The position numbers and the translations under genes are program-made. DNA of 64,000 nucleotides, taken from assembly GCF_001570365.1 (NCBI RefSeq), contig NZ_BBYK01000040.1, positions 289,915 to 353,914 on the forward strand, read 5' to 3'. The stretch's first letter is position 1, and each line of letters opens with the position of its first letter. Positions 1-64,000 of the stretch are shown here, one piece after another. The notes beneath the pieces are model-generated. The model saw only the letters and a program-made list of their open reading frames with translations. It had not been told where the DNA came from and ran no database searches. This stretch comes from Microtetraspora fusca. GTDB lineage: Bacteria; Actinomycetota; Actinomycetes; Streptosporangiales; Streptosporangiaceae.

Positions 1-550
1 GGACCAGCCCCGGCTCGATCGTCAACGCCGCGGTCCCCCACAGGAAGCGCACGCCCTGAGTCGCCAGCCAGGACGCGAGGGCGTGGACCGCCTCGCGGGG
101 GTCGACCCGGATGTCCAGCGGCAGCCACGCCCCTCCGACGGCGTCCGCGCCGACCGGCACGCGGGCCGCGACGTCGGCGCGGTCGAGCAGCCGCACCTGG
201 TCGCCGCGCCGGTCGCGGAACTCCTCGAGCACGGCGCGCTCGTCGTCGGCGCGGGCGACCACCACGGTGCCGCACTCGCGCAGCCAGAAGCCGGCCTCCT
301 TCGCCAGCCGGATCCACGCGGCGCGGGCGTCCAGGGCGTACTCGAGCGCCGGGCCGTCCTGGGCCGTGGTGCATCCGTGGCCGAAGTTCCGCACCGAGGC
401 TCCGACCGCGTGTTCGTCCCGTTCGACGACCACGACGGACAGGCCACGGCGTACGGCGTCCACGGCGTGGGCGAGGCCGACGATCCCCGCGCCGACGATG
501 ACGACGTCGGCGCGTTCCCGCGGCCTCGCAAGCAGCGGTGCACTTGTCAT
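1..550 (-). CDS. FAD-dependent oxidoreductase, TIGR03364-like (partial, runs off window)
   Basis: The first 183 or so residues of a DAO-fold flavoenzyme are visible; the 3' end lies outside the window. The N-terminus carries the dinucleotide-binding GAGIVGLAHA loop (about residues 21-30), followed by a VVVVERD strand end and a SVRNFGHGC motif typical of the TIGR03364 group. Members of that group cluster with phosphonatase-like HAD hydrolases and are thought to deaminate an aminophosphonate oxidatively; exactly such a hydrolase lies at 1494-2213, across the divergent GntR gene. ATG at 550 is the first start and overlaps a 16-bp palindrome. No clear ribosome binding site precedes it, so the start is not certain. 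The substrate is inferred. Confidence 0.8.
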   Translation of the reverse strand, partial: MTSAPLLARPRERADVVIVGAGIVGLAHAVDAVRRGLSVVVVERDEHAVGASVRNFGHGCTTAQDGPALEYALDARAAWIRLAKEAGFWLRECGTVVVARADDERAVLEEFRDRRGDQVRLLDRADVAARVPVGADAVGGAWLPLDIRVDPREAVHALASWLATQGVRFLWGTAALTIEPGLV

Positions 551-557
551 GACAAGT
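542..557. promoter_or_regulatory. 16-bp perfect palindrome, probable GntR/HutC operator
   Basis: ACTTGTCATGACAAGT is a perfect palindrome covering the ATG of the oxidoreductase gene. It has the same ACT-n-GTC-nn-GAC-n-AGT skeleton as the DasR operator of Streptomyces (ACTGGTCTAGACCAGT), and DasR is a GntR protein of the HutC/UTRA type like the neighbour at 706. It is therefore the best candidate site for that regulator. Binding is inferred. Confidence 0.6.
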
Positions 558-669
558 AAGGTGGCCGACCTCTCCGACGCTCGTCAACACGTCGAAGCGA
601 GTTGTCGCACCTTGTTCGCCTTCTATTAACCTCGCAGGTCAGACGGGGTTATCGAGAGGTCGGAACCGC

Positions 670-697
670 TTGCGTCGGCGACGTCGAGATGTATAGT
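670..697 (+). promoter_or_regulatory. Promoter of the GntR gene (leaderless)
   Basis: TTGCGT at 670-675 and TATAGT at 692-697 are 16 bp apart. The GTG start at 706 lies 8 nt after the -10 box, about where transcription should begin, and has no ribosome binding site before it. A leaderless transcript is expected. Confidence 0.55.
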
Positions 698-705
698 CAA
701 CTGCC

Positions 706-1497
706 GTGGAGCAGGCTATTCACGAACGCATCGCCGACGACCTGAGGCGCCGCATCGCCGGCGGTGAGCTCCCGGTCGGCGCGGCGCTGCCATCGGAGTC
801 CCAACTGTGCGAGCAGTGGTCGGTCTCGCGCGGCCCGGTACGTCAGGCCCTGAGCGCGCTGCGCGCCGAGGGGCTCGTCGGCGGCGGCCGCGGACGACCG
901 CCGGTCGTGCGCACGGGCCAGGTGCCGCAGCCGTTCGAGACGTTCCTGTCGTTCTCGCTGTGGGCGCGCGGCCTCGGCCGTACGCCCGGCCAGCGCACGG
1001 TGGAGATCGCGCGACGGCCCGCGCGGCCCGAGGTGGCCGACGCGCTGGCGATCGACGAGGGCGACCCGGTCGTCGAACTGCTGCGGCTGCGGCTGCTGGA
1101 CGGCCGGCCGACGATGGTGGAGCGCACCGCCTTCGTCGAGCCGGTGGGCCGCCTGCTCTTCGACTTCGACACCGACTCGGGGTCGGTCTACGCCTACCTC
1201 GCGGAGCGCGGGGTCGATCTCTCCGTCGCCCGGCACGTCTTCGACGCGGTCGCCGCCGACGAGACGGACGCCTCGCTCCTCGACGTCCCGCCGGGTGCGC
1301 CGCTGCTACGCGAGCGCCGGAGGGCCGGCAGCGCGGCGGGCGAGCCGTACGAGTACTCCGACGACCGTTACCGGCCGGACGTCGTCACCTTCACCATCGA
1401 GAACGCCCAGCGGGCCCGCCCCTCTGTCGGCCGCACCTGGCGGCCCGGCCTGGTTGACGACGCGCGGCCCGCACCTGCTGAGGAGGAACCCTCTTGA
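706..1497 (+). CDS. GntR-family regulator, HutC/UTRA type
   Basis: A 263-residue regulator with an N-terminal winged helix (about residues 1-70; PSESQLCEQWSVSRGPVRQAL is the recognition region) and a C-terminal UTRA effector domain. UTRA regulators sense small metabolites and release DNA upon binding. It sits between a divergent FAD oxidoreductase and a downstream phosphonatase-like gene that it overlaps by 4 nt, so it is the likely local regulator of phosphonate use. The GTG start is 8 nt from a good -10 box (leaderless). The effector is unknown; an aminophosphonate or breakdown product is an inference from context. Confidence 0.88.
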   Translation: MEQAIHERIADDLRRRIAGGELPVGAALPSESQLCEQWSVSRGPVRQALSALRAEGLVGGGRGRPPVVRTGQVPQPFETFLSFSLWARGLGRTPGQRTVEIARRPARPEVADALAIDEGDPVVELLRLRLLDGRPTMVERTAFVEPVGRLLFDFDTDSGSVYAYLAERGVDLSVARHVFDAVAADETDASLLDVPPGAPLLRERRRAGSAAGEPYEYSDDRYRPDVVTFTIENAQRARPSVGRTWRPGLVDDARPAPAEEEPS

Positions 1498-2213
1498 CGA
1501 TCGAACTCGTGGTCCTGGACATGGCCGGCACGACCGTGGAGGAGCACGGCGCCGTGTACGAGGCGCTGGCCGAGGCCGTCACCGCCGCCGGGGGCCGCCC
1601 CACCGAGGCGGACATCCAGCGCTGGATGGGCGCGAGCAAGCGCGAGGCGATCACCCGCCTGCTCGCCGAGAGCACCGGACAGGACCCGGACGAGGCGACG
1701 GTGGACGCCGCCTTCGCCGACTTCCGCGCCCGGCTGGACAAGGCGTACCGCGACCGGCCGCCCGCGCCCCTGCCCGGCGTGCCGGAGGCCCTGGGCCGCA
1801 TCCGGGCGGCCGGTGTGAAGGTCGCGCTGACGACCGGGTTCGACCGCGAGGTCACCACCGCGCTGCTCGCCACCCTCGGCTGGCGCGTCGCGCCCGGCGC
1901 GGCCCCAGTGGACGCCGCGGACGGCATGGACGGCGTGGTGATCGACGCGGCGATCTGCGTGGACGACGTGCCCACCGGCCGTCCCGCCCCCTACATGATC
2001 TTCCGGGCGATGGAGGCGACGGGCGTGTGGGACGTCGCGCGGGTCGCCGTGGCGGGCGACACCGTACGCGACCTCCAGGCCGGGACGAACGCGGGGGCCC
2101 GCCTCGTCGCCGGCGTGCTGACGGGAAAGCTGGACGCCGTCGGCCTGGGCGCGGAGCGGCACACCCACCTGCTGCCCGGCGTGGCCGACCTGCCCGACCT
2201 GCTCGGCCTGTAG
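1494..2213 (+). CDS. Phosphonatase-like HAD hydrolase (TIGR03351 type)
   Basis: A 239-residue HAD-superfamily hydrolase. Motif I is DMAGTT, with nucleophile Asp9 and the Ala of PhnX-type enzymes in place of the usual second Asp. A helical cap follows; Lys49 in MGASKREA lies about where PhnX has its Schiff-base lysine. GDTVRDLQAG near the C-terminus is the metal-binding motif. The TIGR03351 group is related to phosphonoacetaldehyde hydrolase and is thought to split the C-P bond of a related aldehyde. It starts with TTG, overlaps the GntR stop codon, and has AGGAGG at 1480-1485, so it is translationally coupled. The exact phosphonate is not known. Confidence 0.85.
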   Translation: MTIELVVLDMAGTTVEEHGAVYEALAEAVTAAGGRPTEADIQRWMGASKREAITRLLAESTGQDPDEATVDAAFADFRARLDKAYRDRPPAPLPGVPEALGRIRAAGVKVALTTGFDREVTTALLATLGWRVAPGAAPVDAADGMDGVVIDAAICVDDVPTGRPAPYMIFRAMEATGVWDVARVAVAGDTVRDLQAGTNAGARLVAGVLTGKLDAVGLGAERHTHLLPGVADLPDLLGL

Positions 2214-2231
2214 CGCCTGCGTGCCCTGGGG

Positions 2232-3539
2232 CTACTTGTCCGGCGTGGAGACGCGCGAGCGGATGCCGGTGACCCGGCGGAAGACGTCCCACCAGAACGG
2301 GGCGCCGAAGAGCAGCGCGAACAGGGTGATCAGGAAGCCGGGCCAGTGGGACGGGGACGCCACCCGGCTCCACCAGTCGCCGCCCCGCCACGACCAGGAC
2401 GGCCCGGCCTCGGCGCTCATCTCGACCGTCACCGGCGCGTGCGTGAAGATCTGCACGAACGCCGGGGTGCTGAGCACGTCGGTCACGCAGGAGTAGGTGT
2501 CCTCCCCGGACGCGCACCGCTCCCTCAGCGGAGCCAGCGCCTCCGCACCCGACTGGGCGAACGCCGCGACCGAGCTTCGGTAGGCGCTGTCGTTCAGCAG
2601 CGACTTGCCGTACTCCAGGGAGTCCATGCCGAAGATCACCGTGACGAGCAGGCTGAGCGCGGCGATCACCCAGCGGACGTACCTCCGGTACAGCATGGTG
2701 AGCCGCTGCATCTCGCCGTCGAACCAGTCCGCGACCCCGTTGCGGAACGCCTCGACGTCGTGGGACGCGCGGTCCCACACGGCCTTGAGCGGCCGGTAGA
2801 GCGGGCTCCTGAGCGTGTCCAGCTCGCGCATCAGCCGCTCGACGCCGCCCATGTCGGTGGCGATCTCCATCAGCGCTACGGCGAACCGGGCCGGGGGGAT
2901 CTGCGCGATGTTGGTCCGGCCGCGCGCCGAGTGGTCGATCTCCTGCAGCCGCTCGTGCAGGAGGTCGGCCAGCGACTCGCCCTCCTCCGGCCGGCCCGGG
3001 CCGTCTCCCTGGAGGGCGAGCGTCGCCGTGGCCGCGGCGACCTCCTCGGGGTCGGCCAGTCCCGGACCGTGCGCCGGGTCGGCGACCGCCTCGGCCGCCA
3101 CCGCCTCGGCCGCCACCGCCTCGGCCGCGACCGTGCCGGGGGCGGCCGCGAGCGGCGGGCTCTCCACGGGCGCGGGCCGCGCGGTGAACGCCGGTCGCGG
3201 ATCCCGCCCGAACGGCAGCTTCGCGAACACGCCGAGCACGGTCGCGGGCAGCCGGGACCGCCCCTCACCGGGTGGCGGGAGCAGGTCGGCCAGCCGGGCG
3301 CACAGCCAGCGCCCCACGCCCTTCAACCGGTCGAGCACCCGCGTCAGGACCCGCAGCGCGGCCGGGACCCGCTCCGCGACCTCCGCGCCGTCGAGGGTGT
3401 CGCGCAGGTACGCCCACAGGAACTTGCTGCGGATGCCCAGCAGCCGGACGATTCCCTCGTTGACACCGCTGACCAGCAACGACAGCAGCAGGAAGGCGAG
3501 CACCAGGCCGAGGGCGAGGTCGGTGTAGTACGAGATCAA
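2232..3539 (-). CDS. Membrane protein of unknown function
   Basis: A 435-residue protein I do not recognise. It has one hydrophobic segment at the N-terminus (about residues 7-30), a long soluble part, a second segment near residues 300-320 (VRWVIAALSLLVTVIF) and a C-terminal one (FLITLFALLFGAPFWWDVF). The soluble part holds an Ala/Glu/Val run encoded by three 15-bp repeats. Two extracytoplasmic Cys residues in the C-terminal loop could form a disulfide. The TTG start has only a weak GGTGAT upstream and lies about 60 bp from the end of an IS element, so the native promoter may have been displaced. Confidence 0.6.
   Translation of the reverse strand: MISYYTDLALGLVLAFLLLSLLVSGVNEGIVRLLGIRSKFLWAYLRDTLDGAEVAERVPAALRVLTRVLDRLKGVGRWLCARLADLLPPPGEGRSRLPATVLGVFAKLPFGRDPRPAFTARPAPVESPPLAAAPGTVAAEAVAAEAVAAEAVADPAHGPGLADPEEVAAATATLALQGDGPGRPEEGESLADLLHERLQEIDHSARGRTNIAQIPPARFAVALMEIATDMGGVERLMRELDTLRSPLYRPLKAVWDRASHDVEAFRNGVADWFDGEMQRLTMLYRRYVRWVIAALSLLVTVIFGMDSLEYGKSLLNDSAYRSSVAAFAQSGAEALAPLRERCASGEDTYSCVTDVLSTPAFVQIFTHAPVTVEMSAEAGPSWSWRGGDWWSRVASPSHWPGFLITLFALLFGAPFWWDVFRRVTGIRSRVSTPDK
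3085..3129. repeat. Three 15-bp direct repeats inside the membrane-protein gene
   Basis: Unit ACCGCCTCGGCCGCC occurs three times, the last with one change. It encodes the repeated Ala-Glu-Ala-Val-Ala pentapeptide of the neighbouring reading frame and probably varies in copy number by slippage. Confidence 0.8.
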
Positions 3540-3599
3540 GGGATCACCGCGAATCTACGCGCGGCCCCGTCCAGCGGATCGGGGCTCACCGGGGGGACG

Positions 3600-3760
3600 T
3601 CGATCGCACTGGTCAGCTTCTTGGCCCTGAAGGCCAAGCTTGCAGCTCCTCACCATCGATGGATTCGACAGTTCAGGCCGCGTCGTGGGCAGCGTGACTC
3701 ACTGCCCAGCCCGCGACACCGCGCGCGGCGATGTTGCGGGCTGCGTTCACGTCGGCGTGC
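3600..3760 (-). ncRNA. Candidate omega-RNA (right-end RNA) of the tnpB element
   Basis: In IS200/IS605 elements the guide RNA of TnpB overlaps the 3' end of tnpB and runs to the transposon end. Here that region holds the last codons of tnpB and a 7-bp hairpin (CTTGGCC, loop of 5, GGCCAAG, 3620-3638). The assignment rests on position and family knowledge only; boundaries are approximate. Confidence 0.35.
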
Positions 3761-4824
3761 TCAGCGAAGCCGCACGACGTGCAGGCGAAGGTGGCCTGGT
3801 CGGGCCGGTTCCTCTTATCGATGTGGCCGCAGACCGAACACCCCTTGGAGGTGTAGGCGGGGTCCACATACACCACCGGCACCCCGCGCCGCTGGGCCTT
3901 GTAGGCGATGAACGTCCCGAGCTGGTGGAACGCCCACGAATGCAAGGTGACCCGCTGGGGCTTGCGGAGCCGTACCCTCTCGCGGATGCCGCCCAGGTCT
4001 TCCAGGGCGATCCCACGACAGGTGCGTTCAGCCTCGGTCACGATGCTTTTCGCGATGCGGTGGTTGGTGTCGGCCGCAAAACGGGCTTCCCGGCCGGAGC
4101 GTCTGCGCAGCAGGCGTTTGGCCGACTTGGTGCCCTTGGCCTGCAGTCGGGAGCGCAGGCGGCGGTTGCGGTGCCGTACCTGGTTGAGCTGCCTGCCCGC
4201 GTGCCGTATGCCGTCGCTGGTGGTGGCGATGTTGGCGATACCCAGGTCCACGCCCAGGAACCCGTCTGGGTCGTAGACATCGGGTACGGGGGCCTCGCAG
4301 GTCGCGTACAGATACCACGCCCCGCCCCGGAACACCAGATCGGACTCACCCCGGCGATAGCGGGTCAGCATGTCGAGCTGGGCGGGCGAGCAGGCGAACG
4401 GGATACGCCCCAAGCGGCCGCGTACCGTCCAGATCGACACGGTACGGGCATCGAGCTGCCAGGACAGACACCGGTCGTCGAACGGCTGCGCGGCGTCCTT
4501 GCGGAACCGCACCGGGCTGCTTTCGACCGCTGCCCGCCGCTTGGACCCCTGCGGGCCGTAGTTCCCCGCCTTCAAGTTCCCGTTCAGCGTGGCGTACGCG
4601 CCGGCGACTTTACGGATGGCGTGGATGGCCGGTTGCGCCGACAGGCCCATCGCTTTCAGCTCGCCGTAGACGAGCCGTTGCAGGGAGGTTTTTCCTTTCA
4701 CGCCCGTGGTGAATGCGCGGCGGGAGGCGTGGTTGGCGGCCCGGTTGCACAGGGTGAGCGTCTCCCGCAGCGCCGCCTGCGTGGCGGCATCGGGGAGCAG
4801 CTTTACCTGCATGACCAGTTTCAC
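3673..4824 (-). CDS. tnpB: TnpB RNA-guided nuclease, IS605-type
   Basis: A 383-residue TnpB, close to the usual family length and apparently intact. RuvC-like catalytic residues are visible: Asp in GVDLGIAN (about residue 200), Glu in ALEDLGG (about 282) and Asp in HADVNAARN near the C-terminus. A zinc ribbon (CSVCGH ... CTSCGF) lies between the last two. TnpB cuts DNA beside a short target motif, directed by RNA from the element end, and helps the element persist. The first start is GTG at 4824; ATG at 4812 (MQVKLLPD) is an alternative. The partner tnpA is broken. Confidence 0.9.
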   Translation of the reverse strand: MKLVMQVKLLPDAATQAALRETLTLCNRAANHASRRAFTTGVKGKTSLQRLVYGELKAMGLSAQPAIHAIRKVAGAYATLNGNLKAGNYGPQGSKRRAAVESSPVRFRKDAAQPFDDRCLSWQLDARTVSIWTVRGRLGRIPFACSPAQLDMLTRYRRGESDLVFRGGAWYLYATCEAPVPDVYDPDGFLGVDLGIANIATTSDGIRHAGRQLNQVRHRNRRLRSRLQAKGTKSAKRLLRRRSGREARFAADTNHRIAKSIVTEAERTCRGIALEDLGGIRERVRLRKPQRVTLHSWAFHQLGTFIAYKAQRRGVPVVYVDPAYTSKGCSVCGHIDKRNRPDQATFACTSCGFAEHADVNAARNIAARGVAGWAVSHAAHDAA

Positions 4825-4828
4825 GTCA

Positions 4829-5145
4829 GGGTTTTACCATGCGTACGGTCGCGACGTCCTCGAGACGCGGATGCTCGCCCGATGCGAACAGGTCATGCGG
4901 GAGGTGCGCGCGCAGATGGGGGCGGAGCTGCGTGAAGTCAACGGCGAAGACGACTACGTCCCGCTGGTGCACTATCCGCCTAAACTGTCGATCTCGACCC
5001 TGGTCAACCGGCTCAAGGGCGTCTCGGGGCACTACCTTCGCAAGGAGTTCACCGGGACCAAACGGGTGTTCATGCACGGGCAGCTGTGGTCGCCGTCGTA
5101 CTTCGCGGCCGCGTGCGGCGGCGCGCCGCTAGTGATCATCGCGAA
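4829..5145 (+). pseudogene. tnpA: IS200-type transposase tnpA remnant
   Basis: The translation resembles the Y1/HUH transposase TnpA: MGAELREVNGEDD, then HYPPKLSISTLVNRLKG, then QLWSPSYFAAACGGAPL. The HUH motif, normally HVHLLV after EDD, reads YVPLV, so both metal-binding histidines are lost and one residue is deleted. The sequence diverges right after GGAPL, where the helix with the catalytic tyrosine should be, and the N-terminal strand is unrecognisable. It cannot encode a working transposase. Confidence 0.75.
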
Positions 5146-5159
5146 CAGCCTCCAGCTGG

Positions 5160-5401
5160 AGGGCAGGTACCAGACCCCGGCGGCACACCGGTCTGGCCGA
5201 AGGCCACCAGGAAGACCCAGATCTGCCCGAGCCCTCCCCGGATGGCGCCGTTGAGCAGGCCGGAGGCGATCGCCCCAGCCGGGTGCGCAGTGCGAGGGCG
5301 ACCAGCTGCAGCACCATCGCGGGCACGGCCACCAGGGCGTTCGCGACGAGCCGGGCGCCTGCGACCAGCAGGCCGAGCAGCGCGGTCGACCTGCTGGGCA
5401 A
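5160..5401 (-). pseudogene. Remnant of a membrane-protein gene
   Basis: Read on the minus strand, hydrophobic runs such as LVANALVAVPAMVLQLVALAL and, in another frame, GLLNGAIRGGLGQIWVFLVA follow each other. This looks like a frameshifted piece of an integral membrane protein. No family is recognised, and the piece ends at the tnpA remnant. Confidence 0.3.
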
Positions 5402-5685
5402 TCCCCCATGGGGCCCGCTCTACCGCGCCCTGGTGGGGCGAGGCCCAGCACGATCCCGCGGTCGCCGCCGGTCTCGCCGAACGCTTCATCCGCCCGCAGA
5501 CGGACAAGACCATCGCCCGTCTCAAGGCGGCCCAAGAGCAGGGACAGATATCGCGCGGCTTCGATCTCAACCTGGCCATGGCGGTCCTGTCCGGCCCCCT
5601 GTACTTCAGGCTCCTGATCATCCAGGAGCCCCTGACCCACGACTACGTCGATCGCGTACTCGAAGCCCTCTTCACCGGGATGGGT
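5382..5685 (+). pseudogene. TetR-family regulator, C-terminal remnant
   Basis: Starting at about 5382 the translation reads VDLLGNPPWGPLYRALVG, shifts frame, and goes on as GEAQHDPAVAAGLAERFIRP and later LAMAVLSGPLYFRLLI and YVDRVLEALFTGMG. This matches the ligand-binding C-terminal half of TetR-family repressors. The DNA-binding N-terminus is absent and at least one frameshift is present. The fragment lies between the IS element and glnE. Confidence 0.6.
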
Positions 5686-5787
5686 TCGCGGCATCGAGGC
5701 GGACATCCACTCCGAGACCGCACCGATCAGCCGGCGCAATCCGGCCGGGGGCGTTCCGCCGGAAACCCGCCTCGGGGGGTGGGCGAG

Positions 5788-8700
5788 TCAGTCCTCGTAG
5801 AAGACGCGCTCCACGACCGTCCTGGCCCGGCGGGTGACGCGGCGGTAGTCCTCGATGAAGTCCTCGGAGCCGTCCGGCGGGTAGCCGAGCGCCCGCGCGA
5901 TCAGCGACCGCTCCTTGACCGCCGTGGGGATCATGTCCCCGGCCCGGCCCCTGACCAGCATCACGGCGTCCCTGATCCGCGAGGCGAACCGCCACGCCTG
6001 GTCGAGCACGGCCTCGTCCTCGGCCGTCAGCAGGCCCTCGTCGACCGCGGCGCGCAGCGCGCCGAGCGTCCGGGTCGTGCGCAGCGCCGGTACGGCTCCC
6101 GCGTGGCGGAGCTGGACGAGCTGCGCCACCCACTCCACGTCCGAGAGCCCGCCCCGGCCCAGCTTGGTGTGCAGGGCGGGATCGGCGCCGCGCGGCAGCC
6201 GTTCGGCCTCCATGCGGGCCTTGAGCTTGCGGATCTCCCGTACGGCGTCGGCCGGGATGCCGTCGGCGGGGTAGCGCACCGGGTCGATCATGGCGATGAA
6301 GCCGGCGCCGAGCTCGGCGTCCCCCGCGCAGAACCGGGCGCGCAGCAAGGCCTGCGCCTCCCAGTGGGACGACCAGCGGGCGTAGTACGCCTCGTAGGAC
6401 GCGATCGTGCGGACCAGCGGCCCCTGCCTGCCCTCGGGCCGCAGCCCGGCGTCCACGAGCAGCGGCGGGTCGGGAGCCTGAAGCGCGAGCAGCCGGCGCA
6501 GCTCCTCGGCGACGGCGTGGGCGGCGTCGGTGGCGTCCCGGTCGGCCGCGCCCGGCAGCGGGGCGTGGACGAACATCACGTCGGCGTCGCTCGCGTACGA
6601 GCTCTCCAGGCCGCCCAGCCGGCCCATCGCGATCACGGCGATCCGGGTCGGCATCGGTTCGCGCCGCTCGGCGCTCACCTTGTTGACCGCCGCGTCGAGC
6701 GCGGCCTGGATGGTCACGTCGTTGAGCGCGGAGAGCGCCTGCCCCACGCCCTCGATGTCGATCAGCCCGGCCAGGTCGGCGCACGCCGTACGCAGCAGCT
6801 CGCGGCGGCGCAGCGCGCGGACGGCGGCGACGGCGGTCTCGGCGTCTCCACCGTGCCGGCCGACCGCCGCGGCGGCCTCGGACGCGAGCGCGGCGGCGGG
6901 CCGTACGGCGAGGGCGGCGTCGGAGCCGAGGATCGCGACGGCCTCCGGCGCGTGCAGCAGCAACCCGGTGACGTAGCGGCTGGTCCCGAGCAGCCGGGCG
7001 AGCCGTTCGGCGACGGCGGTCTCGTCCCGGAGCAGCCGCAGATACCACGGCGTGGCCCCGAGCTTGTCGCTGATCTGACGGAACCCGAGGAGCCCGGCGT
7101 CAGGGTCCGGCGCGTCGGCGAACCAGCCGAGCATGACGGGCAGCAGCGTGCGCTGGATCGCGGCGCGGCGGGACACCCCGCTGGTGAGGGCGGCGATGTG
7201 CCGCAGCGCGCCCTCGGCGTCGGTGTATCCGAGCGCCTCCAGCCGGGCCGTCGCGGCGGCCGCGGACAGCCGGGTCTCGGTCTCGGGCAGCCGCGCGACG
7301 GCCTGCAGCAGCGGCCGGTAGAACAGCTTCTCGTGCAGCCGCCGCGCCTCCAGCGCGTGCCGCCGCCACGTCGCGGTGAACTGGCCGACGGGGTCGCTCG
7401 TCATGCCGAGCGCCCGCCCGAGCCTGCGGAGGTCGGCGGCCTCCGAGGGCACGACGTGCGTACGGCGCAGCCGGTGGAGCTGGATCAGGTGCTCGACCCG
7501 GCGCAGGAACGTGTACGCCTCGGCGAGCGACTTGGCGTCGTCCCGGCCGACGTACCCGCCCCTGGACAGGGCGGCGAGCGCGGACAGCGTGGCGCGGCGG
7601 CGCAGCAGCGGATCGCCGCGGCCGTGGACGAGCTGGAGGAGCTGGACGGCGAACTCGATGTCGCGCAGCCCGCCCGGCCCGAGCTTGATCTGGCGGTCGG
7701 CGTCGCCGGCCCTGACCTGGGCCTCCACGCGGCGGCGCATCGCCTGCACGTCCTCGACGAAGTTCTCCCTGGCCGCGGCCTGCCAGACCAGCTCGTTGAC
7801 GGCGGCGACGTACTCCTGGCCGAGCTCCAGGTCACCGGCCACCGGCCTGGCCTTGAGCAGCGCCTGGAACTCCCAGGTCTTGGCCCACCGCCGGTAGTAC
7901 GCGAGGTGGCTGTCGAGCGTGCGGACCAGCGGGCCCATCCTGCCCTCGGGGCGCAGCCCCGCGTCGACCTCCCACAGCGCGCCCTCAGGAGTGCTCTCGG
8001 AGCAGGCCCGCATCATCGCCTGGGCCAGCCGGGTCCCTGCCTGCAGCGCCTTGGTCTCGTCGGCGCCCTCCTTCGGCTCGGCCACGAAGACGACATCGAC
8101 GTCGGAGATGTAGTTGAGCTCCCTGGCGCCGCACTTGCCCATGCCGATGACGGCGAGCCGTACGTCGTCCGCGTCCGGCACCTCGGTGCGGGCGATCGCC
8201 AGGGCGGCGTCGAGCGCGGCCGCGGCGAGGTCGGCCAGCTCGGCGGTGGTGTCGGCGAAGGGCGACTCGCCCATCAGGTCGCGGGCCGCGAGGTGGAGCA
8301 GCCGTCCCCGGTAGGCCACCCGGAGGGCGTCCAGCGCGGCCCGGCGGTCCTGCGGGAACGCGGCGACCTCGGCCGTCAGCTCCTCGCGCAGCTCACTCTC
8401 GGCCGGCCGACCGGCCCTTGCCGGCCCGGCGGCCCCGGCTTCGGAACCGGTCGCGGGTGGCGCGCCCCCGGCGGCCCCGGCCTCGGAACCGGTCGCGGGT
8501 GCCTCGGCCCCGGCGGCCCCGCGCTGCTCCAGGAGCCGCAGGTGCTCCGGATGCCGTACGACGTGGTCGCCGAGCGCGGCGCTCAGGCCGAGGACGCGCA
8601 GCAGCCGCGCGCCCAGGGCGGGATCCGCGTGGAACGCTGCGAGCACACTCGGGTCGCGTTCGACCAGGCGGGCCAGCGAGGCGAGCGCGAGGTCGGGGTC

Positions 8701-8889
8701 GGCGGTCGCGAGGAGGTCGCCGAGCAGGCCGACGTCGCCGACCGCCTCCGGGCCGAGTTCGTCCAGCAGCCGCTCGGCCCTGGCTCCGTCGGTGAATCCG
8801 AGCCTGGCCAGGCGCCCCGCCGTGGTCTGCATCCGGGAGTCGGCGTTCACCGTGCCTTCTTCCACCTCGACATCGATGACATCGGCCAT
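5788..8889 (-). CDS. glnE: Glutamine synthetase adenylyltransferase/deadenylylase
   Basis: Bifunctional GlnE, about 1033 residues, which adenylylates and deadenylylates glutamine synthetase in response to nitrogen status. Both nucleotidyltransferase domains are visible: the N-terminal one with GMGKCGARELNYISDVDVVF, the C-terminal one with AMGRLGGLESSYASDADVMF, each followed by a helical GlnD-UR_UTase region. The Ala/Gly/Pro-rich stretch at about residues 140-180 is a variable linker. Starts are ambiguous: ATG at 8889 with GAAGG 10 nt upstream is used here, but GTG at 8850 has a stronger GAAGAAGG site and GTG at 8919 is the longest. The glnA2 gene lies 9 kb away; a canonical adenylylated glnA1 is not in this window. 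Confidence 0.95.
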   Translation of the reverse strand: MADVIDVEVEEGTVNADSRMQTTAGRLARLGFTDGARAERLLDELGPEAVGDVGLLGDLLATADPDLALASLARLVERDPSVLAAFHADPALGARLLRVLGLSAALGDHVVRHPEHLRLLEQRGAAGAEAPATGSEAGAAGGAPPATGSEAGAAGPARAGRPAESELREELTAEVAAFPQDRRAALDALRVAYRGRLLHLAARDLMGESPFADTTAELADLAAAALDAALAIARTEVPDADDVRLAVIGMGKCGARELNYISDVDVVFVAEPKEGADETKALQAGTRLAQAMMRACSESTPEGALWEVDAGLRPEGRMGPLVRTLDSHLAYYRRWAKTWEFQALLKARPVAGDLELGQEYVAAVNELVWQAAARENFVEDVQAMRRRVEAQVRAGDADRQIKLGPGGLRDIEFAVQLLQLVHGRGDPLLRRRATLSALAALSRGGYVGRDDAKSLAEAYTFLRRVEHLIQLHRLRRTHVVPSEAADLRRLGRALGMTSDPVGQFTATWRRHALEARRLHEKLFYRPLLQAVARLPETETRLSAAAATARLEALGYTDAEGALRHIAALTSGVSRRAAIQRTLLPVMLGWFADAPDPDAGLLGFRQISDKLGATPWYLRLLRDETAVAERLARLLGTSRYVTGLLLHAPEAVAILGSDAALAVRPAAALASEAAAAVGRHGGDAETAVAAVRALRRRELLRTACADLAGLIDIEGVGQALSALNDVTIQAALDAAVNKVSAERREPMPTRIAVIAMGRLGGLESSYASDADVMFVHAPLPGAADRDATDAAHAVAEELRRLLALQAPDPPLLVDAGLRPEGRQGPLVRTIASYEAYYARWSSHWEAQALLRARFCAGDAELGAGFIAMIDPVRYPADGIPADAVREIRKLKARMEAERLPRGADPALHTKLGRGGLSDVEWVAQLVQLRHAGAVPALRTTRTLGALRAAVDEGLLTAEDEAVLDQAWRFASRIRDAVMLVRGRAGDMIPTAVKERSLIARALGYPPDGSEDFIEDYRRVTRRARTVVERVFYED

Positions 8890-9048
8890 CGTGGACAGGC
8901 CTTCGCAGCAACGGTACACACGACGGGGAGAGGCTCCCTGGCGGAGATCCGCTGCGGCGCGCCGCAGGGGCGTGCACGGGCGTGTGCACCATCACCGCGT
9001 TTCTGGTGATCCAGGGCGTGTGGGGCGAGGTGGACGCGGCCTGCGCGA

Positions 9049-10011
9049 ATGACCGATCATGGGGCGATGTCGCTCCGCATGCACGAGGCCGATCTGTTCG
9101 AGAGCTCTAGGGGCCGCTTGGAGGCGATCGCCTACCGGCTGCTGGGATCGGCCGGTGATGCGGAGGACGCGGTGCAGGATACGTACCTGCGCTGGCATGC
9201 GGCGGACCGGGAACGGATCGAGACGCCCGAAGCGTGGCTGACGAAGGTGCTCACCAATCTCTGCCTCAACCGGCTCACCTCGGCGCGGGCCAGGCGGGAG
9301 ACCTACGTGGGGCAGTGGCTCCCTGAGCCGGTGCTGGACGGAGATCGGATGCTCGGTCCCGCCGACGCCTTCGAGCAGCGTGAGTCGGTCTCCATGGCGA
9401 TGCTCACCCTGATGGAGCGGCTGTCCCCCAATGAGCGCGTGGTGTATGTGCTGCGCGAGGCGTTCGGGTACGCGCACCGCGAGATCGCGGAGATCCTGGA
9501 CGTCACCGAGTCGAACTGCCAGCAGATCTACCGGCGTGCCAGGCAGCATCTGGCCGTCGATCGATCCCGCACGGAGATCGATGCGGCCGCCGCGCGGAAG
9601 ATCGTCGAGGAGTTTCTCGCCGCGGCCCTCAGCGGCGACACCGCACCGCTGATCCGGCTGCTCGCCGACGACGCGGTCAGCATGGCCGACGGCGGCGGCA
9701 AGGTTCACGCCCGCAGGACCCCGGTCGTCGGAGCGATGGGCATCGCGAAGTACCTGCGTGCTCTGTTCCAGCCGAGCGATGCCAAGCGAGCCCTCGTCGG
9801 TGGCAGTCCCGCCTTCTACGCCGCCGTGGTCAACGGCGGTCCTGCCGTGCTGGCCGAGGTCGACGAGCAGGTCATCGGCGTGTTCTGCCTCGATGCGACC
9901 CCCGGCGGTCTGGCGTCGATCCACATCCAGGTCAATCCGGACAAACTTCAGCGCATCGCGCGCCAGTGGACGGCCGCTGGACCCCATCGCCCGCTGGTGG
10001 TGAATTGGTGA
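9049..10011 (+). CDS. ECF sigma factor, ECF41/SigJ-like with SnoaL-type C-terminus
   Basis: A 320-residue extracytoplasmic-function sigma factor. Region 2 (about residues 15-85) includes AYRLLGSAGDAEDAVQDTYLRW; region 4 (about 125-180) includes the helix-turn-helix of GYAHREIAEILDVTESNCQQ. A C-terminal SnoaL-like domain (about 200-300) replaces an anti-sigma factor, as in ECF41 proteins, where the extension itself controls activity. ECF41 genes are usually next to a carboxymuconolactone decarboxylase, oxidoreductase or epimerase gene; here an NDH-like oxidoreductase follows 80 bp later. Starts further in (9067, 9076) are possible since no ribosome binding site is seen before 9049. Confidence 0.9.
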   Translation: MTDHGAMSLRMHEADLFESSRGRLEAIAYRLLGSAGDAEDAVQDTYLRWHAADRERIETPEAWLTKVLTNLCLNRLTSARARRETYVGQWLPEPVLDGDRMLGPADAFEQRESVSMAMLTLMERLSPNERVVYVLREAFGYAHREIAEILDVTESNCQQIYRRARQHLAVDRSRTEIDAAAARKIVEEFLAAALSGDTAPLIRLLADDAVSMADGGGKVHARRTPVVGAMGIAKYLRALFQPSDAKRALVGGSPAFYAAVVNGGPAVLAEVDEQVIGVFCLDATPGGLASIHIQVNPDKLQRIARQWTAAGPHRPLVVNW

Positions 10012-10029
10012 ACCAGATCACACTGGTTC
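10010..10029. promoter_or_regulatory. Inverted repeat between sigma-factor and oxidoreductase genes
   Basis: GAACCAG, six bases, then CTGGTTC. The first arm overlaps the sigma gene stop codon. It could act as a weak hairpin or a protein-binding site; there is no T-run to call it a terminator. Confidence 0.35.
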
Positions 10030-10091
10030 GCTGTCAGGGATCGCGCGCCCGTCCGGTTCAGGAGGTGAAAGCAACCAGATAGGAGCGAGCC

Positions 10092-11273
10092 ATGAAGCAC
10101 CGCATCGTCGTCCTGGGAGCCGGATACGCCGGAGCCAACACCGCCGGTCGCCTCGCCAGGCGGCTGCACCGCGACGACATCGAGATCACACTGGTCAACG
10201 GCGACTCGGAGTTCGTCGAACGGGTGCGCATGCACCAGCTCGCGAGCGGGCAGGACCTGCGGCCTCGCCCGCTGCGCGACCTCTACGCGGGCACCGGCGT
10301 ACAGGTCCGGACCGCGCGGGTCACCGCTGTCGATGTGGAAGGCAAGACCGTCGATCTCGGCGGTGAGACCCTCGCCTATGACACCCTCGTGTACGCCCTG
10401 GGCAGCGCCGTCGCCGATCACGGCGTCCCCGGTGTCGCGGAGCACGCCTACAACGTGGCCGGCAAGCAGGCCGCTCTGCGGCTGCGGGCGCGCCTGAGCG
10501 AGGTGACGCCCGGTGGGACCGTGCTGATCGTGGGCGGCGGCCTGACCGGCATCGAGGCGGCCACCGAGATCGCCGAAGCCCGCCCGGACCTTGAGGTCGC
10601 GATCGCCGCCCGCGGCCGCGTCGGCGGCTGGCTCAGCGACAAGGCCCAGCGCCACTTGCGCGGCGCCTTGGACCGGCTCGGCATCACGGTCCACGACCAT
10701 GCCGACATCACGCGCGTCGAAGCGAACGGCGTGGTCACCGGTGCAGGCGGAAAGATCCGGGCCCAGGTGACCGTGTGGACCGCGGGTTTCACCGTGCACC
10801 CGATCGCGGCCGCCACCACCCTTGAGGTGTCCGACAGCGGCCGGATCGTCGTCGACGCCAGCATGCGATCGGTCTCGCACCCCGATGTGTACGCCGTCGG
10901 CGACGCCGCGCTCGCCGAGGGAGCGGGTGGCAAGCCGCTGCGGATGTCCTGCGCCTCGGCGAACCCGATGGCGTGGCTGGCAGCCGACGTCATCGCCGCG
11001 CGTTTGACCGGTCACAAGGTTCCCGAGACCACGATCGCACTGCAAGGAGTAGCGATCAGCCTCGGACGCCGCGATGGAATCATCCAGCGCATGACCCCCG
11101 ACGATCAGGTCACCTCCACCGTCATCACGGGCCGGACCGCCGCCCGCATCAAGGAGATGGTCTGCGCCAGCGCGGCCTGGAGCGTCTCCCACCCGACCAT
11201 GATGATGCCGAGCCGCCGCCGCCACCTCGCGGTCACCGGCGCAGTGGAGACCCGGCTCCTCACCCAGTCATGA
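10092..11273 (+). CDS. NAD(P)/FAD-dependent oxidoreductase (NDH-2-like), ECF41 partner
   Basis: A 393-residue pyridine nucleotide-disulfide-type oxidoreductase related to type II NADH dehydrogenases. The FAD-binding motif is VLGAGYAGANTA at the N-terminus, the NAD(P)-binding motif is IVGGGLTGIEAATEIAE near residue 150, and the second FAD contact is VYAVGDAALAEG near 270. No CxxC redox pair is present, so it is not a thioredoxin-type reductase. There is an AGGAG ribosome binding site 7 nt before ATG. Its place directly downstream of the ECF41-like sigma factor makes it that factor's probable target. The physiological acceptor is unknown. Confidence 0.85.
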   Translation: MKHRIVVLGAGYAGANTAGRLARRLHRDDIEITLVNGDSEFVERVRMHQLASGQDLRPRPLRDLYAGTGVQVRTARVTAVDVEGKTVDLGGETLAYDTLVYALGSAVADHGVPGVAEHAYNVAGKQAALRLRARLSEVTPGGTVLIVGGGLTGIEAATEIAEARPDLEVAIAARGRVGGWLSDKAQRHLRGALDRLGITVHDHADITRVEANGVVTGAGGKIRAQVTVWTAGFTVHPIAAATTLEVSDSGRIVVDASMRSVSHPDVYAVGDAALAEGAGGKPLRMSCASANPMAWLAADVIAARLTGHKVPETTIALQGVAISLGRRDGIIQRMTPDDQVTSTVITGRTAARIKEMVCASAAWSVSHPTMMMPSRRRHLAVTGAVETRLLTQS

Positions 11274-11427
11274 CGAAGAGCGTTGCCGGGCGAGCGTGGT
11301 GGCCCGCTCACCCGCCCGCCGAGTACGGGCAACGGTTCGTGGACACTCACTGGCGCTTTCCCTGCGTGATCGTGTCGTCACGCTTCGCGCGCACGGACCT
11401 CGGGACGACTCCCGGCGTTCCCCGCCG

Positions 11428-12147
11428 TCAGCTCCGGTCGTGGTGGTCGCGGACCACCGCGGCGAACGCCTCCGCGAGGGGACGCCACGCGGCCCGGAGC
11501 CCCGCCTCCGCCTCCTTCACCTCGCGGTCCAGCTCCGCCACATCGTGATCGGGCAGTTGGCCCGCGGCGGTCCACGTCGCGAAGATCTCCGGGCTCGCCT
11601 CCGGGTGGAACTGCACCGCCCACGCCGAGTCGCCGAGCCGGTACGCCTGATTGGGATAGCGCGACCCGGTCGCCAGGCGCACCGCGCCGGGCGGCAGCTC
11701 GGTCATCGCGTCGTAGTGGTACTGCACCGCCCGCGGCTCCGGCGCCACCGCCGCGACCGGGCCGAACAGGCGGTCGGCGGCCACCTCGGGCAGCAGCTCG
11801 ATCGAGCCGAGGCCGATCTCCAGGCCGTCGCCGCCGCGCTCGACGGTGCCGCCGCAGGCGATGGTCATGAGCTGGGCACCCAGGCAGATGCCCAGCGTCG
11901 GAACGCCGCTCTCCACCGCCTTGGCGATGAGCGCGCGGGCGTCCGGCAGCCAGGCGCAGCCGTCGTCGTCCCACGCCGAGGGCGATCCGCCGAGCACGAC
12001 GAGCCCGGCTCCGGGGTCGGAGGGCACCGCCTCTCCCATGTGCGGCCGGACGATCTCGTACTCGATCCCCGCGTCCTCCAGCCAGCCCGCGAAGAACCCC
12101 AGGCCCGCGCCGACCTCATGCTCCACCACGACGACACGCTCGCTCAT
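11428..12147 (-). CDS. Class I glutamine amidotransferase-like protein
   Basis: A 239-residue stand-alone GATase1-fold protein. The nucleophile elbow is GICLGAQL (Cys at about residue 90), and the His/Glu pair is in AVQFHPEAS (about 180), as in GMP-synthase-type glutaminase subunits. No synthase domain is attached or nearby, so it either serves an unknown amination or acts on a gamma-glutamyl compound; hydrolysis of gamma-glutamyl-polyamines is a speculative link to glnA2. ATG at 12147 (MSERVVVVE) is used; an ATG at 12159 lies closer to a TGTAAT -10-like box and could be a near-leaderless start. Confidence 0.75.
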   Translation of the reverse strand: MSERVVVVEHEVGAGLGFFAGWLEDAGIEYEIVRPHMGEAVPSDPGAGLVVLGGSPSAWDDDGCAWLPDARALIAKAVESGVPTLGICLGAQLMTIACGGTVERGGDGLEIGLGSIELLPEVAADRLFGPVAAVAPEPRAVQYHYDAMTELPPGAVRLATGSRYPNQAYRLGDSAWAVQFHPEASPEIFATWTAAGQLPDHDVAELDREVKEAEAGLRAAWRPLAEAFAAVVRDHHDRS

Positions 12148-12267
12148 GACGACGAGCATAAGGGGGAAGAAATTACACGTCTGTCACTGGACGTACCTTT
12201 TGTGGCGTCGCTGCCGTACAGTGCCGGGCAACAGCACGGGAAAGATCGTTAATTCCAGGAGGAATCG

Positions 12268-13128
12268 ATGCGGCTCGACGAGGTCACGGTACCGGGCGGC
12301 AGGCTGCGGATCGCGACGTTCGGCGTGGGCCCGCGCCTGATCATCGCGGCCCACGGCATCACCGCCTCCCTCATGGCCTGGCGGGCGGTGGGCGAGGCTC
12401 TCCCGGAGGGATGGTCGCTGGTCGCCGTGGACCTGCGCGGGCGCGGCCACAGCGCCGACGTGCCCGGCCCGTACGGGCTGCCCCGGCACGCCGAGGACCT
12501 CGATCTCGTCGCCGACCACGTCGGCGCGGACGAGACGTCCGTCCTCACCGGCCACTCCATGGGCGCGTACGTCGCTGCGCTGCACGGCGCTCGGCGCGCG
12601 TACGCCAGGGTCGTCCTGGTGGACGGCGGGCTCCCGCTGCCGATGCCGCCGGGCGCCGACCCGGACGCGGTGCTGGAGGCCACGCTCGGCCCGGCCATCG
12701 CACGGCTGAGCCAGACCTACCCCAGCGTGGACGACTACGTCGGCTTCTTCCAGGCGCACCCGGCGTTCGCCGAGAACTGGTCCCCCGTAGTGGAGGAGTA
12801 CGTGCGCTACGACGCGACCGGCCCGGCCGACGCCGTACGCCCCCGGGCCCAGGAGGACGCGGTGCGGCAGGACGGCCGCTGGCTGCTGACCGGCGCCGAG
12901 GAGATCGGCCGGGCGCTGGAGAGCGTCAAGTCCCCGCTCAGCCTGCTGCGGGCGCCGCGCGGCCTGCTCAACCAGGAGGTCGGGATGCTGCCCGACGACC
13001 TGGCCGCGCAGTGGCGGGCACGGCTCCCCGAGCTGCGGGACGAGGTCGTCGAGGACTGCAACCACTACACGATCGTCTTCGACGAGCGCTGCGTCCGCAC
13101 GGTCGTCGATCGGCTGACCGCCGACTGA
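12268..13128 (+). CDS. Alpha/beta hydrolase
   Basis: A 286-residue alpha/beta-hydrolase. HG in AAHGITAS forms the oxyanion hole, GHSMGAY is the nucleophile elbow (Ser near residue 99), and the catalytic His is in CNHYTIVFD near the C-terminus. The region after the nucleophile (about 125-210) is a cap domain. The start has an excellent AGGAGG site 6 nt upstream. The gene is divergent from the amidotransferase gene and shares its 120-bp promoter region. The substrate cannot be told from sequence. Confidence 0.8.
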   Translation: MRLDEVTVPGGRLRIATFGVGPRLIIAAHGITASLMAWRAVGEALPEGWSLVAVDLRGRGHSADVPGPYGLPRHAEDLDLVADHVGADETSVLTGHSMGAYVAALHGARRAYARVVLVDGGLPLPMPPGADPDAVLEATLGPAIARLSQTYPSVDDYVGFFQAHPAFAENWSPVVEEYVRYDATGPADAVRPRAQEDAVRQDGRWLLTGAEEIGRALESVKSPLSLLRAPRGLLNQEVGMLPDDLAAQWRARLPELRDEVVEDCNHYTIVFDERCVRTVVDRLTAD

Positions 13129-13251
13129 TCGCGGCCGAACGGTCGCACACTGGATGGAGCCCCACGAGTCGCGCGCGGGATTGAGCCCCTCGAGAAGGGG
13201 AGCCGTCCGGAGCGGGTGATCCCCCCAGATCGACCGCTCCGCGACGCGCGA

Positions 13252-13292
13252 CGGCCCGTGGCCGCGCCCGCTCTCGCGGGGGCCACGGGCCG
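13252..13292. terminator. Bidirectional hairpin between convergent genes
   Basis: A 12-bp perfect outer stem (13252-13263 with 13281-13292) encloses an inner 5-bp stem CCCGC/GCGGG with loop TCTC. It lies between the convergent hydrolase and hotdog genes. There is no T-run, as is common in actinomycetes. Confidence 0.75.
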
Positions 13293-13317
13293 CCGGACGT
13301 GGGTCGTCGTCGCGGGC

Positions 13318-14079
13318 TCAGCCGCGCGGAACGATCCAGGTGGCCTTGGCGGCCGCGACCAGGGTGCCGTCGAGCTCGTAGACGGCGCTCTCGCCGAAGA
13401 GCTTGCGGCCGTCGCGGCCGGAGACGCGGCCGACCACGGAGTAGCGGCCGAGCGGGTAGACCCGGCGGAAGACCTGCGCGGTCAACCGGCCGAGGAGCGC
13501 GGACTGGCCGGGCTGCGGCTGCGGCTCGGCGGGCGCGCCGGGGCCGCCGAAGTGCGCCCAGAAGGTCACGCAGTCGAGCGCGGCCCAGACGATCGAGTCG
13601 GGGACGACGCCGTCCTCGTCGGTCACGTTGACCGGGACCCGCCAGCCCGCCGCCACCGCGCCCGCCTCCGGCACCGGGCCGGGGAAGATGCGCAGGCCGT
13701 CGCCCGGCTCGCGCAGGCCGCAGGCGAAGCACCCGGCGATCGCGTGCCCGCGCAGGCCCGCGAACCCGGACTCGGCCCGCGCCGCGTCCGTGAACGACAC
13801 GAACGGGGGCGGGGTCAGGGTCTCGGCGACCGGGATGGCCTCGGCGAGATGCCGATCGTCGTCGCCGAGGGCGAGGGTGTTGCCGACGTTGGCGACCCCC
13901 AGCTCCTTCTCCAGCGGGACGGGTTTATGGAGGGTGACTTCGACGGCCGAGCCGTCACTCGCGCCGGTCAGGAAACCGGCCAGTGTGCCCGAGATCCAGC
14001 CGCCGTTGGCGGTTCCCTCGGGCCCCCGGAAACGCTCCGGGACGGTCAGAACGGTCTGCAGCCCGGCAGCCGTCGTCAT
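13318..14079 (-). CDS. Hotdog-fold protein (thioesterase-like)
   Basis: A 253-residue protein with features of acyl-CoA thioesterase-like hotdog proteins: a FRGPEGTANGGW segment at the N-terminus, then VEVTLHKPVPLEKEL, and near the C-terminus GRYSVVGRVSGRDGRKLFGESAVYE and VAAAKATWIV, the strand pattern of a second hotdog half. A Cys pair in AGCFACGLREPGDGL could bind metal. A clear GGAGG site precedes ATG. The substrate is unknown. Confidence 0.6.
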   Translation of the reverse strand: MTTAAGLQTVLTVPERFRGPEGTANGGWISGTLAGFLTGASDGSAVEVTLHKPVPLEKELGVANVGNTLALGDDDRHLAEAIPVAETLTPPPFVSFTDAARAESGFAGLRGHAIAGCFACGLREPGDGLRIFPGPVPEAGAVAAGWRVPVNVTDEDGVVPDSIVWAALDCVTFWAHFGGPGAPAEPQPQPGQSALLGRLTAQVFRRVYPLGRYSVVGRVSGRDGRKLFGESAVYELDGTLVAAAKATWIVPRG

Positions 14080-14236
14080 GCAACACCCTCCAACGTCACG
14101 CCCAATTACGGCCCATCCGCATCAGTCGTAACCAACTCTCCGATTTTACGCTTCTCCGCTTAAGAGAAGTTAAACAGACCGGGATGTTGGCCACGTTCGC
14201 CATACGTAACGTAACGATGACGCAGCGCACCTGCGC

Positions 14237-14956
14237 CTATTTGCGCTCGCTACACTCGCGCGGGCTCGGCGCATCACGCAGCAGCAGGGCCGCTTGCACC
14301 CGGTTGGTGCAGTTCAGTTTGGCGAGGATGCGGCTGACGTAGGTCTTGACGCTGGCCTCGGTCATGTGGATGCGCCGAGCCACCTGGGCGTTGGACAGGC
14401 CCTGCGCCACCAAGGCGAGGATGTCGGCTTCGCGCGCGGTGAGGGCGGCCAGTCGGCGGGCGGCGTCGCGCCCACGCTCGTGGTCGCCCGGCGCAGCCAT
14501 GTCGAGCACCTGGCGGGTCACCGCCGGTGACAGGTACGCCTGTCCGGCGTGAGCGGCACGGACCGCGCGGATCAGCTCGTCGGGGGTGAGGGCGCATGCC
14601 GTCACCACCACATCTCTACGTGCGGAGATGCGATGCCCGGCCTGGAAGCCGGTGCAGACCAGCAGGGCCAGCGAACCGTCGGTGAGCACCGCCAGCACCA
14701 GCGCCGCGAGGAAGGCCGCGAACGGCAGGCGGTTCATCGCCGCCATGGTGAGCGCCACCGCCACGGCGTACGCGGCGAGTGTCCATCCCCGCGTTCCGTC
14801 CAACCACAGCAGCGCCGTGTCCGCGGCCACGACCGTGGCGATGAGCCGTCCTGGTGAGCGACGACCCCCGCTACCTCGCCCCGACCGGCGACCGCTGCCT
14901 GACCGACTCTCGTCGGCCCCTCCCGGCCACGCTCGACGACTGGCTGCGTGCGGCAT
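14237..14956 (-). pseudogene. In-frame deletion chimera: histidine-kinase membrane part fused to LuxR-type regulator C-terminus
   Basis: The reading frame joins two normally separate proteins. The first part (about residues 37-117) looks like the multi-pass N-terminal domain of a NarL-type sensor kinase (VVAADTALLWLDGT ... TDGSLALLVCTGFQAGHR). It then continues as LTPDELIRAVRAAHAGQAYL, the end of a receiver domain, and a complete LuxR helix-turn-helix (LTAREADILALVAQGLSNAQ, KTYVSRILAKLNC). The kinase core and most of the receiver are missing, which a single deletion in a kinase-regulator operon would explain. It may be a dead remnant, or a membrane-tethered DNA-binding protein. The start is uncertain. 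Confidence 0.65.
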
Positions 14957-15126
14957 CAGCGGATCGCCAGCTGTACGCCGAAGCCGCCTGTCAGGTGAGT
15001 CGTTGGGCAGGGACGAACGGCGGGAAATCGGCCGTACGAACCCTCATCGAACGGCTGTCGACCGGACAGACCTTCCAAGACGAGGTCACAGGATCGGGAG
15101 GTACCGCCCCAGCTCGAACTCGGTGA
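14854..15126 (+). CDS. Possible small open frame, unrecognised
   Basis: A 90-codon GTG frame starting VSDDPRYLAPTGDRC. The composition looks protein-like up to about residue 77, but no family is recognised and no ribosome binding site is seen. The last codons run into the duplicated glnA2 3' end, so the native C-terminus is probably lost or the frame is spurious. It would lie just outside the cargo segment. Confidence 0.2.
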   Translation: MSDDPRYLAPTGDRCLTDSRRPLPATLDDWLRAASADRQLYAEAACQVSRWAGTNGGKSAVRTLIERLSTGQTFQDEVTGSGGTAPARTR

Positions 15127-15173
15127 CCTGGCGGCGGTACTCGCGCCACTCGGTCCGCTTGTTGCGCAGGAAG
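15086..15173. repeat. 88-bp direct repeat, distal copy of the glnA2 3' end
   Basis: Identical at 87 of 88 positions to 18122-18209. It holds the glnA2 stop codon and the last 28 codons in the same orientation as the real gene. The one difference is synonymous (a Gly codon). Both copies begin exactly at the stop codon. Confidence 0.95.
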
Positions 15174-15430
15174 TGATATTCCGAGCGGGCGACTTGAGCA
15201 GTGCTGCGCAACGACCGCGCCGACCTGGCATCGAGCCGTCAGGATCGGTCGTCGTCTGTCATCGTTGGCCCACTCTGGACGGCCCACAGACGGCCCAGAC
15301 GCCTCGCGACGAACCGAGACGGGGCAGGACGGGAACCTTCGTCACGGAAACGCAACCCGATAGCGAATGATCTCCGTCCGGCGTAGCGTCGAAGTTCGGA
15401 ACAAGCCTGTATGACCTAGGAGGGTCTGTT

Positions 15431-15697
15431 ATGGCGAAGAACCCCGATTCCCCCGAGATCACATTCTCGGAAGGGCTCGAACTCCCCGACGGCCGGAAGG
15501 TGCGCGTCCTGGCCTACTCCGACGGAAGCGTCCGCTTCCGTCTCGACGGAACCCCATACGTCATCTCGGAGACGTACCTCAGTGGAGGTCAGAACGACCA
15601 CGCGATCATCAAGCTGTCTCCCGGCAAGCAGGGCAGCAACGCGCACGCGAATTGGTTCCGGGATCGCCTCGAGAAAAACAGGGCGACAGCCGAGTAG
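15431..15697 (+). CDS. Small hypothetical protein, cargo gene 1
   Basis: An 88-residue acidic-to-neutral protein with no family I recognise. The middle reads KVRVLAYSDGSVRFRLDGTPYVI, which suggests an antiparallel beta-sheet, followed by a helical charged tail (WFRDRLEKNRATAE). There is no signal peptide or membrane segment. The start is well supported by AGGAGG 8 nt upstream, and a hairpin terminator follows at 15732. It is the first gene of the cargo segment and appears to be its own transcription unit. Confidence 0.65.
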   Translation: MAKNPDSPEITFSEGLELPDGRKVRVLAYSDGSVRFRLDGTPYVISETYLSGGQNDHAIIKLSPGKQGSNAHANWFRDRLEKNRATAE

Positions 15698-15731
15698 TCC
15701 CCCCGGAAGGCATAACCGATCACGGCAAAGC

Positions 15732-15762
15732 GAGCCCCCTTCCGCCGGCGGGAGGTGGGCTC
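15732..15762 (+). terminator. Hairpin terminator after cargo gene 1
   Basis: GAGCCC ... GGGCTC arms with a further mostly paired inner stem, 35 nt after the stop codon of the 88-residue gene. Confidence 0.5.
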
Positions 15763-15835
15763 GTGACGTGCGGTCCCCGATCATGCGAAGAAGTTTCCGC
15801 AGTTCAAACGGCGCTCAGGGACATCGGGAACACTC

Positions 15836-16072
15836 ATGGAGCAGGCCCTAGATCAAATTACGACAGTGCTGGAGAATGCGGAGGCGCTAAAGTCATTCGC
15901 GCTGCAAACTGGGATTTCACTTGAGGAGCAACTAAAATTTAAGGCCGACGCAGCTCGACAAGGCACGACACCCTCTGGGCACAACATTCGCCGACTAGAC
16001 CAGCCCTTCCCTTCCGTTGATCATCTAGTCGCTATACGGGAAGATGAACCAATAGATGGCTATAAGCGTTGA
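15836..16072 (+). CDS. Small hypothetical protein, cargo gene 2 (low GC)
   Basis: A 78-residue protein without recognisable family. The N-terminal half (about residues 1-45) is probably helical (VLENAEALKSFALQTGISLEEQL); the C-terminal half is polar and Pro-containing and ends in DGYKR. Codons such as AAA, ATA, TTA-like and CTA are frequent, and the GC content of this gene is far lower than its surroundings, a sign of recent transfer. It ends 23 nt before the start of the WD40 gene, so the two may be co-transcribed. Confidence 0.5.
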   Translation: MEQALDQITTVLENAEALKSFALQTGISLEEQLKFKADAARQGTTPSGHNIRRLDQPFPSVDHLVAIREDEPIDGYKR

Positions 16073-16095
16073 TATGCCATCGCGGGAGGGTTCGG

Positions 16096-18102
16096 ATGGC
16101 ATCGTTCAAGGCGCTTGCGATTGCGCTTGGGTTGCTCACCCTTACCTGCGCCTGCAGCGCGGATCCTCGCACCGCACCCGCCCCATCGTCCCCTGAGATC
16201 CCGGAGATCACCGCGCATGCGGCGCCGATGCCCGGCCGTCAGCTTGGGCCCGCCATGTACGGGCCCAGCAACGGGAGAGTCTTCCCCGCGGTTGGTTCGG
16301 TGAACGGCAAGCCGGTGATCGTCACGGGTGGCAGCGACGGCCTGCTTCGCGTCTGGGATCTCGTCACGCGCAAGCTCATCGGCGATCCCATCCCCGCTGG
16401 TCAGGGCGACTTGTACCACGTCGAGCTGCACCGCTGGGACGGCAAGGACATCGCGGTCGTGAGCGGTGACACCCTGCGCGCGTGGGACCTCGGCACGCGC
16501 CGCCCGTTGACCCCACCGATCATGACCCAAACCCTTCATACCAATCTGCTGGCCGTTGGCTCCCACGACGGTCAGCATGTCGCGCTGACCGAAGGCGAGT
16601 ATGGCGAGCTCCAGCTCTGGAACCTGACCACCGGCTCCGCGGTCGGCGCCCCGCTGAAGGGGCATGAGGCCGAACCCAGGGCCGGGGCGATCGGGCAACT
16701 GGGCGGGACGACCATAGCCGTCACCGGGGACGCGGATAAGGTTCTCCGTTCGTGGGACCTGAAGACGGGCAAGGCTCTGGCCACCGTCAAGGTGACATCG
16801 ATTGAGTACATCAGCAGCATCGCCATCCAGGGTGGCGCCGCAGTTGTCACCGGTGCCGACGGCGATTTCCACGGCCGCATGGAACGCTGGGACCTGGCCA
16901 CTGGCGCTGTCACCGAGGTGAAACGCAAGGGTGAGTTCTCCCCCGTGGAGTTGAGCGAACTCGACGGGAAAACGGTCACGATCTTGGGTGGGGACAGCAC
17001 CCTGCGGGTCGCCGACCTGGCAACCGGCAAAGTCATCGGCCAAGGCTGGGACAGCGACGATCTCTTGGATCACGTGGCGGCGGTGGGCAAGTACGGCACC
17101 ACGCCGATCCTGGTCATCGGCGATCTCGACGGGATGTTGACGATCTGGGACCTGCGCACGGGCAGACAACTCGGCAAGCCGTTCTTCGGCTACGGCGGGG
17201 GCGTCGAAACACTCGCGGTGACCAAGGTCCGGGGCAAGGCCACAGCCGTGGCCGTCGGCGACGACGACACGATCCGCATGTGGGATCTGGCCACCCGCAA
17301 GCCGTTCCGTGCACCCATCTCCTGCTTGTGTATCGAGTACGCGCCCATGACCACGGCCACGCGAGACGGCAAGCCGGTCATCGTCTACGCGGATATTGAG
17401 CATGGGCTGGTGGCCCGCGATGCGGCGACGGGCAAGCGGGTGGACAAGACAGGGATCTTCGTCGCATACGCCGACGGACCTGCCCCGCTCTCGGCGGATG
17501 GCTCCGTCGTGGCCAGCGCGACGCGGGACGGCAGAGCCGAACTCTGGGATCTGTCGGCGGGAAGCCATCCCCGCCAGGTCACCGCGACGGGAGTGGACGC
17601 CGTCGCGGTTGGCAGCCGGATCATCGCCACCGCCTCCGGCGATCAGATAGAGCTATGGGACCAGGCCACCGGCCAACCGATCGGCAAGCCGATCACTAGC
17701 GGAGGCCAGGCTGAATCCCTGGCGATCGGGCAGGTCGACGGTAAGACCATCGTCTTCTTCCAGCGCAAATACGCCCCCGGATGGGGCAGCATCCACTTGT
17801 GGGACGCCATGACGGGCGAACCGTATGGAAAGGCTCTGAGCATCCGCTCCACCGCCATGGCCGTCACGCGCGTCGGATCCCGGACGGTGCTGGTGACCGG
17901 GCAGGACGACGGCACGGTGATCGTGTGGGACCCGCAGACGATGAAACCGCTCCTGCCTCCCTTCTCCGGCCACGACGGTGCCGTCAGCGGGGTCGCGGTG
18001 ACCATGCTCAAAGGCAAACCGATCGCCGTCTCCGGCGGCCGCGACGGCAGCATCCGAATCTGGGACCTCACGAACATTTGTGGAAAGTGGCAAGAGTGCT
18101 GA
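16096..18102 (+). CDS. Secreted WD40-repeat protein, cargo gene 3
   Basis: A 668-residue protein made almost wholly of WD40 repeats. I count 14 blade-end motifs of the type LRVWDL-TG, enough for two seven-bladed propellers. The N-terminus (MASFKALAIALGLLTLTCAC) is a hydrophobic signal with Cys residues that could form an atypical lipobox, so a cell-surface lipoprotein is likely. There is no kinase, NTPase or protease domain, unlike the fused WD40 proteins common in actinomycetes. ATG at 16096 has GGGAGG 8 nt upstream. The role is probably protein binding outside the membrane; the partner is unknown. Confidence 0.75.
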   Translation: MASFKALAIALGLLTLTCACSADPRTAPAPSSPEIPEITAHAAPMPGRQLGPAMYGPSNGRVFPAVGSVNGKPVIVTGGSDGLLRVWDLVTRKLIGDPIPAGQGDLYHVELHRWDGKDIAVVSGDTLRAWDLGTRRPLTPPIMTQTLHTNLLAVGSHDGQHVALTEGEYGELQLWNLTTGSAVGAPLKGHEAEPRAGAIGQLGGTTIAVTGDADKVLRSWDLKTGKALATVKVTSIEYISSIAIQGGAAVVTGADGDFHGRMERWDLATGAVTEVKRKGEFSPVELSELDGKTVTILGGDSTLRVADLATGKVIGQGWDSDDLLDHVAAVGKYGTTPILVIGDLDGMLTIWDLRTGRQLGKPFFGYGGGVETLAVTKVRGKATAVAVGDDDTIRMWDLATRKPFRAPISCLCIEYAPMTTATRDGKPVIVYADIEHGLVARDAATGKRVDKTGIFVAYADGPAPLSADGSVVASATRDGRAELWDLSAGSHPRQVTATGVDAVAVGSRIIATASGDQIELWDQATGQPIGKPITSGGQAESLAIGQVDGKTIVFFQRKYAPGWGSIHLWDAMTGEPYGKALSIRSTAMAVTRVGSRTVLVTGQDDGTVIVWDPQTMKPLLPPFSGHDGAVSGVAVTMLKGKPIAVSGGRDGSIRIWDLTNICGKWQEC

Positions 18103-18121
18103 TCATGCCGCTGACCTGCAC

Positions 18122-18209
18122 TCACAGGATCGGGAGGTACCGACCCAGCTCGAACTCGGTGACCTGGCGGCGGTACTCGCGCCACTCGGTCCGCTTGTTG
18201 CGCAGGAAG
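18122..18209. repeat. 88-bp direct repeat, proximal copy (3' end of glnA2)
   Basis: The copy that is continuous with the full glnA2 gene; see the copy at 15086-15173. The spacing between the two copies is 3036 bp. Confidence 0.95.
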
Positions 18210-19483
18210 AAGTCGAAGACGTGCTCGCCCAGCGTCTCGGCGACCAGCTCGCTGCGCTCCATCACGCTTATCGCCTCGTCGAGCGACTGCGGCAGCGGCT
18301 GGATGCCGAGCGCCCGGCGCTCCCCGCTGGTCAGCGCCCATACGTCGTCCTCCGCGCCGGGCGGCATCTCGTACCCCTGCTCGATGCCCTTCAGACCGGC
18401 GGCGAGGATCACCGCGAACGCGAGGTAGGGGTTGCACGAGGAGTCCAGCGAGCGGAACTCGATGCGGGTCGAGCCGCCCTTGTGCGGCTTGTACATCGGG
18501 ACCCGGACCAGCGCGGAGCGGTTGTTGTGGCCCCAGCAGATGTAGGCGGGGGCCTCGCCGCCCTGCCCGGCGATCGCCTCGGCGCCGCCCCACAGCCGCT
18601 TGTACGAGTTCACCCACTGGTTGCAGACCGCCGTGATCTCGGCGGCGTGCCGCAGCAGGCCGCCGATGAACGACCGGCCGACCTTGGAGAGCTGGTAGTC
18701 GGCGCCCGGCTCGTAGAAGGCGTTCCGGTCACCCTCGAAGAGCGACATGTGGGTGTGCATGCCCGAGCCGGGGTACTCGGTGAACGGCTTGGGCATGAAG
18801 GACGCCCAGACGCCCTGCTCCAGAGCGACCTCCTTCATCACCAGCCGGAAGGTCATGATGTTGTCGGCGGTCGTCAGCGCGTCGGCGTAGCGCAGGTCGA
18901 TCTCCTGCTGGCCGGGGGCGCCCTCGTGGTGGCTGTACTCCACCGAGATGCCCATCGACTCCAGCATCATGATCGCCTGACGGCGGAAGTCGTGGCCCGC
19001 GCTGTGCGGCGTGTGGTCGAAGTAGCCGCCCTCGTCTATCGGGCTGGGCCGCTCCCCGCGCTCGGGCCGGTCGCGCAGCAGGAAGAACTCCACCTCGGGG
19101 TGGGTGTAGAAGGTGAACCCCATCTCCGCCGCCCTGGCCAGGGTGCGCTTGAGCACCCAGCGCGGGTCCGCGTGCGACGGCGAGCCGTCCGGCATGAGGA
19201 TGTCGCAGAACATCCGGCCCGCGCCCGGCGACTCACTGCGCCACGGCAGGATCTGGAACGTGGACGGGTCCGGCTTGGCCAGCATGTCGGACTCGTAGAC
19301 GCGGGAGAAGCCCTCGATCGCCGACCCGTCGAACCCGATGCCCTCGGCGAAGGCCCCTTCGAGCTCGGCGGGCGCTATGGCCACCGACTTGAGGAAGCCG
19401 AGCACGTCGGTGAACCACAGCCGGATGAACCGGATGTCACGCTCTTCGAGCGTTCGGAGAACGAATTCCTGCTGGCGGTCCAC
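18122..19483 (-). CDS. glnA2: Glutamine synthetase-like enzyme, GlnA2 type
   Basis: A 453-residue type I glutamine synthetase-fold ligase, the length of actinobacterial GlnA2 and shorter than GlnA1. Active-site signatures are present: GFDGSAIEGF, EVEFFL, HTHMSLF, RSALVRVP and RIEFRSLDSS. At the site of the adenylylated Tyr (NLYxLPP in GlnA1) it reads QGYEMPP, so a Tyr is present but the context differs. Streptomyces GlnA2 has been reported to glutamylate polyamines rather than ammonia, so the substrate here should not be assumed to be ammonia. A GlnR-like site lies upstream. The 3' end is duplicated at 15086-15173. Confidence 0.9.
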   Translation of the reverse strand: MDRQQEFVLRTLEERDIRFIRLWFTDVLGFLKSVAIAPAELEGAFAEGIGFDGSAIEGFSRVYESDMLAKPDPSTFQILPWRSESPGAGRMFCDILMPDGSPSHADPRWVLKRTLARAAEMGFTFYTHPEVEFFLLRDRPERGERPSPIDEGGYFDHTPHSAGHDFRRQAIMMLESMGISVEYSHHEGAPGQQEIDLRYADALTTADNIMTFRLVMKEVALEQGVWASFMPKPFTEYPGSGMHTHMSLFEGDRNAFYEPGADYQLSKVGRSFIGGLLRHAAEITAVCNQWVNSYKRLWGGAEAIAGQGGEAPAYICWGHNNRSALVRVPMYKPHKGGSTRIEFRSLDSSCNPYLAFAVILAAGLKGIEQGYEMPPGAEDDVWALTSGERRALGIQPLPQSLDEAISVMERSELVAETLGEHVFDFFLRNKRTEWREYRRQVTEFELGRYLPIL

Positions 19484-19538
19484 GGCGTACCTCTCGGGAA
19501 CTACACGTCTGGTCTCGTACCAGTGTGCCCTCTGCGTG

Positions 19539-19554
19539 TTTCACCTGCATTACG
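19539..19554 (-). promoter_or_regulatory. GlnR-like box upstream of glnA2
   Basis: On the minus strand the sequence reads GTAAT-GCAGGT-GAAAC, fitting gTnAc-n6-GaAAc, the consensus of GlnR, at 4-5 of 5 positions in each half. It lies about 55-70 bp before the glnA2 start, a suitable place for activation or repression. Confidence 0.45.
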
Positions 19555-19592
19555 AGGGAAGACGTCCCGCGCGACCGGGCCGCGGGCGCCCG

Positions 19593-20555
19593 TCACACCC
19601 CGCTGACCAGCGCGTCCCCCATCGAGGTGCGCCGGTAGAGCACCTCCCGGCCCATCCGCTGCCGGGTGACGAGTCCGCCGCCGGACAGCACGGTCAGGTG
19701 CTGGCTCACCGCCCCCGGAGTGAGGTCCATCCGGCGGGCCAGCGCGGAGGTCGAGACGGGCTCCTCCAGTGCGGTGAGGATGCCCGCCCTGGTACGGCCG
19801 ATGAGCGCGCTGAGCCCGCCGGAGGTGCACGGCCGTCCCGTCGTCCACAGCGTGCCGACGCCCCAGGCCGGATAGCACAGCAGCGGCTGGTACGGCTCGC
19901 ACATGATCGCGACCTCGGGCCAGTGGAACGCGCTGGGCACGAGCAGCAGGCCGTCCCCCGTGATCGGCCCGGAGTGGTTCCACTCCTTGGCCGCGACGAG
20001 CCGGTCTCCGTACCAGGTCACGGAGTCGTGCAGGTCGGCGAACACCTCCTGCACTCCCCCGGTCGCGAGGATGCGGGAACGCCGCATGACGTCGGCCTCC
20101 AGCACGCCGTAGACGCGCGGCCAGAACTCCTCCATGGCGACGGTCCAGAGGTGCCACAGCGTGTCGGACACGCGGCGGATACCGGCCTCCGGATCGTCGG
20201 CGAACCTGCGCAGCGCCTCCGGGTCGGGGGAGCGCACGTGGGCCAGCTCCTCCAGCGCCGTCGCGGGCCGCGTGCGCCGTACCCGCTCCAACTCGGCCGC
20301 GAAGTCCGGGAGCGTCGTGTCGGGCGGCGGCGTCAGGAAGTCGGGGAGGTAGCCCCGCATCGGAACGAGCGAGTACAGCTCGGAGAGGTCGAGCCCGGCC
20401 ACCCGGGGCCGTACGGCGCGCAGCCACGGCAGGTGGACGGAGTGCCGGCCGGGTTGCCGCAGCACGCGCAGGCTCGACACCAGCTCCCACAACGGCGAGA
20501 ACGCGAACCGCAGCCGGGCCACGTCACCGGGGGCGAACCACCACTCGATGCTCAC
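19593..20555 (-). CDS. ArsR-type regulator with DUF5937-like N-terminal domain
   Basis: A 320-residue protein. The C-terminal 80 residues form an ArsR winged helix (ILTALEEPVSTSALARRMDL, then AVSQHLTVLSGGGLVTRQR). The N-terminal 230 residues, rich in Trp and Pro, match the actinobacterial domain of unknown function that often precedes this helix and probably senses a ligand. No metal-binding Cys motif is visible. It is divergent from an MFS transporter gene with a perfect inverted repeat between them, so it most likely controls that exporter and itself. Confidence 0.8.
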   Translation of the reverse strand: MSIEWWFAPGDVARLRFAFSPLWELVSSLRVLRQPGRHSVHLPWLRAVRPRVAGLDLSELYSLVPMRGYLPDFLTPPPDTTLPDFAAELERVRRTRPATALEELAHVRSPDPEALRRFADDPEAGIRRVSDTLWHLWTVAMEEFWPRVYGVLEADVMRRSRILATGGVQEVFADLHDSVTWYGDRLVAAKEWNHSGPITGDGLLLVPSAFHWPEVAIMCEPYQPLLCYPAWGVGTLWTTGRPCTSGGLSALIGRTRAGILTALEEPVSTSALARRMDLTPGAVSQHLTVLSGGGLVTRQRMGREVLYRRTSMGDALVSGV

Positions 20556-20579
20556 CGGCCACCCTTTCGCCGCAGGACC

Positions 20580-20597
20580 TTTTAGCGACGGCTAAAA
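20580..20597. promoter_or_regulatory. Inverted repeat operator between ArsR and MFS genes
   Basis: TTTTAGC-GACG-GCTAAAA, a perfect 7-bp inverted repeat, AT-rich in a GC-rich setting. It lies 25 bp before the regulator start and 40 bp before the transporter start. Confidence 0.6.
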
Positions 20598-20636
20598 CAG
20601 TCGCATCGTACCGAACACCTGTCCGAGGCTTTCTCC

Positions 20637-21857
20637 GTGACAAGCACGACCATCGTCAGGACCGGTTTCCTCCGGTCGCGGATCGGCGGCCTCCCCCGCC
20701 CCTTCTGGGCCCTCTTCAGCGGCACCCTCGTCAACCGTCTCGGCACCATGGTGGACCCGTTCATCGGCGTCTACCTGACCCAGTCGCGCGGGATGTCGCT
20801 CTCGACGACCGGCCTGGTGCTCACCGTCTACGGCGCGGGGTCGCTGGCGTCCCAGCCGGTCGCAGGGTGGATGGCCGACCGCTTCGGGCGACGGGTGACG
20901 CTGGCCGGCTCGATGATCATGACGGCGGTCGCGTTCATCGCGCTCGGGTACACGACGAGCGTCCCGGGCATCGTCGCCGGGATGTTCGTGCTCGGGATCG
21001 TGATCGACGCCTACCGCCCCGCCTCCCAGGCGCTGGTGGCCGACCTGGTCTCCCCCGAGGACCGGCCCCGCGCGTACGGCCTGATCTACTGGGCGCTCAA
21101 CCTCGGCTTCTCCGTCGCGATGATCGCCGGCGGCTGGCTGGCCAAAACCGGCTTCACCACGCTGTTCTGGATCGACGCGATCACCTGCGCCGCCTTCGGC
21201 GTCCTGGTGTGGCGGGCGATCCCCGAGACCCGCCCGGCCAAGAGCGAAGTCTCCGAGGGCGGGTTCGGCGACGTGCTGCGTGACCGGCTGATGGTCGCGT
21301 TCACACTGATCAACCTCGTTTACGCGTTCGTCTACCTCCAGGGGTTCACCACGCTGCCGCTGGCGATGACCGTCCAGGGCCTCCCGACCAGCGCGTACGG
21401 CAGCGCGATGGCGGTGAACGGCGTGCTGATCGTGCTCATCCAGCCGCTGACGAACGGATGGCTCGCCCACCGCGACCCGAGCCGCCTGATGGCTCTCGGC
21501 TTCACCGTCGTGGGCGGAGGGTTCGCGCTCACCGCCCTGATGTCGTCGGCGCTCGGCCACGGCGCCGCGATCGCCGTCTGGACGCTCGGCGAGATCGCCC
21601 TGGCCGGCATCCCCGGCGCGATCGTCGCCGCACTCGCCCCGCCCCACCTACGGGGCCGCTACGCCGGCCTGAACGGCCTCGCCTGGTCGGTCGCCTCACT
21701 GCTCGCGCCGCTGCTCGGCACCCGGCTGCTGGAGGCCGGCGCGCCGATGCTGTGGATCACCTGCGGCGTGCTCGGAGCGCTGGCCGCCGCGGCGATGCTC
21801 GCCATCGCCCCGGCGATCCGCCGCCGGGCTGGCGCCGAGGCGGCCCTGGCGACATAA
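20637..21857 (+). CDS. MFS transporter (probable drug efflux)
   Basis: A 406-residue major facilitator with twelve predicted hydrophobic segments. The motif A loop GWMADRFGRR follows the second segment, and a central cytoplasmic loop with KSEVSEGGFGDVLRD separates the halves. It resembles the multidrug-resistance MFS group. GTG start at 20637; no strong ribosome binding site. It is divergent from the ArsR-type regulator and followed after 12 nt by the sensor kinase gene, so the three may respond to one stress. The substrate is unknown. Confidence 0.8.
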   Translation: MTSTTIVRTGFLRSRIGGLPRPFWALFSGTLVNRLGTMVDPFIGVYLTQSRGMSLSTTGLVLTVYGAGSLASQPVAGWMADRFGRRVTLAGSMIMTAVAFIALGYTTSVPGIVAGMFVLGIVIDAYRPASQALVADLVSPEDRPRAYGLIYWALNLGFSVAMIAGGWLAKTGFTTLFWIDAITCAAFGVLVWRAIPETRPAKSEVSEGGFGDVLRDRLMVAFTLINLVYAFVYLQGFTTLPLAMTVQGLPTSAYGSAMAVNGVLIVLIQPLTNGWLAHRDPSRLMALGFTVVGGGFALTALMSSALGHGAAIAVWTLGEIALAGIPGAIVAALAPPHLRGRYAGLNGLAWSVASLLAPLLGTRLLEAGAPMLWITCGVLGALAAAAMLAIAPAIRRRAGAEAALAT

Positions 21858-21869
21858 TCCGAGTTCACC

Positions 21870-24044
21870 ATGAACGAACGACGCGGCCGGACGGTCGCCG
21901 CCGTCATGGCGGTCGCGTCGGTCGCCCTGACGGCACTCGGCCTGCTGATCCAGCTCCGGCTCCCCCCTGACTGGCAGCCCGAGTTCCCGGTCTCCCCGGA
22001 CCTCGGCGTCGGCCTCACCTTCGCGCCCGTCGGCGCCTTCCTGGTCGCGCAGCGCCCGCGGCTGATCCTCGCCTGGCTGATGTGCGCCGGCGGACTGCTC
22101 GGCGCGGGCAACCAGATCAGCGGGATGGTGCTCCTCCACGTCGCCTCGCGGGGCGACCTCGATGTCGCCGGGGTGCTGCGCTGGCTGGATGTGGCGTGCT
22201 GGGCCGTCGCGGGACTGCTGCTCGCGATCGTGCTGCCTCTCTACTCGCCGACCGGCCGGCTGCCCTCGCGCCGGTGGCGGCCGGTGGTCGTGGCCGGCGT
22301 CGTGGCGACGCTCGCGGAGATCGTCGTGATCGTCGCCCGCCCCACTCCGGACCCGGCGCGCTACCGCCTGCCCGCCGTCATCCCCAACCCCCTGGCGATC
22401 GAGGCGCTGGCGCCGTACTACGACCAGGTCGTCTCGGCGCTGGCGTACGCCATAGCGGGGTGCGTGGTCGCCGCACTGCTCTCGCTGGTGCTGCGGCTGC
22501 GCGGGGCCGACCCGGTCACCCGGCGGCAGATCGCCTGGCCGCTCATTGCCTTCGCCGGATATGTCGTCTTCTATCTGCCGGGCCTCTATCTGCCGGGCGC
22601 GTCCATGGTGGTGCCGGCCTCGGTGTGGACGGCCGTCATCCCCCTCGCGATCTTCTTCTCGGCGCTGCGCTACCGGCTGTACGGCATCGACACGGTCATC
22701 AGCAGGACCTTCGTGGCGGCGGGCCTGCTCGCCGTGGTCGGCGGCGTCTACTTCGCGGCGAGCGGGCTGGCCGGCCTGCTGGCGTCGGGATACCACCAGG
22801 TCGCCGGGGTCGCGGCGGCGGTGCTCTCCGGCGCGTTCTTCCAGCCGCTGCGCCGCGCCCTCCAGCGCGCGATCGACCGCATGCTCTACGGCCCGGTCGG
22901 CGACCCCGCGGTCCTCGCCGACCGGCTCACCCAGGAGGTGCGTCTGGCCGGTCCCGCCGACGCGCTCGCGTCCGTCGTCGCGGTCGTGCGGGACGGCCTG
23001 GCCGTCGGCGGCGCCGCCGTCGAGGTGACCGGCGGACGGCCCGGCCACGTCGCGAGCGGGGACGTCGGCGGCTCGCCCAGGGAGATCGCCCTGGTCTGGC
23101 ACGGCGAGCCGGTGGGCCGCCTGCTGATCGGCGAGCCGGAGCAGCGGCGGTTCGCCGCCGCCCACGACGAGCGGGTCATCGCCACGCTGCTGCCCCACGT
23201 CGCCGACGTGGCGCACGCCGTGCGCATGGCCTCGGACCTGCAAAGGTCCAGGGAGCGGATCCTCGCCGCCCGCGAGGAGGAGCGCCGCCGCCTGCGCCGC
23301 GACCTGCACGACGGCCTCGGCCAGACCCTGTCCGCCATGGCGATGACCGTCAATGTCGCGCGGCTCAGCCTCGGGCGCTCCCCCTCCACGGCCGACGAAC
23401 TGCTCCGCGACCTGGGCGCCGGCATGGACGCCGTCACCGGCGACATCCGCCGGCTCGTGTACGGCCTGCGGCCCCCGGCGCTCGACGACCTCGGCCTGGC
23501 GGGAGCAGTACGAGCCCTGGCGGAGGAGGCGCCGCCGGCCGCGGAGGTCGTCGTCGAGGGCGAGACGTCGGGGCTGCCCGCCGCGGTGGAGGTGGCGGCG
23601 TACCGCGTGGTGCAGGAGGCGCTGACCAACGTCCGCAGGCACGCGCGGGCCGAGCGCGTGAGGGTGACGCTCTCCCGGGACACCGAGCTGCGGGTCACCG
23701 TCACCGACGACGGCATCGGCCTGCCGGAGGACCGGCGGGCCGGTGTCGGGACGTCGTCGATGCGCGAACGCGCCGCCGAGCTGGGCGGGAGCTGCGTCAT
23801 CGCCGCCGCTCCCGGTGGGGGCACCACGGTGGAGGCCCGGTTCCCCCTCGCCTCCCCCGCCGAGCCACCGGTGCCGGACGGCTTGACCGCCGCGCCCATC
23901 CCGACCGCCCCTTCCTCGGACTTTCCCGCCGCGCCGGAGGGCTCAGCGGCCGGCCCCTCTCCGGACTCTCCCGCCGGCTCCGGCACGAGCGCCTCCCCCG
24001 ACGCCGCTCCCGGCCGCCGACCCCCTCTCCTGCCGCCGTCCTGA
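21870..24044 (+). CDS. NarL-type sensor histidine kinase
   Basis: A 724-residue membrane sensor. The N-terminal part (about residues 1-300) holds some eight hydrophobic segments, followed by a GAF-like region, a HisKA_3 dimerisation helix with RRLRRDLHDGLGQ (phospho-His about residue 478) and a HATPase domain (EALTNVRRHARA, TDDGIGL, GTSSMRERAAELGG). The last 60 residues are a disordered Pro/Ala/Ser tail. It phosphorylates a NarL-type regulator; the fused SARP-receiver protein 126 bp downstream is the evident partner. The signal is unknown. Confidence 0.9.
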   Translation: MNERRGRTVAAVMAVASVALTALGLLIQLRLPPDWQPEFPVSPDLGVGLTFAPVGAFLVAQRPRLILAWLMCAGGLLGAGNQISGMVLLHVASRGDLDVAGVLRWLDVACWAVAGLLLAIVLPLYSPTGRLPSRRWRPVVVAGVVATLAEIVVIVARPTPDPARYRLPAVIPNPLAIEALAPYYDQVVSALAYAIAGCVVAALLSLVLRLRGADPVTRRQIAWPLIAFAGYVVFYLPGLYLPGASMVVPASVWTAVIPLAIFFSALRYRLYGIDTVISRTFVAAGLLAVVGGVYFAASGLAGLLASGYHQVAGVAAAVLSGAFFQPLRRALQRAIDRMLYGPVGDPAVLADRLTQEVRLAGPADALASVVAVVRDGLAVGGAAVEVTGGRPGHVASGDVGGSPREIALVWHGEPVGRLLIGEPEQRRFAAAHDERVIATLLPHVADVAHAVRMASDLQRSRERILAAREEERRRLRRDLHDGLGQTLSAMAMTVNVARLSLGRSPSTADELLRDLGAGMDAVTGDIRRLVYGLRPPALDDLGLAGAVRALAEEAPPAAEVVVEGETSGLPAAVEVAAYRVVQEALTNVRRHARAERVRVTLSRDTELRVTVTDDGIGLPEDRRAGVGTSSMRERAAELGGSCVIAAAPGGGTTVEARFPLASPAEPPVPDGLTAAPIPTAPSSDFPAAPEGSAAGPSPDSPAGSGTSASPDAAPGRRPPLLPPS

Positions 24045-24170
24045 CCATCCCGGCCCGCACCTCGCCGGTCGCCGAGCAGGGAAGACCGCGGGAGAGGACG
24101 GACGGCAGGCAACACAGCTCGGATCGGACACTGCTCAGTCGCGCCGGATGGCCCTACGCTTACCGGTGCG

Positions 24171-25631
24171 ATGGTGAAATTTCGTGCTCTCGGACCGTTC
24201 CAGGCGGAGTCCAACGGCCAGGTCCTCGACCTGGGAGGTCAGCGGCAGCAGGCCGTGCTGGCCCGGCTGGTCGTCGCGGGCGGCCGGGCCGTACCCGTCG
24301 GCGTGCTCATCGACGAGCTGTGGCCGGGCGAGCCGCCCGCGCAGGCGCTCTCGACCATCCAGGGATACGTGTCGCGGCTGCGCCGCGCGCTCGAACCGGA
24401 CCGCGCGCCCCGCGAGCAGGCCGGGATCCTGGTCTCCGCTCCCCCGGGGTACGCGCTGCGCGCCACGGTGGAGCAGGTCGACTCCTGGTGGTTCGAGGAT
24501 CTCGTCAAGAGCGACCACGACGACGATCCGGCGCGCGCGCTGGAACGGATGGAGACCGCGCTCGGCCTGTGGCGCGGACCCGCGCTGGCCGAGTTCTCCG
24601 ACCTGCCGTGGGCGGTGGCCGAGGGGCTGCGACTGGAGGAGCTGCGCCTGCTCGCGGTCGAACGCCGGGGTGACGCGGCGATCCGGCTGGGCAGGGCCGG
24701 CGCGCTGGTCCCCGACCTGGAGGCCCATGCGTCGGCGTACCCGCTGCGCGAGGAGGCCTGGCGGCTGCTCGCGCTGGCGCTGTACCGGGCGGGACGGCAG
24801 GGTGACGCGCTCGGCGCCCTGAGGCGGGCGCGCGAGGCCCTCCGCGACGAGCTGGGGCTGGACCTGGGCCCCGCCCTGCAGCGGCTGGAGCAGGACATCT
24901 TGTCGCAGGCGCCGCACCTGGACGCTCCGGAGCCCCGGCACACGCCGGCGGCCGGGACGGCGTCGTACGCCCCGCCGGCCGCGATCCGCGTCCTGGTCGC
25001 CGACGACCAGGCGCTGGTACGCACCGGCATGAAGGTGGTCCTGGACTCGGAGCCCGGCCTGGAGTTCGCCGGGGAGGCCGAGAACGGCGAGCAGGCGATC
25101 GCCCTCGTCCAGGCGGCGCGGCCGGACGTGATCCTGATGGACATCCAGATGCCCCGGCTCGACGGCCTGGCCGCGGCGCGGCGGATCCTCGCGGGCGGCG
25201 ACCCGCCGAAGGTGATCATGATGACGACCTTCGGGACCGACGAGAACCTCTACGCCGCGCTGCGCGCGGGGGTGAGCGGCTTCGTGCTCAAGACCTCTCC
25301 GCCGGAGCAGCTCATCGCGGCGATCCGGGCCGCGGTCGCGGGCGACGCCCTGCTCGACCCGGCGGTCACCACGCACCTGATCGCGGCCTTCGCCGGGCGG
25401 CGCGACCCGGCCGCCCCCGCCGGGCTGTCGGACTCCGACCTCGACCTGGTCAAGCTGGTGGCGCGTGGATTCACCAACCGGCAGATAGCCGTCACCCTGG
25501 CCGTGCCCGAAAGCGAGGTGGCCGAGGAGGTGGCCGCGCTGCTCAAACGGCTGGAGCTGCTCGACCGGGCGCAGCTCGTGGTCCTCGCGTACGAGAGCGG
25601 CCTGGTCAGCCCGGGGTCGCCCGAACGATGA
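24171..25631 (+). CDS. SARP (winged helix plus BTAD) fused to NarL-type receiver and LuxR-like tail
   Basis: A 486-residue fusion. Residues 1-90 form an OmpR/SARP winged helix (FRALGPFQ ... LIDELWPGEPP), 95-245 a BTAD helical domain, 265-385 a receiver with phospho-Asp in VILMDIQMPRLDG and the Lys of VLKTSPPEQ, and 415-480 a LuxR-like helix-turn-helix. The last one is degenerate: PESEVAEEVAALLKRLEL replaces the conserved recognition helix (usually SEATVKTHVSRVLTKL). DNA contact may have moved to the SARP end. It follows its sensor kinase. TACGCT 10 nt before ATG suggests a near-leaderless transcript. Confidence 0.85.
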   Translation: MVKFRALGPFQAESNGQVLDLGGQRQQAVLARLVVAGGRAVPVGVLIDELWPGEPPAQALSTIQGYVSRLRRALEPDRAPREQAGILVSAPPGYALRATVEQVDSWWFEDLVKSDHDDDPARALERMETALGLWRGPALAEFSDLPWAVAEGLRLEELRLLAVERRGDAAIRLGRAGALVPDLEAHASAYPLREEAWRLLALALYRAGRQGDALGALRRAREALRDELGLDLGPALQRLEQDILSQAPHLDAPEPRHTPAAGTASYAPPAAIRVLVADDQALVRTGMKVVLDSEPGLEFAGEAENGEQAIALVQAARPDVILMDIQMPRLDGLAAARRILAGGDPPKVIMMTTFGTDENLYAALRAGVSGFVLKTSPPEQLIAAIRAAVAGDALLDPAVTTHLIAAFAGRRDPAAPAGLSDSDLDLVKLVARGFTNRQIAVTLAVPESEVAEEVAALLKRLELLDRAQLVVLAYESGLVSPGSPER

Positions 25632-25643
25632 CTTATCGTCGTT

Positions 25644-25673
25644 TTGACGACAAATAACGGCGGGTTCTACGCT
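25644..25673 (+). promoter_or_regulatory. nadE promoter, leaderless
   Basis: TTGACG at 25644-25649, 18-bp spacer, TACGCT at 25668-25673; GTG at 25680 is 7 nt after the -10 box. An imperfect inverted repeat (ATCGTC ... GACGACA, 25634-25653) covers the -35 box and could bind a repressor. Confidence 0.65.
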
Positions 25674-25679
25674 GGGCCT

Positions 25680-27458
25680 GTGGCACAACTGCGTATCGCC
25701 CTGGCCCAGACCAACCCTGTCGTCGGCGACCTCGCCGGGAACGCGGACCGGCTCGTCGAGTGGACCCACCGCGCCGCCCGGGAGGGCGCGCACCTGGTGG
25801 TCTTCACGGAGATGTTCCTGACCGGATATCCCGTCGAGGACCTGGTGCTCCGCTCCTCGTTCGTGGACGCCTCCATCGCGACCCTCGACGCCGTGGCGCG
25901 CCGCCTCGCCGACGAGGGGCTCGGCGAGCTTCCCGTCGTCACCGGCTACGTCGACCGGGCCGATCTCGAGCCCCGGCTCGGCCAGCCGAAGGGCGCGCCC
26001 CTCGACGCCGTGGCCGTGCTGCACGGCGGGCGCGTGGTGGCGCGCAGCGCCAAGCACCACCTGCCCAACTACGGCGTCTTCGACGAGTACCGCTACTTCG
26101 TGCGCGGCGACCGGATGCCCATCGTGCGGGTGCGCGGCGTGGACGTCGCCATCGCCGTCTGCGAGGACCTCTGGCAGGACGGCGGGCCGGTCTCCGCGGT
26201 CGCCCAGGCCGGCGCCGGCCTGCTCGTCGTGCCCAACGCCTCGCCGTACGAGGTGGAGAAGGACGACGTGCGGCTGGAGCTGGTCGAAAGGCGGGCCCGG
26301 GAGGCGGGCTGCGCCCTCGCCTACGTCAACCAGGTCGGCGGACAGGACGAGCTCGTCTTCGACGGCGACTCGATCGTGGTGGACGCCTCCGGGGCCCTGA
26401 TCGCCCGCGCCTCCCAGTTCAAGGAGGAGCTGCTCGTCACCGACCTCGACCTGCCGCTCGGCACCGGCGAGTTCGGCGAGTTCCCCGTGGACGCGCAGGA
26501 CGGCACCACCATCACGGTCGAACGGCTGGAGCTCGCGGGCGGGCCGGTCGAGCCGTACACCCCCGTGCCGCCCGTCGTGGCCCCGCGGCTGGACGACCTC
26601 GCCGAGATCTACCACGCGCTCGTCCTCGGCGTGCGCGACTACATCACCAAGAACGGCTTCCGCTCGGTGATCCTCGGCCTGTCCGGCGGCATCGACTCCG
26701 CCCTCGCCACGACGATCGCGTCCGACGCCATCGGGCCGGAGCGGGTGCACGTCGTGCTGATGCCCTCGCGCTACTCGTCCGAGCACTCGGTCGGCGACGC
26801 GGAGGAACTGGTGCGGCGGCAGGGCATCACCGCACGGACCGTCCCGATCGCCGACATCGTCACCGCGTTCGAGAAGGAGGTCGACCTGCACGGCCTGGCG
26901 GCCGAGAACCTCCAGGCCCGCGTGCGCGGCATGCTGCTGATGAGCCTGTCGAACGAGCACGGCCACCTGGTGCTGACCACCGGCAACAAGAGCGAGCTGG
27001 CCACGGGCTACTCCACCCTCTACGGCGACTCGGCGGGCGGGTTCGCCCCCATCAAGGACGTGCCCAAGACCCTGGTCTGGGCGCTGTCCACGTGGCGCAA
27101 CGCCCATGGCCCGGACGACTTCTTCCTGCTCCACACGGACGAGCCGCCGATCCCGGAGAACTCGATCACCAAGGAGCCCAGCGCCGAGCTGCGGCCCGAC
27201 CAGCGCGACACCGACTCGCTCCCGCCGTACGACGTGCTCGACCGGCTGCTGGACGAGTACGTGGAGAAGGACATGGGCGCCCCGGAGCTGGTGGCGGCCG
27301 GGCACGACAGCGAGCTGGTGAGCCGGATCATCCGGCTGGTGGACATCGCGGAGTACAAGCGGCGCCAGTACCCGCCGGGGCCGAAGATCACGCCGAAGAA
27401 CTTCGGCCGCGACCGGCGGCTGCCGATCACGAACCGGTGGCGGGAGACGACCCACTGA
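25680..27458 (+). CDS. nadE: Glutamine-dependent NAD+ synthetase
   Basis: A 592-residue two-domain enzyme that makes NAD+ from deamido-NAD+, ATP and glutamine. The N-terminal nitrilase-type glutaminase shows its triad: Glu44 in VFTEMFLTG, Lys125 in SAKHHLPNYG and Cys161 in AVCEDLW. The C-terminal synthetase has the PP-loop LGLSGGIDSALA and TTGNKSELATGY. A longer frame starts at 25644, but that TTG is the -35 box; GTG at 25680 begins VAQLRIALAQ, where homologues begin, and fits leaderless expression. A strong terminator follows at 27466. Confidence 0.95.
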   Translation: MAQLRIALAQTNPVVGDLAGNADRLVEWTHRAAREGAHLVVFTEMFLTGYPVEDLVLRSSFVDASIATLDAVARRLADEGLGELPVVTGYVDRADLEPRLGQPKGAPLDAVAVLHGGRVVARSAKHHLPNYGVFDEYRYFVRGDRMPIVRVRGVDVAIAVCEDLWQDGGPVSAVAQAGAGLLVVPNASPYEVEKDDVRLELVERRAREAGCALAYVNQVGGQDELVFDGDSIVVDASGALIARASQFKEELLVTDLDLPLGTGEFGEFPVDAQDGTTITVERLELAGGPVEPYTPVPPVVAPRLDDLAEIYHALVLGVRDYITKNGFRSVILGLSGGIDSALATTIASDAIGPERVHVVLMPSRYSSEHSVGDAEELVRRQGITARTVPIADIVTAFEKEVDLHGLAAENLQARVRGMLLMSLSNEHGHLVLTTGNKSELATGYSTLYGDSAGGFAPIKDVPKTLVWALSTWRNAHGPDDFFLLHTDEPPIPENSITKEPSAELRPDQRDTDSLPPYDVLDRLLDEYVEKDMGAPELVAAGHDSELVSRIIRLVDIAEYKRRQYPPGPKITPKNFGRDRRLPITNRWRETTH

Positions 27459-27465
27459 CACGCGC

Positions 27466-27506
27466 CCGCCCGGCTTCCCCCTCCATGAGAGGTGGAAGCC
27501 GGGCGG
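27466..27506. terminator. Strong hairpin terminator after nadE
   Basis: A 13-bp perfect stem (27466-27478 with 27494-27506) with a 15-nt loop that can pair further. It lies between the convergent nadE and TetR genes. Confidence 0.8.
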
Positions 27507-27539
27507 TGCTCGTCTTCCGACCCGGGCGGAAGCAGGGCC

Positions 27540-27594
27540 GCGTCCCGCGTTCAGCGCGGCTGGAACCCGGACGGCGTCCCGCGTTCAGCGCGGC
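27540..27594. repeat. 21-bp direct repeat at the TetR 3' end
   Basis: Two identical 21-bp copies at 27540-27560 and 27574-27594. The second covers the stop codon of the TetR gene, so the first is a short duplication of its 3' end. Confidence 0.8.
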
Positions 27595-28199
27595 CGGAAG
27601 CCGCGCAGCGCCTCGTCCACGATCCGCTCGGCCAGGTCGTCGGGCAGATCGGTGGAGCGGTGCGACCACTTCGTGTGCCACAGCATCGCGCCGCTCAGGA
27701 TGGCCATCGCCATCTCGACGTCGAGGTCGGGCCGCAGCTCCCCGCGCTCGATGCCGCGCCGCAGCACCTCCGCCATGACGGCGCGGCGCGGCTGGATGGC
27801 CAGCTCGTCGAAGCGGGCGGCCAGGCGGGGGTGCCGGTCGGAGTCGCTCATCGCGATGTTCATGATGCAGCGCGTGCGACTGTGCCGGGACTCATCCTTT
27901 ATGACGGTGAGATAGGCGACCAGGTCGTCCCGGACGGAGTCCCCCCGCAGCGGCGGGAGGGGTGGTTTCAGCGTCGCCAGGGCGTCGACGACGAGATCCT
28001 CCTTGTTGGACCAGCGGCGGTAGATCGTCGTCTTGCCGACGCCCGCCCGGGAGGCGATGCCCTCGATGGACAGCTCGGACACCGCGATGCCCTCGCCGAT
28101 CATCTCAAGAGTGGCCTCGATGATCGACTTCTCCGCCTTCTCACTGCGGGGGCGACCCGCGGCCCGAGCCGCCCCTTCCGCCATCTGCCGCGTCATCAT
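27585..28199 (-). CDS. TetR-family repressor
   Basis: A 204-residue repressor. The helix-turn-helix is at about residues 22-70 (IIEATLEMIGEG ... SIEGIASRAGVGKTTIYRRW), followed by a TetR_C_16-type ligand domain (AVMAEVLRRGIERGELRPDLD). It lies 7 nt downstream of the DHA2 exporter gene on the same strand, so both are in one operon and the repressor probably controls its own promoter through the sites at 29788-29843. The ligand is likely an exporter substrate. Confidence 0.88.
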   Translation of the reverse strand: MMTRQMAEGAARAAGRPRSEKAEKSIIEATLEMIGEGIAVSELSIEGIASRAGVGKTTIYRRWSNKEDLVVDALATLKPPLPPLRGDSVRDDLVAYLTVIKDESRHSRTRCIMNIAMSDSDRHPRLAARFDELAIQPRRAVMAEVLRRGIERGELRPDLDVEMAMAILSGAMLWHTKWSHRSTDLPDDLAERIVDEALRGFRPR

Positions 28200-28206
28200 C
28201 GTGCGC

Positions 28207-29799
28207 TCACACTACCGCCGCTTCGCGATCCACCCCCGTCGGTTCCTCCGGGATCACGGCAACCGGCCGTCCCGGCATCCAGCGCGCCATGAGGAGGGCG
28301 CCGACCAGCGCGACCGCGGCCGAGCCGAGGGCCGCCCAGTGGATGCCGCTGACGAACGCCTCGCCGGCCGCCTTCATCAGCCCGGCCCCCTGCGGGCCGA
28401 GACGCTCGGCGACGCCGGCGGCGCCGGAGATCGACTCGGTCACGACGTGGTGGAGCTGCTGCGGGACGCCGGTCACCTTGCCCTCCATGCCGTCGCGGTA
28501 CACGGCGGAGAGCACCGCGCCGAGGATGGCGATGCCGAGGGTGCCGCCGACCTGGCGCACGACGTTGCTCATCGAGGAGCCCACGCCGGCCTTCTCGCGG
28601 GGCAGGGCGTTCATGATCGCGGTGGTCGCGGGAGGCATGATGTGGGCCATCGCCGTGCCCTGGATGAACGTGAGGACCAGCAGCATCCAGATGGGCGTGT
28701 CCACACCGACGAGGGCGTAGGCCGCGAGGCAGGCGGTGATCACGAGCATGCCGACCGTGCCGACCGCCTTGGCGCCGTACTTCTCGACGACCTTGGAGCT
28801 GCGCGGCGCGAAGATGAGCTGGGCCACGGCGAACGGCAGCACCAGGGCGCCCGACTGGAGCGGCGAGTATCCCCGCACGATCTGCCAGTAGAAGGCCATG
28901 AAGAACATCACGCCCATCGCCGCGAAGAAGACCAGGCCGACGCTGGCGATCGCGGTGGAGAAGGCGGCGTTCCTGAAGTGGCGCACGTCGAAGGCCGGGT
29001 GGTCGATGCGCCGCTCGTACCAGAAGAACGCACCGAGGATGGCGAGGCCGAGCAGCGACGGGACGACGACCGAGACGTCGGCGAAGGTGCCGAGGTCGCT
29101 GATCCGCACGATGCCGTAGACCAGGGCCACCAGGCCGACGATCGACAACAGCACACCGACCGGGTCGAGGCCGGTCTTGGCGGGGTCCTTGGAGTCGGGC
29201 ACCAGGGACGCGATCAGCACCAGGGCGATCAGCACGATCGGGATGTTGACCAGGAAGACCGAGCCCCACCAGAAGTGCTCAAGAAGCAGGCCGCCGGTGA
29301 TCGGGCCGATCGCGACGGCGATGCCGACGCCGCCCGCCCAGATGCCGATCGCCCTGCCCCGCTCGTGGATCGGGAAGACGTTCGAGATGATCGCCAGCGT
29401 GGCCGGCATGATGGCCGCGCCGCCGAGCCCCATCAGCGCGCGGGCCATGATGAGCTGCATCGGGTCCTGCGCGTACGCGCTGACCAGCGACGAGAGACCG
29501 AAGATGACCATGCCGGTCAGCAGCATCTTCTTGCGGCCGTACCTGTCGCCCAGCACGCCGAAGGTGAACAGCAGCCCCGCGAAGACGAGCGTGTAGGAGT
29601 TCATCGCCCACTCCAGCTCGCTCTGGGTGGCGCCCAGGCCCTGCACCGGGTCGGCGATCGTCTTGATCGCGACGTTCAGGATGGTGTTGTCGAGCACCAC
29701 GGCCAGCAGGCTGAACACCATGACGCCGAGGATCTGCCATCGGCGTGGGTGACCGGTATGCGCGTCCAAAGAGTCCCCCAGTGAAGTTTCGATACGCAT
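28207..29799 (-). CDS. DHA2-family (EmrB/QacA-like) MFS exporter
   Basis: A 530-residue proton-driven exporter of the 14-helix DHA2 type. [14 protein letters not shown] (motif D1) is in helix 1, [11 protein letters not shown] is motif A, and [12 protein letters not shown] is the antiporter motif C in helix 5. The C-terminal region after ISGAAG forms the last two helices. Expected role is drug or metabolite efflux. The first gene of an operon with the TetR repressor. ATG at 29799 follows a well-formed promoter. Confidence 0.9.
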
Positions 29800-29843
29800 G
29801 AGTTTCGGAACGGTACCGTAGCGGAGCGAGATTCGATACGCAA
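29788..29843 (-). promoter_or_regulatory. Promoter and candidate TetR operators of the exporter operon
   Basis: Minus strand: TTGCGT (29838-29843), 17-bp spacer, TACGGT (29815-29820). The palindrome ACGGTACCGT (29810-29819) overlaps the -10 box. TTCGATACGCA occurs twice as a direct repeat, at 29788-29798 over the start codon and 29832-29842 over the -35 box, 44 bp apart (about four helical turns). Either element could be the repressor site. Confidence 0.55.
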
Positions 29844-30057
29844 CCGTCGCGTTTCATAATGTGGACGACCAGGCCGCCTGCCGTCCGGCCCGGCCACGTC
29901 ACGCTCGCAGGCGGCGACGGGTGGGGCGGCCACCGCGTGTGAGGCCGGCCTCCCGCGCCTCCTCAGTGGCCAACCCCGGCCAGCCTCGCAACCTTCCCGG
30001 AACGTTCCCCGAACGACCTCGGAACGCCCCGGGAACGACTCCGGGCGGGTCGGGGCG

Positions 30058-31248
30058 TCAGAGCGACGCGGACACCGGCTCGGCGGCCGGCCGCCGGGCC
30101 TCGCGCCAGAACGGGAAGGCGATCAGGACCAGCACCAGCCCGACGGAGCCCGCGGCCGCGAACGCCCAGGCCGGGCCGTGCGTGTCGACCACCGCCCCGG
30201 CCGCCGGACCGGCGCAGGCGCCGCCGATCAGCAGCGCGGTGCCGTGCAGGCCCATCGCCTCGCCGCGCGCCCCCGCGGGCACCCGCCCGTTGATCGCCGC
30301 CACGGTGGCCGACATCGCGGGCGCGCACAGCAGGCCGGCCGGGACCAGCGCCAGGCACAGCCACCACCAGCCGCCGCCGACGATGCCGACCGGCACGGTG
30401 AACACGCACAGGACGCCGGTGAGGAGCAGGGGCGAGAACCCCCGGGGCAGCCCGCCGTACACGAACCCGCCGATGAGGGAGTATCCGCACCAGAGCCCGA
30501 GCACCAGCCCGGTCCACTGGGTGGCCGCCCCCGCCTTGAGCATGGCGACGACCGACAGCTCGGTGGTGGTCAGGACGAAGGTGAGCGACGACGCGACGCC
30601 GAGCAGCGTGAGCAGCCCGGGCCCGAGCCACCTGCGTCGTGACACCCTCTCGGGGATCTCCTCGCCCGGGGACTGTGTCGGCGGGTTCAGCGCATACAGG
30701 GCGACACCGGTGCCGACCAGTCCGACACCGACCGCGTACATCGTCATGGTGGTGCCGAACCCGGTCGAGAGGGCGACCGCCAGGGCCGGGCCCACCATGT
30801 ACGACACCTCGACGGCCATGGAGTCCAGCGCGAACGCCGACTGGTGGCGCTCCGCGGGGACCATCGCGCCCAGGCACTGCCGGAGGGCGCCGAAGACGGG
30901 CTGGGCGAACAGCCCCGCGACGAGCGCGCCGGGGATCAGCGCCTCATACGGGAGCAGCGGAGCGGAGCACCAGAAGACGAGCTGGACCGCTGTGGTCACC
31001 GCGAGCACGGGGCGCAGTCCGCGCCGGTCGACGAACCGCCCGGCGAGCGGCGAGCCGATCGCGGCTCCGATCAGGTTGCCCGTGCCGACCAGCCCGGCTT
31101 GCAGGAAGCCCATGCCGAGCCCGTTGACCACGTGCAGGGTGAGCGTGATGCCCGTGCCCGTCATCGGGATCCTGGCGAGCATGCCGACCAGCAGCAGCGT
31201 GCGGACTCCCGGCAGGGCGAGAACCCTCCGATAAGGTTCGAGTGCCAT
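30058..31248 (-). CDS. MFS transporter
   Basis: A 396-residue major facilitator with twelve hydrophobic segments. SPLAGRFVDRRGLRP is the motif A loop; the central loop is NPPTQSPGEEIPERVSRRRW. Related to the group of sugar-efflux/drug-efflux MFS proteins that occur alone in actinomycete genomes. ATG at 31248 (MALEPYRRVLALPG) has GGAGG 10 nt upstream; the open frame extends further back through panB antisense sequence but that part is not coding. It is divergent from panB. The substrate is unknown. The 258 bp downstream hold no gene but several GGAACG repeats. Confidence 0.8.
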   Translation of the reverse strand: MALEPYRRVLALPGVRTLLLVGMLARIPMTGTGITLTLHVVNGLGMGFLQAGLVGTGNLIGAAIGSPLAGRFVDRRGLRPVLAVTTAVQLVFWCSAPLLPYEALIPGALVAGLFAQPVFGALRQCLGAMVPAERHQSAFALDSMAVEVSYMVGPALAVALSTGFGTTMTMYAVGVGLVGTGVALYALNPPTQSPGEEIPERVSRRRWLGPGLLTLLGVASSLTFVLTTTELSVVAMLKAGAATQWTGLVLGLWCGYSLIGGFVYGGLPRGFSPLLLTGVLCVFTVPVGIVGGGWWWLCLALVPAGLLCAPAMSATVAAINGRVPAGARGEAMGLHGTALLIGGACAGPAAGAVVDTHGPAWAFAAAGSVGLVLVLIAFPFWREARRPAAEPVSASL

Positions 31249-31404
31249 TTGGTGCGTACCTCCGGGATGGCATTGTGCCGTGCCGCACCGACAGGATTTC
31301 CACCGGATTACGGTCAGCCCCTCGGGTGTTCTATTTGCGGGCCGCATGCGATGATCTGACTGTCCGGGGACGCCACAGGGGCGCCACGAGACCTGGAGGT
31401 AGCC

Positions 31405-32247
31405 ATGTCCTCTGTTTCCGCTGCATCCACCGCTCTCTACGGCGGCACGTCGGGGCGCAGGGTGACCGTCCGCGATCTCGCGACGGCGAAGGAACGCCAC
31501 GAGAAGTGGCCGATGGTCACCGCGTACGACGCGATGACGGCGAAGATCTTCGACGAGGCGGGCATCCCCGTCCTGCTCGTCGGCGACTCGGCCGCGATGG
31601 TCGTCTACGGGTACGACTCGACCCTGCCGGTCACGGTCGACGACCTCATTCCGCTCACCGCCGCCGTGGTACGCGGCTCCAGCCGCGCGCTGGTGGTCGC
31701 CGACCTGCCGTTCGCGTCCTACCAGGCGTCGCCGCAGCAGGCGCTGGAGGCGGCGGCCCGGTTCATGAAGGAGGCCGGGGCCCACGCCGTGAAGCTGGAG
31801 GGCGGCCGCCGCGTGCTGTCGCAGGTCGAGATGCTCGTGTCGGCCGGCGTGCCGGTCATGGCGCACATCGGCCTGACCCCGCAGTCGGTGAACGTCCTCG
31901 GCGGGTACCGCGTGCAGGGCCGGGGCCAGTCGGGCGACGAACTGATGGCCGACGCAAAGGCCCTTGAGCACGCCGGCGCGTTCGCCGTCGTGCTGGAGTG
32001 TGTCCCGGCCGAGCTGGCGGAGCGGGTGACCGCGTCGCTGAGCATCCCCACCATCGGCATCGGGGCGGGCGGGGGCACCGACGCCCAGGTCCTCGTCTGG
32101 CAGGACCTGATGGGCCTCACCCCGCACCCGGCGAAGTTCGTGAAGAAGTACTTCGACCTCGCGGGCGAGATGGGCCGGGCCGTCCGGACATACGCCGACG
32201 AGGTCGTCTCCGGCGCCTTCCCCGCCCCCGAGCACAGCTACCACTGA
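31405..32247 (+). CDS. panB: 3-methyl-2-oxobutanoate hydroxymethyltransferase
   Basis: A 280-residue PanB, first enzyme of pantothenate synthesis: it adds a hydroxymethyl group from methylene-tetrahydrofolate to alpha-ketoisovalerate. Visible signatures are [32 protein letters not shown] (metal-binding Asp), [16 protein letters not shown] and the catalytic Glu in [10 protein letters not shown], then TIGIGAG. A GGAGG site precedes the start by 5 nt. The gene ends at a strong bidirectional terminator. Confidence 0.95.
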
Positions 32248-32254
32248 CCGCCGC

Positions 32255-32292
32255 GGCGGACCGGTCCCGTCGTCACACGGGACCGGTCCGCC
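32255..32292. terminator. Bidirectional terminator between panB and the cystathionine-synthase-like gene
   Basis: A perfect 16-bp stem (32255-32270 with 32277-32292) and a 6-nt loop, 7 nt from each stop codon. Confidence 0.85.
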
Positions 32293-32298
32293 GGGGCG

Positions 32299-33474
32299 TC
32301 AGCCGAGCGCCTGCGCGAAGTCGGCCCACAGATCTTCCGGGTGCTCGATGCCGACGGACACCCGGACCGTCCCCTCGCCGATGCCCGCCGCGGCCAGCCC
32401 GGCCGCGTCGAGTGACCGGTGCGACGTCGTCGCGGGGTGCAGGATCAGCGTCTCGACGCCGCCGAGCGAGGGCGCGAGCAGCGCGAGCCGTACGGAACTC
32501 ATGAACGCCTCGCCGGCCGCGCGGCCCCCGCGCAGGTCGAACGAGAACACGCCGCCGAAGTCCGTCAGCAGCTTGGCCGCCACGTCGTACGACGGGTGCG
32601 ACGGCAGGCCGGGCCAGTGCACGGCCGCCACGGCGGGGTGCTCGGCGAGGCGGGTGGCCAGCAGGCGCGTGTTGGCGCAGTGGCGCTCCATGCGCAGCGC
32701 CAGGGTCTGGATGCCGCGCAGGGTGAGCCAGGCGGCGAACGGGTCCGCCGTGGCGCCCAGCTCGATCGCGTACGACCAGACCTTGCGGTGCAGCTCGGCG
32801 GAGGCGAAGACCGCGACGCCGCCGAGGACGTCGGTGTGGCCGGAGAGGTACTTCGTGGTGGAGTGCACCACCACGTCCGCACCGTGCTCGATCGGCCGGC
32901 ACAGGATGGGCGAGGCGAACGTGTTGTCCACGACGGTCAGCACCCCCGCCTCGCGCGCGGCGGAGGCCATCCCGGGCAGGTCCGCGACCTGGGTCATCGG
33001 GTTGGCGATCGTCTCCAGATAGAGCAGCTTCGTCTCCGGCCGTGCGGCCTCGCGCACCGCCGCCGGGTCCGCCTCGCGGACGTACGTCACCTCGACGCCG
33101 AACCGCGCGGTCAGGTCGGCCAGCATGTGGGCGGTGCCGCCGTACAGCGGGCGCTGGGCGATCACGTGGTCGCCCGGGCTCAGCAGCGCGAGCAGCACCG
33201 AGTTGATGGCTCCCATTCCGGAGCCGGTGGCCACGGCCGCCTGGCCGCCCTCCAGCCCGGTGACGGCCTCCTCCAGCGCGCGCACCGTGGGGTTGGAGAG
33301 CCGCCCGTAGACGAAGGCGCCGTCCGGGCGCCCCATCCCGTCAGCGAAGACGGCCGGGCTGTCGAACGCGAAGCCCGACGTCTGGTAGATGGGGACCGTG
33401 ATCGGCGTGCTGCCGTTCAGTTCGGGTCGGGGCAGGTGGACGGCTCGCGTCTCCGGGCGCAGGGTCATGCCCAC
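32299..33474 (-). CDS. metB: Cys/Met-metabolism PLP enzyme, cystathionine gamma-synthase/lyase-like
   Basis: A 391-residue fold-type I PLP enzyme of the trans-sulfuration family. It shows YGRLSNPTVRALEEAV, SGMGAINSVLLAL, the YGGT phosphate contact, VVDNTFASP and the Schiff-base Lys in HSTTKYLSGHTD. These features suit cystathionine gamma-synthase, gamma-lyase or methionine gamma-lyase; sequence alone does not decide, so the symbol is tentative. GTG at 33474 and ATG at 33468 are both possible starts. A terminator hairpin upstream separates it from the phytase-like gene. Confidence 0.8.
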   Translation of the reverse strand: MGMTLRPETRAVHLPRPELNGSTPITVPIYQTSGFAFDSPAVFADGMGRPDGAFVYGRLSNPTVRALEEAVTGLEGGQAAVATGSGMGAINSVLLALLSPGDHVIAQRPLYGGTAHMLADLTARFGVEVTYVREADPAAVREAARPETKLLYLETIANPMTQVADLPGMASAAREAGVLTVVDNTFASPILCRPIEHGADVVVHSTTKYLSGHTDVLGGVAVFASAELHRKVWSYAIELGATADPFAAWLTLRGIQTLALRMERHCANTRLLATRLAEHPAVAAVHWPGLPSHPSYDVAAKLLTDFGGVFSFDLRGGRAAGEAFMSSVRLALLAPSLGGVETLILHPATTSHRSLDAAGLAAAGIGEGTVRVSVGIEHPEDLWADFAQALG

Positions 33475-33489
33475 AAGGATTACCTGGTC

Positions 33490-33516
33490 GGCCCCCGGAT
33501 GTCAGATCCGGGGGCC
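33490..33516 (-). terminator. Hairpin terminator after the phytase-like gene
   Basis: An 11-bp perfect stem with loop GTCAG, 70 bp after the stop codon of the phytase-like gene and 16 bp before the start of the next gene. Confidence 0.7.
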
Positions 33517-33586
33517 GCCACAAAACCGTGCAAAGCGATCCGCAGCCGCTCCCGCCGACAGCCTGAGCGCGGGTGCGGCTCCGGGG

Positions 33587-34903
33587 TCACCGACCCAGCG
33601 GCCTGGGCAGCCGGATCACGACCAGCCGGTTCGGCACGCCGCTGTCGATCAGCCTGCCGTCCGCGTCGAAGTCGCCGAGCCCGAAGTCGTTGTCGTTGGC
33701 CAGCGCGATCGTTCGCCGGTCCAGCACGGCGACGCCCTCGATCTTGCCGGGCAGGCCGGGAACCACCGTGTTCGGTTCGAGCACCAGCGACTTGGCGACG
33801 GGCGTGATGCCGGTCAGGTCGGTCAGCGCCTCCAGGGACGGCGTGGTCGCCGCGTCGTCGTACGCGCCGCCGAGCAGGTTCGTGGCGCGGGTCAGGTCGA
33901 TCTCGTAGATCCGCGCGACGTTGTCCGTGCGCTCGTCGACGAGGAGCCGCCCCGGTCCCACGTAGGCGAGGCCGGAGATCTTCATCTCGCTCTGGTCGCC
34001 GCCCGCCTTCGGGTCGAAGGTCGCCACGTCCTCGAACCGGTAGGCGTACTCGCCGGTGACCTTGCCGGCACGCACGTCGAAGGTGAGGATGCGCCCCACG
34101 CGCGACTTCTTGGCGGCCTTCTTGTCCGGGTTGGCGAGCGGGCTCTGCACGGCGAGGAAGAGGGTCCGCTCGTCGGAGGAGAGGGCCAGGCCCTCGAAGC
34201 CGCGGTTCTGCTGCCGGGAGGCGAGGATCGCGGGGAGCGTCTCCTTCACGGGGTAGTTCGTCCCGGTGAGCCCGAGGCCGCGCGGCACATGCCGTTCGAG
34301 GACGCGTCCCTTGGACGAGACGCGCAGCAGCGAGGGGCCGTACTCCTCGACCAGCCAGAAGTCGCCGCCGCGGGTGCGGACCAGGTCCTCGGTGTCGATC
34401 CCGTCCGGGTTGTACGACAGGACGGTGCGGCCGTCCCAGGTGTAGGGCGTCTCGTCGTGGCCCGCCTGGTTGGACAGGCCGGTCACGCCGGCCCCGGAGG
34501 CCCCGGTGATCGGGATGTACTGCTTGATCGCGGCCTTCCCGCGCTCCACCGCGACCTTCACGATGGCCGGGTTGAACTCCGGCACGGGGAAGGTCCGGCG
34601 CTTCTCGCCGTCCACGGTCGGCTGCCCGTTCGGGCCCCGGTCGGTGACCATCCAGAACTCGCCGTTCCGGTCGCCGGGGAACAGGCCGCTGCCCATGCCG
34701 CCCAGCCGTACGCCGTGGTCGTCGGTGATCGACGGCTGGACGAGCTTCAGCGCCGGGGCCGGCAGCGTCACGTCGGTGACGACGGCGGGTGCCCCGCCGT
34801 GGGAGCCGGCCGGGCTCGGACCGGCGGCGGCCGAAGCGGCGCAGGGCGCGGTCAGGGCGAACGCGGCCGCGGCAGCCAGGCCGGCGGAGAGGGGACGGAA
34901 CAC
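33587..34903 (-). CDS. Secreted esterase-like/phytase-like beta-propeller protein
   Basis: A 438-residue secreted protein. The N-terminus is a Sec signal (LSAGLAAAAAFALTAPCAASA), cleaved near residue 26. The rest matches the 'esterase-like activity of phytase' domain: MGSGLFPGDRNGEFWMVTDRG at the start, FEGLALSSDERTLFLAVQSPL in the middle, and KIEGVAVLDRRTIALANDNDFG at the end, the Asp-rich ends being calcium- or phosphate-binding loops. It probably hydrolyses a phosphoester outside the cell. The GTG start fits the signal peptide. Confidence 0.8.
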   Translation of the reverse strand: MFRPLSAGLAAAAAFALTAPCAASAAAGPSPAGSHGGAPAVVTDVTLPAPALKLVQPSITDDHGVRLGGMGSGLFPGDRNGEFWMVTDRGPNGQPTVDGEKRRTFPVPEFNPAIVKVAVERGKAAIKQYIPITGASGAGVTGLSNQAGHDETPYTWDGRTVLSYNPDGIDTEDLVRTRGGDFWLVEEYGPSLLRVSSKGRVLERHVPRGLGLTGTNYPVKETLPAILASRQQNRGFEGLALSSDERTLFLAVQSPLANPDKKAAKKSRVGRILTFDVRAGKVTGEYAYRFEDVATFDPKAGGDQSEMKISGLAYVGPGRLLVDERTDNVARIYEIDLTRATNLLGGAYDDAATTPSLEALTDLTGITPVAKSLVLEPNTVVPGLPGKIEGVAVLDRRTIALANDNDFGLGDFDADGRLIDSGVPNRLVVIRLPRPLGR

Positions 34904-34985
34904 GGGGACCGCCTTTCGGACGTGGGACTCCAGCGCCCGAAGGTAGTGATCATCGCTTTCCCTCCGGTGAAGGTCCGGTGAACGA

Positions 34986-35009
34986 CGCCCGACACCCCGC
35001 CGTCGGGCG
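34986..35009 (-). terminator. Hairpin downstream of the F420-reductase-like gene
   Basis: CGCCCGAC, eight bases, GTCGGGCG, 15 nt after the stop codon of the npdG-like gene. Confidence 0.5.
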
Positions 35010-35023
35010 CGTCCCGGACGGCG

Positions 35024-35689
35024 TCAGACGTCGGTGACCCGGAACCCGGCGTGGGCCTTGTACCGGCGGTTGATCGCGATCAGGTTGGCGGTCAGCGCCT
35101 CGACCTGGCCCGCGTTGCGCAGCCGTCCACCGTAGATGCCCCGCACCCCCGAGATGCGCGACGCGAGCGCCTGGACGATGTCCGTGGCCTCCCGGTCGTC
35201 GCCGAGCACGAGGACGTCCAGGCTGACCTCGTCCACCTCCGGGTCGAGCAGCAGCACCGCGGACACGTGGTGGAACGCCGCGACGACCCGGCTGTCCGGA
35301 AGGACGGCCGCCGCCTGCTGGGCCGCGCTGCCCTCCTCGACCGGCAACGCGTACGCGCCCTGCTTGTCGAAGCCGAGGGGGTTCACGCAGTCGACGACGA
35401 TCTTCCCGGCGAGCTCGGTGCGCAGGGACTCCAGGGTGGCCTTGTGCCCGTCCCACGGCACGGCCACGATCACGATGTCCGCCTCGGCGGCGACCGCGGC
35501 GTTCTCGGCGCCGCGTACGCCGATGCTCTCGGCGGCCGTGTGGGCGCGCTCGGCGCTGCGCGAGCCGATCAGGACGGTGTGCCCCGCGAGGGCGAACCTG
35601 CGCGCCAGGCCCTTGCCCTGGTCGCCGGTGCCGCCGAGGATGCCGATGGAGAGGCCGGAAACGTCCGGAAAGTCTTTGAGCTCAGCCAT
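35024..35689 (-). CDS. npdG: NADPH-dependent F420 reductase-like protein
   Basis: A 221-residue Rossmann protein of the F420:NADP oxidoreductase family, which exchanges hydride between NADPH and coenzyme F420. The nucleotide-binding loop is ILGGTGDQGKGLARRFA, followed by IGSRSAERA, the NADPH-phosphate contact, and VDCVNPLGFDKQGAYALP. AAFHHVSAVLL and GRLRNAGQVEALTANLIAINRRYK at the C-terminus fit the family. ATG at 35689 (MAELKDF) is preferred to 35719 because homologues begin just before the Rossmann loop. It is a single-gene unit. Confidence 0.85.
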   Translation of the reverse strand: MAELKDFPDVSGLSIGILGGTGDQGKGLARRFALAGHTVLIGSRSAERAHTAAESIGVRGAENAAVAAEADIVIVAVPWDGHKATLESLRTELAGKIVVDCVNPLGFDKQGAYALPVEEGSAAQQAAAVLPDSRVVAAFHHVSAVLLLDPEVDEVSLDVLVLGDDREATDIVQALASRISGVRGIYGGRLRNAGQVEALTANLIAINRRYKAHAGFRVTDV

Positions 35690-35851
35690 AGGCAGATCAT
35701 GCCAGGGCGTCTTCGGCACGCCGCCGCCCGGGGCGGTGTGCGCCGTACCGGCCGCGCGCTCCAGGCCCCGCGAAGAGCGACATGACGGGCGGAATTTCCC
35801 GGCGTGTCAAGAGCGACATTCACCGGACCGCGCGTGGACATGTAAGGCACG

Positions 35852-36439
35852 ATGGGGCGCATGGATGCTGACTCGGTGAGCCTCCTCCGCGAGGTGCTCG
35901 CCTCGACCGGCTGGCTGGAGCGCACCCGAGAGCTGGGGCGGGCGCTGCGCGCGACCCGGTCCCCCGGAGGGCTGCTCCTGGTGGGAACGCCCGACGACGA
36001 ACCCTGGCACCTGACCGCCCACCTGTCGGACGAGGCGCGGCTGTCGGGGCTCTCCCAGCTCACCCCGACCCTGCTGCGCTGGTCGCCGCCCGCGAACGCG
36101 CCCGCCCACCTGCGGGTCGGGCTCAACCGGCTGCGCGACGCCCGGCGCGGCGAGACGCTCTTCGTGGTCGCCGAGGAGCAGGCCCCCGTGCCGCTGCTGG
36201 AACGCGTCGACGACGCGCGGCGGACCGGGGCCACGATCCTGGCCCTCGACGGCGGCGACCCCTCCCTGGAGTCCCTGGCGCACGACGCGCTGGCCGTCCC
36301 GCGCCTGGACGGCCCGCTCAGCTTCGACGGCGCCCAGCACCTGGTGAGCAGCGCGGCGGGCGACATCCGGCGGCTCGGCCTGCGTCAGCGCCTGGCCCGT
36401 CTGGTGGACCGGGTCAGCGGGCCGCACGTCTCCGACTGA
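35852..36439 (+). CDS. Conserved hypothetical protein, possible SIS-like fold
   Basis: A 195-residue protein I cannot assign. It alternates hydrophobic strands and helices (GGLLLVGTP, GETLFVVAEEQAPVPLLERV, GATILALDGGDP) in a way that resembles a sugar-isomerase (SIS) or other Rossmann-like domain, and ends in QHLVSSAAGDIRRLGLRQRLARLVDR. No active-site motif is clear. An ATG at 35861 (MDADSV) is an alternative start. It sits in front of, and on the opposite strand to, a possible nuclease-fold protein. Confidence 0.5.
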   Translation: MGRMDADSVSLLREVLASTGWLERTRELGRALRATRSPGGLLLVGTPDDEPWHLTAHLSDEARLSGLSQLTPTLLRWSPPANAPAHLRVGLNRLRDARRGETLFVVAEEQAPVPLLERVDDARRTGATILALDGGDPSLESLAHDALAVPRLDGPLSFDGAQHLVSSAAGDIRRLGLRQRLARLVDRVSGPHVSD

Positions 36440-36489
36440 GGCGCACCCACCTCACCGCGATGCCGGGTGTGGTCGGCCGCCCGCGGCTC

Positions 36490-36930
36490 CTACACGCTCG
36501 CGTCGTGGTCGTTCTCGTGGGTGATGTCGTAGCCGTCGCCGATGACCCGCCACCCGCGCAGCACGTTGCTGTGCGGGACGGCGGTGAACCAGCGGACGCC
36601 CGCCTCTGCGGCGGCGCGGCCCAGTCCGGTGCCGCGGGCGTCGATCACGGCCCGGTCCGCGTGGCGGGCGGCGCGGCTCAGCGCCATCGTGACCGCGACG
36701 CCGGTGTCGCCTTCGGCGAGCACGACGAAGTCCGTGGGCCGCCCGTCCACGAGGGCGTCCGGACGGCTGGCCCGAGACGGGCCGGGGCGCCGCTCGTCAA
36801 TGGGGGCCACGGCGACGACACGATGTCCCTCGGCCGCCAGCAGCGCCGCGACCCTGCGCTCCGGACCGGAAAGGCGGCGTGCGCGTTCGTCCACGCCGCT
36901 CAGAGCTCCCGGCTCGCCGAGGTCCGTCAT
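36490..36930 (-). CDS. Small protein resembling the CdiA C-terminal (PD-D/ExK) domain
   Basis: A 146-residue protein. After an N-terminal helix (GPERRVAALLAAEGHRVVAV) comes RPDALVDGRPTDFVVL, then a helix and ADRAVIDARGTG. This order, PD-x(3)-DG-x(3)-D-F followed by a buried VID strand, is like the tRNA-nuclease domain found at the C-terminus of CdiA toxins and in stand-alone actinobacterial proteins. The usual catalytic Lys after the second acid is not evident, so activity is doubtful. No delivery or immunity gene is adjacent. The similarity is from memory of the family and is tentative. Confidence 0.4.
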   Translation of the reverse strand: MTDLGEPGALSGVDERARRLSGPERRVAALLAAEGHRVVAVAPIDERRPGPSRASRPDALVDGRPTDFVVLAEGDTGVAVTMALSRAARHADRAVIDARGTGLGRAAAEAGVRWFTAVPHSNVLRGWRVIGDGYDITHENDHDASV

Positions 36931-37001
36931 GAGTCACCTCCCGCCCCAGGCCAGCTTTACAGGCCATCGGCGGAGATGTCCCCCAATGTCAGGTCAAAGC
37001 A

Positions 37002-37178
37002 CTACTCGTCCCATTCCTCGTCCTGGACCTGCCACGTCTCGTTCCGCTCCGAGGCGGTCTGCAGCGCGCGGGCCGCCTCCGCCTCCGTGGCGTACGGACC
37101 CATCCGGTCCTTGTTGGGGCAGCCCTTCTCCGGCTCGACACGCATGTGCTTCAGGCAGAACCACCATTGACCACTCAC
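37002..37178 (-). CDS. Small conserved actinobacterial protein
   Basis: A 58-residue protein, SGQWWFCLKHMRVEP at the start, then GCPNKDRMGPYATEAEAAR and an acidic end. Homologues with the WWFCLKH and CPNKDR-GPY motifs occur widely in actinomycetes; two Cys and one His could bind metal. Function is unknown. GTG at 37178 with GGAGG 11 nt upstream is preferred to 37208. It is divergent from map and shares its promoter region. Confidence 0.6.
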   Translation of the reverse strand: MSGQWWFCLKHMRVEPEKGCPNKDRMGPYATEAEAARALQTASERNETWQVQDEEWDE

Positions 37179-37209
37179 GGGGCTAATCCTCCCCCCTCCA
37201 GACCGCATC

Positions 37210-37215
37210 TAGACT
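37210..37215 (+). promoter_or_regulatory. -10 box of map
   Basis: TAGACT lies 7 nt before the ATG of map, with no ribosome binding site between, so map is probably leaderless. No convincing -35 box is seen. Confidence 0.45.
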
Positions 37216-37222
37216 TGACCGC

Positions 37223-38071
37223 ATGACAACACTCCTCCGGCCAGGGCGAGTGTCGCCCATGCGTAAGGTCCCCGCCCACATCGAACGTCCGGAGTACGTG
37301 GGGAAGGCCGCCCCGAAGAAGGGCACCACCGACGTCCAGACCCCGGAGACGATCGAGAAGATGCGGATCGCGGGCCGGATCGCCGCCCAGGCCCTCGAGG
37401 AGGTCGGCCGGCACGTCGCGCCCGGCGTCACCACCGACGAGCTGGACCGGATCGGCCACGAGTTCCTCTGCGACCACGGCGCCTACCCCTCGACCCTGGG
37501 CTACCGCAGATATCCCAAGTCGCTGTGCACCTCGATCAACGAGGTGATCTGCCACGGCATCCCGGACGACACGGCGCTGAACGACGGCGACATCGTCAAC
37601 GTCGACATCACCGCGTACATCGGGGGCGTCCACGGGGACACCGACGCGACGTTCCTCGTCGGCGAGGTGGACGAGGAGTCCCGGCTGCTGGTCGAGCGCA
37701 CCCGCGAGGCCACCATGCGGGCGATCCGTGCGGTCGCCCCCGGGCGCCAGCTCAACGTGGTCGGCCGGGTGATCGAGGCGTACGCGAAGCGGTTCGGCTA
37801 CGGCGTCGTCCGCGACTTCACCGGCCACGGCATCAGCACGTCGTTCCACTCCGGCCTGATCGTCCCGCACTACGACGACCCCTCGCTCGCGGTCACGCTC
37901 GTGCCCGGCATGACGTTCACGATCGAGCCCATGCTCACGCTGGGGACGATCGACTACGACATCTGGCCGGACAACTGGACCGCCGTGACCAAGGACCGCA
38001 AGCGTACGGCCCAGTTCGAGCACACGATCCTGGTCACCGACTCGGGCCACGAGATCCTGACGCTCCCCTAG
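37223..38071 (+). CDS. map: Methionine aminopeptidase, type I
   Basis: A 282-residue MetAP that removes N-terminal Met from new proteins. The metal ligands are visible: Asp in [19 protein letters not shown], His in DFTGHGIS, Glu in TIEPML and Glu in QFEHTI. The 35-residue N-terminal extension has a PxxP-like region ([14 protein letters not shown]) typical of the longer actinobacterial form. Terminates at a small hairpin shared with the convergent kinase-like gene. Confidence 0.95.
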
Positions 38072-38087
38072 CGCCCCCGCCGTGTCG

Positions 38088-38104
38088 CGCTGAGATCGTC
38101 AGCG
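38088..38104. terminator. Small hairpin between map and the convergent kinase-like gene
   Basis: CGCTGA-GATCG-TCAGCG, overlapping the stop codon of the gene at 38099. Confidence 0.35.
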
Positions 38105-38515
38105 GGAGCGGATCACCCCGGTGACGGTCGTCCCGCCACCGGGGACGCTGTTGATCGTCAATGTGCCTCCGGCCTCGGCGAACCGGGCCCGCATCGCGGC
38201 CAGCCCGCGCCCCGGGCCGGACGCGACCTCGTCCACGGCGAACCCGGCTCCGTCGTCGCTCACGGTCATCCGCAGGCCCGCCTTCCCGGCGGTGACGGCG
38301 ACGGACACCTGCCGCGCGCGGCTGTGCCGTTCGACGTTGGACAGGGCCTCGACGAGAGTGGCGTACACGGCCTGCGCGACCCGCCGCGACACCGGCGCGG
38401 CGGGCAGCGCCCAGATCTCGACGGCGATGCCGCAGCGCTCGGACCACTCCGCGAGGTAGCCCTGCAGGGCCGCGGCCAGATCGCCGTTCGGCCGGATCCG
38501 CAGTTCCTCCGCCAC
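38099..38515 (-). CDS. Stand-alone histidine-kinase-type ATPase domain
   Basis: A 138-residue protein that consists almost only of the HATPase_c domain of a NarL-type kinase: LVEALSNVERHSRARQVSV (N box), VSDDGAGF (G1), GLAAMRARFAEAGG (G2) and GGGTTVTGVI. There is no dimerisation helix, sensor or phospho-His. The GTG start at 38515 has AGGAGG 7 nt before it, so the short form looks genuine rather than a remnant, although upstream sequence could be a lost N-terminus. It might act as an anti-sigma-type kinase or be a decayed sensor kinase. No response regulator is adjacent. Confidence 0.65.
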   Translation of the reverse strand: MAEELRIRPNGDLAAALQGYLAEWSERCGIAVEIWALPAAPVSRRVAQAVYATLVEALSNVERHSRARQVSVAVTAGKAGLRMTVSDDGAGFAVDEVASGPGRGLAAMRARFAEAGGTLTINSVPGGGTTVTGVIRSR

Positions 38516-38605
38516 CCCGCCCCTCCTCAATCGTCGCGCCGCCTTCCGGCCGACGGGGCGACGCGGACGCCGACGGCACGGGCTTCGAACAGTTCGCCGA
38601 TCGTG

Positions 38606-38629
38606 GCCCACCCCGCTCCCGGGGTGGGC
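38606..38629 (-). terminator. Hairpin upstream of the ATPase-domain gene
   Basis: A 10-bp perfect stem GCCCACCCCG/CGGGGTGGGC with loop CTCC. It would end read-through from the copCD operon before the kinase-like gene. The surrounding 226 bp hold no gene. Confidence 0.6.
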
Positions 38630-38723
38630 GTCACCTGCGGTTATGCCCGCCCGCCCGGCAGGTCACGCGCTTCCACCGTACTCGTGGGCGGCGTCGCCGG
38701 GCGGCTCATCGCGTCATTTCGGC

Positions 38724-38743
38724 GAGCGGCTCCGGAGCCGCTC
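38724..38743 (-). terminator. Perfect palindrome at the copD stop codon
   Basis: GAGCGGCT-CCGG-AGCCGCTC, a 20-bp perfect palindrome overlapping the stop codon. It can form an 8-bp stem and is the probable first terminator of copCD. Confidence 0.55.
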
Positions 38744-40733
38744 ACTGGGCGGTGTCGCGCTTGTTCAGCTTGGCGAGGTAATCGTTGTAGGCGTCCAGTT
38801 CGGCGTCACCGGTGCCGCCCACCTTCGCGGCCCGCTCCTCGGCCCGGCGGTCGGCGCGCCGAGCCTGCCGGTCGTCGGCCCGCCACCACTGCAGCGCCAG
38901 CGCGATGACCACGATCAGGGTCGGGATCTCGCCGAACGCCCAGGCGATCGCGCCTCCGGTCTGCTGGTCGGACACCGACGACGCGCCCCAGGTGCGGCCG
39001 AGCTGGGCGTACCACTCGGAGGCGAGGAGCGTGCTCATGCTCATCAGCGCGATGCCGAAGAACGCGTGGAACGGCATGGTGATGAACAGCAGCAGCAGCC
39101 GGCCGACGTGGGGCAGCCGGTGCGGCCCCGGGTCCACTCCGATGATCACCCAGAAGAACAGGCAGCCGCTCACCAGGAAGTGGACCGTCATCGCGATGTG
39201 CCCGAGGTGCTCCTGCATCGCCGCCGCGAACAGCGGGGTGAAGTACAGGGCGTACGTCGACACGATGAAGATCGCTGTCGCGATCGCGGGGTGCGCGATG
39301 AACCTGACGTAGCGGCTGTGCAGGAGAACGGTCAGCCACTCGCGCGGGCCCCGGTCGCCGCGCCGTACGGCGGGCTTGAGCGCGCGCAGCGCGAGCGTGA
39401 CGGGTGCGCCGAGCACGAGCAGGATCGGCACCAGCATGGCGAGCACCATGTGCTCGGCCATGTGGACGCTGAACAGCACCGGCGCGTACTTGGCGACGCC
39501 GCTCTGGGTGGCGATGACGAGGATGATGACGCCGATGAACCAGGCGGCGGTCCGGCCGCGCGGCCAGGAGTCGCCCCGGCGGGCCAGCCGTACCAGACCG
39601 GCCACGTAGAGGCCGGCGAGGGCGGCGGCGACGACCGCGAAGAACAGGTCGAACCACCACAGCGTCACCAGGTTGCCCAGCGAGATCGGCGGCGGCACGA
39701 GGTAGCCGAGCAGCTCGTAGGCGCGGTCGATCGGCCCCTTGATCTCCGGCGGGGCGGTGCGCGCGAGGGCGACGGCCAGGCCGACCGTCGCGGCCATCAG
39801 CAGGATCTCGCCGAGGGCGAGGCGCAGGAACGCCCCGGACTTCCCCGCTGCCAGCGCGGGGACCGTGCGGCCGCGGTGCCACCAGCCGATCACGCCGAGC
39901 CCGACGAACGCCACCGTCTTGGCCACGATCAGCAGGCCGTACGACGTGGTGAACAGCTCCTCGACCGACGCGAGCCGGGCGAGGACGCTCGCGACGCCGG
40001 ACAGACCGACGCCGATGAAGCACCAGAGGGCCATCTGGGAGAAGCGCGCGGCGGCGACGTCGAGCCGGTCGCCGCCGCGGTAGGCGTGCACGCACAGCAC
40101 GCCGAGGCCGCCCACCCACAACGCCAGGAAGATCACGTGGAAGGCGACCGATGTGGTGGCGAGGCTGTGGTTCGGCGAGGAGGACGAGTGGCCGGTCAGC
40201 GCGGGCGGCAGCAGCGTGGCCATGGCGAAGAGCAGCAGCCCCGCCGCCGCGCCGACGGTGATCGCGCCGCGCGCGAACAGCGCGATGGCGACCGCGAAGA
40301 GCACGACCAGCGTGAGCGCGATGCCCTGCGGGACCTGGCTGGCGTAGCTGGTCAGCTCGTTGCCGCCGAGGACGTCCGCGACCGGCATGCCGAGCGCGTC
40401 GGACAGGTTGAAGACGAGGGCCGACGCGGCCGCGGCCGCCCAGACCAGCGCCGACCACGAAGCGGCCTTGACGTACTCCTGGGCGGGCTTGCCGAGCACC
40501 CCCTTGTCGCTTGGGAGGAACGCGACGCTCATCACGAGCAGGCCGATCGTGACGAGGCCGGCGCCGTCCATGGCGAGCTTGGACAGCGGGAGCATCCAGC
40601 GGGTGAACACGCCCTCGTCGGGCAGCCCGGGGATGATGCGCGGGCTGGCCGCGCCTCCGGCCACCATCGCGACCACCAGCGCGACGGCCGCCGCGCAGAC
40701 GGCGGCGACCGCCAGGCGCGCGGTGCGGCTCAC
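38742..40733 (-). CDS. CopD/CtaG fusion, copper-related membrane protein
   Basis: A 663-residue integral membrane protein with about 16 hydrophobic segments. The N-terminal half resembles CopD (VAFHVIFLALWVGGLGVLCVHA) and the C-terminal half the CtaG/caa3-oxidase assembly protein (FSVHMAEHMVLAMLVPILLVLGAPVTL, then IAMTVHFLVSGCLFFWVIIGVDP). His residues in helices (HMAEH, H..FHAFFG) are likely copper ligands. The end is a charged cytoplasmic tail. GTG at 40733 overlaps the copC stop by 4 nt (GTGA), so the pair is translationally coupled for copper handling or oxidase assembly. Confidence 0.9.
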   Translation of the reverse strand: MSRTARLAVAAVCAAAVALVVAMVAGGAASPRIIPGLPDEGVFTRWMLPLSKLAMDGAGLVTIGLLVMSVAFLPSDKGVLGKPAQEYVKAASWSALVWAAAAASALVFNLSDALGMPVADVLGGNELTSYASQVPQGIALTLVVLFAVAIALFARGAITVGAAAGLLLFAMATLLPPALTGHSSSSPNHSLATTSVAFHVIFLALWVGGLGVLCVHAYRGGDRLDVAAARFSQMALWCFIGVGLSGVASVLARLASVEELFTTSYGLLIVAKTVAFVGLGVIGWWHRGRTVPALAAGKSGAFLRLALGEILLMAATVGLAVALARTAPPEIKGPIDRAYELLGYLVPPPISLGNLVTLWWFDLFFAVVAAALAGLYVAGLVRLARRGDSWPRGRTAAWFIGVIILVIATQSGVAKYAPVLFSVHMAEHMVLAMLVPILLVLGAPVTLALRALKPAVRRGDRGPREWLTVLLHSRYVRFIAHPAIATAIFIVSTYALYFTPLFAAAMQEHLGHIAMTVHFLVSGCLFFWVIIGVDPGPHRLPHVGRLLLLFITMPFHAFFGIALMSMSTLLASEWYAQLGRTWGASSVSDQQTGGAIAWAFGEIPTLIVVIALALQWWRADDRQARRADRRAEERAAKVGGTGDAELDAYNDYLAKLNKRDTAQ

Positions 40734-41338
40734 GGCTTCTTCCGCATGCTGATGGCCATCCCGATGCCGATGCCCGCGATGCCGAAGACCACGATCCACA
40801 CCCAGGCCGGGATGGCGCCCTTGCCCGCGTCCGCTTCGGCCTGATCGTCCGCCGCCGGCGTCGCCGCGACCGTGGCCGGCGCGGCGCTCTGCTCAGGGGT
40901 CGGCTGAACACCGGAGGCGGCCGGGGTGGAGGGCGCCGCGGAGGCGGTCGCGTCCTGGTCGGCCGCGGCGGCGGAGCCGGTCACCGTGAACGGGATCTCC
41001 CCCTCGATCGGGTGACCGTCACTGGAGACGACCCGCCAGGCGACGCTGTACTTTCCGGCGGGCAGGGAGCCGGCCACGGCCTGGGTCACCTCCGAGCCGG
41101 AGACGGCCGGACCGCCCGACTCGTACCGTCGGCCGTCCTGGCCGCGTACCAGGACGACCGGGTAGCGGACCGGTTCCGAGAAGGTCAGGCTCACCTTCGT
41201 GAGTTCGTCGACCCGGGCGTTCTCCTTCGGGTCGCTGCTCCTGAGCGAGGTGTGGGCCAGCGCGGGCATGGCGAGAGCCGTACCGAGCAGAAGGGTCGCG
41301 ACGAAGGCGACCACGGCCGCAAGCGGGGATTTTCTCAT
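40730..41338 (-). CDS. copC: CopC-domain copper-binding protein
   Basis: A 202-residue exported protein. The signal peptide ends at ALAHTSL, giving a mature protein that begins at or near His29, the N-terminal Cu(II) ligand of CopC. The beta-barrel domain holds SSDPKENARV, LTFSEPVRYPVV and the second site SSDGHPIEGEIPFTV. A long Ala/Pro/Thr linker leads to a C-terminal membrane helix (IPAWVWIVVFGIAGIGIGM) with a positively charged tail, so it stays membrane-anchored outside the cell. It is the first gene of the copCD operon. Confidence 0.92.
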   Translation of the reverse strand: MRKSPLAAVVAFVATLLLGTALAMPALAHTSLRSSDPKENARVDELTKVSLTFSEPVRYPVVLVRGQDGRRYESGGPAVSGSEVTQAVAGSLPAGKYSVAWRVVSSDGHPIEGEIPFTVTGSAAAADQDATASAAPSTPAASGVQPTPEQSAAPATVAATPAADDQAEADAGKGAIPAWVWIVVFGIAGIGIGMAISMRKKP

Positions 41339-41487
41339 GGCAGCAACAAGGCTACCGACGCATGGGTCCGGTCCTTACCCCGCGTGAGGCACGGAGGCGC
41401 GACGCTTCCGTAACACGATGTGAAGGCCGCCGCAGGGGTCTCGGCGGCCCCACATGTCCGGCTCAACCGGGGCGCTCTCGCGACGCG

Positions 41488-41515
41488 GCCCGCCCGCGGA
41501 AGGACGCGGGCGGGC
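41488..41515 (-). terminator. Hairpin terminator after the XRE-TPR gene
   Basis: An 11-bp perfect stem GCCCGCCCGCG/CGCGGGCGGGC with loop GAAGGA, 16 nt after the stop codon. The 192-bp gap to copC otherwise holds nothing evident. Confidence 0.7.
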
Positions 41516-41530
41516 GCACCCTGACACGAC

Positions 41531-42823
41531 CTACAGGCCGACGCAGGCGAGCGCGCGCTGGTAGGCGACGGTGCTCGCGGAGCGGTCCTCGATGCGCTGG
41601 AACGCCTCGGCGGCCTCCAGCCAGCCCTGCGCGGCAATCCTGATCTTGGGGGAACGCTCCAGCCACTCGCCGGCCGCGGCCAGCTCGGCCGCCGCCTCCT
41701 CGCGCCTGCCGAGCTGCTCGTACGCCTGGCCGAGCACGAGGTGCGCCTCGGCCCGCAGCTCGCCGTGCGGCTCCTCCATCAGGGCCTTGGCGGCGTGGGC
41801 GTGCTCGGCGGCCTCCTCCGGGTGGCCCAGGGCCAGCTCGGTGCGGGCCAGGAAGACCGAGCAGCGGGCGATGTCGGCCCTGCTCGCCGCCGACTCGCCG
41901 AGCTCCCGGCGGGTGCGCGCCATCAGGTCACGGGCCGTCTCCAGGTCGTCCGGGCGGACCCGGAGCAGCAGGATCGCGTACGCGAGGCGGAGCCGGGCGA
42001 GGTTGCGCGAGTCGCCGTTCTCGCTCTGCACGGCCAGGGCGCGCTCGGCCAGCGCGATCGACTCCTCGCCCCGGCCGGTCAGCTCGGCGATCCTGGCGGC
42101 GTTCCAGTTCGTGGCGACCGTCGCGCGCGGCGTGCCGAGCAGGTCGGCGGCGGCGAGCAGCTCGTTCGCGAACTGGCTGGCGCGCAGCAGGTCGCCGCGC
42201 ACGCCGTACGCGGCGAGCAGGGTCGCGGCGAGCTCGATCAGATCGTCGGTCCAGTTGGTCCGGTTCATGTCCTTGAGCATCGTCTCGCCCACTTCGACGG
42301 CCGGCCCGAGGTCACCCTTCTCGCGGTAGCACCGGCACAGGGCGACGGCGATCGCCACCCGGCGGGCCTCCGGCATGGCCCCGGCCTCGGTGTCGAGCAG
42401 GCGGTTCAGGATCGCGATGGCCTCGCCGAGGTGGCCGCACGCCTCGGCGGCGAGCGCGTAGCCGAACTCGGCGTCCTGGTGGAGCTGGGAGAGCCCGACC
42501 AGGCTCCGGTCCGCCAGCAGCTCGCCGAAGCGGCGCCGGGCCTCCTCGACCTCGCCGTTGTCCAGGGCGAGCCGGGCGAAGCGCAGGCCGAGCTCCAACT
42601 CCTCCATCTGCTCGGCGGTCACGCCATTGATCAGATAAGTGAGTGAGCAATCGAGCTTCTGAGCGAGCAGTTCCAAAACGGCCGGAGTGGGCGTCCGCTT
42701 TCCACTCTCGATCAGCGAAACGTAGCTGTCCGAAAGCTCCGGATGTGCCAGTTGCGCTTGAGAAAGACCACGTTGACGACGGATCACCTTGATGCGCTGA
42801 CCGACTAGATCTTGACTCGTCAC
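41531..42823 (-). CDS. XRE-family regulator with C-terminal TPR repeats (RRNPP-like)
   Basis: A 430-residue regulator. The N-terminal XRE helix-turn-helix spans about residues 5-62 (VGQRIKVIRRQRGLSQAQLA, then SDSYVSLIESGKRTPTP). The remaining 360 residues are helical TPR-type repeats (for example EAIAILNRLLDTEAG, LRASQFANELLAAADLL, ESIALAERALAVQ). This is the build of RRNPP proteins, which bind small exported peptides with the TPR part. A 43-residue secreted peptide gene is divergent 55 bp away, with a palindrome between. GTG at 42823 has a GGGGGAG site; TTG at 42838 is an alternative. Peptide binding is inferred. Confidence 0.8.
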   Translation of the reverse strand: MTSQDLVGQRIKVIRRQRGLSQAQLAHPELSDSYVSLIESGKRTPTPAVLELLAQKLDCSLTYLINGVTAEQMEELELGLRFARLALDNGEVEEARRRFGELLADRSLVGLSQLHQDAEFGYALAAEACGHLGEAIAILNRLLDTEAGAMPEARRVAIAVALCRCYREKGDLGPAVEVGETMLKDMNRTNWTDDLIELAATLLAAYGVRGDLLRASQFANELLAAADLLGTPRATVATNWNAARIAELTGRGEESIALAERALAVQSENGDSRNLARLRLAYAILLLRVRPDDLETARDLMARTRRELGESAASRADIARCSVFLARTELALGHPEEAAEHAHAAKALMEEPHGELRAEAHLVLGQAYEQLGRREEAAAELAAAGEWLERSPKIRIAAQGWLEAAEAFQRIEDRSASTVAYQRALACVGL

Positions 42824-42847
42824 GGGCTCCCCCTGCAAGAATGGTGT

Positions 42848-42861
42848 AAATCAGACGATTT
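42848..42861. promoter_or_regulatory. Inverted repeat between XRE-TPR and peptide genes
   Basis: AAATC-AGAC-GATTT, AT-rich, in the middle of the 55-bp divergent region. A natural place for the XRE dimer to bind. Confidence 0.5.
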
Positions 42862-42878
42862 TCCGACAGGAGCTGATC

Positions 42879-43010
42879 ATGCGCCGCCGACTCATCGTCT
42901 CTGTCTTGGCTGTTCTCTTCTCAACCAGTGTGGTTGTTGCGGCAAATGCTACGACTGCCAACGCCGCGACGTCTGCCCCGAAGCACACGCTCAGCGACTG
43001 GTGCTGCTGA
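42879..43010 (+). CDS. 43-residue secreted peptide, candidate signal peptide (pheromone)
   Basis: Too short for usual gene callers, but well formed. AGGAG lies 6 nt before ATG. The product starts MRRRLIVSVLAVLF, a classical Sec signal (three Arg, hydrophobic core, Ala-rich cleavage region with ANA or NAA), and leaves a C-terminal peptide of about 13-14 residues ending SAPKHTLSDWCC. A Trp-Cys-Cys end invites disulfide or other modification. It is divergent from the XRE-TPR regulator. Size, export signal and position match the propeptides that activate RRNPP regulators. That it is a signal is inference; a leader of another peptide type is the main alternative. Confidence 0.6.
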   Translation: MRRRLIVSVLAVLFSTSVVVAANATTANAATSAPKHTLSDWCC

Positions 43011-43078
43011 GTCGTTATCTATCCCTGACCCCATCCGCTTCGAGCCCATCTGTCCCCCAGCGGGCTCATCCCGCCCGC

Positions 43079-43252
43079 GACGCGAGGTAACAGATCCACC
43101 CGGTCCGCCATCGAGGAGGGTCCGCTGAGCTCCTCGATGCGGCGGATCCGACACCGCACTCTGGCTGCGTGAATGTTCACCCGCTCGGCGCACGCGTTCC
43201 ACGAGCGGTCCAAGAAATGCAGAGCGGTTGTAGCAGCTCCCCCTGGTGGCAC
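43079..43252 (-). pseudogene. PucR-family regulator, C-terminal helix-turn-helix remnant
   Basis: The minus strand encodes LHFLDRSWNACAERVNIHAA followed by RIRRIEELSG and MADRVDLL. This is the DNA-binding end of PucR-type regulators, which control purine catabolism. The rest of the protein is absent and the typical V-R-Y-R-I is altered to VRCRI. It lies beside a purine-hydroxylase-type gene, as a functional pucR would. Confidence 0.6.
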
Positions 43253-43753
43253 CGGTCGTAGCCCACCGGCGGGTCGAGCGACCGGCTCCCGAACGACCCG
43301 CGTACGCCGTCCGGCACTTCTGGGTCGTCTACGTCTCGTCGCCGGTGACGTCCCGCCTCCGCGCGACTCCGCCGTCCGCCCGGCGTGCCCGCCCGCGGGC
43401 CGCGGCCGCCGCGGCCCTCCTGTCGAGCAAGTTCCTCCACGCTCCGGCCACTCAGCGTCACCGCCCTGCGAGGGTGAGCCGGCTCTCCTCTACGGCCGGC
43501 AGATCCGGCAGAAGCATGCGGATCCCACTATTTGGGGAGATCTCCACTCGGCATCCCGCGCGCTGGGGGTTGGCCCGGGTGACCGCGCCTGATGTACTGC
43601 GCGTACGACCTCGCCCGGCGGGCGGGAAGCAAGGACGGTTCCCCACTGGGCGCGGCCGGATGCCGTGCCGTGCGGAACCGGCCGAGCGCCGGGACGCCGG
43701 ACGGTGGGCCTCCTGACCCGGAGCCCCGGACGTGCGGAAGTGGGGAGCGAGCA
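43253..43753. other. Gene-poor stretch between PucR remnant and molybdopterin-subunit gene
   Basis: Five hundred bases without a gene I can support on either strand. Given the fragment on one side and an enzyme without its partner subunits on the other, this may be scar sequence from a deletion. Nothing recognisable of the missing [2Fe-2S] or FAD subunit genes was seen. Confidence 0.5.
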
Positions 43754-46141
43754 TTGAAGACCGAGACCCGCACCGGCCTGGGCGTCGGCGCGAGCGCCCC
43801 GCGCCCCGACGGCGCGTTGAAGGTGGCCGGCGAGTTCGCCTACGCCTCGGACCTGTGGCTCGACGGGATGCTGTGGGGCGCGACGCTGCGCAGCCCGCAC
43901 CCGTCGGCCTGGATCCGCTCGATCGACGTCGGACCGGCCCTCGCCCTGCCGGGGGTCTTCGCCGTGCTGACGCACGAGGACGTGCCCGGCGCGAAGTTCT
44001 ACGGCCTGGAGCACGCCGACCAGCCGGTACTCGCCGTGGACCAGGTCCGCTACCAGGGCGAGCCGGTGGCGATCGCCGCGGCCGACCATCCGGAGACGGC
44101 TCGCAGGGCGGCCGCCGCCGTCGTCGTCGAGTACGAGGTCCGCGAGGCGGTCACCGACGCCCGCCGCGCCGCCTTCGACCCGGCCTGTCCCCTCGTCCAC
44201 CCCGGCGGCAACGTCGTAAGGCACCAGCCGGTACGGGTCGGGTCGGCCGGATCCGGGGCCGAGGTCGTCGTCACCGGCGAGTACGAGGTCGGGATGCAGG
44301 ACCAGGCGTTCCTCGGCCCCGAGGCCGGCCTCGCCGTACCGGCGGACGACGGAGGCGTGGACCTCTTCATCGCCACCCAGTGGCTGCACGTGGACCGGGA
44401 CCAGATCGCGCCCTGCCTCGCCCTGCCCGAGGACAAGGTACGGCTCACGCTGGCCGGCGTCGGCGGCGCCTTCGGCGCCCGCGAGGACCTGTCGATGCAG
44501 ATCCACGCCTCGATGCTGGCGCTGCGCACGGGCCGCCCCGTGAAGATCGTGTACGGCCGGGAGGAGTCGTTCTTCGGGCACGTCCACCGGCACCCGGCGT
44601 GGATGCGCTACGAGCACGGCGCGACCGCCGACGGGCGGCTCGTCTACGTGAAGGCCGAGATCGTGCTCGACGGCGGCGCCTACTGCTCCTCCTCGCCCGC
44701 CGTCGTCGGCAACGCCGCCTCGCTCGGCGTCGGGCCGTACGAGGTGGAGAACGTGTGGATCGATGCCTACGGCACTTACACCAACAACCCGCCGTGCGGC
44801 GCCATGCGGGGGTTCGGCGCCGTCCAGGCGTGCTATGCGTACGAGTCGCAGATGGACCGGCTCGCGGTGGCGTGCGGCCTCTCGCCGGTCGAGATCCGCG
44901 TGCGCAACGCCGTGTCGCAGGGGTCACGGCTGGCGACCGGGCAGGTCATCGACTCTCCGGCGCCGCTCGCCGCGATGCTCCGCGAGCTTGCGGCGATGCC
45001 CCTCCCCGACCCCCCGGCGTACTTACCGTCCGGTTTGAGCGGGGAGGGCGGAAGCGGGCCGCGGGCCAGCGGGCCGAGCGAAGTCCCGCCACGCGAGCCG
45101 AGCGCGGCGAGCATGAGCGGGGCGGATGGGACCGGACCGGCCGCTCCCTCCGGGGCGTCCGGGGCGTTCCTCACGCGGGAGGAGCCCGACCCGAGGCGAC
45201 TGCCGGGCGGCGTCGGCCGGACCACGCGCGGCGAGAGCGTACGGCGCGGGGTCGGCTACGGCGTCGGCATCAAGAACATCTGCTTCTCCGAAGGCTTCGA
45301 CGACTACTCGACGGCCCGGGTCCGGGTCGAGCTCCTCGGCGGCGAACCGCACGCGCTCGTCCACACGGCGGCGGCCGAGGTCGGGCAGGGTCTCCTCGCG
45401 ATCCAGGCCCAGATCGCCCGCACCGAGCTGGGAATCGACCGGGTCACCGTGGCCCCGGCGGACACCTCCGTCGGGTCGGCCGGATCCTCCTCCGCCTCCC
45501 GCCAGTCCTACGTCACGGGAGGCGCGGTCAAGACGGCGTGCGAGGCCGTACGGCGACGCCTGGAGGCGCTCGCCGCCGCCGACCCCGGACTCTCGCTTGG
45601 GGAGCTGCTCGACCGGTACGGCCCGGTGGAGGAGACGCGGGAGTACCGCCACCGGCCGACGTTCCCCATGGACCCGGTGACCGGCCAGGGCGACTCGCAC
45701 ACCCAGCTCGCGCTGTGCGTCCACCGGGCCGTCGTGGACGTGGACGTGGAGCTCGGGCTGGTCAAGGTCGTCGAGCTCGCCGCCGTCCAGGACGTCGGCC
45801 GGATCTTGAACCCGCTCGCGCTGGAGGGTCAGATCCACGGCGGTTCGGCGCAGGGCCTCGGCCTCGCCCTCATGGAGGAGATCCAGGTGCGCGACGGCAC
45901 GGTGCTCAACCCGTCGTTCACCGACTATCTGATCCCGACCATCCTCGACATGCCGCCGATGCGGCTGTCGATCCTGGAGAACCCGGACCCCAACGCCCCC
46001 TACGGCCTGCGCGGCGCGGGGGAGCCGCCCACGCTGTCCTCCACGCCCGCCGTTGCGGCGGCCGTACGCGCGGCGACGGGCCTCGCGCTGCCGCGCGTCC
46101 CCATCCGCCCCGAGGACATCGCCCTCGCCCCCACCGACTGA
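43754..46141 (+). CDS. Xanthine-dehydrogenase-like molybdopterin subunit (orphan)
   Basis: A 795-residue large subunit of the xanthine oxidase family, which hydroxylates purines or aldehydes. The N-terminal a/b hammerhead domain reads VAGEFAYASDLWLDGMLWGA. The cofactor domain has GVGGAFGARED, GAMRGFGAVQ, AAAEVGQG and, at the end, LRGAGEPPTL with the catalytic Glu of GxGE. An Ala/Gly/Pro/Ser stretch at about residues 425-475 is an insertion in the middle of the domain. The partner FAD and [2Fe-2S] subunits are not in the window and PucR is broken, so the enzyme may be inactive. TTG at 43754 has GGGGAG 8 nt upstream; the longer frame from 43592 is not coding. Confidence 0.82.
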   Translation: MKTETRTGLGVGASAPRPDGALKVAGEFAYASDLWLDGMLWGATLRSPHPSAWIRSIDVGPALALPGVFAVLTHEDVPGAKFYGLEHADQPVLAVDQVRYQGEPVAIAAADHPETARRAAAAVVVEYEVREAVTDARRAAFDPACPLVHPGGNVVRHQPVRVGSAGSGAEVVVTGEYEVGMQDQAFLGPEAGLAVPADDGGVDLFIATQWLHVDRDQIAPCLALPEDKVRLTLAGVGGAFGAREDLSMQIHASMLALRTGRPVKIVYGREESFFGHVHRHPAWMRYEHGATADGRLVYVKAEIVLDGGAYCSSSPAVVGNAASLGVGPYEVENVWIDAYGTYTNNPPCGAMRGFGAVQACYAYESQMDRLAVACGLSPVEIRVRNAVSQGSRLATGQVIDSPAPLAAMLRELAAMPLPDPPAYLPSGLSGEGGSGPRASGPSEVPPREPSAASMSGADGTGPAAPSGASGAFLTREEPDPRRLPGGVGRTTRGESVRRGVGYGVGIKNICFSEGFDDYSTARVRVELLGGEPHALVHTAAAEVGQGLLAIQAQIARTELGIDRVTVAPADTSVGSAGSSSASRQSYVTGGAVKTACEAVRRRLEALAAADPGLSLGELLDRYGPVEETREYRHRPTFPMDPVTGQGDSHTQLALCVHRAVVDVDVELGLVKVVELAAVQDVGRILNPLALEGQIHGGSAQGLGLALMEEIQVRDGTVLNPSFTDYLIPTILDMPPMRLSILENPDPNAPYGLRGAGEPPTLSSTPAVAAAVRAATGLALPRVPIRPEDIALAPTD

Positions 46142-46186
46142 CCGAGGCCGTGTCGGTCCCCTGGCCTGCCATGTCCGCGGCCTGGG

Positions 46187-47548
46187 TCAGAGGTCGCCTC
46201 GGTCGCAGGCGACGCCGTTGTGGTTGACGTCGTCGTACCAGTCGTATTCCTTGTGGACGCCCCGGGTGTACGGCCCGTAGCCGGCGGCCACGGCCTCCCT
46301 GCAGGTCGCGAAGCGGCCGGGCTCGGTCGGGCCGGTGCGGTTTTGCGCGGTGGTGGCGGCGCCGGTGGTACCTCCCGTACCGGTCGCGCCGCCCGTGGTC
46401 CCGGTCGCGCCGCCCGTGCCACCTGTCGTGCCCGTGGTGCCTCCGGTGGTCCCCGTCGTACCGCCCGTGGTCCCGGTCGTGCCGCCCGTGGTGCCCGTGT
46501 CGGTCGTGCCGCCGGTGGTCCCGCCTGTGGTGCCGGTCGTGTCCCCTGTGCCTCCGGTGGTGCCGGTCGTGTCCCCCGTGCCGCCCGTCGTGCCGCCGGT
46601 GCCGCCCGTCGTGTCGGTCGTGTCGCCGGTCGTCCCCGTGGTGTCGCCGGTGGTCGGCCCGGTGTCGCCGTCACCCGCGCCGCTGCCGAGGAGGCGGGCG
46701 ATCAGGGCGTCGGCGGTGGGCTCGGTGAAGCCCGCGATGCTGAGGCTGTCCTGGGTGATCTCCTGTGCCACCCGCGGCGCGGCGATGACCTTGTCTCCGA
46801 CGACGATCGCGAGCTGCTGCTTCACCGTCTCCCGGGTCAGGTCGGCGACCTGCTCCCGCGTGGCGGGCGACAGGACGATCCGGACGGAGAAGGTGCCGTT
46901 CTGCTCGGTCACCCGCTCGATCTTCTGGACGCTGGTGACCGTGACCCCGGGATCGAGCTGGTAGCAGGTGGTCCCCGCGTCGTCGGGCACCGCGTCGGTT
47001 CCCGTGCAGGGCGCGGCGCGTACGCCGGTGACCGGCGCGAAGTGGATGGACGTCCGCAGGGTGCGGAGCGGCGTGCGGGAGAGCGGAGGAGAGTCCGGGT
47101 TGCGGGTCATCAACACGGCGACCGCGCCCAGCACCCCGGTCATGACGACGACGAGGACGAGCGCCACCGCCAGGACGATCGTGGTGCCGCGCGTCGCCTG
47201 CGGCGGCCCCGGAGGCGCGGCGGGACCGGACGCGGGGTCCGAAGAGGTGGCATCGGGGGCTCCCGCCGCGGCCGCGGAACCTGCGGGGCCCGGGACAGCG
47301 GCCGCGGAGCCCGCGGGGCCGGAGGAGCCCGCTGAGGAAACCGCCTGACCGGGTCCGCCTGCCGGACCGGGTCCTGCCGCCAAACCTGCCAGACCGGGTA
47401 AACCTGGTGTGGTCGCCGGGCCCGGTGCACTCGCTGAACCTGGGGGCCCTGCCGGACCCGGGGCGGCTCCGGACCTTTCCGCACCCTGATCGGATCCCTG
47501 GCCACCTGGAACCGGCGTGTTCTGCATCCCGACCTCGATCCCTGACAT
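46187..47548 (-). CDS. Membrane-anchored protein: SecD P1-head-like domain, Gly/Thr repeats, Excalibur domain
   Basis: About 453 residues. A long Pro/Ala/Gly-rich cytoplasmic N-terminus leads to one membrane helix (TTIVLAVALVLVVVMTGVLG). Outside lies a domain like the P1 head of SecD (DDAGTTCYQLDPGVTV, VRIVLSPATREQVADL, IAAPRVAQEITQDSLSIAGF), then about 110 residues of Thr-Gly repeats, then an Excalibur calcium-binding domain (FATCREAVAAGYGPY ... DDVNHNGVACD). No SecD membrane domain or secF is present, so it is not a translocase subunit. It may span the cell wall. Start: ATG at 47548 after a TAGGCT box; ATG at 47527 is an alternative. Confidence 0.75.
   Translation of the reverse strand: MSGIEVGMQNTPVPGGQGSDQGAERSGAAPGPAGPPGSASAPGPATTPGLPGLAGLAAGPGPAGGPGQAVSSAGSSGPAGSAAAVPGPAGSAAAAGAPDATSSDPASGPAAPPGPPQATRGTTIVLAVALVLVVVMTGVLGAVAVLMTRNPDSPPLSRTPLRTLRTSIHFAPVTGVRAAPCTGTDAVPDDAGTTCYQLDPGVTVTSVQKIERVTEQNGTFSVRIVLSPATREQVADLTRETVKQQLAIVVGDKVIAAPRVAQEITQDSLSIAGFTEPTADALIARLLGSGAGDGDTGPTTGDTTGTTGDTTDTTGGTGGTTGGTGDTTGTTGGTGDTTGTTGGTTGGTTDTGTTGGTTGTTGGTTGTTGGTTGTTGGTGGATGTTGGATGTGGTTGAATTAQNRTGPTEPGRFATCREAVAAGYGPYTRGVHKEYDWYDDVNHNGVACDRGDL
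46350..46670. repeat. Low-complexity tandem repeats encoding Thr-Thr-Gly/Gly-Thr
   Basis: Short variable units built on GTGGTGCCGGTCGT-like 12-15-mers repeat through about 320 bp of the Excalibur-protein gene. Such tracts vary in length among strains. Confidence 0.8.
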
Positions 47549-47630
47549 CGTCGCAGAGCCTATCGAGCTATGCCATGTCGAGGTAATCGGAAGATCAGCG
47601 ATGTCCCCTCGACAGCCATCGATCACAATT

Positions 47631-47644
47631 TGTCACGAATGACA
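47631..47644. promoter_or_regulatory. Inverted repeat upstream of ald
   Basis: TGTCA-CGAA-TGACA inside a wider AATT ... AATT frame, 60 bp before the ald start. It resembles sites of Lrp/AsnC-type regulators, which commonly control alanine dehydrogenase. Confidence 0.4.
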
Positions 47645-47703
47645 GGCAATTAGTTGCATCTGGGGACCTCCCGTCCGCGCTCTCTCGAACGGACAGTGAA
47701 GAG

Positions 47704-48819
47704 ATGAAGGTCGGAGTCCCGCGCGAGATCAAGAGCCAGGAATATCGCGTCGCCCTCACCCCCGCCGGCGCCCACGAGCTGGTACTGCACGGCCACGAGG
47801 TGTTGGTCGAGAAGGGGGCCGGGATCGGGTCGGCCATCACGGACGACGACTTCACCGTGGCGGGCGCGCGGATCGTGGAGTCGGCCGAGGAGATCTGGGC
47901 CCGCTCCGAACTCGTCCTCAAGGTCAAGGAGCCGGTCCCCCAGGAGTACCACTGGATGCGGAAGGGGCAGGTGGTGTTCACCTACCTGCACCTCGCCGCG
48001 TCGGAGCCCTGCACCAGGGCGATCCTGAACTCGGGCGTCACCGCCATCGCCTACGAGACCGTCCAGACGGAGATCGGGGCGCTGCCGCTGCTGGCGCCGA
48101 TGTCGGAGGTCGCCGGACGGCTCGCGCCCCAGGTCGGCGCGTACCACCTGATGCGCCAGGGCGGCGGGCGCGGGGTGCTGATGGGCGGCGCCTCGGGCGT
48201 CTACGCGGCCAAGGTGGTGGTGATCGGCGCGGGCGTCACCGGCATGAACGCCGCCGCGATCGCGCTCGGGATGCAGGCCGAGGTCCTGCTGCTGGACGTG
48301 AACATCGACCGGCTCCGCCAGGCCGACATCATCTATCAGGGGCACTGCCAGACCGTGGCGTCCAACGCGTACGAGATCGAGCGGGCGGTGCTCGACGCGG
48401 ATCTGGTCATCGGCGCGGTGCTGCTGCCGGGGGCCAAGGCGCCCACGCTGATCACCAACGACCTGGTGGCGCGGATGAAGACCGGCTCCGTCCTGGTCGA
48501 CATCGCGATCGACCAGGGCGGCTGCTTCGAGGACTCGCGGCCGACGACGCACGCGAACCCCGTCTACCGGGTGCACGACTCAGTGTTCTACTGCGTGGCG
48601 AACATGCCGGGCGCGGTGCCGCACACCTCGACGTTCGCCCTGACCAACGCGACGGTGCCGTACGCGCTGGCGATCGCCGACCTCGGCTGGCGGGAGGCCC
48701 TGCTCGCCGACCCCGCGCTGGCCATGGGGCTCAACGCGCACGAGGGGCACCTGACCAGCCGGCCCGTGGCCGAGGCGCACGGGCTGGAGTCGGTGCCCCT
48801 GGAGCAGGTGCTCGCCTGA
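47704..48819 (+). CDS. ald: Alanine dehydrogenase
   Basis: A 371-residue enzyme for the reversible NAD-dependent deamination of L-alanine to pyruvate and ammonia. The start [20 protein letters not shown] is the family signature; Lys74 and His95 of the active site lie in LVLKVKEP and TYLHLAA. The NAD-binding loop is [14 protein letters not shown], and [18 protein letters not shown] is typical. A GTGAAGAG site precedes ATG. It stands alone with a possible Lrp-type site upstream. Confidence 0.95.
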
Positions 48820-48844
48820 CGCGGAAGCCGCGGCGCGGAACCGG

Positions 48845-49594
48845 TCAGGACGCGGACGGGCTGGGCGCGGCGCTCGGCTCGGTCGAGGACCCGGTGGAAG
48901 GCTCGGTGGAGGGCTGCGGCGTGGGCACCGCCGACACCTCGGCGTGCGTGTCGAGCTCGGGGTCGGGGGTCGGGAGCGGCTGCTGGCCCGCGGTGGTGCC
49001 GACGCCCCGGTCGCAGGCGGCGCCGAACTCGGGCGTGAAGGTCGGGTTCTGCTTGTACTTCTTGATGTACGCGGGGAGCCGGGGGTCGTCGGCGCCGTTG
49101 AGGGCGAGCTGGTGGTTCCACGAGCTGACCACGACGTCGGCCTTCAGCCCCTCGTACGGGCTGAGCAGCATGAAGTCGCTCGACGCGAGGGTCTTCAGCT
49201 TGTCCACGTCGGCCTTGGGCAGGTCCGAGCGGTAGGTGATCCAGACCGCGCCGTGTTCGAGCGAGTGCACCCCGTGCTCGTTGTGGATCGGCTGGTCGTA
49301 GATGCCGCAGTTCTGCCAGTAGTAGTTGTGCGGGCCGCCCGCCGGGGGCGTCTCCTTGTACGCCACCTTGTCCCAGGTGTGCTCCGACCCCTTGTAGGCG
49401 AAGGTCTTCACGTCGTCCAGCGACTTCTGCGACTGGTCGTTGACGATGTAGAACCCGACGAGACCGACGAGCACGACGATGACCAGGCCGCCGACGCCCC
49501 ACATGAGCAGCGAGGCCCGCCGTTCCTTACGCTTCTGCTCCGCTCGCATGCGGGCGAGGTGCTCGCGGCGCGCCTGCGCCTTTTCCTTACTCAT
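48845..49594 (-). CDS. DUF3105 membrane-anchored protein
   Basis: A 249-residue protein with a charged cytoplasmic start ([20 protein letters not shown]), one membrane helix ([20 protein letters not shown]) and an extracytoplasmic DUF3105 domain. Its hallmarks are [31 protein letters not shown], shown here over about residues 91-121, and SSWNHQLAL; the His and Cys residues suggest metal binding. A Ser/Thr/Pro tail follows. It is divergent from a DUF305 gene, a frequent pairing in actinomycetes. Function is not established. Confidence 0.85.
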
Positions 49595-49718
49595 CGGTCC
49601 TCCAGCGACTGGTCACCAAACTCCCCGCATTGCGTATCGGAGAATAGTGGGTTCCCGGATAAAGAGGGCGTTCGCGTGCGGGCCCGTTCCGGCCAGGCGA
49701 CAAGTAGCCTGTGTGGCG

Positions 49719-50429
49719 ATGAGCACCGAGACCGTTCCCTCCTCAGCCGAGCCCGTCGGCGCCCCCGCCGGCGAGGTGGCGGCGCCTCCTCGCCGGGGCG
49801 CCCTCCTGGGCGGGCTGATCGCCCTCGCGGTCGCGGCGGCCGCGTTCCTCCTGCTGGTCATGGCGCGGCCGGGGACGCCCGGCGACACCTCTCCCGAGGC
49901 CGGGTTCGCCCGGGACATGGCCGTCCATCACGCGCAGGCGGTCGAGATGGCGTTCGCGGTGCGCGACGTGAGCACCGACGGCCCGATCCGCAACCTGGCG
50001 TACGACATCATCACGACGCAGTCCACCCAGCGCGGGATCTTCATGGGCTGGCTGCAGCAGTGGGGCCTCGACCAGGCGTCCGACCTCCCACCGATGGCGT
50101 GGATGTCCGGTCACGGCCACGGCGGCCCGGGCACGGGCGCGGCCACCGGAACGCAGGGCGTGATGCCGGGGATGGCCACACCCGAGGAGATGGATCGGCT
50201 GCGCGCCGCCAAGGGGCGGGACGCCGAGATCCTCTTCCTCCAGTTGATGATCCGTCATCACGAGGGCGGCGTGGACATGGCCAAGGGCCTGTTGCGGCTG
50301 TCGGACCGCACGGAGGTCCGCGAGCTGGCCCAGCACATCGTCGACGGCCAGACCGCCGAGATCGCCTTGATGAAGGACTTCCTCCGGGCACGCGGCGGGC
50401 AGCCGCTCCCGTCGATCCTCACCCCGTGA
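49719..50429 (+). CDS. DUF305 membrane-anchored protein
   Basis: A 236-residue protein with an N-terminal membrane helix (LLGGLIALAVAAAAFLLLV) and an extracytoplasmic four-helix DUF305 domain. Two His-rich helices, RDMAVHHAQAVEMA and QLMIRHHEGGVDMAKG, carry the probable metal ligands; copper has been suggested for the family. TAGCCT at 49705-49710 lies 8 nt before the ATG, so it is probably leaderless. Likely works with the divergent DUF3105 protein at the outer face of the membrane. Confidence 0.85.
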   Translation: MSTETVPSSAEPVGAPAGEVAAPPRRGALLGGLIALAVAAAAFLLLVMARPGTPGDTSPEAGFARDMAVHHAQAVEMAFAVRDVSTDGPIRNLAYDIITTQSTQRGIFMGWLQQWGLDQASDLPPMAWMSGHGHGGPGTGAATGTQGVMPGMATPEEMDRLRAAKGRDAEILFLQLMIRHHEGGVDMAKGLLRLSDRTEVRELAQHIVDGQTAEIALMKDFLRARGGQPLPSILTP

Positions 50430-50460
50430 GCCGGCCCGGTACGCGCCCCCGCATTCGCGC

Positions 50461-50552
50461 CGCGTCACAGTGCGCCGCGTCACAGTGCGCCGCGTCACAG
50501 TGCGCCGCGTCACAGTGCGCCGTGTCATAGTGCGCGCCGTGTCATAGTGCGC
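50461..50552. repeat. Six-copy tandem array of a 15-bp unit
   Basis: Unit CGCGTCACAGTGCGC: four perfect copies in a row, then two copies of the variant CGTGTCATAGTGCGC, the last offset by two bases. It lies between the DUF305 and DUF3467 genes, ending 55 bp before the latter. Confidence 0.9.
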
Positions 50553-50607
50553 GGAAACGCGCTCGCCAGGGCAACATGAGGGGAAGTGTCCGGAGGAGAG
50601 GCGAACA

Positions 50608-50904
50608 TTGATTGACGAGCCGGAAAGCCGCCTTGAGGTGACCATCTCACCCGAGGTCGAGGCGGGACAGTACGCCAACTTCGCCTCGGTGTGGCACACC
50701 CGTGATGGGTTCATCCTGGATTTCGCGGTGATCACCCGGCCACCGGCCATCGCGGACGACCCGCAGTCGGGCACGCAGTACGTCAGCGTGCCGACGCGGA
50801 TCGTCAGCCGGATCCGGATCCCTCCCGCTCAGGTCTTCGAGCTGATGAAGGCGCTGGAACAGCAGCTCACCGCGTTCGAGAAGGAGACCGGCCACAAGCT
50901 CTGA
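50608..50904 (+). CDS. DUF3467 family protein
   Basis: A 98-residue cytoplasmic protein of the DUF3467 family. The conserved sequence elements are EAGQYANFASVWHTRDGFILDF and, toward the end, SRIRIPPAQVFELMKALEQQL. The start is TTG with GGAGGAG 10 nt upstream. Function is unknown. The upstream region holds the six-copy tandem array, which might affect its expression. Confidence 0.85.
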   Translation: MIDEPESRLEVTISPEVEAGQYANFASVWHTRDGFILDFAVITRPPAIADDPQSGTQYVSVPTRIVSRIRIPPAQVFELMKALEQQLTAFEKETGHKL

Positions 50905-50929
50905 CCGCCGCTCCCCTTCCGGAACGACA

Positions 50930-50970
50930 GGTGCCCGGCCGGCGTACCGGGCACCGCGTACGCCGGCCGG
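50930..50970. terminator. Two overlapping hairpins between convergent genes
   Basis: A 9-bp stem (50930-50938 with 50947-50955) and a 13-bp stem (50935-50947 with 50958-50970) share bases and cannot form together. The longer is the probable terminator for the DUF3467 gene and the threonine aldolase gene. Confidence 0.65.
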
Positions 50971-50993
50971 AGCTGTCGGACACGACCTGACGG

Positions 50994-52067
50994 TCAGGCG
51001 TGCATCTCGGCGGCGAGGGCGGCCGCGAAGGCGTCCACGTCGGCCTCGGTGGTGTCGAAGGCGCACATCCAGCGGACCTCGACCCGGCCGCCGCCGACCT
51101 GTTCGTTCCAGTTGTAGAAGCGGTAGCGCTTGCGCAGCCGGTCCGCCGCGTCGGCGGGCAGGATCGCGAACACCGCGTTCGCCTCGACCGGCCGCGGCAC
51201 CTCGACGCCGGGGATGTCCCGCACGGCGCTCGCCAGCCGGGCCGCCATCGTGTTCGCCTGGCGGGCGTTGCGCAGCCACAGGTCGCCCGCGAGGAGCGCC
51301 TCGAACTGGACCGAGACGAACCGCATCTTGGAGGCGAGCTGCATGCTCGTCTTCCGGAGGTACGGCAGGCCGCTCACGGCCGCGGGGTTGAGGACGACCA
51401 CCGCCTCCCCCAGCAGCAGGCCGATCTTGGTGCCGCCGAACGAGAGCACGTCCACCCCGGCGTCGGTGGTGAGCGCGCGCAGCGGCACGTCCAGGGCGGC
51501 CGCCGCGTTCGTGATGCGGGAGCCGTCCAGGTGGACGGTCATGCCCAGCTCGTGGGCGTGGTCGCAGATCGCCTTGATCTCGGCGGGCGTGTAGAGCGTG
51601 CCCAGTTCGGTGGTGTTGGAGATCGAGACGACCCGCGGCTGCGCCCGGTGCACGTCGCCGAAGCCCCACGCCTGCCGGTCGATCAGCTCCGGCGTGAGCT
51701 TGCCGTCCGGGGTCGGCACCGTGAGCAGCTTGAGCCCGCCGGTCACCTCGGGCGCGCCGCCCTCATCGGTGTTGATGTGCGCGCTCTCCGCGCACACCAC
51801 GGCCTCCCAGGGGGCGCACATCGAGCGCAGCGAGATGACGTTGGCCGCCGTGCCGTTGAAGACCGGCCACGCCTCGGCCCGGTCGCCGAAGTGCCCGCGG
51901 AAGATCTCCCGCGTCGCCTCCGTGTAGACGTCGTCGCCGTAGGAGATCTGGTGACCTCCGTTCGCGAGGGCGACGGCCTCCAGGATCTCGGGATGCACGC
52001 CCGCGTAGTTGTCGCTCGCGAACGTCTTGATCTCGGGATCGTGCCGCCGAACGGCATCCGTGGTCAC
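50994..52067 (-). CDS. Threonine aldolase (low-specificity type)
   Basis: A 357-residue fold-type I PLP enzyme that cleaves threonine or allo-threonine into glycine and acetaldehyde. Motifs are FASDNYAGVHPEI at the start, VFNGTAANVI, AHINTDEGGAPE, VHLDGSRITNA and the Schiff-base Lys in SFGGTKIGLLLGE. GTG start with GGAG 8 nt upstream. It is the last of three genes on this strand (DUF6421, SDR, aldolase) spaced 44 and 85 nt apart, probably one operon. Confidence 0.88.
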   Translation of the reverse strand: MTTDAVRRHDPEIKTFASDNYAGVHPEILEAVALANGGHQISYGDDVYTEATREIFRGHFGDRAEAWPVFNGTAANVISLRSMCAPWEAVVCAESAHINTDEGGAPEVTGGLKLLTVPTPDGKLTPELIDRQAWGFGDVHRAQPRVVSISNTTELGTLYTPAEIKAICDHAHELGMTVHLDGSRITNAAAALDVPLRALTTDAGVDVLSFGGTKIGLLLGEAVVVLNPAAVSGLPYLRKTSMQLASKMRFVSVQFEALLAGDLWLRNARQANTMAARLASAVRDIPGVEVPRPVEANAVFAILPADAADRLRKRYRFYNWNEQVGGGRVEVRWMCAFDTTEADVDAFAAALAAEMHA

Positions 52068-52152
52068 GGAAGCTCTCCATGTTTCTCGTCGTGATAGTCC
52101 TCCCGGGTCCCGGGCCGGTCTCCCGGCCCGTTCCCCGGGTCGCCGTCGCCGC

Positions 52153-52809
52153 TCAGCTCGCGGTGAGGTCGATCCGCTGCCCGTTGACCTCCTCGGGGCG
52201 GCGGTCCCACAGGTCGGAGACGGCCTTCGCCAGGGTAGCGACGTCGGTGCACCCCTTGAACGGCCGCTCCGGGCTGGCCGCCCGCATGGCGTCGTTGACC
52301 AGGGCCATCACCACCAGGATCGTCGCCGCGGACGCCGTGCCCTTCAGGGCGTCGGCGAACGCGAGGGTCCACGCCTCCGCGGCGGCCTTCGCCGTCGCGT
52401 ACGCCGCGTTGCCCTGGGTGGGCGCCTGCGCCGCCTTGGCCGAGACGATCACGAACCGGCCGTCGTCGCTGGCCCGCAGCAGCGGCTCGAACGCGAGCGA
52501 GACGTGCTGGAGCGTGCGGACCAGCAGGTCGTGCAGCAGGTTCCAGTCGGCGAGCGAGGTGTCGGCGAAGGCCTTGGACCCGCGCCACCCGCCGACGAGG
52601 TGGACGATGCCGTCCACCCGGCCGTGCTCCTCACCGATCCGCCCGGCCAGGTCGCGCACGGCCTGCTCGTCGAGCAGGTCGATCGGGAGGCAGCCGTCGG
52701 CTGCGGTCCGGTCGAGGCCGATCACCGTGTCGCCGAGCTCCTCGAACCGGCGGACGACGGCCTGCCCGGCGGGTCCGGCCGCGCCGGCGACCAGGATCAC
52801 TCTGCTCAT
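52153..52809 (-). CDS. Short-chain dehydrogenase/reductase
   Basis: A 218-residue SDR. The cofactor loop is VAGAAGPAGQAVV (a variant of TGxxxGxG with Ala for Thr), followed by LDRTAADG and a D in PIDLLD, an arrangement that suggests NAD(H). The catalytic pattern is Ser in VIVSAKAAQ and Tyr-x3-Lys in NAAYATAKAAAE. Between DUF6421 and threonine aldolase genes in a likely operon. The substrate is unknown. Confidence 0.85.
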   Translation of the reverse strand: MSRVILVAGAAGPAGQAVVRRFEELGDTVIGLDRTAADGCLPIDLLDEQAVRDLAGRIGEEHGRVDGIVHLVGGWRGSKAFADTSLADWNLLHDLLVRTLQHVSLAFEPLLRASDDGRFVIVSAKAAQAPTQGNAAYATAKAAAEAWTLAFADALKGTASAATILVVMALVNDAMRAASPERPFKGCTDVATLAKAVSDLWDRRPEEVNGQRIDLTAS

Positions 52810-52853
52810 CGCTCACTCACTCTCTCGCGTACGGCCCGTGCGGACGGACGGGG

Positions 52854-54995
52854 TCACGCCCTGATCCCACGGGTGGACTCGACGACATCGGTGAGCTTAC
52901 GGCGCAGGGCCTCGTAGAACATGCTCAGGGGGAACTCGTCCGACAGGACGGCGTCCACGACGGCCTTGGGGAAGCCCTCGACCGGCAGCGCGTCCACGCC
53001 CTTGTGCCAGACCGAGGCCGGGTGCGGCTCGACGTAGGCGGCCACGAGCTGGTGCGCGGCGAGCCAGTGGGCGAGCTTGGACCGGTCGATGCCGTCGCGG
53101 TAGAGCTTCTCGACCTCGCCGCGCAGGTCGGCGATGCCGTCGGCGATGCGCTCCCAGTCGACGGTGAGCCGGTTGTCGGTCCAGCGCACGATGTCGTTCC
53201 GGTGCAGGTAGGCGAAGAGGAGCTGGCCGCCGAGCCCGTCGTAGTTGCGCACCCGGTCACCGGTGATCGGGAAGCGGAACAACCGGTCGAACAGGATCGC
53301 GTACTGGACGTACTTGGCCTGCGGCACTCCGGCCGCCTCCAGCTTCACCGCCTCGCCGAACGCCGTCAGGTCGCAGCGCAGCTCCTCCAGGGAGTACAGC
53401 CAGTACGGCATCCGCTGCTTGATCATGAAGGGGTCGAACGGCAGGTCGCCGTGGCTGTGCGTCCGGTCGTGGATCAGGTCCCACATCACGAACGTGTCCT
53501 GGGCGAGCCGCTGCGAGGCGATCAGCCGGGCCGCGTCCGGCGGCAGGGCCAGCTTCAGCGTCGTGGCCGCGGCGCCGCTGACGACGCGGAACCGGGCGGC
53601 CTCGCGGTCGCAGAAGATGCCGCCCCAGGTGAACGCGGGCGGCGTCCGCCGCACGGCGACGGTCTCGGGGAACAGCACGGCGGAGTTGGTGTCGTAGCCC
53701 GAGGTGAAGTCCACGAACGCGATCGGGACGAACATCGGGTTGTCGTAGCCGCCGCGCTCCAGCTCGGCCAGCCACTCCGGCCAGACGGTGCGGATCCAGA
53801 CGGCCTCGATGTTGCGGTTCAGGTTGCCGTTCTGGGTGTACATCGGGAAGACGACGAGGTGCTCCAGCCCGTCCACGCGCTGCGTGTCGGGGTGGAAGGC
53901 GTCGAGGGAGTCGAGGAAGTCGGGCACGCCTAGCCCGTCGGCCACCCACTTGCGGAAGTCGGCGACGACCGCGTCCAGGTACGCGCTGTCGTGCGGGAAG
54001 CGCGGCGCGAGCCGTACGACGTGGTCGACGATGTCGCCGACGAGCGCGACGGCGCGGTCGCGGTCGCCGGTCACGGAGCCGTCCTTGGCCTGGAGGCCGC
54101 GCAGTTCCTCGGCGGCCGCCTTGAGCCCGGCGAACAGCCGGACGTACTCCTCCTCCTGGGCGTCCTGCTCGCCGCTCGCGTTGGAGGCGCGGTCGCCGGC
54201 CGAGTCGGCGGGGTCGCGGGCGACCCAGGTGACGAGGTTCTCCCAGAGGCGCTCGTGGTCGTAGTCGCCGATCGAGTCGTCGCCGAAGAGGTCGGAGTCG
54301 GCGAGCACGACCACCCGGCCCCGGCCGTGTCGTACGGCGAGGGCGACGGGGCGGCGGGCGGGGTCGGCGGTGTCCGAGGTGGCGAAGAGCACGGTCGCGC
54401 CGTCCGGCGGGACGAGCGTGCCGGAGCGGTAGAAGCAGGCCTGGCGGACGCCGGCGAGCAGGTCCTGCGCGGGGGCGGCGCCCGCCCCCTCGGCCGCGGC
54501 GCCGGACACGACGGCGGCCTGCGGAGCGCCGAGGACCCAGGTCGCGACCTTGTTGTGGCAGTTGGCCGGGTCCTGGACGGTGACGTGCTCCACGCCGACG
54601 CCGAAGCGGGCCAGCAGCTCGGTCAGGTTGCTCCCGTACTTCTCCTGCTCGCACTCGGCCAGCACGATCAGCCCGCCGCCGTCGGCGACGTACGCCTCGA
54701 TCGCGTCCAGCTCCTCGACCGGGAAGACGGGGCTGCCCAGGCCGGTGGTCCGCTCCCACAGCTCCGCCGACGGGTGCGCGACGACGAAGACGTCGTGGGC
54801 GCTCAGCAATGACGGCGTGATCGGTCCTTCGGTGTGGGCGGCGACCGTGTGGCCCAGCTCGCGCAGCGCCCCCGCCGCCCTGGCGTAACTGTTGTCGTCG
54901 GGATGCGCCGGATTCATGGCCTCAGCGACGTCGCGCCGGATGGTCCATGCCTCGCTGTGTGCCTCGTCGAACAGGATCGAGGGGAACGTCGTCAT
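52854..54995 (-). CDS. DUF6421 family protein with N-terminal glutaminase-like fold
   Basis: A 713-residue cytoplasmic protein. The first 240 residues (VFVVAHPSAELWER, AIEAYVADGGGLIVLAECEQEKYG, RGRVVVLADSDLFGDDSIGDYDH) resemble the GATase1/ThuA-like fold used by sugar- and peptide-binding proteins; there is no nucleophile Cys, so it is likely a binding module. The rest (about 290-713), with MWDLIHDRTHSHGDLPFDPF and TDNRLTVDWERIADGIADL, corresponds to the actinobacterial DUF6421. ATG with GGGAG 8 nt upstream. First gene of the operon with SDR and threonine aldolase. Function unknown. Confidence 0.75.
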   Translation of the reverse strand: MTTFPSILFDEAHSEAWTIRRDVAEAMNPAHPDDNSYARAAGALRELGHTVAAHTEGPITPSLLSAHDVFVVAHPSAELWERTTGLGSPVFPVEELDAIEAYVADGGGLIVLAECEQEKYGSNLTELLARFGVGVEHVTVQDPANCHNKVATWVLGAPQAAVVSGAAAEGAGAAPAQDLLAGVRQACFYRSGTLVPPDGATVLFATSDTADPARRPVALAVRHGRGRVVVLADSDLFGDDSIGDYDHERLWENLVTWVARDPADSAGDRASNASGEQDAQEEEYVRLFAGLKAAAEELRGLQAKDGSVTGDRDRAVALVGDIVDHVVRLAPRFPHDSAYLDAVVADFRKWVADGLGVPDFLDSLDAFHPDTQRVDGLEHLVVFPMYTQNGNLNRNIEAVWIRTVWPEWLAELERGGYDNPMFVPIAFVDFTSGYDTNSAVLFPETVAVRRTPPAFTWGGIFCDREAARFRVVSGAAATTLKLALPPDAARLIASQRLAQDTFVMWDLIHDRTHSHGDLPFDPFMIKQRMPYWLYSLEELRCDLTAFGEAVKLEAAGVPQAKYVQYAILFDRLFRFPITGDRVRNYDGLGGQLLFAYLHRNDIVRWTDNRLTVDWERIADGIADLRGEVEKLYRDGIDRSKLAHWLAAHQLVAAYVEPHPASVWHKGVDALPVEGFPKAVVDAVLSDEFPLSMFYEALRRKLTDVVESTRGIRA

Positions 54996-55179
54996 GAAAT
55001 ATCTCCCGATTCAGGACCTATCTGCCGAAAAATATACACATAGTCCCTCCTGCGGCCACAAGTCCCCCAAGCGATGGACGGCGAATCACCCCGGCGGCGG
55101 ACGTGCGCCCGAACGCGGGCCGCCTAGTGTCCGGCGCGATCGGAAAACGATCGGAAGGCACCGCTGTGAGGAAAATCTC

Positions 55180-55878
55180 ATGCTCAAAAACACGACCAGA
55201 TTCAGGCGCGTCGCCACCGGCACGCTGCTGATCGCCGCCCCGCTGCTGCAGCTCGTCGCCGTGATCGTCGACCCCGGCACGTGGGGCGACGACCGGGAGG
55301 CGGTCAGCTACGGCGCCAACCCGGCCCTCGCCCAGCTCCAGTCCGTGCTCTACCACTGGAGCTGGCTGCTGATGGCCGTCGCGGCCGTCGGTGTTCTGCA
55401 CTTCGTCCGGCGCCGCGCCGTGGCGTTCGGCCACATCGCCGGCGTGGTGACCGTCCTCGGCTACATCAACCTCTCGTCACTGCTGATGACGGACCCGGTC
55501 GAGTGGTGGCTCGGGCAGCACTACACGCCGGAGCAGGCGCAGCGCATCCTCGACGAGATAATGGGCCTGCCCCACTCCACCTTCGGGTTCAGGCTGCCGG
55601 GGATGATCGGGATCGCCGCGCTGCCCCTGCTGCTGACCGCCGTGTGGCGGGCCGGGGCGGTCCACTGGTGGGTGCCGGCCACGGTGGCGGTCGGCTACAT
55701 CGTCTCGTTCCCCGTGCCGTACGGCCCGATCACGGTCCTCTTCTGGGCGCTGCCCGTCGTCGCCCTCGGCGCGTTCGGCCTGAAGGTGCTCCGGATGGGC
55801 GACGACGCGTGGGCCGCCTACTACCCCGCCGCCCCCGGCGTCACCACGCCCGACTCGTACGCGAAGACGACCGCCTGA
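55180..55878 (+). CDS. Small multi-pass membrane protein
   Basis: A 232-residue integral membrane protein with six likely helices (for example TLLIAAPLLQLVAVIVD, HWSWLLMAVAAVGVLHFV, IGIAALPLLLTAVW, ITVLFWALPVVALGAFGL). No family is recognised. Start ATG at 55180 with GAGG 8 nt upstream; the frame runs further back only by chance. Two copies of CGATCGGAA lie 30-45 bp before the start. Its 3' end overlaps the convergent response-regulator gene by 58 bp, which hints that the two are not expressed strongly together. Confidence 0.7.
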   Translation: MLKNTTRFRRVATGTLLIAAPLLQLVAVIVDPGTWGDDREAVSYGANPALAQLQSVLYHWSWLLMAVAAVGVLHFVRRRAVAFGHIAGVVTVLGYINLSSLLMTDPVEWWLGQHYTPEQAQRILDEIMGLPHSTFGFRLPGMIGIAALPLLLTAVWRAGAVHWWVPATVAVGYIVSFPVPYGPITVLFWALPVVALGAFGLKVLRMGDDAWAAYYPAAPGVTTPDSYAKTTA

Positions 55879-56492
55879 GCGCGGTCGCGGAGGTTCAGCT
55901 TCATGAGCACCCGCGCCACATGGGTCTTGACCGTGGCCTCGCCGACGAAGAGCTCCCCGGCGATCTCGGCGTTGGTGAGGCCGCGGGCGAGCATCCGGAG
56001 CACCTCCAGCTCGCGCGGGGTCAGCTCGGAGAGCTGCGGCGGGCGGACCGGCTCGTGCCGTCCCGCGAAGGACGCGATCACGCGCGTGGTCACCGCGGGG
56101 TCGAGCAGCCCGTCGCCGCCGGCCACCACCCTGATGGCCTCGACGAGCTGCTCCGGCGGCGACACCTTCAGCAGGAAGCCGCTCGTCCCGGCGCGCAGCG
56201 CGGCGTACAGGTTCTCGTCGGTGTCGAACGTCGTCAGTATGACGATCTTCGGCGGGTGCGGTGTGTCGAGCAGGTGCCTGGCCGCGGTCAGTCCGTCCAT
56301 GCGCGGCATCGAGATGTCCATGAGGACGACGTCCGGCCGGCACCGCCGGGCCACGGCGACCGCCTCCACGCCGTCGGCGGCCTCGCCGACGACCTCCATG
56401 CCGGGCTCGCTCTCCACGACCATGCGCAGCCCCGCGCGGATCATGGCCTGGTCGTCGGCGACGACGACGCGGATCGGGGACGCCTCGCTCAT
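55821..56492 (-). CDS. NarL-type response regulator
   Basis: A 223-residue regulator. The receiver has DDQ (acidic pocket), phospho-Asp in VVLMDISMPRMDG and Lys in FLLKVSPPEQ. The LuxR helix-turn-helix (LTPRELEVLRMLARGLTNAE, ATVKTHVARVLMKLNL) is intact. Its ATG overlaps the kinase stop codon (TGATG), so the two are coupled. Confidence 0.93.
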   Translation of the reverse strand: MSEASPIRVVVADDQAMIRAGLRMVVESEPGMEVVGEAADGVEAVAVARRCRPDVVLMDISMPRMDGLTAARHLLDTPHPPKIVILTTFDTDENLYAALRAGTSGFLLKVSPPEQLVEAIRVVAGGDGLLDPAVTTRVIASFAGRHEPVRPPQLSELTPRELEVLRMLARGLTNAEIAGELFVGEATVKTHVARVLMKLNLRDRAQAVVFAYESGVVTPGAAG

Positions 56493-57670
56493 CACGCGTG
56501 CTCGCTCATCGGGACTCCTTGGGAAAGGGGAAGCCGGGCGTGGACCTGGAAGCCGCCCTCGGGCAGCGGCCCGGCCTCGATCGAGCCGCCGAACAGCTCG
56601 GCCCGCTCGCGCATGCCGATGAGGCCGTTGCCGGTGGACAGCCCGGCCGCGGACGGGCCGGCCGTGCCATTGTCGACGATCCGGAGCTCCACGACATCGT
56701 CCCGATAGCCGATCGTGATCCGCACGTCGGCGTCGCCCGCGTACTTCACCGCGTTGGTCAGCGCCTCCTGCACGATCCGGTAGGCGGACAGGTCGAGGCC
56801 GGGCGGGAGCCGTACCGGCTCGCCCTCGACGGCGAGGTGGACCCGCAGGCCGGACGACCCGAGCGTGGCGATGAGGTTGTCCACCATGTCCAGGCCCGGC
56901 TGGGGCAGCGCCTCGTCCTGCGGCATCCGGAGCGCACCGAGCATGATGCGCAGCTCCTCGACGGCCTCCCGGCCGGCCTGCTCGATGCCGGACAGGATCG
57001 CGTTGTCGCCGCCCAGGCCGCGGCGCAGCACCCCGGCCTGCATGACCATCATGCTCACGCTGTGGGCGACCACGTCGTGCAGCTCCCTGGCGATGCGGGT
57101 GCGCTCGGCGGCGACCGCCTCCGTGGCCCGGCGCTCGCGCTCCAGCTCCAGGCGGGCCGCACGCTCGGCCATCCGCTGCACGCGCACCTGATAGCCGCGC
57201 AGCGCCAGCCCGGTCAGGTACGCGGAGCCGAAGAGGACGGTGAGGAAGATGATCTCGTCGAGCGGCAGCTGCCGGTGGTCCACCGCTCCCGAGTCGAAGA
57301 TGAGGATGCCCGCGATCGCCCACGACGCCCCCGGCTTCGGCGGCAGTTTCGCGCCGATCGTGTGGAAGACGATGAGCAGCGAGGCGAGCTGCCACACGGG
57401 ACAGCCCTCGTTGCCCTGCCGGTGCCAGGCGTACTGCGCGAGCACCATCAGGATGAAGACCGCCACCGGGAACCTGCGGCGGTAGAGGACCAGCACGCCG
57501 GTGACGACCGCCTGGGCCACCCACCAGAACTGCGGGTTCTGCGCCGACCCGTAGGACGTCGCGACCGTCATCGCCTCGAGCGTGCCGAGAGTGATCACTG
57601 CGGCGCCGATCAGCGCGTCCACCAGAGGGAGAGATCGGAAGTGGCGCATCAGGGAGGGCATGACGCGCAC
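56492..57670 (-). CDS. NarL-type sensor histidine kinase
   Basis: A 392-residue sensor kinase with four or five N-terminal membrane helices, a HisKA_3 helix with RIARELHDVVAHSVSMMV (phospho-His near residue 202) and a HATPase domain (EALTNAVKYAGDA, VDNGTAG, NGLIGMRERAELFGG). There is no large sensing domain outside the membrane, so it probably senses the envelope. GTG at 57670 or ATG at 57661 could be the start; a TATTAA box just upstream suggests little or no leader. Confidence 0.93.
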   Translation of the reverse strand: MRVMPSLMRHFRSLPLVDALIGAAVITLGTLEAMTVATSYGSAQNPQFWWVAQAVVTGVLVLYRRRFPVAVFILMVLAQYAWHRQGNEGCPVWQLASLLIVFHTIGAKLPPKPGASWAIAGILIFDSGAVDHRQLPLDEIIFLTVLFGSAYLTGLALRGYQVRVQRMAERAARLELERERRATEAVAAERTRIARELHDVVAHSVSMMVMQAGVLRRGLGGDNAILSGIEQAGREAVEELRIMLGALRMPQDEALPQPGLDMVDNLIATLGSSGLRVHLAVEGEPVRLPPGLDLSAYRIVQEALTNAVKYAGDADVRITIGYRDDVVELRIVDNGTAGPSAAGLSTGNGLIGMRERAELFGGSIEAGPLPEGGFQVHARLPLSQGVPMSEHA

Positions 57671-57858
57671 ATTAATATGCGGCTCCGGAGAGGGACACCG
57701 GCCGCGACCGGGACTTCAATCAGACGGCAAGCGGATGACAAGTGAGCGCGCGGGCCGGCGCCGGTATCAAGTGGATGTCGGTCACCGTTCGGGCTCTTGA
57801 ACATCACTCTCCGCGCTGGGACTCTTGGACTGTTCCCACCAGGTCGTAGGAGGCTGCG

Positions 57859-59408
57859 ATGCCCTCCCTGCACTCCCTCATTGCGGGGCTGGGCGCCCTC
57901 GGTCTGCTCTCGCTGCCGTTCCACCCCCACCCCAGCGGCTCGACCGACCGGGTCACGCCCGGCGTCGTGCGGGTCGAGTCCGCCTCGCACGTGTCGATCA
58001 CCCTGCTCGACGACCGCAGCGTCATCCAGCAGGTCGTCCGCGAGTACGACACCGACCTGGCCGAGGGCAGCGGGTTCACCGTCACCCCCGACGGCGTGGT
58101 CGTCACCGCGACCGGCGTGGTGCAGGCGAGCCGCGACCCCCGGATCTACGCCGCGAACCGGGTCTTCTCCGAATACTTCAAGGTCAAGATCCCGGCGGAC
58201 TTCTCCCGGCACACCCTCGACGACCCGGACCTCAACCGGCGATTACAGGCCTGCTATCCCCCGCAGGGACAGAACTCGACCTGCATCGCGACGGTCACCA
58301 CCGACGTCACCGTCTTCCCCTACCTCGACCCCCCGCTGCCGGACGGGCTGCCCGCCCAGATCCTCACCACCGGCACCTCCCCCGCCGCCCCCGCCGTACT
58401 GAAGGTCACCAAGGGCGGCGAGAAGCAGACCCTCCCCACCGTGCCGCTGGCCGTCTCTCTCGGCCAGTCCGTCGTCGCCCTCGACGTGATCTCGTTCGCC
58501 GGCCGGCCGTCGGCCAAGCAGCCCGCCAAGGCCGACACCGCCCACCTGGACCCGCCCGGCACCCGCACGTTCAAGCAGGAGGACCGCGACAAGCTCGCGA
58601 AGCTGCTCAAGAACGGCGCGACCGGCGGCGCGCTGATCGACGACAACAAGAGCGAGGTCGTCGGGCTGCTGGCCGGCGACTCCGGCACACCGCTGACGAT
58701 CACGCCGGTGGACGAGGTCCGCACCTCCCTGGTCGCCGCCGGCGTCACGCCGCGCCGCGGCCCGGTGGACGTCGTGTACGAGAGCGCGCTGGCGTCCTAC
58801 CACAACAAGCTGTACGCCGAGGCGGTCCCGGTGCTGCTCCAGGTGCTCAACCTGCGGCCGGACCAGGCTGTCGCGCTCGACCACCTCAAGGTCGCCAGGG
58901 CCAAGGCGGGGACCGCCGAGGACGCGGGCGCCCGGGTCGCGCCCTCGCCGGTGGCCGCGGCGAAGCGGTCCTCGGCGACCTCGTCGCTGCTCTGGCTGGG
59001 CGGCGGCGCGGCGGTCGTGATCGTGATCGCGGCGGGAGCCGCGGCGGCCCTGGCCCGCCGCCGACGGCGGCGATCCGGCGCGGAGGCCGGGAGCGCCGCC
59101 GACGACGCGCACGATCCGGCCCCCAACGGGGTGGCTTCCGGGCAGGCGGGGGCGGAGGTCGGCTCCTGGCCGCCCGCCGCGACCCAGGTGTTCGAGGCCG
59201 CGCCGTACGAGGCGCCGGTCTCCCCCCGGCGGGACGCCTCCGAGGGAGCCGGGGCGGCAGCCGCCGCGCCGCCGTTCGACGCGCGGCCCGCGCCGGATCC
59301 ATCGCCGCCACGCGGGCAGGCGCAGCTCAAGTTCTGCACCCAGTGCGGGATGCGTCTCGGGCAGGGCCACCGGTTCTGCGGCTTCTGCGGGCATCCGGCG
59401 GACCCGCG

Positions 59409-59412
<4 letters not shown>
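57859..59412 (+). CDS. Membrane protein with inactive trypsin-like domain and C-terminal zinc ribbon
   Basis: A 517-residue protein. The exported N-terminal part (about 25-285) has a trypsin/HtrA-like strand order (VTPGVVRVES, EGSGFTVTPDGVVVTATGVV), but the GDSGGP site reads GATGGALID, so the catalytic Ser is Thr and Asp is Ala; His is not in place either. A TPR-like pair of helices follows (SALASYHNKLYAEAVPVLLQ), then one membrane helix (VVIVIAAGAAAALARRRRRR) and a cytoplasmic tail ending in a zinc ribbon (FCTQCGMRLGQGHRFCGFCG). Its stop overlaps the kinase start (ATGA), implying a joint role: sensor or scaffold for the kinase. Confidence 0.7.
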
Positions 59413-61187
<1,775 letters not shown>

Positions 61188-61220
61188 ACCAGCCGTAGAC
61201 CAGCCGGCTCGTCGCGCCGC

Positions 61221-61243
61221 GCCGGCCGTACGGAACGGCCGGC
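61221..61243. terminator. Hairpin terminator between kinase and response-regulator genes
   Basis: GCCGGCCGT-ACGGA-ACGGCCGGC, a 9-bp perfect stem between two convergent genes. Confidence 0.7.
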
Positions 61244-61321
61244 CGAAACAGGCGGCCCCGAGGCCGAGAAAGCCCAGGATTCATGGGAACCCGATTCCGG
61301 AGACGCGTCCGCGCGGGTGGG

Positions 61322-62002
61322 TCAGCCGGGCCGTCGCGCCGGGGAGACCAGGCCGGTCTCGTAGGCCACGATGACGAGCTGGGCGCGGTCGTGGACGGAC
61401 AGCTTCGCGAGGAGGCGGCGGACGTGGGTCTTGACGGTGGAGACGCTGACCCCCAGCCGGTCGGCGATCTCCGGGTTGGTCAGGCCACGGGCGATGAGGC
61501 CCAGGACCTGCCGCTCCCTGTCGGTCACCTGGCTCAGCTCGCGGGCGATCAACGCGTCGGTCTCGTCGCGGCGCGCGAACTCGGCGATGAGGCGGCGGGT
61601 GACGGTGGGGGCGAGCAATGCCTCGCCGGAGGCCACGACACGGATCGCGGCGAGCAGATCGGCCGGCGGAATGTCCTTGAGCAGAAAGCCGGCGGCCCCT
61701 GCGCGCAGCGCCCGGAAGACGTACTCGTCCAGGTCGAACGTGGTCAGGATGACGATGCGGACCGCGACCAGCGCGGGGTCGGCACGGATGAGGCGGGTGG
61801 CCTCCAGACCGTCCATGCCGGGCATGCGCACGTCCATCACCAGGACGTCGGGCCGCAGCCGGACGGCCGCCTCCACCGCCTGCGCACCGGTGCCCGCCTC
61901 GCCGACCGCGACCATGTCGGGGGCGGTGCCGACCAGCATGGTGAGCGTGGCCCGCAGCAGCGGCTGATCGTCGGCGACGACCACCCGGATCGGGCCGGTC
62001 AC
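61322..62002 (-). CDS. NarL-type response regulator
   Basis: A 226-residue regulator. The receiver shows DDQ, phospho-Asp in VLVMDVRMPGMDG and Lys in FLLKDIPPAD; the LuxR helix-turn-helix is complete (VTDRERQVLGLIARGLTNPE, STVKTHVRRLLAKLSV). GTG at 62002 overlaps the kinase stop by 4 nt (GTGA). It is the partner of the kinase at 61999-63153. Confidence 0.93.
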   Translation of the reverse strand: MTGPIRVVVADDQPLLRATLTMLVGTAPDMVAVGEAGTGAQAVEAAVRLRPDVLVMDVRMPGMDGLEATRLIRADPALVAVRIVILTTFDLDEYVFRALRAGAAGFLLKDIPPADLLAAIRVVASGEALLAPTVTRRLIAEFARRDETDALIARELSQVTDRERQVLGLIARGLTNPEIADRLGVSVSTVKTHVRRLLAKLSVHDRAQLVIVAYETGLVSPARRPG

Positions 62003-63153
62003 GACGCCGCCCCACGTACGCAGGGCAGGCGGGCCAGCACTCGGAAACCGCCTTCCGGGCGGGGCCCGACGGTGAGGCTCCCGCCGTACATCAGGCACCT
62101 CTCGCGCATGCCGATCAGCCCGTACCCACCACCGGCGGTGGGGAGGCCCGGCCCCTCGTCGGCCACCTCGACCTCCATCACGCCCGGCTCCGGCGAGGTG
62201 ATCCGCACCCGGCAGCGGGCCGCGCCGGCGTGCTTGACCACGTTCGTCAGCGCCTCCTGCACGATGCGGTAGGCGGCCAGGGCCACCCCTTCGGACGGCT
62301 CGACGTCCAGGTTCACGGTCAGGTCCATCTCGACGCCCGCGCGGACGGCGAGCGCACGCAGGTCCCGCAGCCCGGGCGCGGGCGCCGTCTCCGCCACCCC
62401 TGACACGCCGGGCACGGAGTCGGTGGCCCCCGAGCGCAGCATGCCCAGCACGGCCCGTATCTCGGCCATCGTCGCCCTGCCGGTGGCCTCGATGACCCGC
62501 AGCGCCTCGCGCGCCTCCCGCGGTCGGTCCTCGGCGACCATGCCGGCGACTCCGGCCTTGAGCGTGATCAGGCTCACGCTCTGCCCGATGACGTCGTGCA
62601 GATCCCTGGCGATCCGCAGGCGCTCGCCCGTCACCGCCCGCATGGCCGACTGCTCCGCCACCCGTACGGCGTGCAGCCGCTGCTCCCGGACCGCCAGGCC
62701 GGCCGTCCACGCCAGGCCCATCAGCAGCCAGCCGAACGCGATCTCTGAAAGACCGCCCGGCCACGCGGATCCCCCGGCCGGTGCCATCGCCGCCGCGACC
62801 CCGGCCAGGGACGGGACAAGGCAGGCGATCGCCCGCCGCCGCGGCTCCAGCGACCCGACGGCGTACAGGATGACTGCGACGGGGACATACAACGCCTCCA
62901 CGCCCATGAGCAGCCCCGCCGCGGCCCCCACCAGCGATATGGCGAGCATCGGCACAGGCCACGACCGCCGGGCCGCGACGGGCAGGGCGGCGACGGCCAC
63001 CGCCGGCAGCGGCAGGACCTGCGCGCCCGTGCGGGCGCTCGCGGCGAAGCCGAAGGCGACGGCGAGCAGCAGCGCGGCGACCGCATCCACGGCGACCCAG
63101 TGGACGCGGCGCAACCGGTGCGTGAGCAGGGGGCGCGAATCGCGATCGGTCAC
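61999..63153 (-). CDS. NarL-type sensor histidine kinase
   Basis: A 384-residue sensor kinase with about five N-terminal membrane helices, HisKA_3 with RIARDLHDVIGQSVSLIT and a HATPase domain (EALTNVVKHAGAARCR, ADEGPGL, GLIGMRERCLMYGG). GTG at 63153 (VTDRDSRPLL) is chosen over the longer frame to 63291: TACGGT lies 6 nt before it, so the mRNA is probably leaderless. The extra upstream residues are Arg-rich and look non-coding. No hint of the signal. Confidence 0.9.
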   Translation of the reverse strand: MTDRDSRPLLTHRLRRVHWVAVDAVAALLLAVAFGFAASARTGAQVLPLPAVAVAALPVAARRSWPVPMLAISLVGAAAGLLMGVEALYVPVAVILYAVGSLEPRRRAIACLVPSLAGVAAAMAPAGGSAWPGGLSEIAFGWLLMGLAWTAGLAVREQRLHAVRVAEQSAMRAVTGERLRIARDLHDVIGQSVSLITLKAGVAGMVAEDRPREAREALRVIEATGRATMAEIRAVLGMLRSGATDSVPGVSGVAETAPAPGLRDLRALAVRAGVEMDLTVNLDVEPSEGVALAAYRIVQEALTNVVKHAGAARCRVRITSPEPGVMEVEVADEGPGLPTAGGGYGLIGMRERCLMYGGSLTVGPRPEGGFRVLARLPCVRGAAS

Positions 63154-63312
63154 CCCTCGACCGTAAAGGGCGCAGGTCACCCGGTGGAAGAAAGTTCCTC
63201 CCGAAGGATGACCCGTCGGCCGGAACCGGCCCGGGCGTACCCTCCTGGGCCGACGCGAGGCTCGTGCCCGCGTTCGATGCCGGGCGGCCACGCGTGCACG
63301 AGCGTTGACGGC

Positions 63313-64000
63313 ATGTACAGATCACGACTCATGATCGGCGTCACGGCGGTGCTGGCCGCCGTCGTGACCACCACGGCGGGCGCCGCCCACGCGGACGCGC
63401 CGCCCAAGACGGCGGGATCGGCCGGACCGGCGGCGTCCCCGGTGAGACTGGTCCTGCCCGCCCCTACGGGGCCGCATCGGATCGGCACGGTGGCGCTGCA
63501 CCTGGTGGACGGCTCCCGGCGGGACCCCTGGGTGCCGACGGTCCGCAAGCGGGAACTGATGGTCAGCCTGTGGTACCCGGCGCGGAAGTCGGAACGTCGT
63601 CCGCTCGCCCCCTGGATGCCCGCGTCCGCCGCCGAACGCTACTTCCGCGACGTCGGCGTGCCGCCCGGAAGGCTGCTGCCGGGCACGACGCACGGACGCC
63701 AGGGCGCGCCGCTCGACGGCCGCCTCGGCCGCCTTCCCGTCGTGCTGTACTCGCCCGGGGCCAACGCCTCGCGCTCGTACGGCACCGGCGTGGTCGAGGA
63801 GCTGGCCAGCCGCGGCTACCTGGTGGTGACCATCGACCACACCTACGACGCCGCCGTCGTGGAGTTCCCCGGCGGCAGGGTCGCGAAGAACCCCGGCGGC
63901 GAGATCACCGACTATGCCAAGGCCGCCCGGGTGCGCGCCGAGGACGTCCGCTTCGTCCTGAACGAGCTGACCGCGCTCAACGCGGGCCGAAATCCCGACG
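63313..64000 (+). CDS. Secreted PAF-acetylhydrolase-like esterase (partial)
   Basis: The first 229 residues of an exported alpha/beta hydrolase; the gene continues beyond the window. The N-terminus is a signal peptide (MIGVTAVLAAVVTTTAGAAHA). RELMVSLWYPARKSE, FPVVLYSPGANASRSYGTG-like LPVVLYSPG, and GYLVVTIDHTYDAAVVEFPGG match platelet-activating-factor acetylhydrolase-type esterases/lipases. The GHSxGG nucleophile motif should lie just past the end of the window. It has a weak GCGTTGACG before ATG and is divergent from the sensor kinase. Confidence 0.8.
   Translation, partial: MYRSRLMIGVTAVLAAVVTTTAGAAHADAPPKTAGSAGPAASPVRLVLPAPTGPHRIGTVALHLVDGSRRDPWVPTVRKRELMVSLWYPARKSERRPLAPWMPASAAERYFRDVGVPPGRLLPGTTHGRQGAPLDGRLGRLPVVLYSPGANASRSYGTGVVEELASRGYLVVTIDHTYDAAVVEFPGGRVAKNPGGEITDYAKAARVRAEDVRFVLNELTALNAGRNPD

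Follow-up and report, generated by a model that had tools for sequence, protein, structure and literature searches.

RRNPP-type peptide pheromones are described as a signalling system of Firmicutes and of their mobile elements. In the PlcR-PapR pair, the gene encoding the small exported propeptide adjoins that of the receptor, papR being located downstream in the same direction, and NprR is another receptor that combines an HTH and TPRs, with a length similar to that of the regulator studied here. Divergent rgg-shp pairs exist, and the peptides of the ComR-XIP and Rgg-SHP systems carry WW or GG motifs. Rap-Phr associates a TPR protein devoid of DNA-binding HTH with an adjacent short exported peptide gene, and the AimR-AimP arbitrium system an HTH-TPR-like receptor with a short exported peptide. 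Receptors of gamma-butyrolactones are TetR-type proteins. These butyrolactones are used for cell-cell signalling in actinomycetes, and the available part of a review on actinobacterial quorum sensing covers them together with LuxR-type proteins and cyclic or modified peptides and lists TPRs among domains, without describing any TPR-peptide pair (PMC4748050). According to the accessible portion of its publication, RRNPP_detector requires a receptor of 250-500 aa matching TPR models and a propeptide gene (10-100 aa) located at -60 to 400 bp, with a SignalP Sec/SPI prediction at the strict level, and its large scan concerned only Firmicutes and viruses (PMC10075063). A search of open-licence PMC full text, preprints excluded, retrieved no report of the system presented here nor of its tail sequences. 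The similar gene pairs that we found in many Actinobacteria suggest a peptide-signalling system absent from the searched papers.

The window analyzed in this work, a stretch of 64,000 nucleotides from Microtetraspora fusca, carries on its minus strand the gene of an XRE-TPR regulator, the candidate peptide receptor (41531..42823, from a GTG at 42821-42823 to a stop codon at 41531-41533). The preliminary description had read its product as a 430-residue protein with HTH and TPRs, which is confirmed by Pfam: the HTH DNA-binding domain occupies residues about 7-67 (42623..42805, minus strand; HTH_3, 4.8e-11, and HTH_19) and the TPR domain residues about 70-427 (41543..42616, minus strand; TPR_19, 2.2e-8, above its cut-off), this latter assignment being also based on the AF2 model presented below. 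Direct reading of the sequence likewise bears out the small divergent gene that had been proposed at a distance of 55 bp (intergenic region 42824..42878). On the plus strand, an AGGAG Shine-Dalgarno motif (42868..42872) lies six bases before the ATG (42879) of 43 codons ending in SDWCC (42879..43010, stop codon 43008-43010), the product of which is the 43-aa peptide MRRRLIVSVLAVLFSTSVVVAANATTANAATSAPKHTLSDWCC. Codons 1-29 (42879..42965, plus strand) encode a Sec-type leader with an RRR n-region, a hydrophobic core and ANA (an A-x-A motif) before the likely cleavage site, and export is predicted from direct reading and hydropathy only. The segment predicted to be released, ATSAPKHTLSDWCC (42966..43007, plus strand), depends on an inferred cleavage site and ends with the two cysteines encoded by 43002-43007. 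The pair therefore fulfils the RRNPP_detector criteria of size (receptor of 430 aa with TPRs, propeptide of 43 aa at 55 bp); a Shine-Dalgarno motif, as expected of an RRNPP propeptide gene, is present, and the features of a secretion leader are seen, although by hydropathy alone.

Neither the short ORF and its 17 relatives (alignment A2) matched any Pfam or NCBIfam family above noise nor the 17 members of alignment A4 any NCBIfam or PHROGs family, and such peptides are called "hypothetical protein" in the few annotated records examined. A consensus scan of 42700-43250 did not detect any sigma-70-like promoter and no Rfam element reached its gathering score in 41300-43600; one terminator-like hairpin (42989-43012; 0.3 expected) overlaps the last codons of the short gene. 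Beyond it, a fragment resembling by eye the end of a PucR-type regulator is found on the minus strand (43019-43252). Since a long PucR-like ORF is located upstream of the regulator in two related loci, L125 (Pfam PucR) and L189 (by eye), this PucR-type gene looks decayed.

The preliminary description also mentioned an inverted repeat, AAATC-AGAC-GATTT, between the two genes. It is indeed present at 42848-42861, but no weight can be attached to it: it was found in only 5 of 83 intergenic stretches, all from Microtetraspora, and repeats with 5-bp arms are rarer in the real stretches (10/83) than in mononucleotide shuffles (417/1660). As this frequency is below that of shuffles, the repeat provides no evidence of an operator and was rejected as such. 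That the 55-bp divergent region holds the operator of the regulator is an inference.

According to the preliminary description, the lack of a conserved short ORF beside orthologous regulators would have refuted the proposed pairing. From 394 confirmed stretches, the best 80, all titled loci, were retained and examined in full; 79 belong to genera of Streptosporangiaceae and one to an unclassified actinobacterial MAG. Among these best 80 of 394, all 80 carry a divergent Sec-like ORF starting 47-63 bp from the regulator start, 76 have an SD-like motif before it and 71 encode a CC end. By comparison, when applied to 575,577 bp outside these positions, the same kind of filter retained only two Sec-like ORFs with a CC end, one of them an apparent second copy; it retained none in 800 dinucleotide shuffles. 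This apparent copy, in Spongiactinospora (L156), is an extra exported ORF with a CC end, located upstream of the regulator at about 1.8 kb from its start (oriented position 1166). The occurrence of the short ORF is far beyond chance and it is a real coding sequence. A separate search of 60 related genomes identified 18 regulators with at least 45% identity, including that of the window; 16 of them have a divergent short Sec-like CC-ended ORF and the remaining two (L013 and L015) a similar ORF with another end. Nonomuraea gerenzanensis also possesses the gene pair. In four genomes of the genus, the peptide profile gave one strong match per genome (E 1.5e-19 to 7.0e-18), the next-best match being at 0.0136; it should be emphasized that this profile was built from these very peptides among others. 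The conserved (S)DWCC end that had been anticipated holds only in part. The terminal Cys-Cys is conserved, C42 and C43 being the sole invariant columns among the 18 CC-ended peptides of A2, but the preceding residues vary and [SAR]DWCC is the Microtetraspora form, so that (S)DWCC was discarded as a general conserved end.

The other potential refutation, an absence of purifying selection at the protein level, did not materialize either, except over the peptide tail within Microtetraspora. Comparison of five Microtetraspora species gave a dN/dS of 0.46 for the leader, whereas the tail codons (1.13) exhibit no visible purifying selection as a whole; D40-W41-C42-C43 are nevertheless unchanged in all five. 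The peptide of another genus (g81; eight species compared) has a dN/dS of 0.29 overall, with 0.27 for the leader and 0.28 for the tail. The Microtetraspora regulator is more constrained (0.16 overall and 0.02 in the HTH). A variable stretch before a fixed end is as expected of a species-specific signal.

The association extends well beyond the family of the window. The search of 394 genomes of the class with the regulator profile A1 retrieved 94 places at E ≤1e-40 in 67 genomes, 70 of which (L051-L120) were examined; the excluded 24 comprise four partial or contig-edge matches and 20 second copies from the family of the window, six of which were examined separately as paralogues. A CC-ended exported (Sec-like) ORF was found at 51 of the 70 loci, over nine families. 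Three other loci, all from family f27, have a CC within the last eight residues, and seven, all from one clade of the window's family, have a switched tail (such ORFs are present, for example, at L054, identical to L015, and at L055, L058, L063 and L066). No such peptide was found at the nine remaining loci, two of which are on contigs ending early and three of which (L067-L069) belong to the window's own family. The gene arrangement is not constant. In family f28, the CC gene is downstream on the other strand, hence convergent, at 8 of 11 loci (counted from the regulator start, +1474 to +1718 for seven of them and +3086 for the eighth), and on two Streptomyces plasmids (L201 and L240) it is downstream in the same direction (WP_123083198.1 and WP_008741297.1, annotated as hypothetical). 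The pairing of regulator and CC peptide is therefore independent of a shared promoter, and the two genes often stay together despite a changed arrangement. Conversely, paralogues of the same family (about 31-40% identity) have a CC ORF at none of 20 loci, one of which (L035) lacks upstream sequence, and no CC-ended exported ORF was detected at the plasmid loci L202-L205, L239 and L242. Relatives of the regulator were found on only 16 of 72,556 plasmid records (E limit 1e-15) and one of 50,697 phage records (E limit 1e-8); a mobile origin was thus set aside, as these few matches indicate that the regulators are not typical of mobile elements. The phage record (L207, MT836207.1) is an unverified faecal contig named Bacteriophage sp. 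with a related XRE-TPR gene, cut near its end, and no CC-ended ORF was found in the stretch examined.

The non-CC tails found in Streptosporangium, Planomonospora and Planobispora allowed us to compare changes of the peptide with changes of the receptor. Nine of the best 80 of 394 loci have such tails: eight end with W-x-x-P plus one residue (such as GWNHPD, SWSYPD, GWVYPG or PWGYPI) and the ninth (L196) with LGPLNNAE. In a tree of 104 regulators, the 12 non-CC regulators cluster in a single clade that arises within the CC regulators (SH-aLRT 100). They are joined there by one more regulator, encoded by a plasmid of Streptosporangium sp. NBC_01495 (L205, 3977-5263), which has no adjoining peptide gene and is possibly an eavesdropping receptor. 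Counting distinct regulators only (duplicates merged), ten columns have one residue in at least 85% of the 78 CC regulators of the family and in at most 25% of the 12 non-CC ones. Four of these, T201, A237, N241 and N274, also separate the CC regulators of other families from paralogues. N241 is found in 73/78 CC regulators of the family, 40/42 CC regulators of other families (113/120 of all distinct CC receptors), 0/12 non-CC regulators and 1/20 paralogues, and also in 7 of 13 regulators without a found peptide. The corresponding counts are 76/78, 37/42, 2/12 and 1/20 for T201 and 69/78, 32/42, 0/12 and 1/20 for N274; A237 is present in 78/78, 28/42 and 0/12 and is not among the listed paralogue residues. 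Not every switched column points to the peptide, since columns 179, 319 and 364 keep the CC-type residue in paralogues devoid of peptide, and columns 197, 233 and 236 are not common to most CC regulators of other families. In the model, the four residues are located on the first helices of consecutive repeats (193-209, 232-248 and 272-289), and we propose them as contact positions of the CC peptide, although there are no binding data. In our own reading, T201 and N241 occupy position 6 of their repeats and E197 and A237 position 2; the associated hypergeometric P of 0.0008 was computed post hoc on the assumption of 18 such positions in 360 and includes E197, which is not CC-specific. An asparagine on a TPR helix of ComR, N208, makes hydrogen bonds with the peptide backbone, according to the portion of the structural study available (PMC5131891). 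The tail and the TPR residues have been switched only once. Within this limit, the covariation, as far as alignments can tell, backs the inferred return of the peptide and its putative binding to the TPRs.

The regulator itself resembles RRNPP receptors. The best natural HTH and TPR match of profile A1 in the PDB is PlcR (2qfc, E 1.3e-11), the alignment spanning both HTH and TPRs, and NprR matches over the TPRs (5dbk, 1.1e-9; 4gpk, 2.3e-9). However, designed TPR proteins have lower E-values than PlcR over the TPR part, and kinesin-light-chain-like TPRs also match. The AF2 model (mean pLDDT 90.5, pTM 0.83), obtained from an alignment (A3) of the window with 64 loci taken from the named set (best 80 of 394), consists of an HTH followed by 18 helices in a helical-repeat solenoid, which we read, on this predicted structure, as nine TPRs. 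Foldseek ranked the PlcR-PapR7-DNA complex (3u3w) third (E 5.5e-8); the first two ranks are occupied by designed TPR proteins, and eukaryotic TPR proteins follow closely. As to common descent with PlcR and NprR, the match with PlcR spans HTH and TPRs, yet designed TPRs score better on the TPR part. Taken together with the conserved exported ORF and its protein-level constraint, this likeness to PlcR and NprR profiles and to 3u3w supports the RRNPP-type pair put forward initially.

Other peptides accompany more distant receptors. In a phylum-wide sample of 396 genomes, all 12 non-own matches at 1e-35 were examined: seven loci have divergent Sec-like ORFs of 28-30 aa with tails such as GYPWPK, GFPWPK, NWPKH and SFPGP, and five have no such ORF. 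A distant regulator of the 60-genome search (L026, identical to L243; E 1.5e-7) led to 30 loci of family f5, 23 of which have a divergent exported ORF with W-P at its end or in repeats and six of which have none, one further locus (L265) being doubtful. At 17 of these 23 loci the precursor contains two to eight W-P copies (IGNWPDPM x3, VGNWPDP x4, VGNWPDAVAP x5, TGNWPN x4 or VG[DN]WPH x8). Tandem precursors are found beside XRE-TPR genes at L243-L256 and L262, those of L245-L247 being divergent. At eight of the 23 loci (L263, L264 and L267-L272), the alignment with the neighbouring protein is confined to its TPR part; six of these eight proteins were scanned and revealed no HTH family and only TPR-type matches below cut-off, one being without any. 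Given this lack of HTH family, the eight proteins look like Rap-type proteins devoid of a DNA-binding domain. On Streptomyces linear plasmids (L241, L242 and L286), a convergent secreted protein downstream, annotated as hypothetical and encoded near AfsR/SARP regulator genes, contains four, four and two NIGWP-like units, respectively. In family f20 (L277, L278 and L280), secreted ORFs ending with IEWP or IDWP are located upstream on the same strand beside a related XRE-TPR gene. By analogy, repeated units with variable spacers look like a multi-copy pheromone precursor. The receptors associated with W-P peptides are related to that of the window by their architecture and a distant similarity of sequence; we do not claim that they belong to the same clade.

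Overall, we consider that the gene pair is an RRNPP-like peptide-signalling module, consisting of a pheromone and its receptor, outside Firmicutes, with a probability of roughly 0.77. What is established here concerns the existence and conservation of the two genes, the constraint acting on the ORF, an association that persists when the arrangement differs, the similarity of the receptor and the covariation of tail and TPRs; that the peptide is exported, trimmed, taken up again and bound is inferred, as are the target genes and the direction in which they are regulated. In the proposed mechanism, the 43-aa propeptide would be exported by Sec, and signal peptidase would cut it, probably after A29, leaving a peptide of at most some 14 residues with the Cys-Cys at the end. 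The trimmed peptide would re-enter through an oligopeptide (Opp-type) importer; 32 SBP_bac_5 (OppA-like) proteins are encoded in the genome, which means that an import route may exist but no more than that. Its C-terminal end would then bind the TPR domain around T201, A237, N241 and N274 and change the DNA binding of the XRE domain at the 55-bp divergent promoter region, resulting in autoregulation, and the peptide-bound regulator would probably act at other targets too. We also judge it somewhat probable that Actinobacteria have, across the phylum, an RRNPP-like peptide language of their own, to which this pair belongs and in which related TPR receptors recognize two or more types of signal: one with a Cys-Cys end, possibly redox-gated, and one with a W-P core. 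In the redox-gated variant, the two terminal cysteines could form a vicinal disulfide once outside the cell, which would open again after entry. The W-P core, which in some families is encoded in two to eight tandem copies per secreted precursor, like yeast alpha-factor, would have two kinds of partners, namely HTH-TPR regulators and Rap-like TPR proteins devoid of HTH.

The regulator gene is adjoined by genes encoding CopC and CopD/CtaG (Pfam, window) and, on the other side, by a xanthine-dehydrogenase-type gene. A different role can be considered, in which the CC peptide would be an effector and not a signal. Under this view, a metal- or redox-binding peptide of small size is exported, and the XRE-TPR protein does no more than control its gene. 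Copper can be bound by two neighbouring cysteines, the adjoining copC and copD/ctaG suggest this metal, and in the window's family CopC is encoded at 78 of the best 80 of 394 loci and at 16 of 19 additional loci. However, CopC is absent from all 51 loci of other families, although 42 of them have CC-ended peptides. Copper was therefore rejected as a general theme, CopC being tied to the window's family only. The variation of the residues between leader and CC, the replacement of CC by other tails in one clade that keeps leader and regulator, and the convergent arrangements, which poorly fit simple promoter control, also make an effector unlikely. Two distant families have, downstream and convergent with the regulator, a gene encoding an EamA-type transporter (Pfam; L079 in f21 and L116 in f27).

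A peptide that is small, probably exported and variable and whose gene adjoins that of a regulator could also be bacteriocin-like or surface-active, the TPR protein sensing something else. This is hardly compatible with a peptide type that tracks TPR residues, nor with tandem-copy precursors beside more distant receptors; besides, the scanned neighbours vary according to the family (CopC in f1, EamA in f21 and f27, Mntp at one f28 locus), and no maturation or immunity gene was recognized among them, although no systematic search was done. We thus give this explanation very little credence. Only slightly more credible, and still very unlikely, is an action of the peptide on the regulator inside the producer, before or without export, the leader serving for membrane sequestration. 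Sequence cannot distinguish this from a returning signal; a Sec-like leader is found in each family with a CC ORF, which is a weak argument as the leader was a search filter, and tandem-copy precursors would need proteolysis. A secreted pheromone read by the adjacent receptor remains our preferred reading.

The main inference of the preliminary description thus stands and is now broader, as the Cys-Cys end matters, the association is class-wide and distant receptors lie beside W-P peptides; binding and signalling are unshown. If it is true, Actinobacteria, many of which are antibiotic producers, carry a peptide communication layer besides butyrolactones, whose signals can be read from the genome, synthesized and added to cultures, allowing a direct test of their control over development and silent gene clusters. 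To our knowledge, tandem-copy precursors and a Cys-Cys end would be new signal designs, and we know of no RRNPP peptides with ends like Cys-Cys. Compared with known systems, the closest is PlcR-PapR of the Bacillus cereus group, the receptor of which likewise combines an XRE HTH and TPRs and is the best natural profile match; the window pair differs from it by its divergent genes, its Cys-Cys end, its phylum and the length of the regulator (430 aa versus 293 for the PDB chain). NprR-NprX shares the TPR profile match (E 1.1e-9), and in the part of the structural work available the peptide SSKPDIVG has contacts spread from TPR-2 to TPR-7 of NprR (PMC4970707); this Firmicutes peptide differs from that of the window, which has a Cys-Cys end. 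ComR-XIP and Rgg-SHP also use a short exported peptide, and the role of ComR N208 is proposed likewise for N241, but they are systems of streptococci whose motifs are WW or GG instead of CC. Rap-Phr of Firmicutes resembles the f5 loci that associate HTH-less TPR proteins with W-P peptides, whereas the window protein has an HTH. AimR-AimP is a phage lysis-lysogeny switch, whereas relatives of the window regulator occur on a single one of 50,697 phage records, the unverified contig. Finally, gamma-butyrolactone systems rely on small enzyme-made molecules and involve no peptide, unlike the pair described here.
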